In this document: positions 1-64,000 of the stretch, one piece after another | Numbering within the stretch: position 1 is the first letter of the stretch | Layout: every line of letters begins with the position of its first letter | From: Tieghemiomyces parasiticus | Taxonomy: Eukaryota; Kickxellomycota; Dimargaritomycetes; Dimargaritales; Dimargaritaceae | Length of the DNA: 64,000 nucleotides | Assembly: GCA_027575765.1 (NCBI GenBank) | Contig: JANBPT010000098.1 | Span: 1-64,000, forward strand | Reading direction: 5' to 3' | Translations under genes and position numbers: made by a program | Notes under the pieces: generated by a model | Database searches by the model: none | Seen by the model: only the letters and a program-made list of their open reading frames with translations | Told to the model about the DNA's origin: nothing

Positions 1-1652
1 ACGTTGGAAAGTACGGTGAGGTTGGACGCGGTGATGTTGGTCTGCAGTACCAGGGCGACCACGCCGGCGACGTAGGGGGCGGCCATGGACGTGCCCGATA
101 CTAGGCCGTAGGAACCTCGGCTCTTCGGGAGGGTTGAATAAATGTTCGTCCCGGGCGCCATAACGTCAGGCTTGTGTACGGCCTCGATATTGGGGCCCCA
201 AGAGGAGTAGGCGGAGGGCGTGTAGGGAACGTCGCTGTCAACAATGTCGATAGCCTGGGTCATCGTTGCGGTAGCGGATTGGCTCCCGACGAGCATAGTG
301 ACAAATTTCTGGCCGTCGCGCTGCCATATGCCCACCGTCGGTAACGTGAGCGCCGCGTAGTACTCAGGGGTCTGCATTTCACTACCGTCGCTATTGTACA
401 TGACGGCGGCGAGGCCACCAGCCTTGATGACGTTGGTAGCTTTGGTATCGAAATCACAGAAACCCCGCTGGATGAGCACGATAGCACCCTTGACATTGGC
501 TGTGATGGGCTGGCAGGCGTAGTCGTTCCCGGCGGCGTCGAGTCCGCGGCGGAAGGGGGCGTTGGTAATGTCCAGCGGGATTGAGGTGGGCTGCTGGTCT
601 GTGCGGCGAACGCGGTAGGTCCGGCCGCTGACGGTAACGTCCAGGGCCCAGGAGTACATGCGAGGTACCTCCATAGAACCCACGGCGATAGTGTTTGGCG
701 AGACGGCCGGCGCGCCAAGGGCCCAAAGGCCCTCTGCCCCGTTGTTACCAGCGGAGCCAACAACGTAGATACCCTTGGCAATCGCCTTGTCAATGACGGA
801 GGACTCCGCCCACTGGTTCCATCCACCGACATTAGCTATAGACAGGTTGATAATATGCATTCCGTCGTTATAAGCCGTTTCCACGGCTTCAATGATCACA
901 CTCGACTCGACTAAACCAGAGCAGCCAAGAATTCGGTAGATTCCAAGGGTGGCATCGGGCGCCACGCCCTGGAATACACCGTCGTTGCCGGCCAGGATTC
1001 CGGCCACGTGCGTTCCGTGTCCGTTGCAGGAATCCATGGGGTCGCGGTCAGGCACCGGGATGTTATTCCCGTTGTAGGCGTCGCCCACGAAATCGTAGCC
1101 GTAACGGACGCGGCAGTTGGTGGTGTTGAAGCAATTGCCGAAGGCCGGATGAGTGTAATCAAGACCCGTGTCTAGGATGCCCACCTTAACACCGGCCCCG
1201 GTCCAACTGGTTGAATTGCGCACCTTATTGATACCGGTGTACTCATGGGCCAGGAAAGGACGCGGAGGGAGAGCCTTCGTACCGAGAGGAATCGGGGAGT
1301 CGTTGACAGAAGAGGTGCGCGAGGACCACAGGCTCAGAGCGGTCCCGATGTTGTACACCGCGTCATAGTATTTATCCTGTACGCCTAAATAGGCACCGTT
1401 GAGTAGCCGGGTGTAGTTCTTACGAATGGTAAAGGGGATATTCTGGGTGGCCATAGTGGAGTAAAAATCCCGCGAGGCGCTCGAACCCGCCGAGGTTCCC
1501 GGGGCGCCCGTGAACTCAATCACGTAATTGTCAGGGATGGTGAACAGGGACGTGCCATTGGAGACGGGAATTGGCGTCTGGCCCAGGGCGCCGTGAGGCG
1601 CCTGGGCTAAGACGACGACAAGCCCTAACAGGGTAAGGCCAGTGGCGCGCAT
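1..1652 (-). CDS. Secreted subtilisin-like serine protease (S8) with PA domain, 3' end cut by window
   Basis: The frame is open from the ATG at 1652 to the window edge (about 550 residues) with no intron needed. The N-terminus is a signal peptide (hydrophobic LTLLGLVVVLA), followed by an I9-like propeptide (about 35-110). The catalytic triad is visible: Asp161 in ILDTGLDYTHP, His212 in NGHGTHVAG and Ser522 in GTSMAAPYVAG. The oxyanion Asn lies in SAGNNG. Between His and Ser sits a protease-associated (PA) domain (GAIVLIQRGFCDF, then KAGGLAAVMYNSDG). This is the Vpr/minor extracellular protease architecture, which is common among extracellular fungal subtilases. It should act outside the cell in protein degradation. 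The C-terminal part lies beyond base 1, so total length and any Fn3-like domains are unknown. A TATA-like element lies 143 bp upstream. Confidence 0.95.
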   Translation of the reverse strand, partial: MRATGLTLLGLVVVLAQAPHGALGQTPIPVSNGTSLFTIPDNYVIEFTGAPGTSAGSSASRDFYSTMATQNIPFTIRKNYTRLLNGAYLGVQDKYYDAVYNIGTALSLWSSRTSSVNDSPIPLGTKALPPRPFLAHEYTGINKVRNSTSWTGAGVKVGILDTGLDYTHPAFGNCFNTTNCRVRYGYDFVGDAYNGNNIPVPDRDPMDSCNGHGTHVAGILAGNDGVFQGVAPDATLGIYRILGCSGLVESSVIIEAVETAYNDGMHIINLSIANVGGWNQWAESSVIDKAIAKGIYVVGSAGNNGAEGLWALGAPAVSPNTIAVGSMEVPRMYSWALDVTVSGRTYRVRRTDQQPTSIPLDITNAPFRRGLDAAGNDYACQPITANVKGAIVLIQRGFCDFDTKATNVIKAGGLAAVMYNSDGSEMQTPEYYAALTLPTVGIWQRDGQKFVTMLVGSQSATATMTQAIDIVDSDVPYTPSAYSSWGPNIEAVHKPDVMAPGTNIYSTLPKSRGSYGLVSGTSMAAPYVAGVVALVLQTNITASNLTVLSN

Positions 1653-3919
1653 GGCGGTGGCAATGTATGGGGCAATTAGAGGTATTGATTATATTAGAGT
1701 GGTAGCAGCGAGTATCAGGGAATAACGATGGACCGGAGGGTGGGGAAGTGGATACTTAAGTTGGCCGGGTCGACATGGATTACGGTGTGGTCGGCTTTAT
1801 ATGGATGACCATTACCCGAGGTACCACCACAAGGGAAAAAAATAATCTAGAGACGATGAAGATAAGTGGGGGAATTATGATTGCAGTACATCCAGTAAGG
1901 TCGAGAGATGCTGGATCGGCCAAGATGCGCCTCAGATCACCGCTGCAACACTCGTTTGCCACCCACGGTATATGACAGAAACTCGTGATATCGTAAAGCA
2001 CCCGACCCGCTCTCAATTGCTAATGCTGCTGCTCGTAAATATATCCGCCTCTGCTAACCCCGCTCTCAAAGGCGCCCCCGTCAAAACCTCAGGATAAACG
2101 CGGACCAAACAACCTCCTAATATGGTCGCTCATGTACATTGTACACCACGGACGATCGCATCCCATGTAGGGGACTCACTGTAGGTAGTGGACAGTCTAT
2201 CTAGAGAGGGTCTGTCGAAATGATTAACCCCTGCAGTTAGGGCTTGCCAAGCTAGTCATCCATTCTTCACAATTTGCACCACGTTTCACCTGCAGACGCA
2301 GCCGTTGTCCCGTGCTTCTCTGAAGCGAGCTACAGGCGGTAGACCGAGATAGTAAATGAAGGTTTTTTTTGATGCGGGTGGGGGGGGATTGGTATATGCT
2401 TACACGGAGATCTCGCCGGCCGAATGTTTAAACGACCGACTCCTGCCATGATCGGCCGGCCCTTTTCTTACCACCTCGTTAGCCACAGCACCATTCCCAT
2501 GCTACTACCTTTAACGCTTTGCTATCCTCTCGCCACACACAGTAGAACCGAGTATAGAACTGCTGCCCTTCAGTCTGGCTACCGTTAGCCTCCTAAGGTA
2601 ACAAGCTGTCCGTCTTCAACTTGCTACGGTATGTACCATTCCACCTTGCTTTGGAGTTCGCCGTAGGTGATCGGGTATGGGTTAATAAGCCCATGCATAA
2701 TGACGATACAACTTCTAATGTGAGAATTCCGGCGTAAACTGCTGGACTGAACGAGGGGGCGACAGTGGCTATGCTATTCTCCTTTTTTTTCGGTCTTCAA
2801 TGGCTAGCGGGACTATAAAAGATTCCTGTGCACGTTGGCCTTGGCGTTTACTGAAGTGCCTGGTGGCGTGAGGTCAACTTGGTCGCAGTCCATAGTACCC
2901 CCCCACACACCCGGTTCGAGTGTCATGCTTTAAATAAACGTGCTGTTGGAGTCGTGCGATAGTAACCTTGGTGACATAAGGCACTCAAGGCAGGGGGATC
3001 GTGACTCCGAAACGCGCGTCAATCCGTGTCGGCCCTATGGGTCCCAACCCTCTAGCCCGGCAGCAATACTGGATGTGATCAGGTCAAACAATAAGCCGGA
3101 GAGTGTGTTAAATAGTCATAGGGAAAAGGGAGCGGTCCCTACTCTTGGCTTCTTTAGGAAGCGTGGTAATCCCTTAAAATCCACTGTCAAGGAAAAGAGC
3201 GAGCATAATTAGACCAGCCATGAGCTTAGTCAGACAACTTCGTACCACGAACAATGGACGAGCCTTCTCACAAGCCGCTGCTCCAACATGGGTACTATGG
3301 AGCTAGAGAAATATGCTTCAAGCCCTGTTTGTGAAGGAAAATGTACACCCTGATGTTAACAGAAAAGGGTGAGCCCGGCACACTAGGACTCATAGCAACC
3401 CACGACTACGATTGGGCGGCGCATGCAGGCGGTGGATCAGCCACAGGGAGTGTTTAACTATCAAGACCGATGGAACCTCACCGTTTTGGGTCAATGGCTC
3501 CATAAGTGAAGCGCCACCGGGAAGCCTGGGCAAACCACTCTACCTGCACAAGGCTCGGTTTAGGGTTTATCCGCCTTACTAAACCGCAGTTGCTGGCGAT
3601 GGATCAGTCAGGTATAGCCATGAGCCCGCCTCAACGTAAACGCCAGGCAATCAAGTGGAGAAGGGCATGGGGATGCATAACGACAGCGCCAATGCAGCCC
3701 AGGCTATCGTAACCGGCTCAACGAGGTGCTTTGACACGTCGTAGGCCGAAGATACTAAGACCGTCACTCAGACTGCGTAGGGCATTGATTTTAATGAGAG
3801 ATGTGGGCCATACACCACTCAAATGTACATCAGAGTGTGGTTGGTGATGAAAAAAAACAACATAATCCAATTGGGCACCAACCGACGCGAGGGGCCCGCA
3901 CTTAAGGCATCAGACAGCC
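1653..3919. other. Intergenic, no gene recognised
   Basis: This stretch holds the protease promoter side and then about 2 kb with no recognisable protein, tRNA or repeat family. Open frames of up to 90 codons (2940-3212) lack homology I can recognise and lack splice context. A T8 run at about 2362 and a G8 run near 2381 are the only low-complexity features. Confidence 0.6.
1795..1801 (-). promoter_or_regulatory. Candidate TATA box of the S8 protease
   Basis: TATAAAG on the minus strand lies 143 bp upstream of the protease ATG. Its position suits a core promoter with a short 5' leader. It is one short match in otherwise uncharacterised DNA. Confidence 0.35.
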
Positions 3920-6900
3920 CTAGAAGGCAAACATTGACCGCAAATCCTCAATCTTCTTTCCCACCTCACCGGCTGTCCGGTCTAGCTCCTCGGCGATCTG
4001 GTCACGTTTGGCAGGGGGAAGGAGGGCGAATTGCTCACAGAGATCACCGTCCACCACAGATCGGACGGGGGCGTAATAACCACGGTAGGCCAGGTGATCC
4101 CGACCGACTAACGGGGGCAGTTCAGCACGCAGGTGCATTTCCAGGGTCTGGAAGAACTCGGCGTCATCCTTGGATGCGAACGGGATGGCTGCCCCTACGG
4201 TACCGCCCAGTGTTGTGTAGAACAGGAGTTCGCGGCCGCCCGCTACCAGCGTGGCCCGCCGCAGAGACGTGACCGTGTCGCCCAGGTAAAAGTGGGCCTC
4301 GGTAGTCAGCTTGTGTGGGGCACCCTGCAGGTATCCCTTCTCGTGGTAGAGCAAATTGCCCGACGCGTCGGCATCGATCCGGCGGGACACGTCGTCGGCG
4401 AGGCGGACCACGAAGAGGTTACCAAACTTGTCCCCGCCGGCCACCGTATCGTAATCGAGTAGTTCGGCAGCCGTCATCCACCGCGGAAGGAGATCGTCGG
4501 CAAAGACGGCCAAGCGGTTCTCCTGCGGTCGGTACATAGCGAAGTGCACCGAGGCCTGGACGTCGCTTACGTAGATACGCTGGCCCCGGACCTTCAAGTC
4601 CACCACCATCCGCGGGATAGCCTGCGACTGGCACTTACGCAGGAGCTTACGCTTGCCTAGGTCGTAGATCCGGAGGGTGGCTCCCAAGCCCACCAGGGCG
4701 CGGCCCTGGAAGTCTGCAATTGCCCGCGCGATTCCGTCCACGGGCGTGGTGTGCACCAGGCTGAGCTGGGTTCCATCGGTCGAGAATCGGTAGGTGCGCA
4801 GGTGGGCGGCCTTGAACTCACCGGTCTGGAGGGCCGCCCCGCGGGCGGTGCCCACTACTAGAAGGGGCGGTGCGTCGGGTCCCTCCGAGGCAAAGTGGAC
4901 CAGCCCCATCCCGAACACAGCGTTGCCGCCCGTCAACGACTCCTGCCAGGAGGTCTCTCCGGTCAGCGGGTTGAGCACACGGAGGCAGGAGGACCACGCT
5001 GGACCCTCTGCATCGTCTGTCTCGGCCATTGCCGGCTGGGCATCCGTCTCGTAGATGACGAAGTGGTTGGACGGCGGGTAGAGCAGAGCTCGACGCGGGG
5101 TGTGCTGGAGGGGTACCGCGGCCTGGTTGAGCGGTACGCCTAGTCGCTCGACGGTCAGAATCCGGAGGGTGTTCTCGGCCACGGCCACAAGACCCTCCAG
5201 GCAGGCTTCGGACCGGAAGGCACAGGCGTAGTTGAGGGCGTCATAGGCGATGGGGGCCAAGCGGGTGCGGCCCTGGTAAACGTAGCTAAGCCAGGGCCGA
5301 CTTGACAGGGCGAGAACGGCCGGTACGCCGTTGGCAACTACGGAAAAAAGTTGGACGGGTTTGGAGCCCAGGAATCGAGTGCGGGTCTCCGACAGCTGAC
5401 CGCCCTGGTGATCTACAACGGTGCGCAGCATGACACCTGAGCGCAGGCCGATGTAGAGGTAGAGCGTCGTGAGGTGTGGGTCGGTCTCGCGGTCGGCCAT
5501 ATCGAGCATGCACAGAGATGACGGCACGTCAGTGAGGGCCTGCATGGCTAGGGGTTCCAGCCGACGCGCCGGGTCCAGTCCAAGGACCCGTACCGTGCTG
5601 TCGACCAGGGCTGCCGCCACGAACCTGGCGCGCAGTTGGCCCTCCGGGACGGCAGGGAGAGACAGTGCGGTCACCTCGTCGCCCAGGTCGGCCGTCTCCT
5701 CGTGCTCCTCCAGCTGGCCTGTTGCGGCGTCCAGTTCGAAGTAGATCAATTCCCCGGAGGTGAGTGCCAGAACTAGCTGGCGGTGGTTAGCCGCAGCGTG
5801 CACCACTTCCTGGTGGTTCGGAGGCCGCCACTCGCTGGCGCGGCGATCAGCGCGAATCAGCCGGTACCCTTGCGGGTGTACCTGCAGGAGTAAGTCGGCC
5901 CCCATTTGCTGCACAGCCAAGGTGGGCTTGGTGGTCAGGAACCCGGAGTCGGTCACTTCCTCGACCGTCTCGCCGATGGCCAGTACGAGGGTGGCGTCCA
6001 CAAAGGACACGACGATGTACGAGTCGTACGGGTCGGCGGCAGTCAGCTGGGTGGACCAGATGGCACGCGGATGTCCTGGAAGTTCCGACACAGCCACCTC
6101 GGCGGCCTCCAGCCCGTGGCGTAGGACCTTAAATGTGGAGGTGGGACCTCGGCCGCACAACGCGTAGATTTGAGGGGTGTCTTCCTGGGCGAGGTTATGA
6201 AGGTTGGCGTCCAGCAGTGGGGCCAGGCTCTCCAGCTCGTCGACCGGAGCCAGGTTGACCAGATCGCGCGGGGTGAAGGCGAGGCGCGGATCGTTGAGGT
6301 CCTCCTCATCGACGTTGAAGTCGGCACTGGACAGTTCCGGCAAGTCGTCGTCGTCGCCAAGCTGTTCAAACTGGTAGAGGGTATGATTGCCAAACTCAGC
6401 GGCCGCGAATAGGAACCCGGCCCGGAACACGCACAGGCTGGCAGCCACGGGGATGGTGTCAAAATACTTGATCCGCAAGGCCTGGGCCCGCTCGCCTTCA
6501 TAGTCCACCGACACTTTGAACAAATCGCCTTGGTCGGTCTGGAGAAGCACGAATATAGTCTTTTTCATCTTGTGCACGACCCCGGTCACGATGAGGGGGG
6601 CGCGGTCCGTAGCAGACCGGCGCGGGATGGGCACACGCAGTTCCGGAACGCCCTGGTGGCGATAGGTCACATAGCCTTCGGAACAGACCAGCACGCCGGA
6701 GGGTCCCTCGGTAGTGGTCTCCGTGAGCGCGCCGCCGGGCAGCGGGACCAGGAGATTGGCGCTGGGGTCGACGGGTTCGGACCACTTTCGCACGATATGG
6801 TTGAGGCCCAGGTCGAGTTCATAATACGTGAGCACCTTGTCAGTGTTCTCCAACGCCTCGCCCGTGGGATCTTCGTCGGCCTCGCCATAATCCACCTCCA

Positions 6901-7453
6901 GGCACGCAAAGACGGGGTTCTCGAAACCCACGTCCAAAGCCACGCAGGAAAAGACCAGGGTATGGGCCCGGTGGGCCTCTAACGGGGACGAAATGGTAAG
7001 GGCGGCGGTGGCGTCGCGGTTCAGAATGTAGGCCAGTTTCTGCTTTTCCACAGCGGCCGTCAGCAGCGCACGGCCACGCGGGTCGACGGCCAGGTACTCG
7101 CCAGGCACGGAACGGCGCACGCCGGACTTGCCGAAGGTCTCCATCTGCACACGCCGGAAGGCATTGGTCGGCGGCATGTATTCAAGAATTATCAACCGGC
7201 CGGAATCTGACGTGACAACGAGGTAGTCCTTGGATGCGCCGGTCAGCCGGAAGGGCGCGATGGACCGGACCACGCCGAAAACATCGTGCGATAGGAGGGT
7301 TACAAGCTTCCCGGTAGTCAGATCAGGCCGTACCAGATCGAGCCGGGTGCCGCGGGCCAGCACGAGCTCCTGGGCCTTCTCGCCTGAGAAATTACCTAGG
7401 ACGGCCTGGGTGACCTGCGTCGGCGGTTGGAGGGTCAGGTTATACAGGAGCAT
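3920..7453 (-). CDS. RSE1: Splicing factor 3b subunit 3 (SF3B3/Rse1/SAP130)
   Basis: A single uninterrupted exon of 1177 residues, close to the usual 1200 or so of the family. It begins MLLYNLTLQPPT and GNFSGEKAQELVLARG, the characteristic start of SF3b130, and runs through the beta-propeller (MMS1/CPSF-A) fold. The C-terminal CPSF_A region includes DLKVRGQRIYVSDVQ, followed by DKFGNLFVVRL. The family is a three-propeller scaffold of SF3b in the U2 snRNP that helps in branch-site recognition, in the nucleus. The ATG at 7453 is used because homology starts exactly there. A gene for a second SF3b subunit (SF3B6) lies 4.6 kb away on the same strand. DDB1 and CPSF160 are relatives, but the N-terminal and C-terminal signatures fit SF3B3 best. 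Confidence 0.97.
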   Translation of the reverse strand: MLLYNLTLQPPTQVTQAVLGNFSGEKAQELVLARGTRLDLVRPDLTTGKLVTLLSHDVFGVVRSIAPFRLTGASKDYLVVTSDSGRLIILEYMPPTNAFRRVQMETFGKSGVRRSVPGEYLAVDPRGRALLTAAVEKQKLAYILNRDATAALTISSPLEAHRAHTLVFSCVALDVGFENPVFACLEVDYGEADEDPTGEALENTDKVLTYYELDLGLNHIVRKWSEPVDPSANLLVPLPGGALTETTTEGPSGVLVCSEGYVTYRHQGVPELRVPIPRRSATDRAPLIVTGVVHKMKKTIFVLLQTDQGDLFKVSVDYEGERAQALRIKYFDTIPVAASLCVFRAGFLFAAAEFGNHTLYQFEQLGDDDDLPELSSADFNVDEEDLNDPRLAFTPRDLVNLAPVDELESLAPLLDANLHNLAQEDTPQIYALCGRGPTSTFKVLRHGLEAAEVAVSELPGHPRAIWSTQLTAADPYDSYIVVSFVDATLVLAIGETVEEVTDSGFLTTKPTLAVQQMGADLLLQVHPQGYRLIRADRRASEWRPPNHQEVVHAAANHRQLVLALTSGELIYFELDAATGQLEEHEETADLGDEVTALSLPAVPEGQLRARFVAAALVDSTVRVLGLDPARRLEPLAMQALTDVPSSLCMLDMADRETDPHLTTLYLYIGLRSGVMLRTVVDHQGGQLSETRTRFLGSKPVQLFSVVANGVPAVLALSSRPWLSYVYQGRTRLAPIAYDALNYACAFRSEACLEGLVAVAENTLRILTVERLGVPLNQAAVPLQHTPRRALLYPPSNHFVIYETDAQPAMAETDDAEGPAWSSCLRVLNPLTGETSWQESLTGGNAVFGMGLVHFASEGPDAPPLLVVGTARGAALQTGEFKAAHLRTYRFSTDGTQLSLVHTTPVDGIARAIADFQGRALVGLGATLRIYDLGKRKLLRKCQSQAIPRMVVDLKVRGQRIYVSDVQASVHFAMYRPQENRLAVFADDLLPRWMTAAELLDYDTVAGGDKFGNLFVVRLADDVSRRIDADASGNLLYHEKGYLQGAPHKLTTEAHFYLGDTVTSLRRATLVAGGRELLFYTTLGGTVGAAIPFASKDDAEFFQTLEMHLRAELPPLVGRDHLAYRGYYAPVRSVVDGDLCEQFALLPPAKRDQIAEELDRTAGEVGKKIEDLRSMFAF

Positions 7454-8192
7454 GGCAGCGTGCCAGCGGGGTGGGCGGAATGATTAGGTGCGTGGGGGGG
7501 ATGTATGTATGAGGGATACACAAGAGTGTACGTAGGCAAGGGTGGTGGAGTGATCTGCCCAAGCAAAGGAAGATTATGGGGCCAAACGGGCAATGCGAAA
7601 ATGTGGCCGGCGTTTGTCGTGAAAAACGGGAAGGGGGTTGGCGCCAGTGCTTAACAAGGCAACCGCGAAAGCGACGCGATGTGTCTCCCCTCACCTCTGC
7701 TTAGAGGGTAAACGTGTTGTGCAGCTACGGTCAGGGTAAATCTGTAGTGGCCAGTTATCATCAGTGGTTGCACTACCTATGGCAACGGGTCAGATTACCA
7801 GGTGTCTGTATTTCTAATCCCAAGTTAGTCCTGGATCTAGGACGCCCTGCCGCTTGCGTAGATGGAATGGGGCGAGCCTGGGCGTTGCTGCCGAGTGAGA
7901 AAGGAATCGTACCGATATTTTATAATGGAAATTTCTACAATTAACTAGAGGGGGTCATTAGACAAAAGCAGCACATACACAGCCAAGCAGGATGGCCGAA
8001 CTGGTGGCCAAAGCGGGTTAGCACTGAACGAGCAAATTATAGCGAGGGTTAAAAAAATATTAAAGGGTTATGAGGGAATACTATAGTACACGCAACGAAG
8101 AATGTCAGATCGGATCGGAAATTAAAATGCAACCCAAGTCGGAATCGAAGATGGGGGGGGCCGGGAAGAGGCGGGGGCTGGCGTGCCTACAC
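7454..8192. other. Intergenic, no gene recognised
   Basis: 739 bp between the demethylase stop and the SF3B3 start, both genes being on the minus strand. It should hold the SF3B3 promoter and the 3' end of the demethylase transcript. A G8 run lies near 8153. An open frame of 76 codons (7714-7944) has no recognisable homology. Confidence 0.6.
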
Positions 8193-10595
8193 CTAGGGAA
8201 CGTGCTTAGCGCAGAAGACCTGGCCATCCGTCAGGTTAATGATCGGTCGACTAACGATTGCCTCGCTTTCCGCCTCCACCCGCAGTCGGAGCAGACAGCC
8301 GACGTGGAAAGCGGTACAGCAGCGCCGCTCGGCGCACTGCACGCATGCCCCGGCCTTACCCTTACACAGCTGACATTTGAGATTCCAACGGGCCTTGGGC
8401 ACGGCCTCGTAGCCCGTGACTAGCGGTAAGGCCCCGAGCAAGGCGGACGCTAGGGTCGGGAGGGCGGCGGCGTATACGTCCGCCACGGTGACGGTCTCGT
8501 CCCCGGATTCAACGAGCGCCGACACTACTGCCGTCTCCGTCACTAGCCGGGCACAGGGGGGGTGGGCAAACTGGAGGTATTCAGCCCGTTCTGCGGAATT
8601 TAACGCCCGCAGGGTCGCCAAAAACTCGGTGCCGTACGTGCTGCGGCGGATACGTTTCAGTCGCCGTAGGGTCTCCAGCGGACTTACGAGGTAGAGCGGG
8701 CCGTTGCGGAGCGGGCACAGTATGCAGCGCAGCTCGGCGCCGTCGGGGAGGCCCAAGTGGCACCGAAAGCAGCGCCAAGCTTCCTCGGGCGGTGTCGCGA
8801 GAGTGGGTAGATAGCAGTCCTTGTGGACGCCAAGACCGCAGCCTACACAGGCGATGGAGGTAACGGCGTCAGTATCGTCAGCGGCTATCGGCTCGAAGCA
8901 GACCGCGCAGCAGCGATCCGCCGGCGGACACGGGTAGTCACCCACGGCGGCCCCGACGGACTGGTAGGCGCGGGCGAGGGCCTCGGGAAAGTCAATGGAT
9001 GCAGATTTGTAAGGGCTCTTGCAGACGGGTGCAGAGAGGTGTGGGGTGGCTGAGCGCTTCCGGGAGGCCTGGGCTGACGAGGCGTCGGACTGGTCATTCG
9101 AAGCCGAGGTCGAACTGTTCGATCCCACCCACTGCCGGTTAAATGTCCCGGCGCGCTGCTCCTGCCAGTAATCGGTCTCAGTCAAGGCAGCGGGAAAAAA
9201 TTCGTCGATAGCGATGCGCACACTGTCACCAATGCAGCGGCAGGGCACAGCGCGCCGGCCTAGGGGCACCCAGGAGGGCAGAGCGAAGTTGACCGACTCA
9301 GCACAATTGAAGCCCTGGTTGAACCCAGCGTGGTACCCGTTGGGGAAGGTAATGACAAACTCGCCATGGCTCTGGACGAGCCGGTGCACGGGCACGTCGT
9401 ATTGGCGCTTGAGGATGGACGGCGAGATCACGCTAGACTTATGCCGCAGGAACTCCGGGCAGTGGCGGGCATCTTCGCTGAACAGGCCCTGGGCCGCGCG
9501 TTCAAACTTGGCGCGGTGGGCGGGCGGAATACAGTACCAACTCTTGGGCTGACCAAAATGGAGGTAGTTGATGGAATAGAGGTCCATATCCTCCACGTGC
9601 CACGCAAAGGTAGCCTTCCACATGCCAAGGTACAGGTACGGCTGGTTGACGCCGGGCATAGAAATATCGATGCGGTTGAGCACGCTGCCCAGGTTGCGCG
9701 GGTTCCAGGTGGGGAATGTGGCCGGGGTGGGGAACAGGGTCCCAGGGATGTCAGCGCCGTACATGGGCGGTGCGAATGACAAGTTCCGCCAGTACTGGCG
9801 GTCCAGGGCGTCGAAGTGGTCGACGTACGAAGCGACGTGATCGGGCGGAAGCTCATCACCAGTACCGTCGGCTGCAGTCGCCGGGGTAGTGGTCGAGGCC
9901 GGTAGGGCATGGATCGCTGATCGGTCAGGGTCGCCCACGTGGGCCACCTGACGTGCCAGGTCGACATGGATGCCATTCGGCTGATCACCGGCGGCGGAGG
10001 GTGGGTCCGCGGGCCGTGGGGGTGAGGCACCGCCGCGCAGGCGGGCGTGGGCCTCTGTTGTGACCGGCACGGGCGGGGCCTGGCGGGGGTCGACACAGCG
10101 CCGGTAGAACTGGGCCAGGTTGACCCGGCGGTGATTCTCTACGTTGTACTGCTTGTAAATACCCTGACTGCCTTCAAAATGCTGGACGATGGGCCGCATG
10201 ATGGGGAACTCGTCGTTATCCAGAAAGATCTCCTGGTTGTTGGATGACGGGACGCGCTTCTCGCGGACCATGTGGTCGTGGAGCTCACTTTTCCACTCGG
10301 TGGGCGGGATCACCTTGCACAGGCCTGCGCGGAGGGCAAAGGGCTCGGCGGCGGCGATGAACCGTGAAAAATCGCGGAACTGCAGGAGGGTGGGCTGAAA
10401 GACGGGCACTGCCGAGCCCGGATAGTAGTAGGCCGGTTCCAAGTTAGCCAGGGCCGCGTCGATCGCGGCCGAGAGATCCGGGCCGGTGGCAGGGTCCTGG
10501 TAAAGCACCGAGGCGTCCGCTGCCGCTGGGGGCGGCGACGGGGCCGTCTGAGGCACCGGATCAGGCCGTACGGTGCGGGGCAGGTGCGTGATCAT
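8193..10595 (-). CDS. KDM4-type histone lysine demethylase (JmjN-JmjC-PHD-ePHD)
   Basis: An intronless 800-residue protein. JmjN lies at about 63-103 (VPVFQPTLLQFRDFSRFI) and JmjC at about 290-460. Fe(II) ligands His333 and Glu335 are in AWHVEDMDLYSINYLHFG, and His422 is in GYHAGFNQGFNCAESVNFA, the KDM4 signature. The C-terminus (about 562-798) is Cys/His-rich, with CCAVCFEP starting a PHD finger and CQLCKGKAGACVQC an extended PHD. KDM4 enzymes are 2-oxoglutarate/Fe(II) oxygenases that remove methyl groups from H3K9 and H3K36 in the nucleus. No Tudor domains follow, unlike animal KDM4A-C, and no C2H2 fingers, unlike yeast Rph1/Gis1. A Pro/Ala-rich insert of about 80 residues separates the JmjN region from JmjC. 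Substrate preference cannot be read from the sequence. Confidence 0.95.
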   Translation of the reverse strand: MITHLPRTVRPDPVPQTAPSPPPAAADASVLYQDPATGPDLSAAIDAALANLEPAYYYPGSAVPVFQPTLLQFRDFSRFIAAAEPFALRAGLCKVIPPTEWKSELHDHMVREKRVPSSNNQEIFLDNDEFPIMRPIVQHFEGSQGIYKQYNVENHRRVNLAQFYRRCVDPRQAPPVPVTTEAHARLRGGASPPRPADPPSAAGDQPNGIHVDLARQVAHVGDPDRSAIHALPASTTTPATAADGTGDELPPDHVASYVDHFDALDRQYWRNLSFAPPMYGADIPGTLFPTPATFPTWNPRNLGSVLNRIDISMPGVNQPYLYLGMWKATFAWHVEDMDLYSINYLHFGQPKSWYCIPPAHRAKFERAAQGLFSEDARHCPEFLRHKSSVISPSILKRQYDVPVHRLVQSHGEFVITFPNGYHAGFNQGFNCAESVNFALPSWVPLGRRAVPCRCIGDSVRIAIDEFFPAALTETDYWQEQRAGTFNRQWVGSNSSTSASNDQSDASSAQASRKRSATPHLSAPVCKSPYKSASIDFPEALARAYQSVGAAVGDYPCPPADRCCAVCFEPIAADDTDAVTSIACVGCGLGVHKDCYLPTLATPPEEAWRCFRCHLGLPDGAELRCILCPLRNGPLYLVSPLETLRRLKRIRRSTYGTEFLATLRALNSAERAEYLQFAHPPCARLVTETAVVSALVESGDETVTVADVYAAALPTLASALLGALPLVTGYEAVPKARWNLKCQLCKGKAGACVQCAERRCCTAFHVGCLLRLRVEAESEAIVSRPIINLTDGQVFCAKHVP

Positions 10596-12052
10596 GCAGG
10601 AAAGGGTGGCGAAGGAGGAGGAATCGCCGGTGCTCCACGGGGTGGGTGGTGGTAGACAACTGGTGGGTTACGGTTACGTTTGGGTTTCAAACGCACAAGA
10701 GACTGAGCGAGCTGGGCCCAACTCCAGTGTCAGACAAGAGCGAAAATGGCAGGGAAGCAGGATGCGGGGTGACGTACTAGGGAAAGATTCTAAAGCTGGG
10801 AAGCTGGAATGTAAGGCTGGCGGGGGACCAGGGTTACGGTGTACGTTGGCGAATGAAGGTTTGACGTCTCAAAACAGCGGGCAGGGAATGAAAGGAAGAA
10901 GGCGCCAAGGAAAAGGCCAGAATGGGTGATAAGCGTGGAATTCAAAGACAGGAAATTTTAGTTGACCAGTCGGGACGCGCCGGGCGGTAGCTAACAGGTT
11001 TTGGTCCGTTCCCTCGTTATAAAAGTTAATGACGGTGGCGCACCTTATGAAAAAAAAAAACCTCCCCCCGGACCATGGGTGTGTTCCCAGATGATTGGGC
11101 CCATCCGCCGCTGTCCGGGCTTACTGTAGCACTGGGCTCCAGGTAAACAATCAGGCGGAACCGGCCGCTCGAGGGAGCCAAACTTCGCGTTCGCAGTGTG
11201 ATATTTGGACAATCCAGAGTCAATGGGAACCGCCTAGCCCACAGGATGTAGAGAGGGAAAATTGTTTGGGATTTCTCGCGGGTTGTTGGTGTAAGTAGGG
11301 GCAATCAGCAGCCTGCAGTTATCGAAACCAGTAAAAACAGGGTTAGCTGTGATTGTATCGAGCAGTAGGAGCATAGTAAACCTGCCGCAACACAGGATGT
11401 ATTCATATTGAGAGTATATGATAATGGTCTTAGCTCCGAGGGTAGTTACTGGAGTATGAGTAATATCCACCCTTGCCTATCCACTTGGACGCACGGACCT
11501 ATGCAGCAGGGCGACCAGGACACTGTGCTGCGGGCCTGGCCTGGGTAATTCTTAAGCAGAACTGCGCTTGGCTCCACACCCTGTACTGTATCACGGAATG
11601 ACATCCAGTTGAGTTCCTTCAGCAAGACACTGTGCAGCTCAAGACTCTAGCGATCAGTCTACCATGTCTACTTGATAAGTACCACAGAGGGTTTAGGTGT
11701 ACAGGGACTGCCAACCGCCCGATCTAGAGCTAATACCCAGCGGGGTAGTTGAACCCTGCTGAATCTTTTCCCGGCCTAGTCCTGAGGGGTTGGTCCGCTC
11801 TTATATAGTGTGCTCTTCTTTCAGGACCCGAGTCTACTACTGTACGGTTCAAGTAGACACAGAGATACCCTCTCTCATTCAGAATCGGTGTAATCACGAC
11901 GAAACTGCCCAGAGGTTTGCTAATTTCGGTTGTAATAATTATCTTAGGCTGTTGCTGGTGAATCTGCACAGCTGTAACCAAAATTTATTGTACAAAGTGA
12001 GCAGGGACCAGAGGTTAAGAATGCAAGCGCCAATAACCCGCAACACAGAACA
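10596..12052. other. Intergenic, no gene recognised
   Basis: The first 330 bp hold the demethylase promoter/leader. A C6/A11 tract at about 11050-11069 reads on the minus strand as CC-G6-AGG-T11, nearly the same as a tract at 14653-14676. No protein, tRNA or repeat family was recognised. Confidence 0.6.
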
Positions 12053-12747
12053 TTAGTCGCCAAGTTCGTAGCGGCTGCGACCGGAAAATACCATTACGGG
12101 GAGACACAAAGAGGGGGGACGATGTATGGAGCGGGCGTGGATGTTAATCGCACTGGGTTGCCTCTGGTAAACATATACGGCGCTACTGACACGGCCTGTC
12201 ACCCAGCCCAGCCCGTTCCCGTTGAGTCCGAAACCTACGGTCGCTCAAGGGCATTTCCTCGTCCTGAGTTACTTACCTTTTGATCTCCTGGATTTCCTTC
12301 TCCTTTTGTTCAATCTCGGCCTTCCGGGAGGCCTTGCCGGCCTGGTAGTAGGCGACAATGAGGTACCGACCCATCAGGTTAAAGCCCTGGAGGTGGTCGC
12401 AGGCCGTCTTGGCGTCAAATATGTCCTCGTACACCACGAACGCCGTGCCCTTCGTGCCGGGTTCGCTGCCTATGCGGATCTGCCGGATGGCCCCGTACCG
12501 TCCAAATAGATCGTACATGTCCTCGGGGGTGATCTTAAACGGTAGGTTTCGCACGTAGAGAATTCGATTGACATCCGGCGGCAGGGCGACCTAATGGCAG
12601 TATAAGCGATGGCCAGAAACGAATCCGGTTTAGTGGTTAGTAACGTGTGGTGCGGGAATTGTAAGCGCCGGGACTAGGCAAGCCACAATCTGGTGACGTT
12701 CAAGCAGGCCGACTTACGCTGACGCGCGACTTGAGTGACATAGCCAT
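12053..12747 (-). CDS. SF3B6: Splicing factor 3b subunit 6 (SF3B6/p14), three exons
   Basis: CDS = complement of exon 1 12718-12747, exon 2 12277-12590 and exon 3 12053-12074. It totals 366 nt, giving 121 residues (human p14 has 125). Exon 1 encodes [10 protein letters not shown]. Exon 2 opens with [20 protein letters not shown] and carries the single RRM (RNP2 LYVRNL, RNP1 GTAFVVYE, then [13 protein letters not shown]). Exon 3 is only 22 nt and encodes the end of KSRYELGD. Donors are GTAAGT twice; acceptors are TTAG and GCAG. The family contacts the branch-point adenosine and SF3B1 within U2 snRNP. Without the two small exons the gene would be misread as a 93-residue fragment. The last exon rests on splice signals and a weak match to the family's C-terminus. 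Confidence 0.92.
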
Positions 12748-13174
12748 GGTGTTTGGGATATGTAATGTCCCCCGGAAGGGCTAGCGAGTACTTAAAGAAA
12801 AAAATAGAGCAAGAAGCGAGGAATGTAGAAATCTACCAATGCGATTAGTGCAGCGCTGCAGAAAAGTTAACGCAAGGTAATTTGGTTGGTGTGGCTCAGC
12901 TTTGACGTGCCCACCTTACAGAGGGGCTGACCGCCCGGCGAGCCACCTCAATTACAACTTTATTCGCCCCAGACCTTACCCGCTGCTCAGATAAAGACCT
13001 CCCCCACTGTCTTCGACCCTTTTTATTTTCTTCGACTACAGTTTAGGACTGAACGTGGCCTAAATTATACCCCACAATAGGGAGCCCGCCCGTCTTTCGA
13101 TTTATTAAAGTCCAGCTGCTTGCGCGTACCTGGCCAACAAAAATTATATTATGCTTACACCACTTCCGGTCGAT
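12748..13174. other. Intergenic (SF3B6 promoter side), nothing else recognised
   Basis: 427 bp between the SUA5 stop and the SF3B6 start, both genes being on the minus strand. No open frame of note and no clear core-promoter motif. Confidence 0.6.
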
Positions 13175-14518
13175 TCACGGATAGAGTACCACAGTACTGG
13201 CCGCCTTCTGCAACCGGTTCATCAGGGCTAACCCCTCATGGGTTTCAGCCGAGCCCTCAACCAGAATCCAGCGTACCCTGAGTTTGTCAAATTCGCGGAA
13301 GCTCCGGAACAGATTCCTGGTGTACGGCGCCGCCATGGGGTCGGAGGTGGGTCCCTCGTCAGCCATAGCGCGGAAATGGATCTGGGCAGAGGTATCGCCG
13401 CCGACCTGTGTCTGCCACGATGCTGGTCGCGGGTATACGGTCAGAATCCCGACCGGGTCGCCAGGGTGCCGAGCCAATGCCGCGCGGAGCGCCTCAGTGA
13501 GGGCACTGTCCTGCCCAGCGGCGGGATCCGTGTCATCGGCTCGCCGCTCAAATAATACCACCTGGGCGTCGGGAGAATAGTGGCGGTACTTCATCCCAGG
13601 CGTTGTGGGAGCCTGCTCCAGCCGGGCGTCCGTAAAATTCTTGCGGTAGACCTGACAGGCCTCAAACCCAGGCACCCGCCGGATTTGTTCCAGGGTCACC
13701 CCACCCGGTCGCAAGATCGCCGGGGGTTGGCGTAGACCGTCAACAACGGTGGATTCAATACCCCACGCGCACTGGCCGGAGTCCAAGATAAGAGGAACCC
13801 GATCCTCGAGGTCGTCCCAGACGTGCAACGCCAGGGTCGGCGACGGCTTCCCCGACGAATTGGCTGACGGGGCGGCCAGGGGTAGGCCACTGTAGGCGAT
13901 CGTGGCCCGGGCGACAGGGTGGGCCGGGAACCGTACGGCCACCGTCGGTAAACCGCAGGTGACGATTGCAGGCACTGTCGGCGATGCCGGGAACAGAAGC
14001 GTCAGCGGGCCCGGCCAGTGCCGCTGGATGAGCGGTTCGTAGACGGCTGGGATCTTGCCGCCAGGCAAAAGCGAACGTAGCATGGCCAGGGACGCCACGT
14101 GCACGATCAGTGGATTATCGGCCGGCCGGTTCTTGGTCTGGTAGATGCGCGCCACCGCCGCCGGGGCCAACGCATTGGCGGCCAGGCCGTACACGGTCTC
14201 GGTGGGCAACGCCACTACCTTCCCCTCATGCAGTAACCGGGTTGATGTGGCCAGCCACTGCGGCACGTTAGGTGCAGGGCCGTTAATGCCGGTAGAGGGT
14301 TCCGCGTCGAACGGACAGGGTATCCGTTGGCCATTTATGTAGAGCTGAGGGGTCTCGATCCCCTCGGTCGTCCCGAATAAGACCGAGGTTGGATCGGCAA
14401 CCTCGATATTGGCCCGATGCGTCATGGTGCGAATGAGATGGTGGGACGGGGTAATGCGCCGCGACCAAGACAGAATACGTTTGGGGAGCGGCAGGAAACG
14501 AGAATAGGCAAAGCGCAT
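13175..14518 (-). CDS. SUA5: Threonylcarbamoyl-AMP synthase SUA5
   Basis: An intronless 447-residue protein. The YrdC-like catalytic domain (about 90-290) has the family motif VVALPTETVYGLAANAL, then KNRPADNPLIVH and the SPTLALHVWDDL region. GVTLEQIRR ends the domain. The C-terminal Sua5 domain follows the linker TPGMKYRHYSPDA. The enzyme makes threonylcarbamoyl-AMP from threonine, bicarbonate and ATP for the t6A37 modification of ANN-decoding tRNAs. The first 31 residues (MRFAYSRFLPLPKRILSWSRR and on) are basic and free of acidic residues, like a mitochondrial presequence. A second ATG at 14425 would give a cytosolic form starting MTHRANIEV. This fits known dual cytosolic/mitochondrial use of SUA5, but dual initiation here is inferred. 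Confidence 0.96.
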   Translation of the reverse strand: MRFAYSRFLPLPKRILSWSRRITPSHHLIRTMTHRANIEVADPTSVLFGTTEGIETPQLYINGQRIPCPFDAEPSTGINGPAPNVPQWLATSTRLLHEGKVVALPTETVYGLAANALAPAAVARIYQTKNRPADNPLIVHVASLAMLRSLLPGGKIPAVYEPLIQRHWPGPLTLLFPASPTVPAIVTCGLPTVAVRFPAHPVARATIAYSGLPLAAPSANSSGKPSPTLALHVWDDLEDRVPLILDSGQCAWGIESTVVDGLRQPPAILRPGGVTLEQIRRVPGFEACQVYRKNFTDARLEQAPTTPGMKYRHYSPDAQVVLFERRADDTDPAAGQDSALTEALRAALARHPGDPVGILTVYPRPASWQTQVGGDTSAQIHFRAMADEGPTSDPMAAPYTRNLFRSFREFDKLRVRWILVEGSAETHEGLALMNRLQKAASTVVLYP

Positions 14519-15348
14519 ACTAGTGAAGGGCCATGCGAAACGGTGGACCTAGGTGGTCATTCGATACAAAGGCTCAGTGACTACAATGTGGGAAGTGGTG
14601 AATTGTCAAGTGAAATAGCAGCCATGTACAGACTGTGAAGGCATTCCAATAGCCGGGGGGGGAGGTTTTTTTTTTTGAATGGTAGCCCGCAATCTAGTTA
14701 GAGCGTCCGAATTCATGCCAGTGCCGCGTTCGGTCCCTATGAGACGCCACAATTGTGAGTATTCAGTTATCGTTGTTGAAAGTGTATAAACGACGCCATT
14801 TGTCTGTCGAGAATCCCGGCTATTTTCCATTGGCACCTTTTTGATTATGGATGATGCGTGAATAACTTCTTCGTTGACGTTGCTAAACTCGCAGCCATAA
14901 ACTACGCAGGTCTGCCAACTTAGGGGAGATACCATGGATAGAGGGCATTATTAGGAGAAGAACATGCCTGCCAATCCAACCGAAACATGCAAAGTATGCT
15001 AGAGCTCAGCCACATGGTTATCGCGCCCAGGTGGGGCGGAGTCATGTTTTCCATTATGATTCATTTCGATCGCGTGCAAGCGCTTGATCACCCCCTCGAT
15101 CTGTAAGGGCGACGGTGGCGGTTGAAAATTGACCATGGGGGGGGGTCGTGCGGGCAACAGAAAAGGGCCGCGGCCAATCTTCAGAGAATGCGAATTAGTA
15201 GTAATATTTAATGGATATGCGTGAGTTACGCTAAATTTGATGACGGGAGTTGTGTCGTGAAAGCTCAATGGGTCGATGGGCAACGATCAAGCACGGCCAG
15301 CTCACGGCTTAACGGAGTATTTGGTCCAGGGATAGTTCCCCTCCCCCT
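14519..15348. other. Intergenic with a G8-AGG-T11 tract
   Basis: No gene recognised. The tract at 14653-14676 reads CC-G8-AGG-T11. A G run of about nine lies near 15137. Short open frames on both strands (for example 14606-14935 minus) show no recognisable homology. Confidence 0.6.
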
Positions 15349-16209
15349 TTACTCAACGGGTCGCTCAGACGTACTGGAGGCCTCCGTCCGCATGTTTTTG
15401 ACGTAAAAATTACCACCATAGACCAGGCCAAATATCAGCCCCGCCCAGACGAGTACCGACGCCCCCAGCCCAGACGCGCGCATTAGGTGGATTTCAGTAC
15501 TCGTGTGCTCCAGGTCGGGGGAGAAGTGGGCCCCGCCATCCGAAGGTTGTGGACGAGCAGCGGTGGCCCGCGCTTGGGTACGGTCCCAGGCCTGCGCGTG
15601 GGTGTAGAACCGCGAAGCCGAATGTAAATGGCCATCAGACCAGTGGTGCCGGTAGGCTGGATCGGCTTCACCGGCCTTGTCGCCGGAATTTTCCTCAGGA
15701 TTCTGGTGCATCCAGGACGCCGGCCGACGCCGAGCCGTGCCAGGGTGGTGGTAGCGCGTCCGCGATGGCGAGGTGTAACCGTACCCTGACGTGCCAGGCC
15801 CGTGGTAGGTCTGTTGGTTGACCCGAAGCTGTCGGTCGTACTCGCGGCGCTTGACTTCATCGCTGAGCGTGTCGTAGGCCTCGCTGAGCTGGATGAACTT
15901 ACTATGGGCCTCGCTGTTACCAGCGTTGCGGTCCGGGTGGTACTTCATGGAGAGCTTGTAGAAAGCCTTCTTAATATCGGGTCGCGTGGACTGCGGGGAC
16001 ACCCCCAGGCTCTCATAGAAGGTATCTCCCGACCGTCGGGCGGCGCTGGCGTACGTCCGGGTAAGGATGTCCGGCCTTCCGCTGGGACGAGACGTCAGTA
16101 TGGTGGTGCGCAGTGCATACCCAGAGCAACGCGGGAGCCGGAGAGGGGGCTGAATAATGCCGCCTAAACTAGCGGTTGGAAAAGAACGAACGCGAAGCAT
16201 GGCAGTCAT
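15349..16209 (-). CDS. Mitochondrial membrane-anchored J-domain protein
   Basis: An intronless 286-residue protein. The N-terminus (1-58) is Arg/Ser/Thr-rich and almost free of acidic residues, a probable mitochondrial presequence (ILTRTYASAARR). The J domain spans about 63-127 (DTFYESLGVSPQSTRPDIKK) with the essential HPD at 91-93 (KYHPDRN), so it should stimulate an Hsp70 ATPase. A Gly/Tyr/His-rich middle follows. One hydrophobic segment near the C-terminus (SVLVWAGLIFGLVYGG) ends in a short basic tail. There is no G/F-rich plus zinc-finger architecture, so this is a class C J-protein. The layout resembles DNAJC30/DNAJC4 (J domain plus C-terminal anchor), but I cannot assign a specific orthologue. 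Confidence 0.88.
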   Translation of the reverse strand: MTAMLRVRSFPTASLGGIIQPPLRLPRCSGYALRTTILTSRPSGRPDILTRTYASAARRSGDTFYESLGVSPQSTRPDIKKAFYKLSMKYHPDRNAGNSEAHSKFIQLSEAYDTLSDEVKRREYDRQLRVNQQTYHGPGTSGYGYTSPSRTRYHHPGTARRRPASWMHQNPEENSGDKAGEADPAYRHHWSDGHLHSASRFYTHAQAWDRTQARATAARPQPSDGGAHFSPDLEHTSTEIHLMRASGLGASVLVWAGLIFGLVYGGNFYVKNMRTEASSTSERPVE

Positions 16210-17675
16210 GTGTGCCGCTAGAAGGGCAGAGGGCGGGCGGGTACCTAGAAAAAGGAGTAGGCGACACCAGGCCAGACTGCTGGTGGCTGAATCCTGCAGA
16301 ATGAGCGAAGGTGTGCTAATAGTAGGGAATGGAGTTAGGGGCGTATGGTACGAGAGGTGGGAGTAGAAGGTTAGCTGGTTCCTCTCGGGTACGGTGTAGG
16401 AGCGAGCTGAGGACTGGACGTAGAAAAGGGATTGGACGAGAAATAGAATTCGAGGTGTGGAGAGAGGTCTGGCATTGCATAATGAATCAACTCAAGTGAA
16501 ACGTAAACCGGGCCACCACAAGTGATTCCACCCGTTAACTTAACGGGAACGATAGGTCTCTAACCCTTGTGAGCACCCTTCAATGACGTGGGGTTCACTG
16601 CCAACCCCAGCCCACCGGACCATAACAATGTGCCGCACCTCATGGCCAAAGGTCGCCAACGCGAGAAAGTACGCTTCATTTTAACAACTCTATGTCCGAG
16701 GCCACGGCCGTCAGACTGGGCCGTTCGATGAGCCCGACCTAGCCTTACACCACAGCAAACCCTAATACCATTAGATTAAATCTTGGAGCGTCCTAAAGTT
16801 CTGATGGCCGCACTGTGTCTGGGGTTTTACAGTGCCACTTTCAGCACACCAGGGACAGCGCCTGGGGTCAGTAGGTGGCCTGTAACGATAAACCCGGCTC
16901 CCTCCACCGCCAGCAGCGTTAGCTTCCGGGCAATCACTACTTTTGCCAACATCCTCCAGCAAATTGACAACAGTTCGCATACGATGGCCGTGTCTGAAGC
17001 CCCTTATTTACCAACAGTAGTGTAGTAAAGTGCAACGGAGTGTAATGTGGCATCTAACTCCTCCTGAACACTCTTGGCCCTGCGGTCTGGGATAAGCACC
17101 CCCCCCCCTTCTCACTTAAGTGTCTGTGAATTGCAACAGGAAATGCGGGCTAGGCCTTTGCGACTTGAAGGTATGGTGGAGAACTCAATTATACAAGTCG
17201 TACTGTGAGAAATGAGCCAGCTTTAGGTTGGAATATACCATAATACCCTCTGGGCCTAAAAACAACCGGGCTTCAACTTAGAGGCCATGGTACTGATAAA
17301 TATAATTCCATATACCATACACATTTGGTCGTGCGCATATATCACTTGTATAGTAGTTGCACCGTAGGTTTATTGGCCGGTTAGGGCACAGCCTAGACCA
17401 AATTCCAGTCCAAGGAACGAGCTAGGATAAATTGCAAAACTTGCCGCAGACATTGAAAGGTAAAAAAATAAAAAAGCAGAAAGCACCAGGCTTTCTGGAC
17501 CCGGGCCTCGGGGGTACTGCCGAGACAGGGTAAAACAATATAGGATCAGGACGCTAGGAGTAGCCAGGTAGGCGGAATGCTCGAGAGGAGTGGGTCAAAA
17601 AGCGGATAGATATACAAGTGGGGGCCCAATGATTGGAGCACGAAGGAAAGTTGGAGTGGTAATCGATCCGTATAA
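16210..17675. other. Intergenic, no gene recognised
   Basis: 1.47 kb between the LPMO-like stop and the J-protein start. A C10 run lies at 17099-17108. A short purine-rich leader precedes the J-protein. No open frame with recognisable homology. Confidence 0.6.
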
Positions 17676-18809
17676 TTACTCATCGTCATTTCCCTCATCC
17701 TTCTTGGACTTCTTGCTGCTCTTCTTCTTCTTCTTATCGGCCTCCTCTTCTTCCTCAGACGAACTATCCTCTTGAGAATCACCCTTTGAGTCACTGCTGC
17801 CTTCCGAGCTAGAGGAGGAGGTATCACTGGACTCGGGGTCATCACTGGCGTCGGAACTGCTGGTCGAAGAGTCCTCGCTAGTGTCGGAGCTATCGGTCAG
17901 CGACGAATCGGTGCTGGTCTCGGTCTCGGTGCCTTTTCTACTAGCACCCGCACCCCCGCCCGAAAGCGGTTTGGGTAGAGTTTTCTCGGAGATAAAGACG
18001 GCCTGGGAAGCGGAGAGCTTATCTCCCTTCTTGCCCTCAACAACCACGGGGAAGATGCCGCCATCGCCACCTGTGACCTTACCGTCGGCCGTAACCGTGA
18101 TTTTGGGCTGGCCGGTATAGAGCTCCTCGAAGTTTTTCTTGTTACCGGCCATATCAGGCAAGACGTAGGCATACTTCTTGCCGCCGGAAGTGAAAACGAA
18201 GTTAAAGAGGGCCACCGGGACCGCCGTGAACGAGGCAGGGCTGTTGGAGTTCACAATGTCGAGCATCATACAGTTCCAGAAGAGCTCCCGGAAGTCAGAG
18301 CGGCCATTCCAGGTCCACGACACGATGGCGTTCTTCTTGGCAGGTAGATTGGAAGGCACCTTGACATTGATGTTAAATAGTTTTTTTCCGTTATCGTTGT
18401 TGGTCGCATCGCTTTCCGAGAGACAGTTATCGAAGGTCGAGTCGAAAACCGCGAAGGTCTTGCCGCCATTGTAGCTGACGGACCACTGGCAGTGACCGAA
18501 CTTGTGGGTGCCGTGGTTGGCCATCAGCGGGGTCTCGGTCTTGCCCGCAGTCCATGCGCCGGCGTTCTTAGTGGGAATGGTGCTGCGACACACACCGCCG
18601 CCCAGATTCACAATGTCCTTCTTGTCTTCGAAGCTGTACGCCTCACCGGTCGGCGCGGCAAGGTTGTCGTCCTGTTTGCCGTAACCCTTACACTTTTCAT
18701 AATCCGAGTTGGGGACACAGGGGAGCGCAACGCTGACGTGGGAGCGGACGACGGTAGTCAGGCTGAGAACGGCCAGTGCGAGGAGGGTGACCTTGGCGGG
18801 GGCGTACAT
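17676..18809 (-). CDS. Secreted LPMO-like protein (AA11-like) with acidic Ser-rich tail
   Basis: 377 residues from the ATG at 18809. This start is preferred over an upstream in-frame ATG at 18944 because it begins directly with a signal peptide (MYAPAKVTLLALAVLSL). Predicted cleavage after VVRS leaves His24 as residue 1 of the mature protein, the hallmark of lytic polysaccharide monooxygenases. A second His (His102, in NHGTHKFGHCQWSVSYNGG) falls where the second copper ligand of AA11 sits. The stretch VSWTWNGRSDFRELFWNC matches the AA11 core. Family members oxidatively cleave chitin outside the cell. After about residue 285 the protein becomes a Ser/Thr/Asp/Glu-rich, then Lys-rich tail (SSEEEEEADKKKKKSSKKSK) with no known domain. 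Family number and activity are inferred; it could be a copper-binding non-LPMO relative. Confidence 0.8.
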   Translation of the reverse strand: MYAPAKVTLLALAVLSLTTVVRSHVSVALPCVPNSDYEKCKGYGKQDDNLAAPTGEAYSFEDKKDIVNLGGGVCRSTIPTKNAGAWTAGKTETPLMANHGTHKFGHCQWSVSYNGGKTFAVFDSTFDNCLSESDATNNDNGKKLFNINVKVPSNLPAKKNAIVSWTWNGRSDFRELFWNCMMLDIVNSNSPASFTAVPVALFNFVFTSGGKKYAYVLPDMAGNKKNFEELYTGQPKITVTADGKVTGGDGGIFPVVVEGKKGDKLSASQAVFISEKTLPKPLSGGGAGASRKGTETETSTDSSLTDSSDTSEDSSTSSSDASDDPESSDTSSSSSEGSSDSKGDSQEDSSSEEEEEADKKKKKSSKKSKKDEGNDDE

Positions 18810-21800
18810 GGCTGGTGAAGATAGCGCGGGTGGAGGGGATAAGGGCGGGTTAAACGGATAGTAGGAGGGAGGCGAAGCGGGGAATGTTTCAAAACAGTGG
18901 AAGGGAAAAATTAAGGCCAAAGGGACGCCAGCATCCAAAGGCACGGAAAGTGTTAGGGTGGGCGATTAGGGCTATAGAGTGGAATAGTTGAGTTAGAGTA
19001 GAGAGAGAGAGAGGTGGTGGTGGTGATGATGGTGAGGCTGGGAGGGCAGCGTTCATGGTATTTATATGGGGTCAGGCATTGCGACGAGCTGTGGTTCAAG
19101 CTACATTATGTCCCTTTACGCTTCGCAGGCAGTCAGCCCCCTCAAGGATGAGGGGTGGGGGGGGGCAACACCCTCATCGTGGTGCGCTGAAGGGTAGGCG
19201 TGAAGCGGACAGCGGGTGGTCACAAAGAGATCCCCGACCGAGACCCGGACACCGTCGACGGCTGGCTCGTTGCACGGACCCACAGGAAGAAAGGACCAGG
19301 TCTACTTCGTTCTCTCCTTTTTTTTCTCCTACTCTACGCTCTGTGTCGGCAGCGGCAACGAGCGAAAGCACAGATTGCGTCCGCGAAATTGTGGTCGGCC
19401 ACTCCGACACACCTTCTCTTAGCTCGTCCCTTTCTTTACTCTTATGTCTTTGAGTCGACTGTGTGAAAGCAGACATAATGGCTGAGGCCCGGATCGAGTC
19501 CCCGCCTCGGCTATTCCTCTTTCGAAAAAAAAGGACGGCTATGATCATTGCGACCGCATGGCAGAAGTAAGTCGAAGATGGATGGAGGCCAAGCCGGAGG
19601 AAAAGAGATGAACTCGGGACTTTAGTCAACGCTAGCCACTCCGCTACCGCCTGGCTTTGTAGGGGCCCGATGGTTAAAAGGGAAGGGCCTTTGTTTACTG
19701 CCAAGCGAGATGCGCTGATTGGTCGCTGTAAGAACCCCCGCCTGATGGTCGACCCCTGCCGTCAGCTTTGCTGGGTTGTCATCTCCTGTCCTTTCACCGC
19801 CAGCCGGCCTCACACGGCCCTTCTAGCGGTCCATCTTGAGGCCCGTTGCCATCGTGTCCCTTGACTGCACCGTACGGGTGCTCTTTCTTGACGCTGCCCG
19901 CTTTCGCCCCATACTCACAGCGTCCCCCCCCATTCCACCAGTCAGCCGCTAATCTTGTGAAGAATTTTCAGCGCATACGCAACCAAGTCTCGCTTACTTC
20001 AGTCCAGTGCAAGTTCAGCGGGTAGTCTGGCTTTAAATCGGGCTTTCCATTAGTGGTGGTTTGGCCATCTGTAGACATCGGATAGAATGGGGTAAGAGAG
20101 GGAGGGAGAGAAACCGGTCGCCGAGCGGGTCAGGCGATAGGACCCGGACCTGTTGGCGACCCCTCCCTTGTCGTCCGTCAGCACGGGTACTCCGCCTTCG
20201 GCTAGGGTCGTCGCCATCATGGAAATAGAGAACCCAACCACTGGATGAAAGCGGAGCCGACGGAGGCCTGCTGCCATTATTGAGCGGTTGACGTCGTAGC
20301 CGCTTGTGCGTGTTCCCCCCAGTCTCGCCCTGGTGCCATCCACTACCGCGCAGCAGTTCCAAATACGCCATGACTCATGCAACCCACATTTTTATCGTAA
20401 GAAAGGTGGTGGAGGGGCCGGTAGGACGGGTGAAATCAACAGATATGCATCCCTGGCGGCCCAGTCTCATGATAAGGACTAACGTGGAAAGGTGTGTAAA
20501 ACTCGACCATATAACCGATCATACTTTGCGCCCCAGCTTCTAGTGGCCAGTGAAGCACATGCTACGCATGCCCGAGGGCCCGTGCGGGATTTGGATGTCC
20601 GAAACGACCAACGCAGAGTTATGTCAAGGTTAATCCACATATATTTTAGCCGCCTGTCACGGCTGCATCGGTATTAAGAGGATGGCGAGAACAGCGCTGG
20701 TGAGGCAACCATTAGCGACGGACAAGCCAAACGGAGTGGATTCTGCTACCAGCTACCTACGAGGAAGCTGGGATATTCTAGTTGTGGAAATAGGTTAGCA
20801 GGTTCACGTGATAAGTATTACCAATAGGTGGGTCTCAGCACGCCCGACGTCTTGAAGGCGGCCCGGTAGTCAGACGTCACAACACCGAGTGTCCCCAATC
20901 TGCCCCAGGTCCCACGGCAGAGTAGGATAGATCGGTGGTTGATGACGGCGGGGAGGATACTCATGATGGATTCAAGACAAAATCCGCTCGTGTAGAAGGA
21001 ACCCCCCTCTCTACCCACAATCGCCTCAAATTCACTTGAATCGCCGGTTGTTGTGACACACCACTTGCCGAGACTAAGGACGGAGTCGGTGGCGACAGCG
21101 GAGGGTGTCAAATTTACACATAATCGGAAATTGACCCTAGGATAAATGGGGTACCTAGTTTGTCACTCCAGAGAGCCTGTACACGCGGCCGATCGCGGCG
21201 ATCTGCTAGTGACGCATCAGTGCAACATCTGCAGCTGGGTGAAGCGTCCTGCACTCTTTCGGATCCAAGGTATTTCATCACAGTGCTTCATATTGAGTTA
21301 TTAGGCGGGATATACCATGGTAGTGATCGGCCATAGCTGGCACTGTCCTTATCAAGGGTAGAACTCGGGCTTTTCACCAACGATAGGAAAGGTTGTGAGA
21401 TGTCAGGTATGTATTCGCGGTGATCAGACCATTCAATGGTATCAGTCTCGCTAGCTTTACCCTGGCTTCCACCCACACCATGCCTGGCTGATTGGGACTG
21501 GACCATAGATACCCGTGCCGTATAGCATTGCCATCGTAGTGGACGACAGAAGTGCCAGTAGAGAAAAGTCGACGCGGCTGGGAGGGCAGCCCTGGTGACT
21601 ACGTCAAAAGTCAAAGCGACCGATTGGCGACGGAGGTTCTTAGGGAGATACTGTATATCCGAATGACTTGATAGGCTTACGTTACACCGTTACCAAGTGG
21701 TGGGGGTGGTGGCTTTTTTTTTGCCACACAGTGCGCCCGCGGGAGGGCGGCGGTTAATTGTGTGCCATCCGTGTGGAGTGCCATGGTGAGGTCGGAGTTT

Positions 21801-23208
21801 GAATTCGGATCCCCCCGCCACAATACGAGGTGGAAGAAGCTGGCATCGTTTTCCTTTGGGGAGGGGCTCAGAATCGGCCGTGACCCAACGGTGGACGCGG
21901 AAGGTTATGCCACTGGTGAAAGTCGCAAAGAAAATAGTCGCCAAGGGCCGGGCCCAGGGCCGATGTAAAGGCTTACATCAGGCCGAATTAACTACGACCC
22001 ACCAATGCCCTTGGCCAGCACAGTACGGCCGTGTGTGCACGTGTGGGAGAGCGGAAGGGGGCGTTCCTGCTTTCCACGACGCAAGTCCTCATCTTATGCT
22101 TCCGGCGCTAGCTGGTTTAAGGTTGTGGGAGAGTGGTGTGGACGGCACTAAAGCGGACGAACGAGAGGAGGGGAGGCGACGACCAGGCCGGCTGAAGCGC
22201 GCCGATCTGGACGTGCTGGTGGGTGGTCACCTCACATTGCGCCACCCCCGCCGGGCATACCGCCGCCTGCCATGTGCTGTGCCTTCCTGTCGTATCGCGA
22301 CCGTATCGGATGGTTCGAGGTTCTGGGCGCTGATAGCGAGAGCTACGGGTCGTCTGCGCAGTCAGGCCTGCCCCGCGGTGCTTGGGCGTGCATGTGTACG
22401 ACCCCATCGCACCCGTATGGGCGATAGCCACCTCCCTCCTCCCGCCTGCCTGCTCCATACACTCCACCGTATGGCCCTGGCCCTGCCGTCGAAAAGCAGC
22501 CTAGCTGTCGCCACCCAGGAACCTGGCCAGAGTGTGGTCGCGCGACCTGTGCCATCACCTTTTTCTGCGGGGGGTGGTTCCCACCCTCGCTCGCCCTTTA
22601 TTCGGCCACTTTCTCGACTGCCCCGTGGCATCGCCTCCTCCCCGCCTCAACCCCCTCCGCCCCAGTTATCCCGCGCATACACCGGACCTGACAATGTTGT
22701 TTACCTGTCCGTCCCCACCCCTCGACTACTTCCCCGCACTCCTCGCCCCACTTTCCCTTCCTCTACGGCTCTTCCCTCCTTTACTCTATCTGCGTACTCA
22801 GCTCCCCGACCTGGCCCCCGGCTTGCTGTGGCATTACATGTTTCCTTCGGCCTAATCTATCTTCGAATCCCTGCTCTCGTTACGCTATTGCTTTCACGTC
22901 ACCTGCTTTTTTTCACTTCCAACCCCTAACTCCGATTAGAACTCCGCCGCGGCCCGCCGGCTTCTTCCGTATTATCCTCGCCGCTTTGCCAGGACCCCAG
23001 CCCCCATCTTGCAGTAGTCACCGTTCGGCCTGTCTAGCACCTCCCGCTTCCCATTGCATCCCACTCCAACACGCCCCGTCCCCACCACCCCTCGCGCGCT
23101 CGACCTCCGTCCGGTTCAGCCCACGCTCCTGTATTCCCGCACCACGCCGGATCCTATCGCCCACGCCAATCACACCGCCTCACTAGACTCTCCCGCCCTT
23201 CTCACTTG
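18810..23208. other. Long intergenic region, no gene recognised
   Basis: 4.4 kb between the divergent LPMO-like and RBMS-like genes. It contains a candidate TATA box (19059-19066), a tRNA-like remnant (19605-19646, minus) and G/C runs (about 19147, 19924). From about 22400 it becomes strongly pyrimidine-rich on the plus strand up to the RBMS-like start. A long open frame (21799-22929) sits in that skewed DNA but reads as low-complexity Pro/Arg/Ser sequence, so I do not call it. Confidence 0.55.
19059..19066 (-). promoter_or_regulatory. Candidate TATA box of the LPMO-like gene
   Basis: TATAAATA on the minus strand, 250 bp upstream of the chosen ATG at 18809. Between it and the gene lies a short GA and GGT/GAT microsatellite (about 19000-19032). 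Confidence 0.35.
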
Positions 23209-25316
23209 ATGGCCGATCCCACACGCGCCCCGGGCTACCCGGAGGAGGCGTCGTCGACCCCGGGCGCCAGCGGATCCCCGCTGTATCCGTCTACTCTCCT
23301 GCCGGCGCACCCGGTCGCCGCACCATATGGCTACTACCCTGGCCTCGGCGGCTCGGCCCACCAGCCCACCGCCGCCTCCCCGCCCCTCTCTCCCTACGGC
23401 TCGCCCGGCCCTGCTAGTCCCTACCTAGCCCATAGCCCGCACCCCGGGGCCACCAGCCCGCCGTTCCAGTCACCGCCCACGTCGCCATTCTACTACTACA
23501 GCCACTTTGTGCATAGCCTCGACCCGCGCCAGTCGGCCGTATCGCCTTCCTCCGTCCTGACCAGCCCCGGCGTGTCGGCCACCTCCCCACGCGGCGGCAT
23601 GCCCCTGTCGCCGTCCTTTCCAACCAACCTGCTGATGTCTGGTGGCCGGATGTACCCAATGCCGCCTGCGTTGTCACCCGGTCGCCCCGGGGAGGCCGCA
23701 GACCGTGGCGCCGGTTTGGAAAGTCTGCGCGACAACACCAACGTGTACATCCGCAACCTTCCCCATGATATGACCGACGATGGCCTCAATTGCATGTGTG
23801 CCACATACGGCAAGATCACCTCGTCCAAAGCTATTCTGGACGACGTTACGCAGGCCTGTAAAGGCTTCGGCTTCGTCATGTACGAGTCCATCGAGGAAAC
23901 CAACTACGCCATCACCAAGCTGAACGAGGCTGGCTACCAGGCCTCCCTGGCCAAGGTAAGCCTTAACCATGCTATTCAGCTTACACGGGTGTCTATTTGA
24001 AGTGTCACCGGGATCCTAATTTGGTCGCTTTGGATCCGGCGGAGCTTGAAAAGTACGGTGTAGCGTCTTACCGGGCACAATCCGGCGGTCTCGTCAAGTG
24101 GTGTGCAGCAGGCGGTCTGCGCAGCCGCCTTCCTCAGCCAACCTTTCCGCATGCTACAGCGTCTCTATGATGGATCATGGCTCACTTGATTCAAAGCCCC
24201 GTTGCCCCCCCATCTCCGCTCTGAGAAGTAGGGGCAACGATCCCGCACCAACGGTATTTCCGCGTTCTTACCTTACAACCTGCCAACTATTCCCAATGCC
24301 GTTCACGCCTCCTTTTTACAGGACTCCTTCAAAACCCGCCTCAAGAACATGCAGGACCGTAGCTCAACCAACGTGTACCTCTCCAACTTGCCCCTTAATA
24401 TGACCGAGAAGGTAAGTCAACATTGTAGCTATCCCGCTATTCAGGCGTATGCGCCCCGCCGTCATTCACACGGATGGGCCTGCTGAGACTAGACTGTCGA
24501 TCGCCCCCCCGGCCTCCGCCAGCACACAGTCTGACTTAGTTTGTGATTTGAACTCTCCCGATGATGCCATTTTTCCTGGTTTAGGACCTCGTCACGCTGT
24601 TCGCCGACTACAAGGTCGTCTCACCACGTATCCTCCGCAACAACGAAGAGAATGCCAGCCGGGGCGTGGGGTTTGTACGTCTGGCCGACCGGGAATCGGC
24701 CGTTGATCTGATCCAAAAGTTCAACGGCAAAACCCTTCCAGGTGGCACCGCCCCACTACAGATCCGGTTCGCCGACTCGGCGGCCCAAAAGAAACTCAAG
24801 AGCCAGTCAGGCCGGCGTCGCTCCTCTCGCTCCAAGGAGGGCGAGTCGTCCCGATCCAGCCGAGATCCCGGGGTGCGCCTGGGCGACCCGACGGCCGGAG
24901 TGTCCGCTTCCTCCTCCTCGGCGGCGGCGGCTGGTAGCATGTCCCCCGTCTACTACCACCCGGGGGTCGCTCATCCCAGCGGCCTGGTTGCCGCCATGGT
25001 GCCCCCTCACATGTATGCCGGTCATCAGGCCTTCCCGCACTTCCCGGTGGCTGCCATGTATTCGGGACTGGCCGTCAGCCCTCATTACCAGCCCAGCATC
25101 GACCAGCTGACCAGCGGCATGGGTCAACACCCCCACCACCATCCCCACCTCGCCTCACAGCGTGATGGCCGGGAAGCCATGGGTCACATGGCGCCCGGCG
25201 GCCACCACGGCAGCGAGGCCCCGCACTCGCGCGCTGGCCCAGACGCCCGACCGAGCCGCAATGCATCCACCGACGAACAGCTCAGCCACCTCGCCGAGAG
25301 CAAGCTGTCACTCTAG
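23209..25316 (+). CDS. RBMS-like RNA-binding protein with two RRMs, three exons
   Basis: CDS = 23209-23955, 24322-24411 and 24585-25316, giving 522 residues. The N-terminal 175 residues are Pro/Ser/Ala/Tyr-rich and disordered. RRM1 has RNP2 VYIRNL and RNP1 KGFGFVMY. It is followed by LNEAGYQASLAKDSFKTRL, the linker typical of the RBMS/MSSP family, then RRM2 with RNP2 VYLSNL and RNP1 RGVGFVRL (NASRGVGFVRLADRESA). The C-terminus is His/Met/Pro/Ser-rich. The middle exon is 90 nt and contains the RNP2 of RRM2; donors are GTAAGC and GTAAGT. Family members bind AU-rich single-stranded RNA or DNA and regulate mRNA. The ATG at 23209 is the first in its frame, preceded by a pyrimidine-rich leader. The target RNA is unknown. 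Confidence 0.93.
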
Positions 25317-27154
25317 AGCGCCTGTCCCCTGGCTTGTCCATGGGGTGGGATTCAGCCCGCCTTCATTTTCCCCTCACGCGCTCACTGCTTTCCTTACATC
25401 TTGATCCACCTGGCTCGGCTTTTCACCGTAGCCCTGCGTGGCCTCGTCTTCCATGGTCACCGCTCTTTCCACCTTATTTTGTTCCGCCCTTCTTCTCTGC
25501 CCCCCCATCTTTCCCTTTAGACGAAACCCTTCCTCATTCGTTCACGCACCACCTGACAGCTAGGCCGCCCGCGTAACCCACTCCGCTGCACTTCATCCTG
25601 ACCGTGCCTAGCACCCTTTCAACCCCGCTTCCATAGCCCCCGCACCGCGATGAATTCAAATTGATTATCTCCCGTTGTGGGCCGCTCAGCGGTCCGTTTC
25701 GCTGACGTCCTGCCCGTCCGCTTCCTCGCCATTGCCTGCATTATTCGACTCGTCCGGCACCCTCATTTGCTGGTGCAAGTCGGAACCTCCTCCCCTCCAT
25801 ACCGCCCACTTCGGTCGGCCTTCAATCTCGCCCAGTGACCGTACATGATACGCTAGGGCCGCTAGCCTTTTCGCCCCATTCTCTGCTCGCCCGCGGCCTC
25901 TGGTATGCCAGCCAGCCGCCCCTTCGTTCATCCGTTTCCGCCCCAATCCCTCTCCGCCTTCTGCAACTGTCCTTTTACCACCACCACTGCCGCCCTTGCA
26001 AACTTATCGTTCTTTCATAACTTCACCCCCTGCTATACTTCACCTGGATCCCAATTCTCGCCCACCTACTGTTTTATCCGCTTTACCACTCTTTTTCTTC
26101 TACGTTTACCTTAAATCGCCCAAGTCTTCTCACCGGCCCTCGCACCGCTTGCCCGTCCCTATTAAACGGTCTTTTTACATCGCCTCAGCGCTGTGGCAGT
26201 AATATACTAGTGACTTGTAGAGTGCATCGGATCACCGTCCGTCTCCTGCGGTGACAGGGGGAGTGGAGGCCGCCGAGCCCTGACCGATCCGGTCCCGCTT
26301 TCATGTGCCAAAGTGACGGCTCCGACCTTTCTCCGCCTCGATGGGATTTGTCGGACCCACCGTGCCACCTGCTTCCTCACCATGGTTTCTTTTCACAAGG
26401 CAGCCAACCCCGTTCGCCAGTCGCTCGCCGAAGTGACATGCCTTTGTATAAAAGCCGGTGGCTTTGCCTTGCCCACGGCGTAACGGCTTCTTTATGCATT
26501 GGCTTCAGCAGCTTTTTTACCGTAGCTTTCCACTGTTCTCCTCGACTATACTCCTGCCAACTCTCCGCATGCCCCTACTACATGGCATTCCGCACCAGCC
26601 ACTACCGACCGCCCCCGTAACGCTTGACGCATAGCAGTCCTTAAAGCAGCCATTATTGTACTGGCTGATAGCCTGCCACCGCGGCCGTCAGCTCTCCCTC
26701 CCACCCCCCACCCCCACGGCTCTTCTAGTGCCGTCACGTGAACCGGCCACCCTACATACCCAGTCTTTCATTTCCCCACCACCCCCACTCGTCAGGCTCG
26801 AGCGACCCGGAGCAGTGCGGACGTCCCCCTGCAGCCCGTATCACCCATCCCCCGAGTAAGCCAACCCGCACAGCCCCCCATTGCGGTTGACGTTAGGTGG
26901 GCAGTCCCGTTATTGCCCTGTCCGCTGATTCGTCACCACCTAGTGTCACTGCCCTCACCCGGTATCGGCCGTCGTGACCCACTGACGGTCACCCAACACC
27001 ACCCCTTGCGACCATTCCCCTCACGATCCCACTCACTTCCCCTAGTCTGCACCCCGTGCCCCACCATCCCTGCCCAGCCCTCCCGCACGCCGCGCCCCCC
27101 CCACCACACTCCCCTATCCGTATAACAGTCTCACCATACCCTGCCGCCCTTGTC
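25317..27154. other. Intergenic, strongly pyrimidine-rich on the plus strand
   Basis: 1.84 kb holding the 3' end of the RBMS-like gene and the promoter/leader of the aminotransferase. C and T dominate the plus strand over most of its length. No gene recognised; the apparent open frames are low-complexity Pro/Ser/Leu/His sequence. Confidence 0.6.
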
Positions 27155-29237
27155 ATGGCGTCGTCTTCCTCCTCTCCTCTTGCACGTCTTCGCCTCGTTA
27201 AGCAGCATCTCCAACCTTCCTCTTCCGACATGGCCCAAGGTAAGCCACGCGTGGCCCGTCTCGCTCACCCAGGCGACATAACCGGTCGTTTTGTCTTGCT
27301 CGAATCAGAGAGCGCACCCGCCAACCCCGTCAGGGCGGAGCGTCGCTACCACCAAGCCCAACAAGAAGACCAGGTTTCCCTTGGTATCACTCTAGGGGAG
27401 CGCTTATTGCTTTGCCCAGGAACTCCAACAGCTCACCCGCCCATTCCCTCAACGCTTCGTTTCACATCCCCCCTCCCGCCCACACCAACCTCTCGCAACA
27501 ACCCCTCCCCCAGCTTCCCGTTTCGCCGAGGTTCCCCTCGCCCCGCCCGACGCTATCCTCAACCTCTCGACGCTGTACAAGGCCGACACCTCCGCGAAGA
27601 AGGTCGACCTTGGCGTCGGGGCCTACCGTGATAACGACGGCAAGCCCTGGGTCCTACCCGTGGTCCGCAAGGTAGGCCCACTAGTCCCGTGTTAAGTGGC
27701 CACCAGTGTCGTACCGGTCGCGGTATTTTCGCTGTCGCTCCGCCCCTTATTGCCCACCGATACATCCACTCTAACTACGTCCACGACCCCCAATACCTTC
27801 CCCTACCAATCCCGCCCTCGCCCACCTTTGTTCGCCTAGGCCGAGACGGCCATCTACGAGTCCCAGGTCGAGCACGAATACCTGCCCATCTCCGGTCTAA
27901 AGTCTTTCACCGACGCCGCCGCTACTCTGATCCTGGGTGGTGATAGTGTCGCCATTAAGGAGAATCGCGTAAGTGCACCCATTCTCATTGTTTTCGTTGG
28001 CTTTTATGCCCGGTCGTTTTGCCTTCCTACCGCAATACGGGGGGGGGAACAACGGTCGGCCGACTCCATCGTTAGTCCCGCCATAGCCTCTAGTACGTAC
28101 CTTCGCCACCCGTCCTGACCCCACCCTACACCGACACCCCCCTCCCTTACCTATGCACAGGTGACCAGCTTCCAGTCTATTTCAGGCACGGGCGCGCTTT
28201 GCTTGGGCGCCAACTTCCTGAAGCACTTTCTCCCCCAGGGCACCATTGTGCTGCTCTCCAACCCGACCTGGGCCAACCACAAGAACATCTTCAACACCGC
28301 CGGGCTCGAGGCCCATGAGTATGTGTATTATAACCCTGCCACCCTTGGCCTCAACCTTGAAGGTATGCTGGCCTCCCTCCGTGAGGCCCCCAACGGCTCC
28401 GTGGTGGTACTGCACGCCTGCGCCCACAACCCCACGGGAGTTGACCCCACTCAGGACCAGTGGAAACAGATCGCCGACGTGATGCAGGTAAGTTGGGAAC
28501 AAAATTTCCATCATTTCAGAGCCCGCCCTCTTTCTAAACCATCGGAAACCATGGGCATTGCACCTAGCCCCTCCTTTCTGCTGATCGCTGTCTGTCCCCT
28601 GGCCTCCTCCCCTCACCCACCCCCCATTATTGCTGGCTAGACCAAGAACCACTTCCCCTTCTTCGATTGCGCCTACCAGGGCTTCGCCAGTGGCGACCTG
28701 GACCGCGACGCGTTTGCCATCCGTTACTTCATTGAGCGTGGGTTCGAGTGCTCGGTGGCCCAGTCCTTTGCCAAGAACCTAGGACTGTACGGTGAGCGCG
28801 TGGGCTGCTACCATGTTGTCTCGCGCACCAGTGAGATCACCGACAAGGTGCGCAGCCAGATCGCCCGCGTCTCGCGCGCCATCATCTCCAACCCGCCGCT
28901 GTATGGTGCCCGCGTGGCCAGCCAGGTTCTTAACGACCCGCAGCTGCTGGCCGAGTGGAAGGAGTCGCTGCGCGCCATGTCAGGACGGATCATCGAGATG
29001 CGTGCCCAGCTGCGCCAGCGGCTGGTCGAGCTCCAGACCCCGGGTAACTGGGACCACATTGTGAACCAAATTGGCATGTTCTCCTTCACCGGTCTCAAGC
29101 TCGCCCAAGTCGAGGCCATCAAGTCCAAGCATCACATCTACATGACTGGTAATGGTCGTATCTCCATGGCTGGCCTGTCCACCCGCAACATTGACCACGT
29201 AGCCCAGGCTATCGACGACGTCGTGCGCAACCACTAG
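27155..29237 (+). CDS. AAT2: Aspartate aminotransferase (cytosolic type), five exons, two possible starts
   Basis: CDS exons end/start at 27239/27514, 27671/27840, 27968/28161 and 28487/28641. From the ATG at 27230 the protein is 406 residues (MAQASRFAEVPLAPPDAIL), aligning end to end with cytosolic GOT1/Aat2. From the in-frame ATG at 27155 it gains 25 residues (MASSSSSPLARLRLVKQHLQ) that look like a weak mitochondrial presequence. Family motifs: VDLGVGAYRDNDGKPWVLP, LSNPTWANHKNIF, LHACAHNPTGVDPT, FDCAYQGFASGDLD and the PLP-binding Lys in SFAKNLGLYGERVG. The enzyme interconverts aspartate and 2-oxoglutarate with oxaloacetate and glutamate. Introns are bounded by GTAAGC, GTAGGC and GTAAGT donors and AG acceptors, all in frame. 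Which start is used, or both, is open. Confidence 0.95.
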
Positions 29238-29554
29238 CGCCCTCCCCCAGCTACATTAATTGGGCCCCTCCACATCCTGCACCGTCTTTGTGCCTGTCGT
29301 CCGCGCACACTATGCAAACCTTTTTCTTATTAATTTACAGGGCTCATAAATCACGAGTTGAAAATCTGCACCCCTCCCCCACACACACACTTCTGCTGAT
29401 CACAATGGCTTCTGACCACCCTGCCAGACCAGGGTGGGGCCGTTGTCAACCAAGGTGGCTAGATGGTCGAATGGGGGGGGGGAGGACATAGCCACCATGG
29501 CTGACCACATCATTCTTGGTAATTTCAGGGGCTCTGACTTTATAGGGAGGTCAA
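29238..29554. other. Convergent intergenic, shared 3' region
   Basis: 317 bp between the converging aminotransferase and MLH1 stops. It contains a G run of about ten near 29471 and a short T-rich segment. No gene. Confidence 0.6.
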
Positions 29555-32500
29555 CTAGCACCGCTCAAAGATGCGGTATAGATCAGGCAGGTCAGCCAAC
29601 TGGATGGCGCAGTGGGCGTCAGCGAGTCCGACGGGGGCCACAAACCCGGCCTTAAATGCCGGGAAGAGATGGTGCTGGATGGACTCCCGGTAGCCCTGGA
29701 CCGCCTCGGTATCCCATTCGGCGTCCAGGGGATCACCATTGTTGATGGTCACCGTCTCGTCTCCCAACTCCACCAGGGGCGGTGCGGGGGCGTAGAAACG
29801 GGCCAGCTCACGGCTGAAATTACGGAAGCAGGCCTTTTCCTCGTCCCAGTTGACCGTAGTGACCAGACGGAGGAGAAACGTGGGCAGTTTAAGCAGGTTT
29901 GGCGTGTAGCCTGGGATAAGCAGCGGCAGGGAAGTGAGCTGACCGGCTTCCGTGATGGTTAGGAAGAAATACTCGTCTAGCATATCGCGCTGGTCTTCGA
30001 GTAGCCCGGCCAGGGCGTCAGCCTGGGCCGCCACATGGGCCGGGTCCGGTTCGATTTCGGCACCCACCACTTCCTCACCACCGTCCGTGGTCGGTGGTAG
30101 CAAGTTATCGCGGAGGGCCACAGCCAGCAGGTCACGTAGCGCGACGGGTGGGTCGAGGACGATCGATCCAAAGTTGCAAAACTGCCAGAGGGTGCGTTGG
30201 TAGAACAGTTCTTCGAGGGCCCGCACATAGTTGATCATGAAGAGACGGGTGTTGTGCTGGATGAGGGCACGCTCGTAGTCCACCAGGCCGACAAAGGTGT
30301 GGTTACGCAGGATGGTGGTCAGCTCGGTGTGTTGCCCCGCTTGTAACTCCTCGCGCAGCTCCAGGACGCTGGTCAGACGGACCTCCACCTTGGGCCGGAG
30401 GGGCCGTGTGGGAGTAGAGGCTGGGTCGGAGTGGGAGGGCACGGCCGACGCGGCCGCTAAAGGAGGCGGTACAGTAGGTTCCATAACGGCTTCGAGACTG
30501 GTCGCCGTCGTCATCGTCGTTTGAGTGAGCGGAGAGCGAGGATTGGGCCCCTGGTGATGGTTCATCGGTGCGCCAGCGGCCTGACGGGGCCCCGTATCCT
30601 GATGGGCCGTACGGGATTCGGTCTGAATGCTAGTCGTAGGTGCTAAGGCTGGCCTGGGCAGCTCGGCCGCCGGTAGAGGGGTGGTGGGTAGGAGTGGTGG
30701 ACTCACACCACTCTGAGGGCTGACTGGACCAGGCGGGTTGGCTGCTTGAGACTTAGGGTCCCGGCCGGTACCTAGGGCTGGTTTCGGCCGGGGCGACGCG
30801 GTAAATAAAAGACTCTCCAAGGTGCGCGATCGGGTATCGGTCCGCACCATCTTGTGTTCGTACGGCTTCGCGGGAGTTGCTCGAGCGACTGTTTGGTAGG
30901 GGTGACCGATTACCAGCGGATCAAAAGGTTGGCCGCAGCTACGCCTGCCTGATTAGTTTATTCCTTCCCCCCTTCCCAGCTTTGATTTTTCAGGTGCTTT
31001 ATGCCAAAGATCTTTGCGCAGCTTATCTGTCTTCCAAAAGACTTACCGGGCGGGCGGGTCGGTGGTGTCGGGCCTAGGTACACATTAATAGGCTCGTCCT
31101 TCACGGGTGCAGCCAGGAGGGACTTGGCCGAACAAAATTGTAAAATGAAAAGGGAAAGCAAGGACCTGGTGAGCAATTCGCCCACAATAGGTCAATGTTA
31201 TACTGAACCCTCTCCTTCGCCACGATCGAAAGGATCTAGAACTCGGATGCCCACGGATAGGCCCGCGACTCACCTGAACCTGGTACGTTCGTGACTCGTT
31301 GCAGTTCGCCAGCGTCGCCTGCAGCGCCTCTACCACCGCAGCAGTGATGTCTTCTTCGTGCAGGAAGTGCACCTCGCGCTTGGTGGGGTGCACATTTACA
31401 TCCACGTTCTCTGGGTTGATGGTGAGCGCCAGGTACGCAAACGGGTGGCTGCCCTTGGGCAGCATCGTGGTGTACACCCCTTCGACCGCTTTCTTAAGGG
31501 CCAGGCTGTCTACAAGGCGGTCTGTACCATGTAGGTATGGTTATAGAGATTGCGGTGCTAAATGATGGATTAGAAGTGTTCCGCGAAGACATACCCAGGC
31601 GCAAAGTCAAATCGTGCCTTCCCCTCCGCTCCTCTCGGGCCACCTACTGTTAATGAAGAGGATAAACGTAAACCGCTTGAGGCTAAAATTGGCATGGGTC
31701 ACATAGCCCTTGGCGGAGAACCCAAGGTTTTGGTCTTGGCAGATCAGTTTGAGTAGCTGACCCTTGATTGTGCTACCGTAAAGCTGGCTAATAATATCTA
31801 CGGGAGCGGCGTTGGACGCGGTATGCAAGTCGGCCGTGGCACTCCCTTGCTGCCGATACCGTAAATTGAAGAAATGGAAGGGAGAATAGGTCATTAGGCC
31901 GTTGCTGGGTCACCACCACCTGTCGTATCCAGTCCCGTAGGTAAGGACTGCAGCAGGCTTGACCCAGGCGGTCAGCTAGCTACTGGCTTGCCACCTCCGG
32001 ACCTACCTTACGGCACGAGAAGCCTACGCCGGAGTTGTGCACAGCGTACTTGCTGACCACGTCCAGGATACGGTTATATTCATCGTTAGGGTTACGCAAC
32101 GCCTGTCGGCGGAAGGGTACATTGAAAAAGAGGTCTTCAACCTGGGTTAATTTAAGCAGAGGAGGCAGTGTGGTACGTTTGAAAGATGGTTTAGTTGACA
32201 GTCGTTCTATCAAGAATTTCAGGTCGCAAATGCGAGTTCTGGTCGCGGATCAAACAAATCCCCCCCCTCCATCCTGTAGAAGCCGCTTACCGTAATCTGG
32301 GTGCCGACGTTACCCGCGCAGGGTTTAGGATCGGGGTTCGCACCCGGTTTCGCGGGGATAAGTTTGCCGTCGGCGTAACATGCCCTGGGGAAATCGAGAA
32401 CGCAGTGGAGTGGGAGTGTTCAAGCAGGTAAGCACGGTGACTTTGAGCCGGGCCATATAGTAGTACCCGTTAACGAGGTAGGTAGGTAAGCGGAGAGATA

Positions 32501-33179
32501 CCCCCATTCAGAAGCCATAATTGGCCCGTCTGTAGTCCATGTGCTTACCGGAAGGCGCAGTTCGAGTCGGCAGTTCGCGAGGTGATTGTGATGTGGGCGA
32601 TATGACTGATGCTGGCCAAGGCCTCTCCACGGAAGCCAAAGGTCTGGATGGAGCTGAGGTCTTCGAAGGTGCGAAGCTTGCTCGTGGTAAACCGCTCGCA
32701 CACAATGGCCAAATCGTCTTTCTAAACATTCCAATAACAGTGTCCGCAAGGTTCATTGCGGTACGGGCGGCATGGTTATTAGATATCATGGTTAGATAGG
32801 GCCAGCCAGCCGGCTAACCGTCCCACGTCCCAGTCGGTATAATGCTTCGGTGTAGGTTGTAGACGCGGAATAAATCACGCGCTGGGGCCTCAAATAGACA
32901 TCGAGCAGGAGCATTGGGTTGCGGCGAGTTAGGCCACATGTCGGTCGTACTTACGCGAATCCCGTGGCCTGAGTCTTGAATCTGAAGTAGCTTGAGTCCC
33001 CCGTCCTTGACAAGAATCTGAATGGTCTTGGTCCCGGCATCCAGGGAATTCTCCAGGAGTTCCTTGAGGGCGTTAGCCGGACGGAGTATAATTTCGCCGG
33101 CGGCAATACGGTTGACAACGGTCTCGTCGAGCCGGCGTATTGGCTTGGGCTTGGCGACCGAGGGCGGGGGGTCGGGCAT
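29555..33179 (-). CDS. MLH1: DNA mismatch repair protein MLH1, eight exons
   Basis: Exons (minus): 32955-33179, 32549-32721, 32291-32384, 32007-32141, 31648-31849, 31274-31521, 31047-31122 and 29555-30948. Total 2547 nt, 848 residues. GHKL ATPase motifs: [17 protein letters not shown], the catalytic Glu in [19 protein letters not shown], and FTTSKL with [11 protein letters not shown]. Further MLH1 blocks are [38 protein letters not shown] and [20 protein letters not shown]. The C-terminal domain ends in the conserved FERC. It heterodimerises with PMS1/MLH3-type partners in post-replicative repair and meiosis. The linker is longer than in human MLH1 (756 residues) and Pro/Thr-rich. The 76-nt exon 7 and the exon 8 acceptor (CTAATCAG) are the least certain; they were chosen for phase and for QSLLAAP matching the family. 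Confidence 0.93.
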
Positions 33180-33722
33180 GGCTGACACTGGCAATGTGCA
33201 ACAGGTGAGAGGTAAGTCGAGGCGGAGGTAAGCAGGGAACAGGGCAGCTGGTGCACTGAAGACTACAACGGAATTGGCAATAAGAGGCGTTGTTTAGGAT
33301 TAGTGGACCGGTGCACGTAACAGAATATTTTGAATAACTTGGTCAACAGGGCCTACCGCAGTAGGACCAGCGCAGGTATCGTGTGCCTCGAGCTAACGTG
33401 CCGTATCACCCTTACCGACCTTGGGGTTTGACACTCATGGCACGGGCCGAGATCAGGCCCAGGATGCCTAAAAAATGAACTACGAGGCCGCTGACTTGAC
33501 CACATCCATTGGCCAGGTCGCCCATTGCCCTGACGCAAAGTCTCGCTCACCCGCCACCTGTCGTCGCCTTCACCATCTACTTATACTTGGCTACGGCCCA
33601 TTCGCTTATATTCCGCTGTTAAACCTACCTTACGCATTCCTTTCCGCAGGACCTCGCCTCCCCATCACCACCCGGGCCCACTCAGCGGCGTATCAACACA
33701 GCTTCCACCACCACGATTCGCC
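33180..33722. other. Divergent promoter region of MLH1 and URM1
   Basis: 543 bp between divergent starts. The 150 bp before URM1 are pyrimidine-rich on the coding strand. No clear TATA box. Confidence 0.6.
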
Positions 33723-34207
33723 ATGGCCAACCTCACCGTCACCGTCGAGTTTAGTGGAGGCCTCGAGTCCCTGTTCCCAGGCGTCGAGCAGACCGTGACA
33801 CTCCCGACCACGAACGCCGCCGGCGCCCCGAGTACCGTCAAGGACTTGATACAGTGGCTGCGCGACAATGCCCTGAAGGAGAAACCCGAGCTCTTCGTGA
33901 GCGGCGACACAGTGTAGGTTACGTTGGGTGGTTGATGATGTGCTACGCTATGGCCCCCTCCGACTAAAACGAGAACCGCAGGGCTTTTTATAGCGTACGG
34001 CGTTCTTCTGGACCACGTATGTTTGGAAGAAGCGCACGCCCACTAACCTATCGACCCGCACGCTTACACCACCGGCTTTCACGCTACAGACGGCCCGGTA
34101 TCCTCGTGCTCATCAACGACGTCGACTGGGAACTGGAAGGTGAACTTGAATACCAGCTCCAGGCCAAAGACAACGTAGTGTTTATTTCTACACTCCACGG
34201 CGGTTAG
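33723..34207 (+). CDS. URM1: Ubiquitin-related modifier URM1, two exons
   Basis: CDS = 33723-33913 and 34090-34207, 309 nt, 102 residues (family about 100). It starts [18 protein letters not shown]. The junction restores [20 protein letters not shown], the core of the family, and the protein ends STLHGG with the essential C-terminal Gly-Gly. URM1 is a beta-grasp sulfur carrier: its C-terminus is thiocarboxylated by Uba4 and it supplies sulfur for the 2-thiolation of wobble U34 in tRNAs; it can also be conjugated to proteins. The donor is GTAGGT and the acceptor CTACAG. Acting in the cytosol on tRNA, it is the second tRNA-modification gene in the window besides SUA5. Confidence 0.97.
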
Positions 34208-34694
34208 AATAGGGTCTAGCATCCGACCGCAGGGGCCCACGGCATTTTTGCCCAAGGTGGGTATAGGTCTTCGCGTATTCGGTAGCTGGTAGGCGGTTGG
34301 GTCCCTCATTAAATTCCCCATACTTGATCCTTCATAACTCAATTGACAAAGTTTATAATGAATATCTCTCTGGCCGGAAACCGACACCGCCATAGTCGAC
34401 TTTGGGCCAACCTGTGGAGCTGGGACAGGTTTACGGAAAGCCGCTCTAAGCGGCTTGGCCCACTGCAGGTGGAAACGTGTGGGGGGGGGGGGAGGGATTC
34501 TATAGCACAGTAAGGCGGCTACGCTCAGGGTTTTCGAGACAGGCTCTCCTCACATCCATGACTGCAACGCATTTTCATGGGTTGATTGGTCCTCCAGCTA
34601 CTCTGGCCCCTCTGATCACCAACACCTCGCACTTTTCACCCGCGTCGCCCTACTCTACCGTAATCCCTTTCTTCACCGACCGGATCCCTTCACC
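34208..34694. other. Intergenic with a long G tract
   Basis: 487 bp between URM1 and COQ9 (same strand). A G tract of twelve or more lies at about 34480. The last 100 bp before COQ9 are pyrimidine-rich. No gene recognised. Confidence 0.6.
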
Positions 34695-35761
34695 ATGTCC
34701 CTCCACCGTGTAACCCTGAGCGGTCCACGCCGCCTCGCCGCCATGCGCCTCGGTCGTCCCCTCGTTTTCGCAGTCCAACCGCTTTGTCTGCACCAGGCCA
34801 GCCGTCCGTCGTTTGCCACTAGTCCCGCCCGCCTCGAGGCCAATTCTACCGCAACCCATGCCACAGGTGACCGCTCCGCGGCCGTCGACCGCATTTACCA
34901 GACGGCGTTGTCCCTGGTTCCGACTCACGGTTGGACGGAGGCGGCCGTTACCGAGGCCGTGCGGTCCCTCGGGTACCCACCTATCCTCCACGGCATCGTA
35001 CCCGACGGGCCACTGGGCCTGGTTGACTACTTTTTGACGCATAGTCGCCAGGAGATGGTTCGACGTTTGGAAGCCGAACCGACCTTGGCTACGAGCGCCA
35101 CTCGGGACCGGCTGTTCCGCGCCTGCAAGGCCCGTCTGGAACTGACTGGACCCTACATTAGCCGCTGGCAGGAGGTAGGTGCACCTTAACGGGATGAAAT
35201 ACATTAGCCTCCAATCCGTGCTTGCAGTACTTACCCCTCAGTTAACCAAACTAATATGTATCCCATTCTCCTTACCCAGGCCGCGGCCATCCTGGCCCAA
35301 CCATCAAATCTTCCCGTGGCCACGCGTCAACTGGGCGAACTGAGCGACGACATTTGGCACTACGCTGGCGACCGTAGCGCCGATATGACTTGGTACACCC
35401 GGCGTGTGAGCCTGGCCGGCGTCTACACTTCGACCGAGCTTTATATGACTGAGGACCGGTCGCCCGACTTTGCCGCCACCTGGGAGTTTCTGGACCGGCG
35501 TCTGGCCGATGTAGAGGGTACCGCTGGAGCTGTCCAGGAGGTGGGCAACCTCGCCGCCTTTGCCGCTCGGTCCGCCGTCAATACTTTGGTTTCGGTAAGC
35601 ACGGACAAGCCATCTCGACCGGAAGGCTCGATAGCGGACGATAGGAGACTAGTCGAGGATGCTACTCTGTATACCACCCATCCAACTCACCCTTTGCCTA
35701 CATTCTTTTGTCGATACCTCCTCTTCTGACTGAACCACAGAAGGGCATACTCAAGTCGTAG
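34695..35761 (+). CDS. COQ9: Ubiquinone biosynthesis protein COQ9, three exons
   Basis: CDS = 34695-35174, 35280-35594 and 35741-35761, 816 nt, 271 residues. The first 50 or so residues are Arg/Leu/Ser-rich and free of acidic residues, a mitochondrial presequence. Family motifs follow: ALSLVPTHGWTEAAVTEAV and DIWHYAGDRSADMTWYTRR, then LAGVYTSTELYMTEDRSPDF and TWEFLDRRLADV. COQ9 is a TetR-fold lipid-binding protein that works with COQ7 in the inner-membrane CoQ synthome. The last exon has only 21 nt (KGILKS and stop), placed by a CCACAG acceptor in phase 0; without it the frame would run into intron. Donors are GTAGGT and GTAAGC. COQ9 converges with GDT1, their stops being 215 bp apart. Confidence 0.94.
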
Positions 35762-35976
35762 AAACTCGGCCAGAAGCTATCAGGAGATGTCGGCTTACGC
35801 TCCAAACCAGGCTGCATTCTCACCTCCGAGTAAAAAAAAGGGTATTGGTCAATGTCCTTGTTGGCGGCATCTCGGGTTTGAATAGCCTAACGCGCAAAAA
35901 TAATGGAGTTAATAAAGAGGATAACCATCAAAGCACGCTAGTAGTCGAAAGCGTCAATGTAGGATGATAGCGTAAC

Positions 35977-37104
35977 TTAGTTGGTGGTGGTGGTGGCAGC
36001 GGTAGCAGCAACCAGACCCTCGTACGTGTAGACCAGACCAAATACGATGAACAGGGCGCCCCCGCTGAGCGTGACCGTCCGCACCGAAATCCGGGTGGCC
36101 AGGATCCGGCCGCCGACGACTGCCAGGCCGGTACAGAGAGCGTGGCCAAAGATAGTACCGATACTAACCCATACCATATCGGCCGCGGCGGCCAGGGCGA
36201 TGGTGGCCAGCTGTGACCGGTCGCCCCACTCGGCGACGAACATGATCAGGGCAGTTTGCAAGAACACAGGCGAAAAGACCTGCTGCATGAGATAGTGCAG
36301 GTGGCCCACCAACCCCGGTAAACGTTCCTCCCCGGTCGGCGTGCCCTTACCGGCAGCCCGCCCGCTGTGGTACTTGGCGGAGTCTGCGTCCTGGGAGTTC
36401 GTAGCGGGCGAGCCCCCGCGGATTTGAATGTTGTGTCGGGGGGCGGCGGAAGTCGACGAACCTGTTGCGGGGTGGTGACTACTACCGGCGCCGCCGATTG
36501 CGAATTCACCCGCCTCGAGCTCGATGGCCTCCTCACCTTTCTTGGCATCTTCGAGCTCGGCGCTCGTCTCGTCCATTTCCTTTAGGGCGTGGTCGGCCTC
36601 CATTTCCCACCCCTCCATGATCATCTTGACCCCAAAAACCAAAAACAGCAGCGCGGCTGCCAGTTCCACAAACCGTTGGGGAATTAGATGTGGTAGGACG
36701 TGGCCCATGAGCGCTGACAGCACGGTCATGACTGCCAGGGCGGACAGCGCAGCCGAAAAGATGAGCAGACGGGAGTGCTTCATGGCCATGATGGCCGCAA
36801 TGAAGAAAGTCTTGTCGCCAATTTCCGACACGATGGTCACTAGGACGCTCGACACCAGGGACTGCATCTGAGTGTGGCCCAGGTAGCCCGTGTCTGGTGT
36901 GGGTTGAGCAGCGGCAGGGGTCGTCGGATGACCATTGGATGCGCCGGGTGGGGTCGCACCGACGGGCGCCGGTGAGCCCGCTGCTGGGCCAGCATCTACA
37001 GCTTGGACGATGACGGTGAGTAGCGGTAGGAGGACGAGCAGGGTGCGCACGCCCGATATGGCTAAACGCCGGGCGGCGTTCGTGGAGGAGGATATAGAAG
37101 GCAT
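35977..37104 (-). CDS. GDT1: GDT1/TMEM165-type Golgi manganese/calcium transporter
   Basis: An intronless 375-residue membrane protein. A hydrophobic N-terminal signal/anchor (about 18-36) precedes a Pro/Ala-rich stretch. Two homologous three-helix halves follow, each carrying the E-x-G-D-(K/R)-(T/S) signature of UPF0016: SEIGDKTFF (Glu94) and AEWGDRSQL (Glu292). These acidic residues bind Ca2+ and Mn2+. The two halves are joined by a hydrophilic loop of about 100 residues. The family imports Mn2+ and Ca2+ into the Golgi lumen, in exchange for protons, to support glycosylation. The ATG at 37104 gives the best signal sequence. It lies two genes from MPG1, which makes the GDP-mannose used in the same compartment, but the two are separated by INTS9. 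Confidence 0.96.
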   Translation of the reverse strand: MPSISSSTNAARRLAISGVRTLLVLLPLLTVIVQAVDAGPAAGSPAPVGATPPGASNGHPTTPAAAQPTPDTGYLGHTQMQSLVSSVLVTIVSEIGDKTFFIAAIMAMKHSRLLIFSAALSALAVMTVLSALMGHVLPHLIPQRFVELAAALLFLVFGVKMIMEGWEMEADHALKEMDETSAELEDAKKGEEAIELEAGEFAIGGAGSSHHPATGSSTSAAPRHNIQIRGGSPATNSQDADSAKYHSGRAAGKGTPTGEERLPGLVGHLHYLMQQVFSPVFLQTALIMFVAEWGDRSQLATIALAAAADMVWVSIGTIFGHALCTGLAVVGGRILATRISVRTVTLSGGALFIVFGLVYTYEGLVAATAATTTTN

Positions 37105-38079
37105 GAGAATTCAAACGGAAAGTGGAGGAGACGCCACTTGGAATGGAGTGAGCCTGGAGGAGAAGACTAGGAAAACTGCAATCGATGAGCCTAAAAAAAA
37201 TACATGATAATTATCTGAAACAATAATAATTCGCGAGGCGTGGGGAGAGAGCGCGGAGAGGTCAAGTCAGAAAAAAAACGGGTTATGGGATTAAGGAAAC
37301 GTGCTCAAGACCAGCCATAGCAATCGGCTAGGTGGCAGAGTGGATACTCACCACCGCCAGCACCTCCTCTCCTCTGGATTAAGAGGGATTGACGGATGCC
37401 AGGACAAGACAATGGGAACGGGCACTTCTGGTGCCGAGCCATGTCGATACCGATGTACTATGGGCCGGAGCAGATGGGACGAGAAGCGACGATAGTGGTT
37501 CTCCCCGCAGTACCATCGAATGATGTACACGTCCCCCATTCATACGCACAAAGGAGCTGTCTCATCCATAAATCCTGCGAGATTATGTGGGGGGGGGCTC
37601 ATTTATCCCTACCGCATGTAATCTCCAAAACATAAATAGTGTTCTTACCTCGTTCTCAGTTTTAACCGCCTAAGCTGTCATCACACCTGGTTATCTGAAA
37701 ATTCCGCACAGCCAACAGCGCTGCAGCCAAGCCGCTCCACCCGTGACCTCTAGAAAGCACTGGTAGGTCTCCTAGCAAAGGGGAGAGGGACAAATGACGT
37801 GAATAGAAGTCCGGCGGGGGCATGCCTCACTCTTACCATCAAAACGCGACAGAATGGTATACCTGATGACCACCCACCGTATCCGTGTCGACTATGGCCT
37901 AGGTGCACAAGTGGACAGTTAGGCACATCAACGGCTATCGCTTTGAGCTCCGCTACCAAGGAAAGGGCACCCGACGTCCATCTGAATCGCCTGACCAACC
38001 AGTGGTACTCTTGGCAGATCATTATTTTAAGGTTTATAATCACTTTGTGTAGCGTTATAATACGCATTCAATATGTAGC
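37105..38079. other. Intergenic, no gene recognised
   Basis: 975 bp between the INTS9 stop and the GDT1 start (both minus). A perfect tRNA A-box-like match (TGGCAGAGTGG, about 37332) has no matching B box or acceptor stem. A G run of nine lies near 37590. Confidence 0.55.
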
Positions 38080-40824
38080 TTAGAGCTCCACTAGACTGCT
38101 ATGTCGGATCAAGCTGCTGAGATGGCACCGGAGCTCCTCGTGATCGCAGTGCAGCTGTGTCCGCCCGGCATCGCAGGTGATAGTTGCTTTATGCGGACCA
38201 GCCGTCAGGGTCAACCGGACGACACCGTCCTCCTTCTTGTCTACCGAGTCGAGCTGCAGACCCGTGTCCTGGAAGTACGGGGATGTATAGGAGAGAAATG
38301 TGAGGCGGAAGGGTCAGTACCGAGCCACAGGCGTTACACGTATCCATGCCAACCGGAGTATATATATATATATAGTTTTTTTTCTACCTCACCACTTTTT
38401 CAAACTGCCAGCCTGACTTGCTAATGCACTTTCACTTACCGTTTTGATTCCCTCGATGAGCCGGTCGGTGGCCACGTTGCCGCACAGCATGCGCTTGTGA
38501 GGCTGACCTCGTTGGGTGAACATGCCGGGCGGTTTGATACGTAGGCCGCCACGCTCTTCCCGTAGGATTCCTTGGATGCGCGCCACGGTCTGACCCCCCT
38601 GAAGGGTTAATTCGGACTGCCATGCGACCTAATCAGTAGGAAAGCCGGGTGGCGCGGCGATTTTAGGAAATGGTGTATTACATCCAACGGAGATATTAGG
38701 CTATGAGCTTCAACTGTCCTGGAGCAGATACCACGGCATAACACCGTCCCTCAAGCCAGGCGATCCTCTGTCTTACATTTTCCGAGAGATATACGGTCTG
38801 GCGCTGGGGTCCGCTGGCCTCCCACGTCGCGGCTTCGAGGGGTGCGTAGGCCACGTAAGTCCGAGAGCCACCGGCCGGCGGTAGACGGCTGCGAAGGGTG
38901 GCGAGAGTATCGCTAGGCAGGATCACCGCGGTGGCGGTGGTACGCTCCACCACGTCTAAAAGGTCACGAGTGGATAATTCGGTATCTAGTGGCAGATTGA
39001 ACAGTTGGCACCGCGGGGCCGGGGTGGCCACTTCGTGGGCAGAATAAAGAGACTGCCAGCTGCGAAATACGTCGGTACCGGGTTCGACAGCGACGATGGC
39101 ATGCAGGGGGTTACCACCCCATTGTCGCAATAGCTCCCGAGCCGGCCCAGTGGCCAAGGAGGCGTGGCCTGCGAAAATGATACAAGGCTCCTGGTACGAC
39201 AGCTTCGTCAGCTGGGTCAAGGAAGTCACGTAGGTCAGTCGGCCTGACGCGATCAGTTCGTCCTGCAATAGAGGGGCTTCGGGTAGGTAGATGAGGTTTT
39301 GCTTCTCTGGGCACATCCACTCGCCCATGATGTTGGCGTAGAGCAGAGCCCGGTCGGCCACGGGTGATACGGCGTACATGCGCACCTTGGACAGCCCGTG
39401 AGCATCCAGCGCGTAGGCCAGGGACTCAATCAGGTCAAATACAAGACCTAGGATATGGCAAGGGAAGAGCACGTTACCCTTCTGTTTAAGAGTGGCCAGT
39501 ACGGCGCTGTTGACCTGATTTAGGGTGTGGGATAACGGTGGGCCCGGTCCGCGTTCGACATAACGGTCGGCCACGAACATGGCATGCGTCCGCTCAACCA
39601 CTGTCCAGTCAAAGTTGCTCGGATGAGTAGCGGTAAGCAGGGATGAATTAGACAGGAGGGTGAGCCGTTGCGCGGCCACCTCAACCACCCAGTTGGCGCT
39701 GCCCAAGGCGAACCCTGAACTGTACGGGGTAACCTTGACGTGGTGGAAAGGGCACTGCGTCTCCTTGTAGCGCAGGCTCATGATCTTTTCCAGGCACTGA
39801 AGCGCGTCGCTATGGGTATACGGGAGGTGTCGCAGGCCAGCGCCGACCGAACCAGAGCGTGCGGTGGACGTTGATGATACCGATGTAGAGGACGAGGGGC
39901 CAACGGCAGGTCGGGACACGCGAGGCGTTTCCTGATATTGAACCAACTCCTCGATCCAGCACCTGCAGCAGAGAGGGGGTTGGGAAGTAGAACGTAGGGC
40001 GTTCAAGGGTGACACCAGTACCCAGGTAGCGGCGAAGGGGTTAACTAGTGGTCGCAGAGCGGTAGTACTGCTTATCGATCAACCCAACCCATTGATTATC
40101 AATGGCAACAACGCCATCGGCGAGACCTACCGTGCAAAGACCAAGCCGACCTCGGTAAAATATACGGTTCCGGCGAAGGCTGAGTAGCCCATGATGAACG
40201 GTAAGGCCAGCATCTGGGTATGGTTGGAGATGAGAATAAAGTCTACCGAGCCCCAGTCAACCAGGTTCAGGTCGGCCCATAGGCTGGGGATCGAGTGGCT
40301 CGCCCGGGTTTTAGCGTCTTCGTCTAGTATGAACAATTTTAGACGGATGAGAGGGGCCCGGAACGGTACAGACAAAGAGGGAGATGCGTAGAGGGGTGCG
40401 GTATTATGAACAGTAGCGTCAGTCATCAAGAGGATACCGGCTAGAAAATTATGCGATGCGATACGGATCAAGGGTAAGCTTACCTGACCGGTCCGGCAGC
40501 TCGGGAAGTCCACAGTCAAATACAAAGGTGACATCGCCCCATTCGAAGAGGAAGAAGTGGGCGCCGGGGATGCGCGAGAGACAGGTCTGGCCGGGCGACG
40601 GGCGGAGTATCAAGCAGAGGACGGCAATAGTATGGAAGGGATAGTAGGTGGTCAAATACAGACCGTCAGTTGGCGGACAGTGGGCAAGGTTTCTGCGGGC
40701 ATTTCCCCCATGCCCTAAGCATAGCTCCAATCCACCCTCCCCCCAACCAGTGTCCATGCGGACTCGGATTCTGCCCGTTCACCTTGACATGCGACCTAAT
40801 CGGGACACTTACCACTCTAGGCAT
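38080..40824 (-). CDS. INTS9: Integrator complex subunit 9 (INTS9) orthologue, six exons
   Basis: Exons (minus): 40813-40824, 40484-40586, 40131-40440, 38777-39962, 38440-38628 and 38080-38268. Total 1989 nt, 662 residues (human 658). The 12-nt first exon (MPRV) joins TCLSRIPGAHFFLFEWGDVT, restoring the family start. Then come FDCGLPE, VDFILISNHTQMLALPFI and TPYSSGFALGSANWVVEV, then NVLFPCHILGLVFDLIESL and PCIIFAGHASLATGPA. As in INTS9 and CPSF100, metallo-beta-lactamase ligands are missing (ISNHTQM instead of HxHxDH), so it is a pseudo-enzyme partner of INTS11. Exons 5-6 encode the C-terminal dimerisation domain, ending SSLIRHSSLVEL. Integrator is nuclear and cleaves nascent RNA at promoters and snRNA genes. 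CPSF100/CFT2 was considered, but N-terminus, spacing and C-terminus fit INTS9. The 43-nt second intron is the weakest point. Confidence 0.9.
38359..38374. repeat. (TA)8 microsatellite in INTS9 intron 5
   Basis: Eight TA units followed on the plus strand by a T8 run at about 38376, inside the last intron (38269-38439) of INTS9. Confidence 0.9.
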
Positions 40825-41541
40825 GGCGGCGTCGGAAACAGGAACCGGTAGGGTTAGGAAAGCTGTCTAAGCTAAGCAACGAGAATGCGTTCGGATGGAG
40901 CTGGTGGTGCTTACACAAAACAACGATAGATGTGTCGATGTGTAATGTGGAGAGGAGGGCTCGAAGTAGCCTCATGCCCACTGGACCGGAGGGTGCGCTA
41001 ATCGAATGCCTTGGACCTCACATCACTTTACTTCCATCACAGCCCAGCCTACTTAGGCGTCTCACATTCTTTACTTCTCAGACGGTACTTGGACTATACC
41101 AACTTTCCTGGCGTGTTCAATCACGTTAGGACTCCGGTGACATACAAAAATTATTTCATTAATTATCTGGCTCCAGAGATACACATCGAATGGACACTGA
41201 TTAAGAATTAAGTAGAAGGAGGTGTTGAGCAGAAGAAAGGGTGATGTACTCGCGGAGACGAAACACCGATACTGCATAATATAGGTTATAAGGGGCGGGT
41301 TTACACCGTGCGCGTCCCGAAGTGGTGAATGAAGAGAGGGCCTCAATGCGTAACCCAGTTGGGGTGAGTACTAGGCAAGTCGCTTGAACTATAGGGAGGA
41401 TGGGGAGCAGAAACAAGTACGACCAGCAGAGTGTCGGCCGTGGCTAATATAGGCAGGTCTCCCGGTTGACACCATACCAGTGGAGAGAGTCAGGTCGTCC
41501 AGGGAAAAGGGGGGAGAGAAAGGGGCAAACGGAGTAATAAT
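40825..41541. other. Intergenic, no gene recognised
   Basis: 717 bp between the MPG1 stop and the INTS9 start (both minus). An AT-rich segment lies at about 41090-41220. No gene or repeat recognised. Confidence 0.6.
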
Positions 41542-42820
41542 TTACATAATGATTTTGGGCTCGGTCACATTGACGCTGATGGTCTTATGGGGTAGGACGC
41601 AGCCGCCGTTGATGTAGATTTCGGGGCTGACGGTCACATCGTCGCCTAGAACGGACACACCCTCCAGACGGGACCAGCGGCCGATCGTCGAGTTCCAGCC
41701 GACGATGGAGTTCCGCACCCAGGCGTAGTCCTTGACGCGCACCGAATCGAGCAGCACACAGCGCTGGAGACGCACACCGTCGCCAATCACCACACCGGGG
41801 CCAATCACCACGTTGGGGCCAATCTTGCAGTCCTTTCCGACCTTGGCGGTGGGGTGAACCATCACGTGGCCGCCGTGGACGTACGACTCGGTGGCCGGGG
41901 CCAGCTTTTCCGGGGCGTTCTTGGCCAGGCTAGCAAGGTAGAGGCAGGTGCCGGTGAGGAAGTCTTTGGGCTGACCCACGTCCATCCAGAAGCCAGCCAG
42001 GTCGAAACAGTGAAGGTTGTTGTCGGCGGCCATGACGGGGAAGATCTCCTTCTCGATGGAAGTGGGGCGCAGGGGGATACGGTCCAGGATGGTGGGGTTG
42101 AAAATGTAGATGCCGGCGTTGATGCGGTTGCCCACAAACTCCACAGGCTTCTCTACGAAGCGGTCAATCTGGGTGGAGCCGGTCTTGGTGACAACGACTC
42201 CATACTTGGAGGGCTCCTCCACCTTGGTGACCACGATGGTTCCTTCGCCGCCGTGCTTGGAGTGGAAGTCACGCAGTTCCTCGAACGGAAACTCGCAAAT
42301 CACGTCGCTGTTGAGGACGAAGAAGGGCGAATTATCCTTGGCCAAGATGTCCTTGGCCAAGGCCAGCGGGCCGGCGGTGCCTAGCGGCTCATTCTCCACC
42401 GAGAAGGTGATACGAACGTTGTACTCTTCCTCGTAACGCTGCAGAACAGACACCATGACCTCGGGGCGGTAGTTGACAGCCAGGACGACGTCCGTGACGC
42501 CAGCCTAGTAAAAGCCGGTAAAAAAAGGAAGGCGATGGGATAAGAGTGCAAGGGTTAGTGAGCGGTTATGGCGAATAGGTTTGGGTATGGTGGTGCGCTG
42601 AGAAACGGAAAACCAATACGCATCCGGGTCAGCTCGGGTGGATGTACCCACGGTTGTCCACGCGGACACGTCAACAATTGAGGAGCCTTACCTTGACCAG
42701 GGCCTCGATTTGGTGTAGAATCATGGGGCGGTTCGCAAACTCGACCAGTGGCTTGGGCTTGGTCAGAGTGAGCGGGCGGAGACGGGTGCCGAAACCACCG
42801 ACGAGAATGAGGGCCTTCAT
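41542..42820 (-). CDS. MPG1: Mannose-1-phosphate guanylyltransferase (GDP-mannose pyrophosphorylase), two exons
   Basis: CDS = complement of 42692-42820 and 41542-42504, 1092 nt, 363 residues (yeast Psa1/Vig9 361). Exon 1 carries the nucleotidyltransferase signature ([19 protein letters not shown], then [19 protein letters not shown]). Exon 2 continues [37 protein letters not shown], then a left-handed beta-helix of hexapeptide repeats ([17 protein letters not shown]), and ends EPKIIM as in the family. It makes GDP-mannose from mannose-1-phosphate and GTP in the cytosol, feeding N- and O-glycosylation, GPI anchors and cell-wall mannan. The donor is GTAAGG and the acceptor ACTAG, phase 0. Confidence 0.98.
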
Positions 42821-45557
42821 AGTGTATGGAAGGGAGGGATGGGGATGAATAAGGCTGAGTGGAGTATAGATGACAAGTAGCAACCCACAGGGCGGATGAG
42901 GTCGCACGAAATGGGATTGGTAGAGCTAAGGTGGGAAAGGAGATGGAGGTCGTGAAAAGATAGCCGCAGGGCGCACCGTTTTAGTGTAGTAGTAGTAGGT
43001 ACGGAGGCCGTACGAGTGACAGTCAGGGGGAGGGGTAATAAAGGGGACAAAAGCGGTCAAATGGAGCGTATCAAGGGGACGTGGGCTAGTGGCCAGACCC
43101 GGTGGTTTTATATGGGATCGGGGCTCGGTTTCAGACGCGGGCCCAGTTTCATCGCGGGTTCCTTAGGGTGGCGGGCGGGGTTACGTGCAGATGGGGAGGG
43201 GTGGCAATGGTCGGGCGGTTTCGGTCAAGTGTAATTACCAGTTAGGAAAGGCAGTTGCGGGGCCAGAGCTATGGGTTACAGGGGAGGGGGCTCCACATGG
43301 GGAAAGAGCCAGCGGGAGACGAAGAAGGCGGCGATCACCATCGCCCAGCGGATGCCTCCGCGTTGGCTCTAGGCGTGGTGATTGGGCAGGCCTTTCCTCC
43401 CCGCTGCTTAACTCTCCCTTACTATTGACCAGAGCTTTCCTAATAGCCGACGCGGGTTTGTTCTTCCCCGCTCTCGGGCCTACAACATGTGGGCGCCAGT
43501 GATTGGGCCGTGTTCGCCCCAACCTTCCCATATTAGAGGCCCGCTTCCGATACAAGGCCCCGAAAATAGACGTCCTTAAGAACAATGCGCTTACTGTCGA
43601 GGCTATCCAACGTCATCCGCCGCGGGGCTTGTCTATTTTCTGCTCCAAGCTTCCACACCCCCTTCCCCAACCAACCTACCCCGCAACCAGTTTGAGCTAC
43701 CGCCACCCTTCATTCTCCGCCACCCAAAGTCGTTATTATGCGACTGCTGTACCAAGAATTGACCTTGGATAATTAAATTGAGGCCTGGTCTAGGCCAAGG
43801 GAGATGACGACCTGAAACCTGTGAACCTCTCAACTGGTGGCACCGGTTTGAGGTTTTAGGATGGCAGCCACCTCCCCCCTCCTCCTCCCCGAATGTCAGT
43901 CACACCGTCCAGCCAAGTCCTGCGGTGTCCTAGAAGCTCTGTGCGGACCTGCGGTGTGTGCACCCCTCTGAGCAAGTGCGTAACCCGAAGGTTTCAGTAG
44001 CCGGCCGGGGGTTAGATACACCGTAACGACTCTTCCCTACCTAGTAACCCAAAGAGGCTGGAGAGGTGGGAACCTAAATAATGCCAATCCCACGCCAAAT
44101 CTGACATTGCAGCAATTGCCTGGCAGTCGGATAGCGGTAGTCTTATGAGGTGCTATGGTAAGCTAACCCCCGTACCTCTCGTCTCACTTGGGCCGGCCCA
44201 ATAAGTCCCGCAAGGTCGGTAGTAGAGTTCATCCGTCCGGTAAGTTACCGGATGTCGGTCTGAATAGGAGGGACTATGGTGGCTCTTCAGGATAGATGAT
44301 GGGCGGTGTCATTTATTTGATGATGGGTGGTGTCATTTATTTGACGATGGACGGGCGTAGACCAGTGCGCGAATGAGGATTGCACGGAATGAACCGGCGA
44401 GACGGCCGACTCCACACGGCAGATTGCTTCCTGTCAATCATCACTTTACCCCCCCCCGCCCTTTCGCCCCGCTTCGCACTTAGACCTGCCCTCTTTGACA
44501 CCTATCACGGTGCCAGCTAGCGCACACCCTTGCCACCAAACTGCCGCTGTGACGGTACGGTGAGGGGGGAAGGTTGCTGTCGATCTTGCCATCCCCCCCC
44601 CTCCTTTCAGAGTGCTCCCATGCTAATCCCAATGATGTGCTGGGGTGTGGAGGGGAGGTTATGGTAGAGAGGAAAGGATGAGGAGGAAGAGTAAAAGGGA
44701 GATCGCCTCCCCCAGACCAAGTATCACACCTTATTTGGCAATGCGAAGCCGCCTTGCTAGCCAGCGGAGTTCAGGCCAGTGACTACTCCTAGTGCATCTT
44801 GTTAGTTCACCAGTGAGCTGAAGACCTGGGGAATCCTTGGCTTTTCCTACTTTCGTGCCTGGCCTACTGGCCTAAAGCAAATACAAGCGTGTGCTGTCGG
44901 TCCATCCTCGGTATCTCGTGTACTTGATCACTGATACATGAATAAACGGAAAATTTAAAATGACCATTGTATCTGCGAAGAGGAGGGCGCTGTCCAGTGC
45001 CTTCTTGCATCCCATTCAATATTTACTGTAAGACATCAGTCACGTTGTGACTTTGAAGGCGTTACATAGCGCCACTGGTCACTACATAGAGCGGAAAAGC
45101 ATTTCGATGCACTAGACACCTTGGAGACGAAACATCGTACATGTATCGTCACTACATCTTCGTGCAGGGATCAACCGACAGAGATGTTGCCGGTGTGGGT
45201 AGTGGGGGCGAACCTTAAGCTGCAGGGCAAAAGAAACCGTCAACCTACCGTGCAATTGTGCCTAAATACCCACGAGCGAAACGGCTCGTGCTACCAGCAG
45301 TTCCTGGGGTCACATACACAAGGTCTAATGGGCACGGCGACAGTAATCTATCCGTTTAAATTGAACCGTTGGCCAAACCGGTAAAACAAGTGCTTTATGT
45401 AGGTGAAACTTGTGAATGCCATATCGGCGGGCTCACGAGGGACACGATGGCAAAAGGGGGAAGGGGGCTAGCCCCTTTAGCAAAATAATGAATGGGGGAG
45501 GGAAAAAAAGGGGGGCTTGGTGACGATAGGGAAGGTCCGGTATAAGCGAGACACGGC
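42821..45557. other. Intergenic, no gene recognised
   Basis: 2.7 kb between the eIF3a stop and the MPG1 start (both minus). The 400 bp next to MPG1 are purine-rich on the plus strand. A 24-bp tandem duplication lies at 44295-44342 and C runs at about 44450 and 44595. A weakly protein-like open frame (43503-43772) has no ATG start and no recognisable homology. Confidence 0.55.
44295..44342. repeat. Tandem direct repeat, 2 x 24 bp
   Basis: Two adjacent 24-bp units of the form GATGATGGGYGGTGTCATTT-ATTT differ at one base (C versus T), followed by a truncated third copy (GACGATGG). It lies in intergenic DNA with no known function. Confidence 0.9.
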
Positions 45558-48500
45558 TTACTGCGGCGGCGGGTTCTTGTTGCGCATACTCGGGGGAATG
45601 TAGCGGCTGGGGTTGGCCGACGGGGAGCCAGTAGAACCGGGCGTGGTGGCTGAGGTCGCCGTAGGGGTGACCTTGGGCGGCACAGTGGACGAAGGTGGGG
45701 AACTGGCGACAGGACGGGCCTCACCGAAGGGCGATGGACGGGATGGGCGGGCCGCTCCAGCAGCGGTCGTCGAAGGCGGGGCCGCAGAGGCGGAGGTCGG
45801 GGTAGTGACGGCCGGAGAGATGCCACCGGCACTGGGGGACGAGGCAGCACCACGCGGGCGCCAAGCGTTGGCCGAGCGGCGCAGCTCGGTGTAGGCGGGC
45901 GTAGTCGATTCCGTCGCCGCGGGTCGGGTCGGTGCCCCCGCAGTCGAAGGCACGTAACTGGTCGACGGGGTGGCCGTCGCCCCGGCGCGCCGGAAGCTCG
46001 GGACGTACTTGTTGGTGGCGGAGGCTTCGGCCTGGCGTTCCAGACGACGGGCCTCCTGACGGGCGGCCACTTCGGCCTCGCGGGCACGTTGCTTGACAGC
46101 CATCTCATCCAGGTGACGCATGCGTTCAGCCTCGGCTTCACGCGCGGCCGCTTCGCGCTCGAGGCGTTCCGCCTCCAGCTGGGCCTCCTCCTCCTTACGA
46201 CGCCGCTCCTCCTCCTCGCGGCGCACCCGCTCGGCCTCTTCGGCCTCCTTACGGGCACGTTCCTGTTCGCACAGGCGGTGGTACTCCTCGACGCGGTACT
46301 TCTTCTCAGCCGCAATCTTAGCCGCCAACTTGGCCTTGAGCCGCTGCAGTTCCTCGCTACGCCGCGACTCCAGCTTGGCCTTGAAACCCTGGTAGGACGG
46401 CAGCATGCGCCCCATCTGGGCCTTGCGAACCAGCCCCTCGGCGTGCGCCTGGCGCGACGTTTCCAGTTGGTGCTGGGCGGCCGCCTCGTGGAAGGCTCGG
46501 TCCGCCTTGCGCTGACGCTCATAGTCCTTCTCGAGCAGCGGGATCTCCTCCAGACGGTAGGCGCGGTGCATAAAGTCGAGTTGCTGACTGGCCGCCTTAC
46601 CGCGCTCCTCCTGCTCCTGCTTACTCTTCTCCAGTTGCTCGACCTGGAGTTCCATGAGCGTGTCCTTGTTCATGCGGGCCAGGTCCTCCTCGTCCACCTG
46701 CAGTCCGCCCTTGGCCTTAAGCGACTCGGCCAGGCGACGCGCCTCCTCCTTAGCGATGGCATCGCGTTCACGTTCGAGGCGTTCCACCTCACGGCGCCGT
46801 GTCTCCTCGGCCAGGCGGGTGCGCTCGGCCTCCAGCTCGCGCTGCACGTTAAGGGCCTTCTCGCGGGCCTCCTCCTTCTCGCGCCGGGCATTCAGAGTCT
46901 CGATGATCTCCTTGCGACGTTCAATGACCGCCTTGCGCTGCATGACGCGCTCGTGCTCCTCCTTCATCCGGTGGAGCGCAGTGGCCACGGCAGCGACGCG
47001 GGCCTCGACCTGGCGCTCCGACTGCTGGGGCTCGATGGCGCGGGTCAGGGCCTGCAGGCCACGGGCCAGGTGAGACAGTTGGCCGCGCACCTGGTCGGCC
47101 GGAGTGGGCTGCAGCTGCGGGCCGCTGGCGGCGGCGTGCGCCGACTCGCCAAACACGTCACTGGTAAAATGGATGGTGCGAGCACGGTAATCCACGCGCA
47201 GGGGGAACTCGCCGCGGCGGCAGCCGTTGACGATGAACCGTTCGAGCTGGGCCGGGCCGTAGCTCAGCGGGGCCGGGAAATCCACCAGTTGCTTAAGGTG
47301 ATCCATCTTGATGACGGTGTAGACCTGGGACAGCTGCTGGAACAGGCGGGTCACCATGCACACCTGCAGAGCCTTGACGTACTTGCCCTGCTCGGGGTGG
47401 GCACTCAGTTCGACCAGGAAGGGCGACACGGTGCGGCAGATGGAGAGCGGGTGGAACTTCTCCTCCATTTGGCTGTAGAAGGCACGCAGGGCCGGGCTCA
47501 CCTTGGCCAGGACGCCGGCGGTAGTCAGGTCGGCAATCAGAGTGGCGCGCTTGGGGGCGTGGGTCAAACCCAACAGGCCGCCCAGGCGTTGGTCACGAAC
47601 CTTGTTCTCGTCCACATCCATGGTGGCCACGCGCAGGGAGGAGTCAATGATGGGCACGGCCATGGTGGCCAGCACCACGTTGGTGGCGATGCGCTCCAGA
47701 TCCTTGGCCTCGATGTTCTTGGCGTGCAGGCGCACCGTCTCATAGTACTTGTGCCAGGCAGCGGCGTGGAACAGCTGGTTGCCGCTCACGGTCATGATGC
47801 GCGTCAGCTTTTCATAGTAGTTGACCAACAGGCTGGGCTTGGGCAGGCGCTTGCTGCTGGCCAGGAGGATATGAATGTCCTCGATTGAGCGGAAGGCCTC
47901 CTGCCACAGCTCAAGTTCGGTGGCCACGTGGAGCTGGCCGTAACGCAGCTCAGTGTGGCGCTGAAGGGACTCGGGGTCCTGGAGGTTCACGCCGTGGGTC
48001 TGGTTACCAGACTTGACGATGGCGGCCAAGTGGGTGCGCAGCTTCTCGCATAGGCGACGAAATTCGTTCTTGCGCTCAAATTTGAGGCAGAAGGTCAGGG
48101 CCTGGTTGGCCACAGCCTGGTAGATGGTCTCGAGGCGAGCGTTGTTACGCAGGGTGTCGAGCACGTTGCGGTAGCTCTCCCACAGAAACTTGAGCCACGG
48201 GGTCACGATGCCACGGTCGGTACGGTCCTTATCCTGTTCGTCGCTGACGGCGCTCATGAGAATGGACTCGGGGCTCTCGGTGGCCTCCAGGTCCTCGAGC
48301 TTGCCAACGGTGATCTGGTTGGCCTTGGCCTGGGCGGCCTGGACCTTGGCGTCGGCCTGCGAGAGCAGCTCCATAACGACGGTACCGATGGTGTTAACGT
48401 TGGTGTTTTGGCACATGTTGCGGTAGTTTTGCAGGGCGTCCTTGATATCCTGGCCGCGGCGGTCGGCCACACAGATGGTGATGAGGCGGAGCATGATGGG

Positions 48501-48647
48501 CTCCAGGACCGACACCGGGGTGCCGCGGGTGCGCTTGGAGATGAGTACATCCTTGAGGGTGGTGAGGGCGACCTCCTTCTGGCCTACGGCCAGGAGGTCG
48601 TTGCTCTTACTGAGGGCGTTTTCGGGCTTGACGAAAACGGGCGCCAT
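45558..48647 (-). CDS. TIF32: Translation initiation factor eIF3 subunit a (TIF32/RPG1)
   Basis: An intronless 1029-residue protein. It begins MAPVFVKPENALSKSNDLLA, the conserved start of eIF3a. The N-terminal helical repeats and PCI domain (to about 510) include TPWLKFLWESYRNVLDTLR and the winged helix near FPLRVDYRARTIHF. A long charged coiled coil (about 530-880) follows, rich in Glu/Arg/Ala (ERRKEIIETLNARREKEEA). The tail is Pro/Ser/Thr-rich. The subunit scaffolds eIF3 on the 40S ribosome in the cytosol. Length is close to other fungal eIF3a (about 960-1100) and lacks the metazoan DRGPRR-type repeats. Strong codon bias (C/G third positions) creates long antisense open frames, up to 599 codons, that are artefacts. 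Confidence 0.98.
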   Translation of the reverse strand: MAPVFVKPENALSKSNDLLAVGQKEVALTTLKDVLISKRTRGTPVSVLEPIMLRLITICVADRRGQDIKDALQNYRNMCQNTNVNTIGTVVMELLSQADAKVQAAQAKANQITVGKLEDLEATESPESILMSAVSDEQDKDRTDRGIVTPWLKFLWESYRNVLDTLRNNARLETIYQAVANQALTFCLKFERKNEFRRLCEKLRTHLAAIVKSGNQTHGVNLQDPESLQRHTELRYGQLHVATELELWQEAFRSIEDIHILLASSKRLPKPSLLVNYYEKLTRIMTVSGNQLFHAAAWHKYYETVRLHAKNIEAKDLERIATNVVLATMAVPIIDSSLRVATMDVDENKVRDQRLGGLLGLTHAPKRATLIADLTTAGVLAKVSPALRAFYSQMEEKFHPLSICRTVSPFLVELSAHPEQGKYVKALQVCMVTRLFQQLSQVYTVIKMDHLKQLVDFPAPLSYGPAQLERFIVNGCRRGEFPLRVDYRARTIHFTSDVFGESAHAAASGPQLQPTPADQVRGQLSHLARGLQALTRAIEPQQSERQVEARVAAVATALHRMKEEHERVMQRKAVIERRKEIIETLNARREKEEAREKALNVQRELEAERTRLAEETRRREVERLERERDAIAKEEARRLAESLKAKGGLQVDEEDLARMNKDTLMELQVEQLEKSKQEQEERGKAASQQLDFMHRAYRLEEIPLLEKDYERQRKADRAFHEAAAQHQLETSRQAHAEGLVRKAQMGRMLPSYQGFKAKLESRRSEELQRLKAKLAAKIAAEKKYRVEEYHRLCEQERARKEAEEAERVRREEEERRRKEEEAQLEAERLEREAAAREAEAERMRHLDEMAVKQRAREAEVAARQEARRLERQAEASATNKYVPSFRRAGATATPSTSYVPSTAGAPTRPAATESTTPAYTELRRSANAWRPRGAASSPSAGGISPAVTTPTSASAAPPSTTAAGAARPSRPSPFGEARPVASSPPSSTVPPKVTPTATSATTPGSTGSPSANPSRYIPPSMRNKNPPPQ

Positions 48648-49733
48648 ACTGAAAAGCCGAGTAAAAGAGCGATGGCGATGAGGGGAGTTGATGCAAAGTG
48701 CAGGATGGGTGGGGTGAGATCACAGCAGATGAGCGAGATCCGGCGGTGCTTAAGGGAGGCGAGGGAAACTCCTAGACGGTAAACTAAACTGATGCCGCGC
48801 AAAAAGGAACAAGTAGTTGGGGATACGTGGATCAACCCAGAGATGAGGTGGTAAGGAGGAGGGGGAGGGCGGTCTGGATCGGATCGCATATAGGCTTAGG
48901 CCTATCGGATACTGCCCTGCGGCGCTGTCGAGATCTAACGGCCCCACGTTGAGGTGCGAGACACTCCGCTGCCATTATGATGAATGGGGGGGAGGGGTGA
49001 TAATAGGCTGAACCCCGTAACGACTACTCCCGCTGTTCAGCCATTCCTGGCGTTGAAGGGGGCAGGCGGGGTAGCAAAAGTATACCACCGATACTGGCGG
49101 TCCAGCGGTGCCAGTCCTTTTTTCACTGCCTCCCCTCCCCATTTACCCCAGAGGCTCCTGCACACGCTGCTAACGTCTGTCTATCACGTGATGATAATTA
49201 CAATCTGGTGGGATAGGTTCCACTAGCCGTCGAGCAACCATCTCCACAACAGTACGTAATTACACTGGCTTCAAAATCTTCAGGGTGCGCACTAGGGTAT
49301 TACCATTCCACCACCTGCTAATTATAGTGCCTCTCAACAAGGAACTGCCAGAGGGCACCATATCTTCGTACTGCTTAATACCAGCCGCAGGGACAATAGT
49401 GGCCCAGACCTTTGGTTTGGTAACGTCATATACTAGCTACAGTCCGCGTCGCATGTCACCCACGGGGATACGAGTTAAAAGGGTACAGGGGATACATTGC
49501 ACAGGGTGCTAACTAGATAGAGGAAAAATGCGGAAACAAGAACTTGTAAGGGTGGTCAAAAGTGGGGTAGGTTGGTCAGGGTGGATATATCGGCAGCGCA
49601 AGGCGGGGGCAAAACCACGAAAGGAAATAATGAGGAGCGAACGAGGTCGCCCACCGAAGTACAAGTGCAGGTGCGAAGGTACTGGACACCGGGTAAGGAT
49701 TGGCGAGTGAAACAATTGCAGGGCTAATGACGT
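48648..49733. other. Intergenic, no gene recognised
   Basis: 1.09 kb between the Rab5 stop and the eIF3a start (both minus). The eIF3a leader side is purine-rich on the plus strand. No gene or repeat family recognised. Confidence 0.6.
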
Positions 49734-51313
49734 TTAACAGGCGCAGTTGCCGGCCGCGTTGCTGGCCCCGCCGTTGCTGAGATCTACGGAAGGGCGGTTA
49801 GCCCCGGAAGCACTGGTGCGGCCGCCCTTTTGAGACTGTTTCTGGCTGTCGAGCGGCATCTTCTTGGCGATGGCCTTGAAGAGGTCGCCCACATTGGCGC
49901 CTGTCTTGGCCGACGTCTCCTGGAAAAGCAAACCAGCCTCATCGGCATAGGCCTGGGCCTCCTCAGCAGGCACGGCCCGGCGGGACGTCAGGTCGTTCTT
50001 ATTACCCACGAGAGCAATAACAATATCGGGGTCCGCTTGGCGCTGAAGTTCCTTGACCCACGTCTTGGCCTTCTCGAAGGAGGCCTCCTGCGTTATGTCG
50101 AACACAACCACCGCGCACTGGGCGTTGCGGTAGTACATGGGCGCCAGACTCTGTAGGTTGAAAGAAGGACACAGGGAAGGGGGTTTGGGCAACGATGAGT
50201 ATCGACATTTGGCTGGTCGGGTTCGAATACCTTGGATTCTAGGGTAATGGCCAGATGGGTGTACGGCCCAGCGTCCTGTGTGGACGGCCGCTTACCTTGT
50301 AACGCTCCTGACCGGCAGTATCCCTGATTATAAATAACAAATGCGCGAGGTATGGGACAGGCGAGGGTAGGATAGGTGAGAAGGTGGAGGTCCATGGTAT
50401 GGAGCAGTCGGAACCCCGATGAAGGTTCAAGCCGAGCTGCCGCAGCCAAAGACGCACGGCCTGATCGTGGCTTTGACGAGCGGGGCACCCGCACTTACCA
50501 AATCTCAAACTTGACGGTGGTCTGATCGTCGACAGGTACGACCTGGGTGAAGAAGGCGGCTGCGGTAGGGAAGGGCGGCGATGGTTTACAGACCAGGCGT
50601 AATAAAGGCTTGTAGGCGTGTGAGCACCGAGTTCTGGAGACCTTAGCTGACATATTGTTAACCTCATTCTTTCGATGTCACAATCAAGCAGGGTAGGGGG
50701 GGCACACACTTACCTCCAATGGTACTCTCTCGGTAGTCATCGAATTGGTCCTTGACGAACCGGACAACCAAGCTGGTGGACAGAGAGGGGGAGGCGGGAA
50801 AGGCACGAGGGCGTGGTTAGCAGCTGAACTGCGGACGGTAGGTCGAAAGCCAACGGAAGAACCGGGCTTCCCGTACAAGATTACAGACTGTGCAAGGAGT
50901 ACGGCCAGGCGGCATCACACCTAGCCTACGTGTCGCCCGAGGACCTACCTAGACTTGCCCACGGCGGACTCGCCTGTGGTTTAGAATGGACAGGGAATAA
51001 GGATGGGGTGTCAGTTCTATGGTTAGAAACTATCCAGCGTGTTATGTATGGCAAGGCTATCTACGCGTAGTACAGGCACCTGGTCACCTAGCACATTGAC
51101 CAGCAGCCGAGGGAAACTGGAGTGCACCAACCTCGCCCTCCCAAGGGTGCACGCCTCGTCACGGTGTCAAGGTCTCAGATATTCTGCCAAGACGGTGGCA
51201 TTGCGGCGCCACAGCATGAGGGAATTTCGGCCTCCTACACACTTACCGAGCAATACCAGCTTAAAGTTGAACGTCTTGGTGGCGCCGGCACCTGAGCCGC
51301 GGGAGATAGACAT
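49734..51313 (-). CDS. YPT5: Rab5-type small GTPase (Ypt5/Vps21), six exons
   Basis: Exons (minus): 51247-51313, 50949-50973, 50714-50772, 50499-50559, 50296-50323 and 49734-50150. Total 657 nt, 218 residues. G1 is GESAVGKSS, split across the 25-nt exon 2; switch I is [12 protein letters not shown]3 is [21 protein letters not shown]4 is GNKNDL; G5 is ETSAKTG. The C-terminus ends NCAC, a double-cysteine prenylation site. [20 protein letters not shown] and the effector region are typical of Rab5, so the protein should control early endosome fusion and vacuolar sorting. Donors are GTAAGT, GTAGGT, GTAAGT, GTAAGT and GTAAGC. All phases close. Two exons under 30 nt make the gene easy to misannotate. 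Confidence 0.96.
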
Positions 51314-52709
51314 GACGGTGACGGGTGGGAGGTAGCGGTACGGGATGGAATGTGGGTCGGAGGGAATAGGCTTGCGCGTACGGCTGCTAGATGGGGTCGA
51401 CGGGGTAGGAGAATAAGTGAGCGAAAATTGGGTGTAGAGGTGGATGCGGACAGTGGGTCAGTGGCCAGCAAAGGGAAATGGAACTGTAAGGTGTGGTGGT
51501 GTTGAAAAAGGGGGCTGAGTGGTGCAGTTGAGGTCTTGGCGGGCGGGAGGGGCACAATGAATAAGGGTCGATGTAAATGAGACCAAGAGCGTGGACGTAA
51601 GCGGCGGGAAAACTCAGCGAGTCTCGGTTATGTGGGTGGCACCAGAGGGGAGGGGGAAGTCGGAAGACAGCAGATGAGCTCGGGGGAGCGGTGGTGGTGG
51701 TTGTGGCTACCGTTGCTGGTGGTCAGGCGTTCCATTGCCTCCCCTCGTCCCACTAGCTAATAGCAAGGTGTCGTCACCTACTCCCGCACGTCGTCTTTTC
51801 TCACCATGTACGTGGTAGCACCCCCCCCCACCCATCCCTACGGAGGGCCTACGCCTGTACCCATTTACGCTACGAGCGACGTTTTCGATGGCGCGGCCTA
51901 GCCTGGGCCGGTAACCAGTGGCACGCGAAATGGCTCGGGAGACAGAAACAATGACCTGAGGCTCAAGGTTTGACCCCCCCCCGGCGTTGTAGCGCAGATG
52001 AACGCTTGAGGATATGTAACGGGCGATGGCGCTTTGTCGCTATTCCCCCTCCCCACTGTACCGCATCATCAATCGGTGCCGTGATTGTCCTTGCCGAGTG
52101 GGCCGCGGGGTATCACCTCCCCATCTGTTAAACCAAAGTTGCCAGCGGGTCTTCACAATCCTACCAACCTAGCTGGCTAGTGCTACTTGCCCAAAGCTCT
52201 AATCACCGGGCGTCGAGGAAACGGTGGTAGATCATGAGTATCCTCAAACGCACCACAGGATCCAAGGGGCTCGTCAGGTGCAAAAGATGGTTATCGTTCG
52301 GACCCAGCATTGGCCCTATTACGATGGCCCCCTCCCCCACGCTCTCACCATCGCTTGAATACCACATGACCTCCCGCCTACTATTGCCTCTAGGGACACC
52401 TTACCCCACAGCAGGTGCGAGGCTAAACTATATGTATTTGTTTCCGCAGGCATTTCACGGGTCTAGGTATGTGCAGCGGTGTGGCTGGGCTTGCAACACG
52501 CCCTACTGCTCGGCGGGAGCTGGTGAGCTGAAATAAAGAAAAAAAAAGAAACAGTAGAATTCTGAAAGCTTTGCCGCTCCTTCCGCACTGGTCCCAGACA
52601 GCTCGCCGAAGGAGGGGTGACTGTGTGTCCCGCCAAAACCAACCTCCCCTTGAATATAGCTAGAAATCTACACTTACGCTTTTCCTACATCACCACAGCC
52701 TTGTACAAT
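51314..52709. other. Intergenic, no gene recognised
   Basis: 1.4 kb between the divergent Rab5 and PPR-like starts. The Rab5 side is purine-rich on the plus strand. C runs of nine or ten lie at about 51822 and 51974. No gene recognised. Confidence 0.6.
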
Positions 52710-54263
52710 ATGAATCAACCAACCCGCTTGTCATTAGTATCGAGATGCGTGCGCTGGGGGTTCCCCCCGTTGCATCGGTCACCACTACGTATGCCACCTC
52801 GCCTGGGTGTCCCGTGTCGCCTGCTGACCTCGCCCGCCACCACTACTGACCGGGACGCGGCCGTGTCACAAATGGCTTCGTTCGACGTCGGCCCAGGCCT
52901 TTTCCTGCCCGACCACCTAGCCTCCCAAGTGGCCGCCTTCGAACGACAGCTGGAAGCCACTTACACGCCGGCCGAGTTCAAGCTGGCGGCCACCATGTTC
53001 CACCGACTACGCGCCGGCGGTTTGCAGCCTACCCGGACCATGTACATTAGCCTCGTGGGCTCTGCGCTCGTCCACCATGACTTTGACCAGTCAGAGCGCT
53101 ACCTGCGGGATTACCAGGCCCAGTTCGGTCTGCCGGTCCGGCCCGGGGGCCCTCAATTCGACCAGACTTTGATAACCCTAATGGAACAGAAAGGCCATGA
53201 AAATGACTCGATCGTCCTGTCCACTTACGATCTACTTACGCGGCATGGGTTTACCATCGGGCCTGCCGCCCGGTCACGGCTGGTATCGGTATTCTGCCAC
53301 CACAACCGCTGGCCAACGGCCGCCGGCTGGGCCATCCACCTACTCGGTACCCCGGACCACCCAGTATCAGACCACACCCTCAAGCTTCTCCTCGATCGTA
53401 TGCCGTACGAGGCGCCGGGCGACGCGGCGAACACCGAGTTGTGCCACAGCCTCGCCCGGGCGGCTAACCGCTACGTGGAACGCTATGGTTTTGTTCGGAA
53501 CCGTAACCCCCTGCTGTACCGACTGATGCGGATCAATAACCACTTTGAAATGTACGCCAGTACCTGTTCACTCTGGCAGAAATTCTTCATAGAGCCCTCC
53601 CTCGACGACCTTAAGACCCCCAGCTCTGTCACACCCTCAACATCACCGGTGAATTACCCCAAGACTTCGTCGCAAGACGCCTCGGCGGATGACACCCGGT
53701 GGCAGCCAGGCTTTAACTTGCAGCCCTGGCACCGGGCTACTGTACAGACCATCGCGCTGGTCACTGAGGCTATCGGTTATGGAAATAATGTGCAGACCCT
53801 GCCAGAGTTGATCCGGTACTGCCTTACCTTCCGAGTCCAGTTGCACAGCGTGAACTACCGTCATCTGGTTGTGGCTTTCTGTCGCCATGGCGACGTGGAA
53901 AGCGCGGTTCGTGTGCTCACCTACCTCGTTCCCCGGGCGGTGGTGGCCCAGGACCGGCCCTCGCGCTACGCCATCACCACCATTCTCCGCCTGGCCCGCC
54001 TCCAGGGCCGCAACGATATCGGGTGGGACCTCGAGCAATGGCTGGTCGAGGCTTACCCGAGTTACGCTGCCGAGCTCCAGTCGGAGGGTCTGTTCAGGTC
54101 CCCCCGACAGTATGACCCGCGATTCCCGCAAAGAAAGCACACCACCGTGAGCCCGCACTACATCATGAAGCTTCCCTACCGGACCCAGAATTCAGCCACG
54201 GGTGGAGGCAGCAGGATTCGGCGGCAGGAAAAAGCGAGTGCCATACCTGGCAATGGCGCTTAA
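52710..54263 (+). CDS. PPR-like mitochondrial helical-repeat protein
   Basis: A 517-residue intronless protein from the first ATG of the frame at 52710. The N-terminus (MNQPTRLSLVSRCVRWGFPP and on to about 50) is Arg/Ser/Leu-rich and free of acidic residues, a mitochondrial presequence. The body is helical with degenerate PPR-like units: AATMFHRLRAGGLQPTRTMY, SERYLRDYQAQFGLPV and YRHLVVAFCRHGDVESAVRV, each with the length and the Gly/Pro placement of a 35-residue PPR. Fungal proteins of this type usually bind mitochondrial transcripts or act in mitoribosome or RNA maturation. I do not recognise a specific orthologue, and the repeat assignment is by eye. A Ser/Thr/Pro-rich insert (about 315-345) interrupts the helices. 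The C-terminus is basic. Confidence 0.75.
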   Translation: MNQPTRLSLVSRCVRWGFPPLHRSPLRMPPRLGVPCRLLTSPATTTDRDAAVSQMASFDVGPGLFLPDHLASQVAAFERQLEATYTPAEFKLAATMFHRLRAGGLQPTRTMYISLVGSALVHHDFDQSERYLRDYQAQFGLPVRPGGPQFDQTLITLMEQKGHENDSIVLSTYDLLTRHGFTIGPAARSRLVSVFCHHNRWPTAAGWAIHLLGTPDHPVSDHTLKLLLDRMPYEAPGDAANTELCHSLARAANRYVERYGFVRNRNPLLYRLMRINNHFEMYASTCSLWQKFFIEPSLDDLKTPSSVTPSTSPVNYPKTSSQDASADDTRWQPGFNLQPWHRATVQTIALVTEAIGYGNNVQTLPELIRYCLTFRVQLHSVNYRHLVVAFCRHGDVESAVRVLTYLVPRAVVAQDRPSRYAITTILRLARLQGRNDIGWDLEQWLVEAYPSYAAELQSEGLFRSPRQYDPRFPQRKHTTVSPHYIMKLPYRTQNSATGGGSRIRRQEKASAIPGNGA

Positions 54264-54691
54264 CTGGTGTGCCTATAGATTGGCTTGAACTTCCCAAAGG
54301 GGTCATGCTAGGACATCGTACATCGACTTAGCTCCGGCTGGAATATAGCAAAGAAAACAGTGGTTAGCTAAAACGATAGGGAAGTACCCCGTAACTTTAG
54401 CTTGATAAATTTCTTATGGTACCCCCCCTCCTTGAACTTGTATCCCAAATGGGGATTAATGCGGAGCTGGGATAGACCTCAAATAGAGGAGGCTGTCCGA
54501 AAACATCCGCGTTAGAAGCCGTCACTTACCCGACTTAAAGTCCACCGACATTCCTAGTGCGCATGGCCAATGCACATTTCTTCAGTCCTTACTATCCTGT
54601 CCGCGCTCCATTCACCAGCTCTCGCCCTGCACATTGCTACAATACTTTTGGACTCTCGAATCCTCGGCCCACTCATCAATTCCGAAAGCCC
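54264..54691. other. Intergenic, no gene recognised
   Basis: 428 bp between the PPR-like stop and the SPF45-like start, same strand. A C7 run lies near 54423. The last 100 bp are pyrimidine-rich leader. Confidence 0.6.
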
Positions 54692-56155
54692 ATGTCACTC
54701 TACAAAGGTCTACCCATTGCCAAAAAGGCCGGGGATGCGACCACCGGGTCTACCACCAGCGGTGACAGGAAAACGGACGGTCCGTCCGACCGTGCAGCCA
54801 GTGCTTGTAAGTGTTGTTGGGTAGCCCATCCGTGCTGCCTGTGTCACTACGGAGTCGGCGATCGTGGTAGGCCCGCTCCATGAAAACCCTGCTTGCGGGT
54901 CCTATCCTCAAACTACCAATGCTAACCTGTCAATGTCGCGGTTGTTGCTGTTGTTTTATCGCCTCCCCCCCTAACCACCATGTCACTGCTACCCACCCTC
55001 ACTGCACTCTGCCATATGGGTCGTCAGCCGGTTGGAACACTGTCTTTGCCAACCCAGTCAGTCGCAAGAAGCCGTTGGCGACCAGCAGCAAATCATCCCT
55101 TCCATTGGGCTCGTCAGTGGCCCGGCCACCGGTAATGACCTCCCAACGATCGACCGCCGAGACCAGTAACGCGCCGGCTACCACCACCATCACTGCTTCT
55201 GCCACTGCCACCACCCTCTTTGCCGAAAGTCAAATGTCAGGTGCCGCCCCGTTTACCCTCCAAACGGGCACCCACTCGGCATCCATCCACCCAAGCCCAC
55301 CCGCCGCATCCTCAAGCAAACCCCCGCCCGCTAAAGGCAAGGCTCGGCCAGCCGGCCACGACCCACTATCGAACCTGGACCGCGAATACCATCTATTGGC
55401 GCCTAACCATTATGACCGGTGCCGGGCCGCCCTGGACCGGCAGCGCGAGGAGGCCGAGGCCGAACGCGAGCGTCGGCGCCGCGAAGTGCGCGAGGAACGC
55501 CAGCAGCGGCGTCGGGAGGCCAAACGTGGTAAGCGTCGATCCACAACAGACCCGGCCAGCCAAGTAGACGCCTCTGCCGATACCGAGACTGAGGCCAGAA
55601 TCGTTGACGTCAAGCAGACAGAAGTCGTCTCACCGGTCATTATTCTCTGTAATATGGTAAGCTCACCTCCCTCCCCATATAATTACCGTTTGTCATGATC
55701 ACAGCTACTCGAGACCTCTCTATATAGATTTTTTTTTCTGTTGTTGTTGCTGAGAGGATACGATGTGCGAGGAAGGAGTAGTAAGGGGGGGAGCTCAACC
55801 ACTCACTTCTCTACTTCCCCGTAAAGGCTCTAACTCTGGTTCATACTCCATCATGCTATCCCGGCCACATATCCAACTACCGCCCCCTCCATCTAGGTCA
55901 ACCCCGGCGAGGTAGATCCGGACCTGCAACAGGAAACCTCCGAAGAGTGTCAAAAGTATGGACCCGTTACCAAATGCCTGGTCTACGAGGTGAGTATAGA
56001 GAAGCTGGTAACATCATGGTAGGGAATCGCGTGGCTCTACAAGACAGCTGCCACTACAACCTCCCCCCCCTCAATACCCGCAATTCTTGCACATTTGGTT
56101 AGTTATCAGAACTCCCTCTTAATCTCACTACACCATTATCAATTCATTTGCACTC

Positions 56156-56198
<43 letters not shown>

Positions 56199-56410
56199 AA
56201 CACCAGGCCCCAGCTGGTCAACTTCCGGCAGAGGAGGCTGTGCGGATCTTCGTTGAGTTCGCTGATGTAGCTGCCGCCGATCGGGCCCGGCGGGACCTGC
56301 ATGGTCGTTTCTTCGGCGGGCGGCGGGTCACGGCCCGCCTGTTCGACCTTGATCGGTTCATGCGCTACGATCTAGCTCCCACCCCAGAAGAGCTACGTCT
56401 CGGCAGCTGA
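54692..56410 (+). CDS. RBM17: SPF45/RBM17-like splicing factor with UHM, no G-patch, four exons
   Basis: CDS = 54692-54806, 55028-55656, 55897-55989 and 56207-56410, 1041 nt, 346 residues. The N-terminus MSLYKGLP resembles SPF45 (MSLYDDLG). SGWNTVFANP is at the exon 1/2 join. LSNLDREYHLLAPNHYDRCR and an Arg/Glu coiled region match the SPF45 segment LADEYDPMFPNDYEK. The C-terminal UHM is clear: VVSPVIILCNMVNPGEVD, EECQKYGPVTKCLVYE, EEAVRIFVEFADV and the Arg-X-Phe loop in HGRFFGGRRV. SPF45 binds ULM motifs of SF3B1 and others and promotes splicing of short or unusual introns. The G-patch that normally precedes the UHM is absent from all exons. Intron 3 has a (CT) microsatellite as its polypyrimidine tract. 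Confidence 0.88.
56159..56197 (+). repeat. CT dinucleotide microsatellite at a 3' splice site
   Basis: About 39 nt of uninterrupted CT repeats end nine bases before the acceptor AG of SPF45-like intron 3 (55990-56206). It occupies the place of the polypyrimidine tract. Confidence 0.95.
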
Positions 56411-57417
56411 GGCGCTCCATAGTAATCTTTGGCTGCATAAATAAAGGCAAATTATATATATATATAATATTCGACTTGAAATTAGGATGGTTAGTGACAA
56501 GGGTCAATTAGGTACGTTTTATTGGGTCCAAGGGGCCGAAGTAAAATGAAATGGAAAAGTATGCAAAATAAAGTCGGGAAGTGACGGCCGCGGTATGGTC
56601 ACAACTGAGCATTACGTGGAATCAGGAGCGGAAGCTAAGGAGGATTGCAAATAAACCACAATGAGCAAAGTAGAGGTATGGGCAACTAGGGTTAGCGGAG
56701 AGGTGGGAACGTACTTCACACGCATTGTAAAAGGGATGGAGAAAGTGCTCAAAAGATGTAGAAAAGGGCGACAGTATGAAAAAGAAGGTCAACGAGCGAC
56801 GATCTAGAGACACGCAAGCGGTGCGGGCCTCCAGGTGAGATTAGGAGGGTTAGAGTGACCTAGTCAAGGAAGGGGTTGACAGGGCACGGGGGAGGGGAAA
56901 CAAAGGGGTATGAAAGGTGCCCTATGATCCCCAGTCATTTACCCACGATACTTCTACCAACTCGGGAGCACCAGAGGGGCCGCCACCGAGCAGAACCCCG
57001 AACCGGCGGGATGAAGGCGACGGCCCAACGGAGTTCCGGGCGGAAACCCCGGTATGAGCGATCAGTACAAGCTGACCGCCCAGGCGAGCATGCGATGGAC
57101 GGGTAAGTGACAAAGTAGAGCGGGGCGGACGAAAGACGGGCAACAAGGTATGGGACATGATAAGAATACAAGCAGAATAGGGACCGAATCGCGAAGAGAG
57201 GGGGAGGGGGACGCAGAAGGCACAGAGTGGGGACCGGAAGGAGAACGTAGGGCGGCCGGGATGGAGGAGTGTCGAGATATTAGGGCGAGTGAAGAGGGCG
57301 GGGGGGGAGGGTTGAGGAGGAGGACTAGGACTAGGAGTAGAAAGGAGGGGGAGTGGAAGGTGCAGGGATTATGTATAGTTGGGTAGGCATGACGGACGCT
57401 CTGGAAGTGGTTGCTCG
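56411..57417. other. Convergent intergenic, purine-rich on the plus strand near the kinase
   Basis: 1.0 kb between converging SPF45-like and kinase stops. It holds the AATAAA and TA repeat, then from about 56870 a strongly purine-rich plus strand (pyrimidine-rich in the kinase transcript). No gene recognised. Confidence 0.6.
56440..56445 (+). terminator. Polyadenylation signal candidate of the SPF45-like gene
   Basis: AATAAA lies 30 bp past the stop codon and is followed by a TA-rich microsatellite at 56453-56466, a plausible positioning/efficiency element of a fungal poly(A) site. Confidence 0.5.
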
Positions 57418-59640
57418 CTAGTTGATGACCACCCGCGCAAAGTCCAGAATGGCTTGGTGGGAGGCGGCCAGTTCGAGGAAAGGGTGCGATCGGAGCTGGG
57501 TCGCGCTAGGTCGCGTGACCGAGTCCTGGGTGGTGCACTGGCTCACAAAGTCCTTGAATGAACCGGACCACCGGTCGGGCTCGTCCCACTCGGGCCGGCC
57601 GTTGGAGGCAATCAGATACAGCGCCTTCAGCGGTGGGTATTCCATATAGGGCGGCTGGCCCTGGGCCATCTCCACGGCCACGATGCCGAAGCTCCAGATA
57701 TCGCACTTGGTGTCGTGGGGCCGGCCCTTGGCAATCTCAGGTGACATCCAGTATGGGGTACCAATCACTGCTACCTGTGTGGGCGCCTCCGGTGTGAGCT
57801 GCACGGCCATGCCAAAATCCGTGATCTTGATGTGGCCTCGGTCGTTAATTAGTAGATTATCGCTCCGGATGTCGCGGTGCACGCGCAGGTTCGAGTGTAA
57901 ATAGTCCAGCCCGTTCAGTACGTCCACGCACACTCGGGCCATCAGGGGTTCCGACATGCAGCTCTCCGGATAGCCCTCCAGGAGGTCAGTGAGGGAGCCC
58001 ACTCCCATGTACTCGTAGACAATGTAGAGCGAGTCGTCAAACAGGTGACAGCTCCGGTAGTCGACGAGGTTGGGACAGTGGTTGGACTTGAGGATCATGA
58101 TTTCGTTATTAATTATAGCCATGCGATCCGAAGTGCGAGGGATGACCTTGATGGCGACCTGTCGGTGGGTTATAGCGAAAAGATAGGGGGGTGGATGTGG
58201 GCCAAAAAAAGGGTGAGCGGCAATGAAAGTAGGGCGAGAAGGCGGTGACCACCCGCGGTAAACCTCGGAAGTGGGCCTCACGGGCCGACGAGGGAATCAA
58301 CTGCCAGCGTTACTTACCTCCACTCCGGTGGCGATCTCCTTGGACCGGAACATCTCCCCGGACTCGCCCTCGGCGAACAGTTCGTAGGGTTCGTACAGGG
58401 AGTCTGGGTCGTTGGAGTCGACCAGGTCGCTGATGCTTGTGGGCCGCTTGGACTGGACCTTGGCTGAGCGGCCGGGAGCGGCCGGGGTGATGGCGGCAGT
58501 GGAAACTAGATTGGCCGTTGGCATCGCTGGGGATAGAGCGGCACGGGTCGAGATGCTCTGTGGGCGCGAACGGCGACGCTTATCCTTGAGTATGGATTGG
58601 CGCTGGTGGACGGGCTCGACGGCAGTAGCCACGAGCTGCGGAATTAGGCTCTCCGAGGCCGGATCGATACGGGAAGTGTCAAAGTCCAGGTTAAAGAAAG
58701 AGTTGCCGGCTGGGGAGTCCCCGACCGTGGCTGCCGGCGTAGTGGACTTGGAAGTTGGAGTGCCGAAAGGCTGAATGAGCGGCGAGGCGGTCAAATTGGG
58801 AGCTGGGAGGTGCGGCAGGGTCTCGGAATTAAACGAGAAGCCGAGGGTTGGGCTGGTCACCACGGGGGATGACAGGGCCGAAAGCTGGTGGTCGGTGGTC
58901 AATGTCAACGGCAGGATGTGGTCAGAGGCCAGACCACGCTCCGCAGGCGCGTCAGCCTGGGCGGCTGAAACAGTGGAGGGTGCTTGGGACGAAGGCCGCG
59001 AGGCGTCGTGGTGGTTAGACCCCAGCGACCGGTCGGTGCTGCGGCGGTCACCGGCCTGGCTGCCGGACGGCTCGTGCAGAGAGGTCAGAGAGCTTGACGT
59101 CTTGCGCGCGCGGAACCGGTCGAGTAGGTCCTTCCACTCGGAAGGCAACCGGTCGTAGATAAAGCCTACGTTAGCAATGTCTACGTGGATGTTGTGCTTG
59201 AAATTATACGGCAGGCCAATGGCCTTGGCCTCCCACACCTGAACGTAGCGGTCGCTGCTAGCAGCGGAGACAGGCAGGAGTACCGGGTTAAGGCCGGTGG
59301 TGTCGGTGGTCTGGTCCACCTCGCCCATGGGGAAATTTTCCTCCCATACGTCGGGGACCCCCCGGTACTTGCCCGTGTCCATGTCGATCTCAATGTGTAA
59401 GCCGTGGTGGACCTGGGTGGGCCGGCCGATCTCTGAGATGCCGTTGGCGAATTCGGGGTTGCCTGGTCGCGTCGGTGGCCGTGGGTCCTTGCTCCAAAAC
59501 TTGGAACGCATGTCGGACTTGGACCGACTGGGACTCTGCTCGCTGGGCGAGGAGCGGGTATCGCTGGACCCGTGCTCGGACTGGCGGCCGAATGATGGCA
59601 GACCAGGGGTTTTTAGGGTCAACCGCGGTATGGATTTCAT
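57418..59640 (-). CDS. PAK-like Ser/Thr protein kinase with two CRIB motifs, two exons
   Basis: CDS = complement of 58318-59640 and 57418-58158, 2064 nt, 687 residues. The ATG at 59640 is the first in its frame. Two Cdc42/Rac-binding-like segments occur: residues 68-101 (IGRPTQVHHGLHIEIDMDTG) and 141-173 (IGLPYNFKHNIHVDI then LPSEWKDLL). A Ser/Pro-rich linker leads to a kinase domain from about 415. Lys445 is in VAIKV, the alpha-C Glu in NNEIMIL, Asp537 in HRDIRSDNLL and Asp555 in TDFG; GTPYWMSPE is the PAK activation-segment motif. The catalytic-loop Lys (HRDIKSDN in PAKs) is Arg539, and the glycine loop reads AEGESGEMF instead of GxGxxG. PAKs act downstream of Cdc42 in polarity and MAPK signalling. 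Activity here is uncertain. An upstream non-coding exon is possible. Confidence 0.9.
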
Positions 59641-62600
59641 GACGGCAGTAGGAGCGGAGAGGGAAGGTGAGACCGCGCTAGAATAGTTGCGGTTGGGGAA
59701 CGCGGGATTTAAAAGGCCTAGGTTGGTCGGAGTGACGAGGGGTTCGAGAGACGCGGGGGGAAGGGAAGCCGCGGAGATGGCGGCACTGGAGTTGACGGCT
59801 GGGGTGATGAGTAATTGAGCTGAAGGCTGTATACAAGGACAAGCGTACAATCCAAGGGGCGCGGATGAAGCCGGGGGGGCCGGTCACGACGCGGCAGTAA
59901 AAATGACGAGGGTTAGGATGACGGTAGCAGGTTGGCTTGGGAGAAGGCGGGAGTTAATAACCGCGCTGGCGGTTCGTGGGGCGATGGAGGGAAGAGAGCC
60001 AAGAACACGGTGCCTGAGCGGAGAAGTTGGGAGGAATCGGAGCCAGCGGGGTGGGATTGGGATGGTAGAATAGAAGTAGTCAGTTGGGCAGAGCTGCAGT
60101 GGCAGTGATAAAACGTTAAGTGACATAAACCCTAGGGGGAAAAAAGCTACCTTGAAGTGGGTGAGCTGGAATGGGATGAAACAACAGGTGGTAGACGAAT
60201 GGTGGGCTGGTACGACCAGGTACGCTTGAACGGTGAGAAAAAGGTTGGGAACAAGCGGTAAGGGAGGGAGGAGGAGAGGAAGGAGAGAAAGGGCAATTAA
60301 GAGTGGGGAATCAAAGCCGGTGTAGCTGGCACGCGGAGATGGATGGAAAAGAGAAGGGGTCTAGCTAGTGTCACCCTGGCTTAAAGACGAGGTAGGGAGG
60401 TGATAGCTGTCGGGGTGGCAGGCTGCCAACCTTATTAGGAAGCAATCGGGCCACTCCGACTGGGCTCGCCCACAGACACTGCCCGGCAGTCGTCGTGGCA
60501 AGGAAGGGACAGGTGGGGGGGGGGTTGCCCACTGGATCATTTATCAGCACGAGGGTCGATACGGTAGCCCAGGCTAGTTCCTGAAGGGGTGTTGGCAAAT
60601 GGTGTGTGGGTGTGTTTGTGGAGAAAGTAGCCGAGGTATGCGACGATGTTGGAATGCAGGGTGGAGCGTAGTGGACTGTCGTGGTGATTAAGGGGGAGGG
60701 GTATAACGACCCGGCAGGGACGGGTGCCGGAAAGTAGGGGGGAGGGGGTGGTGGGCGGGGTCGGCAAGTAGGCCAGGGGACGTCGAGGAACCTGGAAGAG
60801 GAGGGATCTTATTATCTCCCATTGTGAGGTGTCCTGTGTCCTGCGCCGGGCTCTTAACGACCACAGTGGCGAGCGAGGCTAGTGCCGTTGTGGGCACAGT
60901 CGCCTGCTTACCTGCCAGTACAACGCCTTCAATGCACTGAGGTGAGAGGGTACAACTCGCTAGGTTGGTCCGACACGTATGCTCCCCGCTCCCAGTGCTT
61001 CTCAATGCCTGGGGCACAGTGCCAATCCGCACCAAAGTCACACACACTGTCCTGCAGACCGGCCGCGAGTGCACTCAACCACCCTCCCCCCAGCTTCGGC
61101 TACCAGACTCCAGTATGCTGTACAATCAGCGGGAAGTGGCCACAGTTGGACGACGAGAATCATGAGTGAGGTGATGTGTAGCCCATATCCAGGCGCGAAT
61201 GGCCCAGGCTAGAGAACGATGGGTTGGAGGGTTGTGGTCGGCTTCCATACGGCGCGCACGTGGAGGTAAGGGAGATGTCGATAAGAGGTTAGTCAGGGTG
61301 GCGAACAACATAACTAGATCACGCATATCACGAGCTGACAACGGCCGGTTGCCGCGGAAATTAAGGAAAGCAAAGGGGCGAATAATGAAAAACAAAGATG
61401 GGCAGAGAGCTGATATGAAGGGAAGCGGCGGCTCAGAAACCCTCCACGTGGACGCTGCAAAGGTCTAATGCACACAACGCTGGATGCATAGTGAGGGGGG
61501 CCGGCGCATGTAGTCTCGGTGTTTGTAGTGGCCATAAGATCTATGCAGTTTCGAAGACGGAAACATGACGGAGGCGCTATCCATTCCGCAGACCAGAGAG
61601 ATATCGAGCGGGCCATGCGACCAAAGTGGGTGGGGGGACGGGTAGCTGGTGGGCAAGTCGTGCACCTCTGTCTCTGCTTCATCGCACCCAAGGAAAATGA
61701 AAGGTATAGGGCCGTAGGATATCGGCCTCTGGCCTACACTGGTCGGCTGTGTCCCCGATCTGCTTAGTCTGCAGGGGTGCCGTCACGACTACTATCTAGG
61801 CCTAGAGCCAGCCGCTAGCCTAGTCTGCAAGACATTTTCTCGCCAGATGGATTGATATCGAGGTCAAGGGAGCTCACTAATCCCTCCATGGCGTCGCCCG
61901 TCGTAGCCGTGTGTGGCGCCCGCACCGCCTTGTGCCGTCTCTCTCTCTCAACAAGTTAAGGGTTGGTAGATACCATAGTGTGGCCCATTTCCTGGGCCCG
62001 ATCCTACCCCAACGGTCCATGTTCTGCACTCCCTCCCCTTGACCGAACTTACGTACCATCTTCGACCTTGCTGGCGGTATTTACCTTGGGGCAAGTATGG
62101 CTTGTGTATTGGTAGGACTCGACGATCGGCGCTTATCTTGCCCATCCCTCCTCCATCTGACCTGGCGCTTGCTGGTTTAGGGACTAGTGACGAATAGCAA
62201 CGAAAGAAAAGCCAGGGGGGAGGCTGATGTGAATCAGGAATGTGCCTTTTCTGCCAGCGAATAGGGCCAGACCAACTCGGTCTCCTAAGGGCCCGTCCTT
62301 ATTGTGACGCTGCTAAGGTATAATATGTTTATAAAGAGGGGGGATGTGAGAAATGTGATCGGTGTAAGGATGGAAAGGGGTGGGGTAAGAGTCAAAGAGG
62401 AGGTAATGCCGAGTGTAATACGCAGCGGGAGAAGAGGGAGGGGGGTGGAATGAAGGTGGGGGGGGGCGCGGATTAGCCGAGCATGAAAAGGGTGTGGAGT
62501 GACAAAAGTGTGGGGAAGGTGATTGAAGTGGGTCAAAACGGGCCGAGTCCCTTTTGAAGAAAGGTGAGAAATGAGTGGCAGGAAGAGGGGGGGGAGAGGA

Positions 62601-62724
62601 GGAAGGTGGAAAAAAGGCCCAGAAGCAAAGTTGGGCAAGAGTAAGTATCGTCGTGCCCCTCCCCCACACAAGGTAAACGACGGTAGGGGGGGGGCCGAGA
62701 ACACAGCAGAGGCGGCGAACCAAA
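59641..62724. other. Intergenic, no gene recognised
   Basis: 3.1 kb between importin beta (3' end) and the kinase start. The first 700 bp and the last 400 bp are purine-rich on the plus strand. G runs of eleven or so lie at about 60520, 62458 and 62689. Minus-strand open frames (60688-61074, 62285-62906) read as Pro/Ser-rich, skew-driven sequence, and I do not call them. Confidence 0.55.
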
Positions 62725-64000
62725 TTAGGATGCGGCGCGGGTGGCCTGCTTGACCATTTGGTTAGCCCACTTGGCCACCGACCGTAGGCTGAGGTCGGTG
62801 CGGCTCCGGCGGGACTCCCGCAGCACGGCGGCGACCCAGTCGCTGGCCAGAGGGGCGGCGAGCTGGCCATTGGGGTAGGCGGCTGCCAGGTCCCCGAGGA
62901 GACCAACCACCGCCCGCGTGACCGTGTCGGTGCACTCCGGGGAGGCCAGTACCATGTTCATAAAGTTGAACATGATCTGCGTCATGGGCAGCACGTCGGC
63001 GGCCTGCGGCGTGTCCTTTGCTCCCTGCACGATCCCAATGAAGGCCTCCAGAATCCCATGCTGCAGCGCCAGGTTGTGGTCAATCTGGTCGTACGAGTTG
63101 CCCGTGGGGCCCGTGGCCACGCCGCACGCCTGCTGCAGGAGGGTCATGACGGGCTCACGGTAGGTGGCGAACCGCGGGCCGATGGCGATGGCAATATCAC
63201 CGAAGCACGACAGGATGGACGGCTTCACGTCCCGGTGCAGCACCGGCGACTGTAGGTTGTTGATGAGCAGCGTCATGTATCCGTCGCAGTAGTTGACCGC
63301 CTGCTCCGTCATGCACCGACAGATATCGCCAATCAGCCCCACGGCGATGGAGCACAGCTGGTACTCTTGGTGGTTCTGCAGCGCAGCCTCAAGCATGGGG
63401 TTGAACGACTCGAGGTAGCGAGCGAAATCTCCCTCCAGCGCCGTGATAAGCGCCCCCACGCAGATGAAGGCGTCCTCGACGATGGTGGAACGCTTACCCG
63501 CCGTAGTGATGAGCTGCAGGAGCACCGTCATCAGGCGGTCCGCCAGGGGCGCAAACTCCTTACCGGCCCGGCGCACCACGCTGGTCAACACGCCGCAAAG
63601 GTTGGACTGCAGTTCGGTGTGCTGCAGGCGGTCGTCCTGGCCCACGAGCTGGTCCGCGTGCTGCACGGTGTACTCGAGGCGGCCCAGCATCGCGATCGCC
63701 AGGTCCGACACGGTGGGCATGCTGTCCTGAGCGCAGTTGGCCGCCAGCGTGGACATGGCCTCGTAGGCCGAGGTGCGGCTGTTGGCCTCGGTTACGTTGC
63801 GCTCCGTAAAGTTGACCAGGGCGCCCACCACATCCTTAAAGAACGGGGACAGACGGTCCGAGGCTGGGGGCTCGCTGTCCTGCCCGCCGCCCAGCTGCTC
63901 CGACAGGGTCATGAGCGACCAGCAGCAGTTGGACACGATACGCGGCTTGTCGTTGAGTCCGGCAAGTAGCGCGCGGATCAGGGGCTCGAGGTGCACGTCG
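62725..64000 (-). CDS. KAP95: Importin subunit beta-1 (Kap95), C-terminal half, 5' part beyond the window
   Basis: The frame is open from the window edge to the stop at 62725, giving about 424 residues. The sequence starts within HEAT repeats (HLEPLIRALLAGLNDKPRIV then SNCCWSLMTLSEQL), matching the family's NDVYLAPLLQCLIEGL region. It continues EDAFICVGALITALEGDFARY, YQLCSIAVGLIGDICRCM and FGDIAIAIGPRFATY, and ends with a basic helix (KWANQMVKQATRAAS). Importin beta carries importin alpha/NLS cargo through nuclear pores and releases it on RanGTP binding. The N-terminal RanGTP-binding and FG-binding half lies beyond 64000. No intron is needed in the visible part. The absence of an ATG at the open end shows the gene is cut by the window, not truncated. 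Confidence 0.95.
   Translation of the reverse strand, partial: DVHLEPLIRALLAGLNDKPRIVSNCCWSLMTLSEQLGGGQDSEPPASDRLSPFFKDVVGALVNFTERNVTEANSRTSAYEAMSTLAANCAQDSMPTVSDLAIAMLGRLEYTVQHADQLVGQDDRLQHTELQSNLCGVLTSVVRRAGKEFAPLADRLMTVLLQLITTAGKRSTIVEDAFICVGALITALEGDFARYLESFNPMLEAALQNHQEYQLCSIAVGLIGDICRCMTEQAVNYCDGYMTLLINNLQSPVLHRDVKPSILSCFGDIAIAIGPRFATYREPVMTLLQQACGVATGPTGNSYDQIDHNLALQHGILEAFIGIVQGAKDTPQAADVLPMTQIMFNFMNMVLASPECTDTVTRAVVGLLGDLAAAYPNGQLAAPLASDWVAAVLRESRRSRTDLSLRSVAKWANQMVKQATRAAS

Follow-up and report, generated by a model that had tools for sequence, protein, structure and literature searches.

An INTS9 orthologue and further recognisable Integrator subunits in the genome of the fungus Tieghemiomyces parasiticus

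The window considered here, that is, the whole stretch of 64,000 nt that was analysed, comes from Tieghemiomyces parasiticus, a parasitic fungus of the Dimargaritales (Kickxellomycotina). It carries on its minus strand a gene of six exons, with the start codon at 40824 and the end of the stop codon at 38080, which encodes a protein of 623 residues that is, judging from its sequence, a genuine INTS9 orthologue. All the introns are of the GT-AG type, with lengths of 226, 160, 168, 148, and 171 nt. The first exon (40813..40824) codes for no more than MPRV and is followed by the donor GTAAGT at 40812; the same start and exon are seen in the NCBI protein “hypothetical protein IWQ60_007082” of this organism (P0001) and in a second haplotype of the gene on another contig (C759). 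Exon 2 (40484..40586) lies between the acceptor GGCCAG before 40586 and the donor GTAAGC at 40483, boundaries that reproduce the deposited protein on C759. After the 160-nt intron 2 (40324..40483) comes exon 3 (40131..40323), the translation of which on C759 again equals the deposited protein, followed by exon 4 (38777..39962), with the bulk of the metallo-β-lactamase (MBL)/β-CASP core and 96% identity to the deposited protein. Exon 5 (38440..38628) likewise matches that protein in its C759 translation, and its end, together with exon 6 and the stop codon (38080..38268), encodes a C-terminal α/β domain (about residues 552 to 623). The genes on either side are ordinary: at 35980-37110 (-) lies that of a GDT1-type transporter, and the product of the one at 41545-42504 (-) combines a nucleotidyl transferase domain with a GMPPB C-terminal domain. 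Elsewhere in the window, 3923-7483 (-) is a single open frame for a β-propeller protein of the RSE1/DDB1/CPSF1 type (1187 aa), and 8196-10667 (-) encodes a JmjN/JmjC protein with PHD-type fingers, in a domain order that we take to recall KDM4.

The second haplotype corrects the gene model. An earlier note on this DNA had proposed six exons, which stands, but it took 40440-40324 as coding and so began exon 3 at 40440, keeping 117 nt of intron 2 that are absent from the deposited protein. With exon 3 begun at the equivalent of 40323, the C759 translation equals that protein exactly over its 623 aa, and the 662 residues given in the note have to be reduced accordingly; their closeness to the 658 of the human protein is a coincidence, because the longer model retained the intron. 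The two haplotypes differ in the corrected coding sequence by 41 synonymous and 14 nonsynonymous changes, and in the disputed 117 nt by none and seven, respectively. The identity on C759 and these 0/7 differences speak against the 43-nt intron 2 of the note, which we reject. A model of 716 codons (stop included) that starts at 40757 and lacks intron 1 also falls away, as MPRV with intron 1 gives the deposited protein exactly on the other haplotype. The notion of a gene in decay, or of one created by misassembly, could draw on the name “hypothetical protein” that the product bears in NCBI; we regard it as most improbable in view of the two haplotypes with open frames, shared exon boundaries, and an excess of synonymous changes, and of the orthologues that exist in Dimargaris and Dispira.

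The architecture of the protein is that of an MBL/β-CASP enzyme without the zinc motif. In Pfam searches the Beta-Casp domain (PF10996) is matched with 30.1 bits, above its cutoff of 27.7 (E = 7.8e-07), whereas the Lactamase_B_6 domain (PF16661) stays below its cutoff of 27 with 19.8 bits (E = 0.00055); Pfam and the fold model of the deposited protein together nevertheless identify both the MBL and the β-CASP domains that characterise INTS9. The zinc-binding motif H.H.DH occurs nowhere in the protein, and its site, encoded in exon 3, reads ISNHTQMLAL at residue 70. The C-terminal dimerisation domain, which the earlier note had claimed along with the MBL/β-CASP region, is a different matter. 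The Pfam family for the INTS9 C-terminus (PF21382) found no match at E<=1 in either the window model or the deposited protein, and a profile-profile comparison of the tail with hhalign, made with small alignments of which one had a misaligned row, returned a probability of 0.4%. In the fold model, and there alone, the tail appears as an ordered α/β domain, with block means of pLDDT between 81 and 91 over residues 551 to 620. Thus, the MBL and β-CASP parts of the claim are borne out by sequence and fold, although only Beta-Casp passes its Pfam cutoff, and the dimerisation domain is unconfirmed.

Structural comparison places the protein in this fold class. With the fold model as a Foldseek query, the top six matches are chains of Integrator entries, all of which we take to be INTS9 (8rbx_i by its chain letter alone); a chain from a U7 snRNP entry ranks seventh. 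VIA-align alignments to INTS9 chains reach residues 617 to 622, and those to CPSF100-type and INTS11 chains reach equally far; the Z scores for CPSF73 and U7/CPSF100-type chains are as high as those for INTS9 chains, such that this method leaves INTS9 and CPSF73 unseparated. The similarity to metazoan INTS9 (human, PDB 7bfp/7cun; Drosophila, 7sn8) includes the MBL/β-CASP fold without the zinc motif and the best match in both sequence and Foldseek searches. On the other hand, where Foldseek aligns the fungal protein with INTS9 chains the identity is 21 to 24%; at 623 residues it is shorter than the human chain, which has 658, and its C-terminal domain is below Pfam detection.

CPSF100/CFT2 is an MBL/β-CASP partner of an active nuclease with the same fold, and the structural scores by themselves would accommodate a divergent paralogue of it acting in mRNA cleavage and polyadenylation. 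The sequence comparisons point firmly elsewhere. In a phmmer search of PDB chains, the 662-aa query matched human INTS9 with E = 3.4e-59 and Drosophila INTS9 with E = 1.6e-53, followed at a distance by yeast Ysh1 (E = 4.1e-05) and CPSF100 (E = 0.005). In a maximum-likelihood tree of 26 rows, all 18 INTS9 rows, including the window protein, fall on one side of a branch with 100/100 support; opposite them stand INTS11 (five rows), CPSF73 (two rows), and the CPSF100 of the fungal genome itself. The INTS9 split, with the window protein in it, keeps its 100/100 support in a tree of 22 rows from which four long INTS9 rows were dropped. A clade of the Dimargaritales INTS9 proteins with the CPSF100 of the same genome is rejected (p-AU = 0.00016, log-likelihood lower by 54.39). 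In both trees CPSF100 is represented by a single row and forms a long branch meeting the INTS9 branch, for which the program issued a warning, and the order among the INTS9 lineages is not to be taken from either. The genome moreover has its own CPSF100 as a separate gene on two contigs (C1253 and C333), the C1253 copy of which has CPSF subunit 2 as its best PDB match (E = 9.6e-63), as well as a separate CPSF73 gene (C205; best PDB match CPSF-73, E = 2.8e-145). The trees, the AU test, and the E values together lead us to reject a CPSF100/CFT2 identity, to which we accord next to no probability; the placement outside CPSF100 is also the outcome of the phylogeny that the earlier note had proposed as a check.

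Given the INTS9 identity, the next issue is what accompanies the protein. The same genome encodes INTS11 on two contigs (C503 and C1051) as a single open frame of 666 aa that matches human INTS11 with E = 2.1e-243 and has its HxHxDH zinc motif intact (HFHLDH); the C503 copy is 100% identical to the NCBI entry “Integrator complex subunit 11 [Tieghemiomyces parasiticus]” (P0009). INTS4 is likewise found on two contigs (C280 and C416); it matches the INTS4 chain of 8r2d with E = 2.6e-80, and its INTS4_C domain is over the cutoff, although the 8HBD profile match is weak (E = 0.03). INTS2 (on C400 and C1303), INTS7 (on C51 and C1183), and INTS6 (on C665) complete a set of six subunits (INTS2, -4, -6, -7, -9, and -11) recognisable in one fungal genome; the E values obtained for these three genes are 7.0e-65 and 2.6e-28 (INTS2), 1.3e-61 and 3.9e-39 (INTS7), and 1.1e-28 and 4.1e-19 (INTS6). 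Weak matches to INTS7_N are also seen on C643 and C507 (E = 0.013 and 0.015). Because six of the eight genes traced (INTS9, INTS11, INTS4, INTS2, INTS7, and CPSF100) sit on two diverged contigs each, with INTS6 and CPSF73 on one each, the assembly looks like an unphased one of two haplotypes. The presence of INTS11 and INTS4 indicates that this lineage has kept the INTS4/9/11 cleavage module, in agreement with the earlier note's proposal that at least the INTS9/INTS11 pair is retained here. Searches with two domain profiles for INTS1 and one for INTS8 (PF12432, PF22929, and PF25756), run over six frames with introns ignored, gave no significant match, the best for INTS8 being E = 0.2 (C884), a result that does not show that either subunit is absent.

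These observations lead us to a reading in which the window gene is INTS9, the dead MBL/β-CASP partner of INTS11 in an Integrator that would cut nascent Pol II transcripts; we put its probability at roughly 0.88. At the level of gene content, the orthology of INTS9, the loss of its HxHxDH motif, the intact motif of INTS11, and the presence of INTS4, INTS2, INTS7, and INTS6 are what the genome records. The assembly of the complex, the cleavage of RNA, and the choice of RNAs we infer from the animal counterpart, in which INTS9 and INTS11 are held by INTS4 in the cleavage module (PMC9006982). By this analogy, the catalytically dead INTS9 would pair with the active endonuclease INTS11, and INTS4 would clamp the pair. 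The cleavage module might then dock on a scaffold including INTS2 and INTS7, which in turn would carry the part with INTS6. The main substrates would most likely be snRNA precursors, cleaved immediately downstream of the mature RNA; prematurely terminated mRNAs would probably be cut too.

The earlier note had suggested that, if its reading is correct, snRNA 3' processing or promoter-proximal termination may run here as in animals and plants. As a statement on gene content, the Integrator reading holds up, but the phrase merges two cases that differ. The INTS11 and INTS4 partners of metazoan INTS9 are found in the fungal genome too. In Arabidopsis, as reported in PMC5079582, DSP4 is the potential homologue of INT9 and DSP3 that of INT4, the ARM domain of DSP1 is about 25% similar to that of INT7, INT11 and INT1 are missing, and the DSP1 complex contains CPSF73, with CPSF73-I being required in snRNA processing. 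Unlike the organism with the DSP1 complex, the fungus has INTS11 in addition to CPSF73. Since INT11 is reported as missing in plants (PMC5079582), the fungal case looks nearer to that of animals in its nuclease. The plant complex nonetheless lends some plausibility to the alternative that Integrator in this fungus is a reduced one, made up of the cleavage module and part of the scaffold and no longer processing snRNAs, which ends a few mRNA or noncoding transcripts while CPSF73 or exonucleases make the 3' ends of snRNAs. The lack of anything significant from the INTS1 and INTS8 profiles would fit such a reduction; INTS2, -4, -6, -7, -9, and -11, each of them recognisable, speak against it, and we consider it unlikely.

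A side line concerns the snRNA genes themselves. A promoter pattern searched across the genome gave 29 matches, against 5 in a reversed control, and 19 of these are U1 (14) or U2 (5) loci. Promoters could be read for 14 U1 and 7 U2 genes (loci L057-L082 and L032-L049, with L032-L036 stored antisense to the U1/U2 gene); 13 of the U1 matches, at 67.1 to 50.4 bits, fall below the Rfam gathering score of 69.5 and were accepted by their 5' end and an Sm-like stretch. The motif RTCCCACAA lies 36 to 37 nt 5' of an ATAAA box in 14/14 U1 and 5/7 U2 promoters, or in 13/13 and 4/6 if one counts independently of the pattern, which itself had found one U1 (C417) and one U2 (C798). The two remaining U2 promoters carry TCCCATAA, which in one of them stands 49 nt before a TATA-like box. 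This layout is close to that of plants, in which the upstream sequence element (USE) is RTCCCACATCG and the distance from USE to TATA in Pol II genes is four helical turns (PMC9845283); the fungal motif had been seen before the comparison was made. The 10 other pattern loci have no Rfam match at E<=0.01 (12 of the 29 were scanned, these 10 among them) and none of four short hand-typed motifs (U5, U4, U6, and the Sm site); U4, U5, and U6 genes are thus not among the pattern loci by either Rfam scan or short motifs. Two pairs of near-identical loci, C410/C783 and C413/C1184 (L056, L067, L058, and L078), also show the TCCCACAA to ATAAA pattern, with no recognised RNA following it.

Downstream of these genes, 3' flanks were extracted for 11 U1 and 6 U2 genes; three further U1 loci misfit the end pattern, and one U2 is cut by a contig end. 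The search for a 3' element used five U1 and five U2 flanks, chosen by hand after viewing, with the U2 flanks L036 and L071 being 76% similar to each other. When one mismatch was tolerated, CAACCAA was the best 7-mer, occurring in four of the five flanks in each family and matched in 8/150 shuffles; AAAGAAAA occurs in three of five in each and was matched in none of 150. The best 6-mer was matched in 25/150 shuffles, and no 9-mer is present in at least three flanks of both families within the same five plus five. In both families, stretches resembling AAAGAAAA and CAACCAA lie no more than 45 nt from the position taken as the mature 3' end (e.g., L065, L080, L032, and L070). The flanks show no clear match to either the metazoan 3' box, GTTTN0-3AAARNNAGA (PMC9006982), or that of plants, CA(N)3-10AGTNNAA (PMC5079582). 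The shared sequences are suggestive of a common U1/U2 3' element, a candidate fungal 3' box. Its weakness suits a reduced Integrator without an snRNA role; conversely, the AAAGAAAA-like and CAACCAA-like stretches that U1 and U2 flanks have in common, in few sequences, tell against such a reduction. We tentatively entertain a broader possibility, which we hold to be somewhat less probable than its opposite, that non-Dikarya fungi keep an ancestral snRNA system uniting two components that today are seen in separate kingdoms: plant-type U1/U2 promoters, in which RTCCCACAA stands some four helical turns ahead of a TATA-like box, and an Integrator of animal type that has an INTS11 nuclease of its own and reads a fungal 3' element. 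Plants, animals, and fungi would in that case share an ancestor that had plant-type promoters together with Integrator, and Dikarya would have lost both.

The distribution of the subunits extends well beyond this organism. An INTS11 query gave 5,959 matches passing E = 0.001 among 7,990 scored candidates. The organisms named among the best 120 of these 5,959 are, as we judge them, non-Dikarya fungi, including Dimargaris, Dispira, Mortierellaceae, Umbelopsis, Mucor, Rhizopus, Rhizophagus, Coemansia, and Quaeritorhiza; some rows of these 120 are without an organism name, and the set is silent on whether Dikarya have INTS11 or lack it. An alignment of INTS9 as the query passed 20 of 7,994 scored candidates, including proteins of Dispira, Glomeromycotina (Paraglomus, Acaulospora, Gigaspora, Rhizophagus, and others), Spiromyces, Geranomyces, Fonticula, and Selaginella, so that Kickxellales and a chytrid are represented beside Glomeromycotina. 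An ascomycete YSH1 (P0144, E = 1.7e-14) is also counted in these 20, although it is not an INTS9. The most fitting reading of the INTS9 gene is descent from an early ancestor, and the complex looks like an old machine retained by many fungi other than yeasts, not like a new system. A loss in Dikarya is presumed from the literature. A fungal genome with six recognisable subunits, together with the relatives in other non-Dikarya fungi, offers a setting for testing the role of the core complex and for dating this loss.

A 2022 review describes Integrator as restricted to metazoans, and passages of PMC6368637 and PMC7471841 do not discuss a fungal Integrator. Our search by titles and abstract openings found no report on Integrator in fungi and no paper naming Tieghemiomyces parasiticus; its coverage was partial, which makes it a weak guide to what is in print. 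The sequence databases, for their part, already hold INTS11 of Tieghemiomyces parasiticus and INTS9 of its sister genera. The orthologous INTS9 proteins of Dimargaris and Dispira, with 46 to 50% identity, bear the NCBI name “Integrator complex subunit 9,” whereas the organism's own INTS9 is deposited unnamed. Relatives of these proteins span Mucor, Mortierella, Glomeromycotina, Kickxellales, and chytrids.
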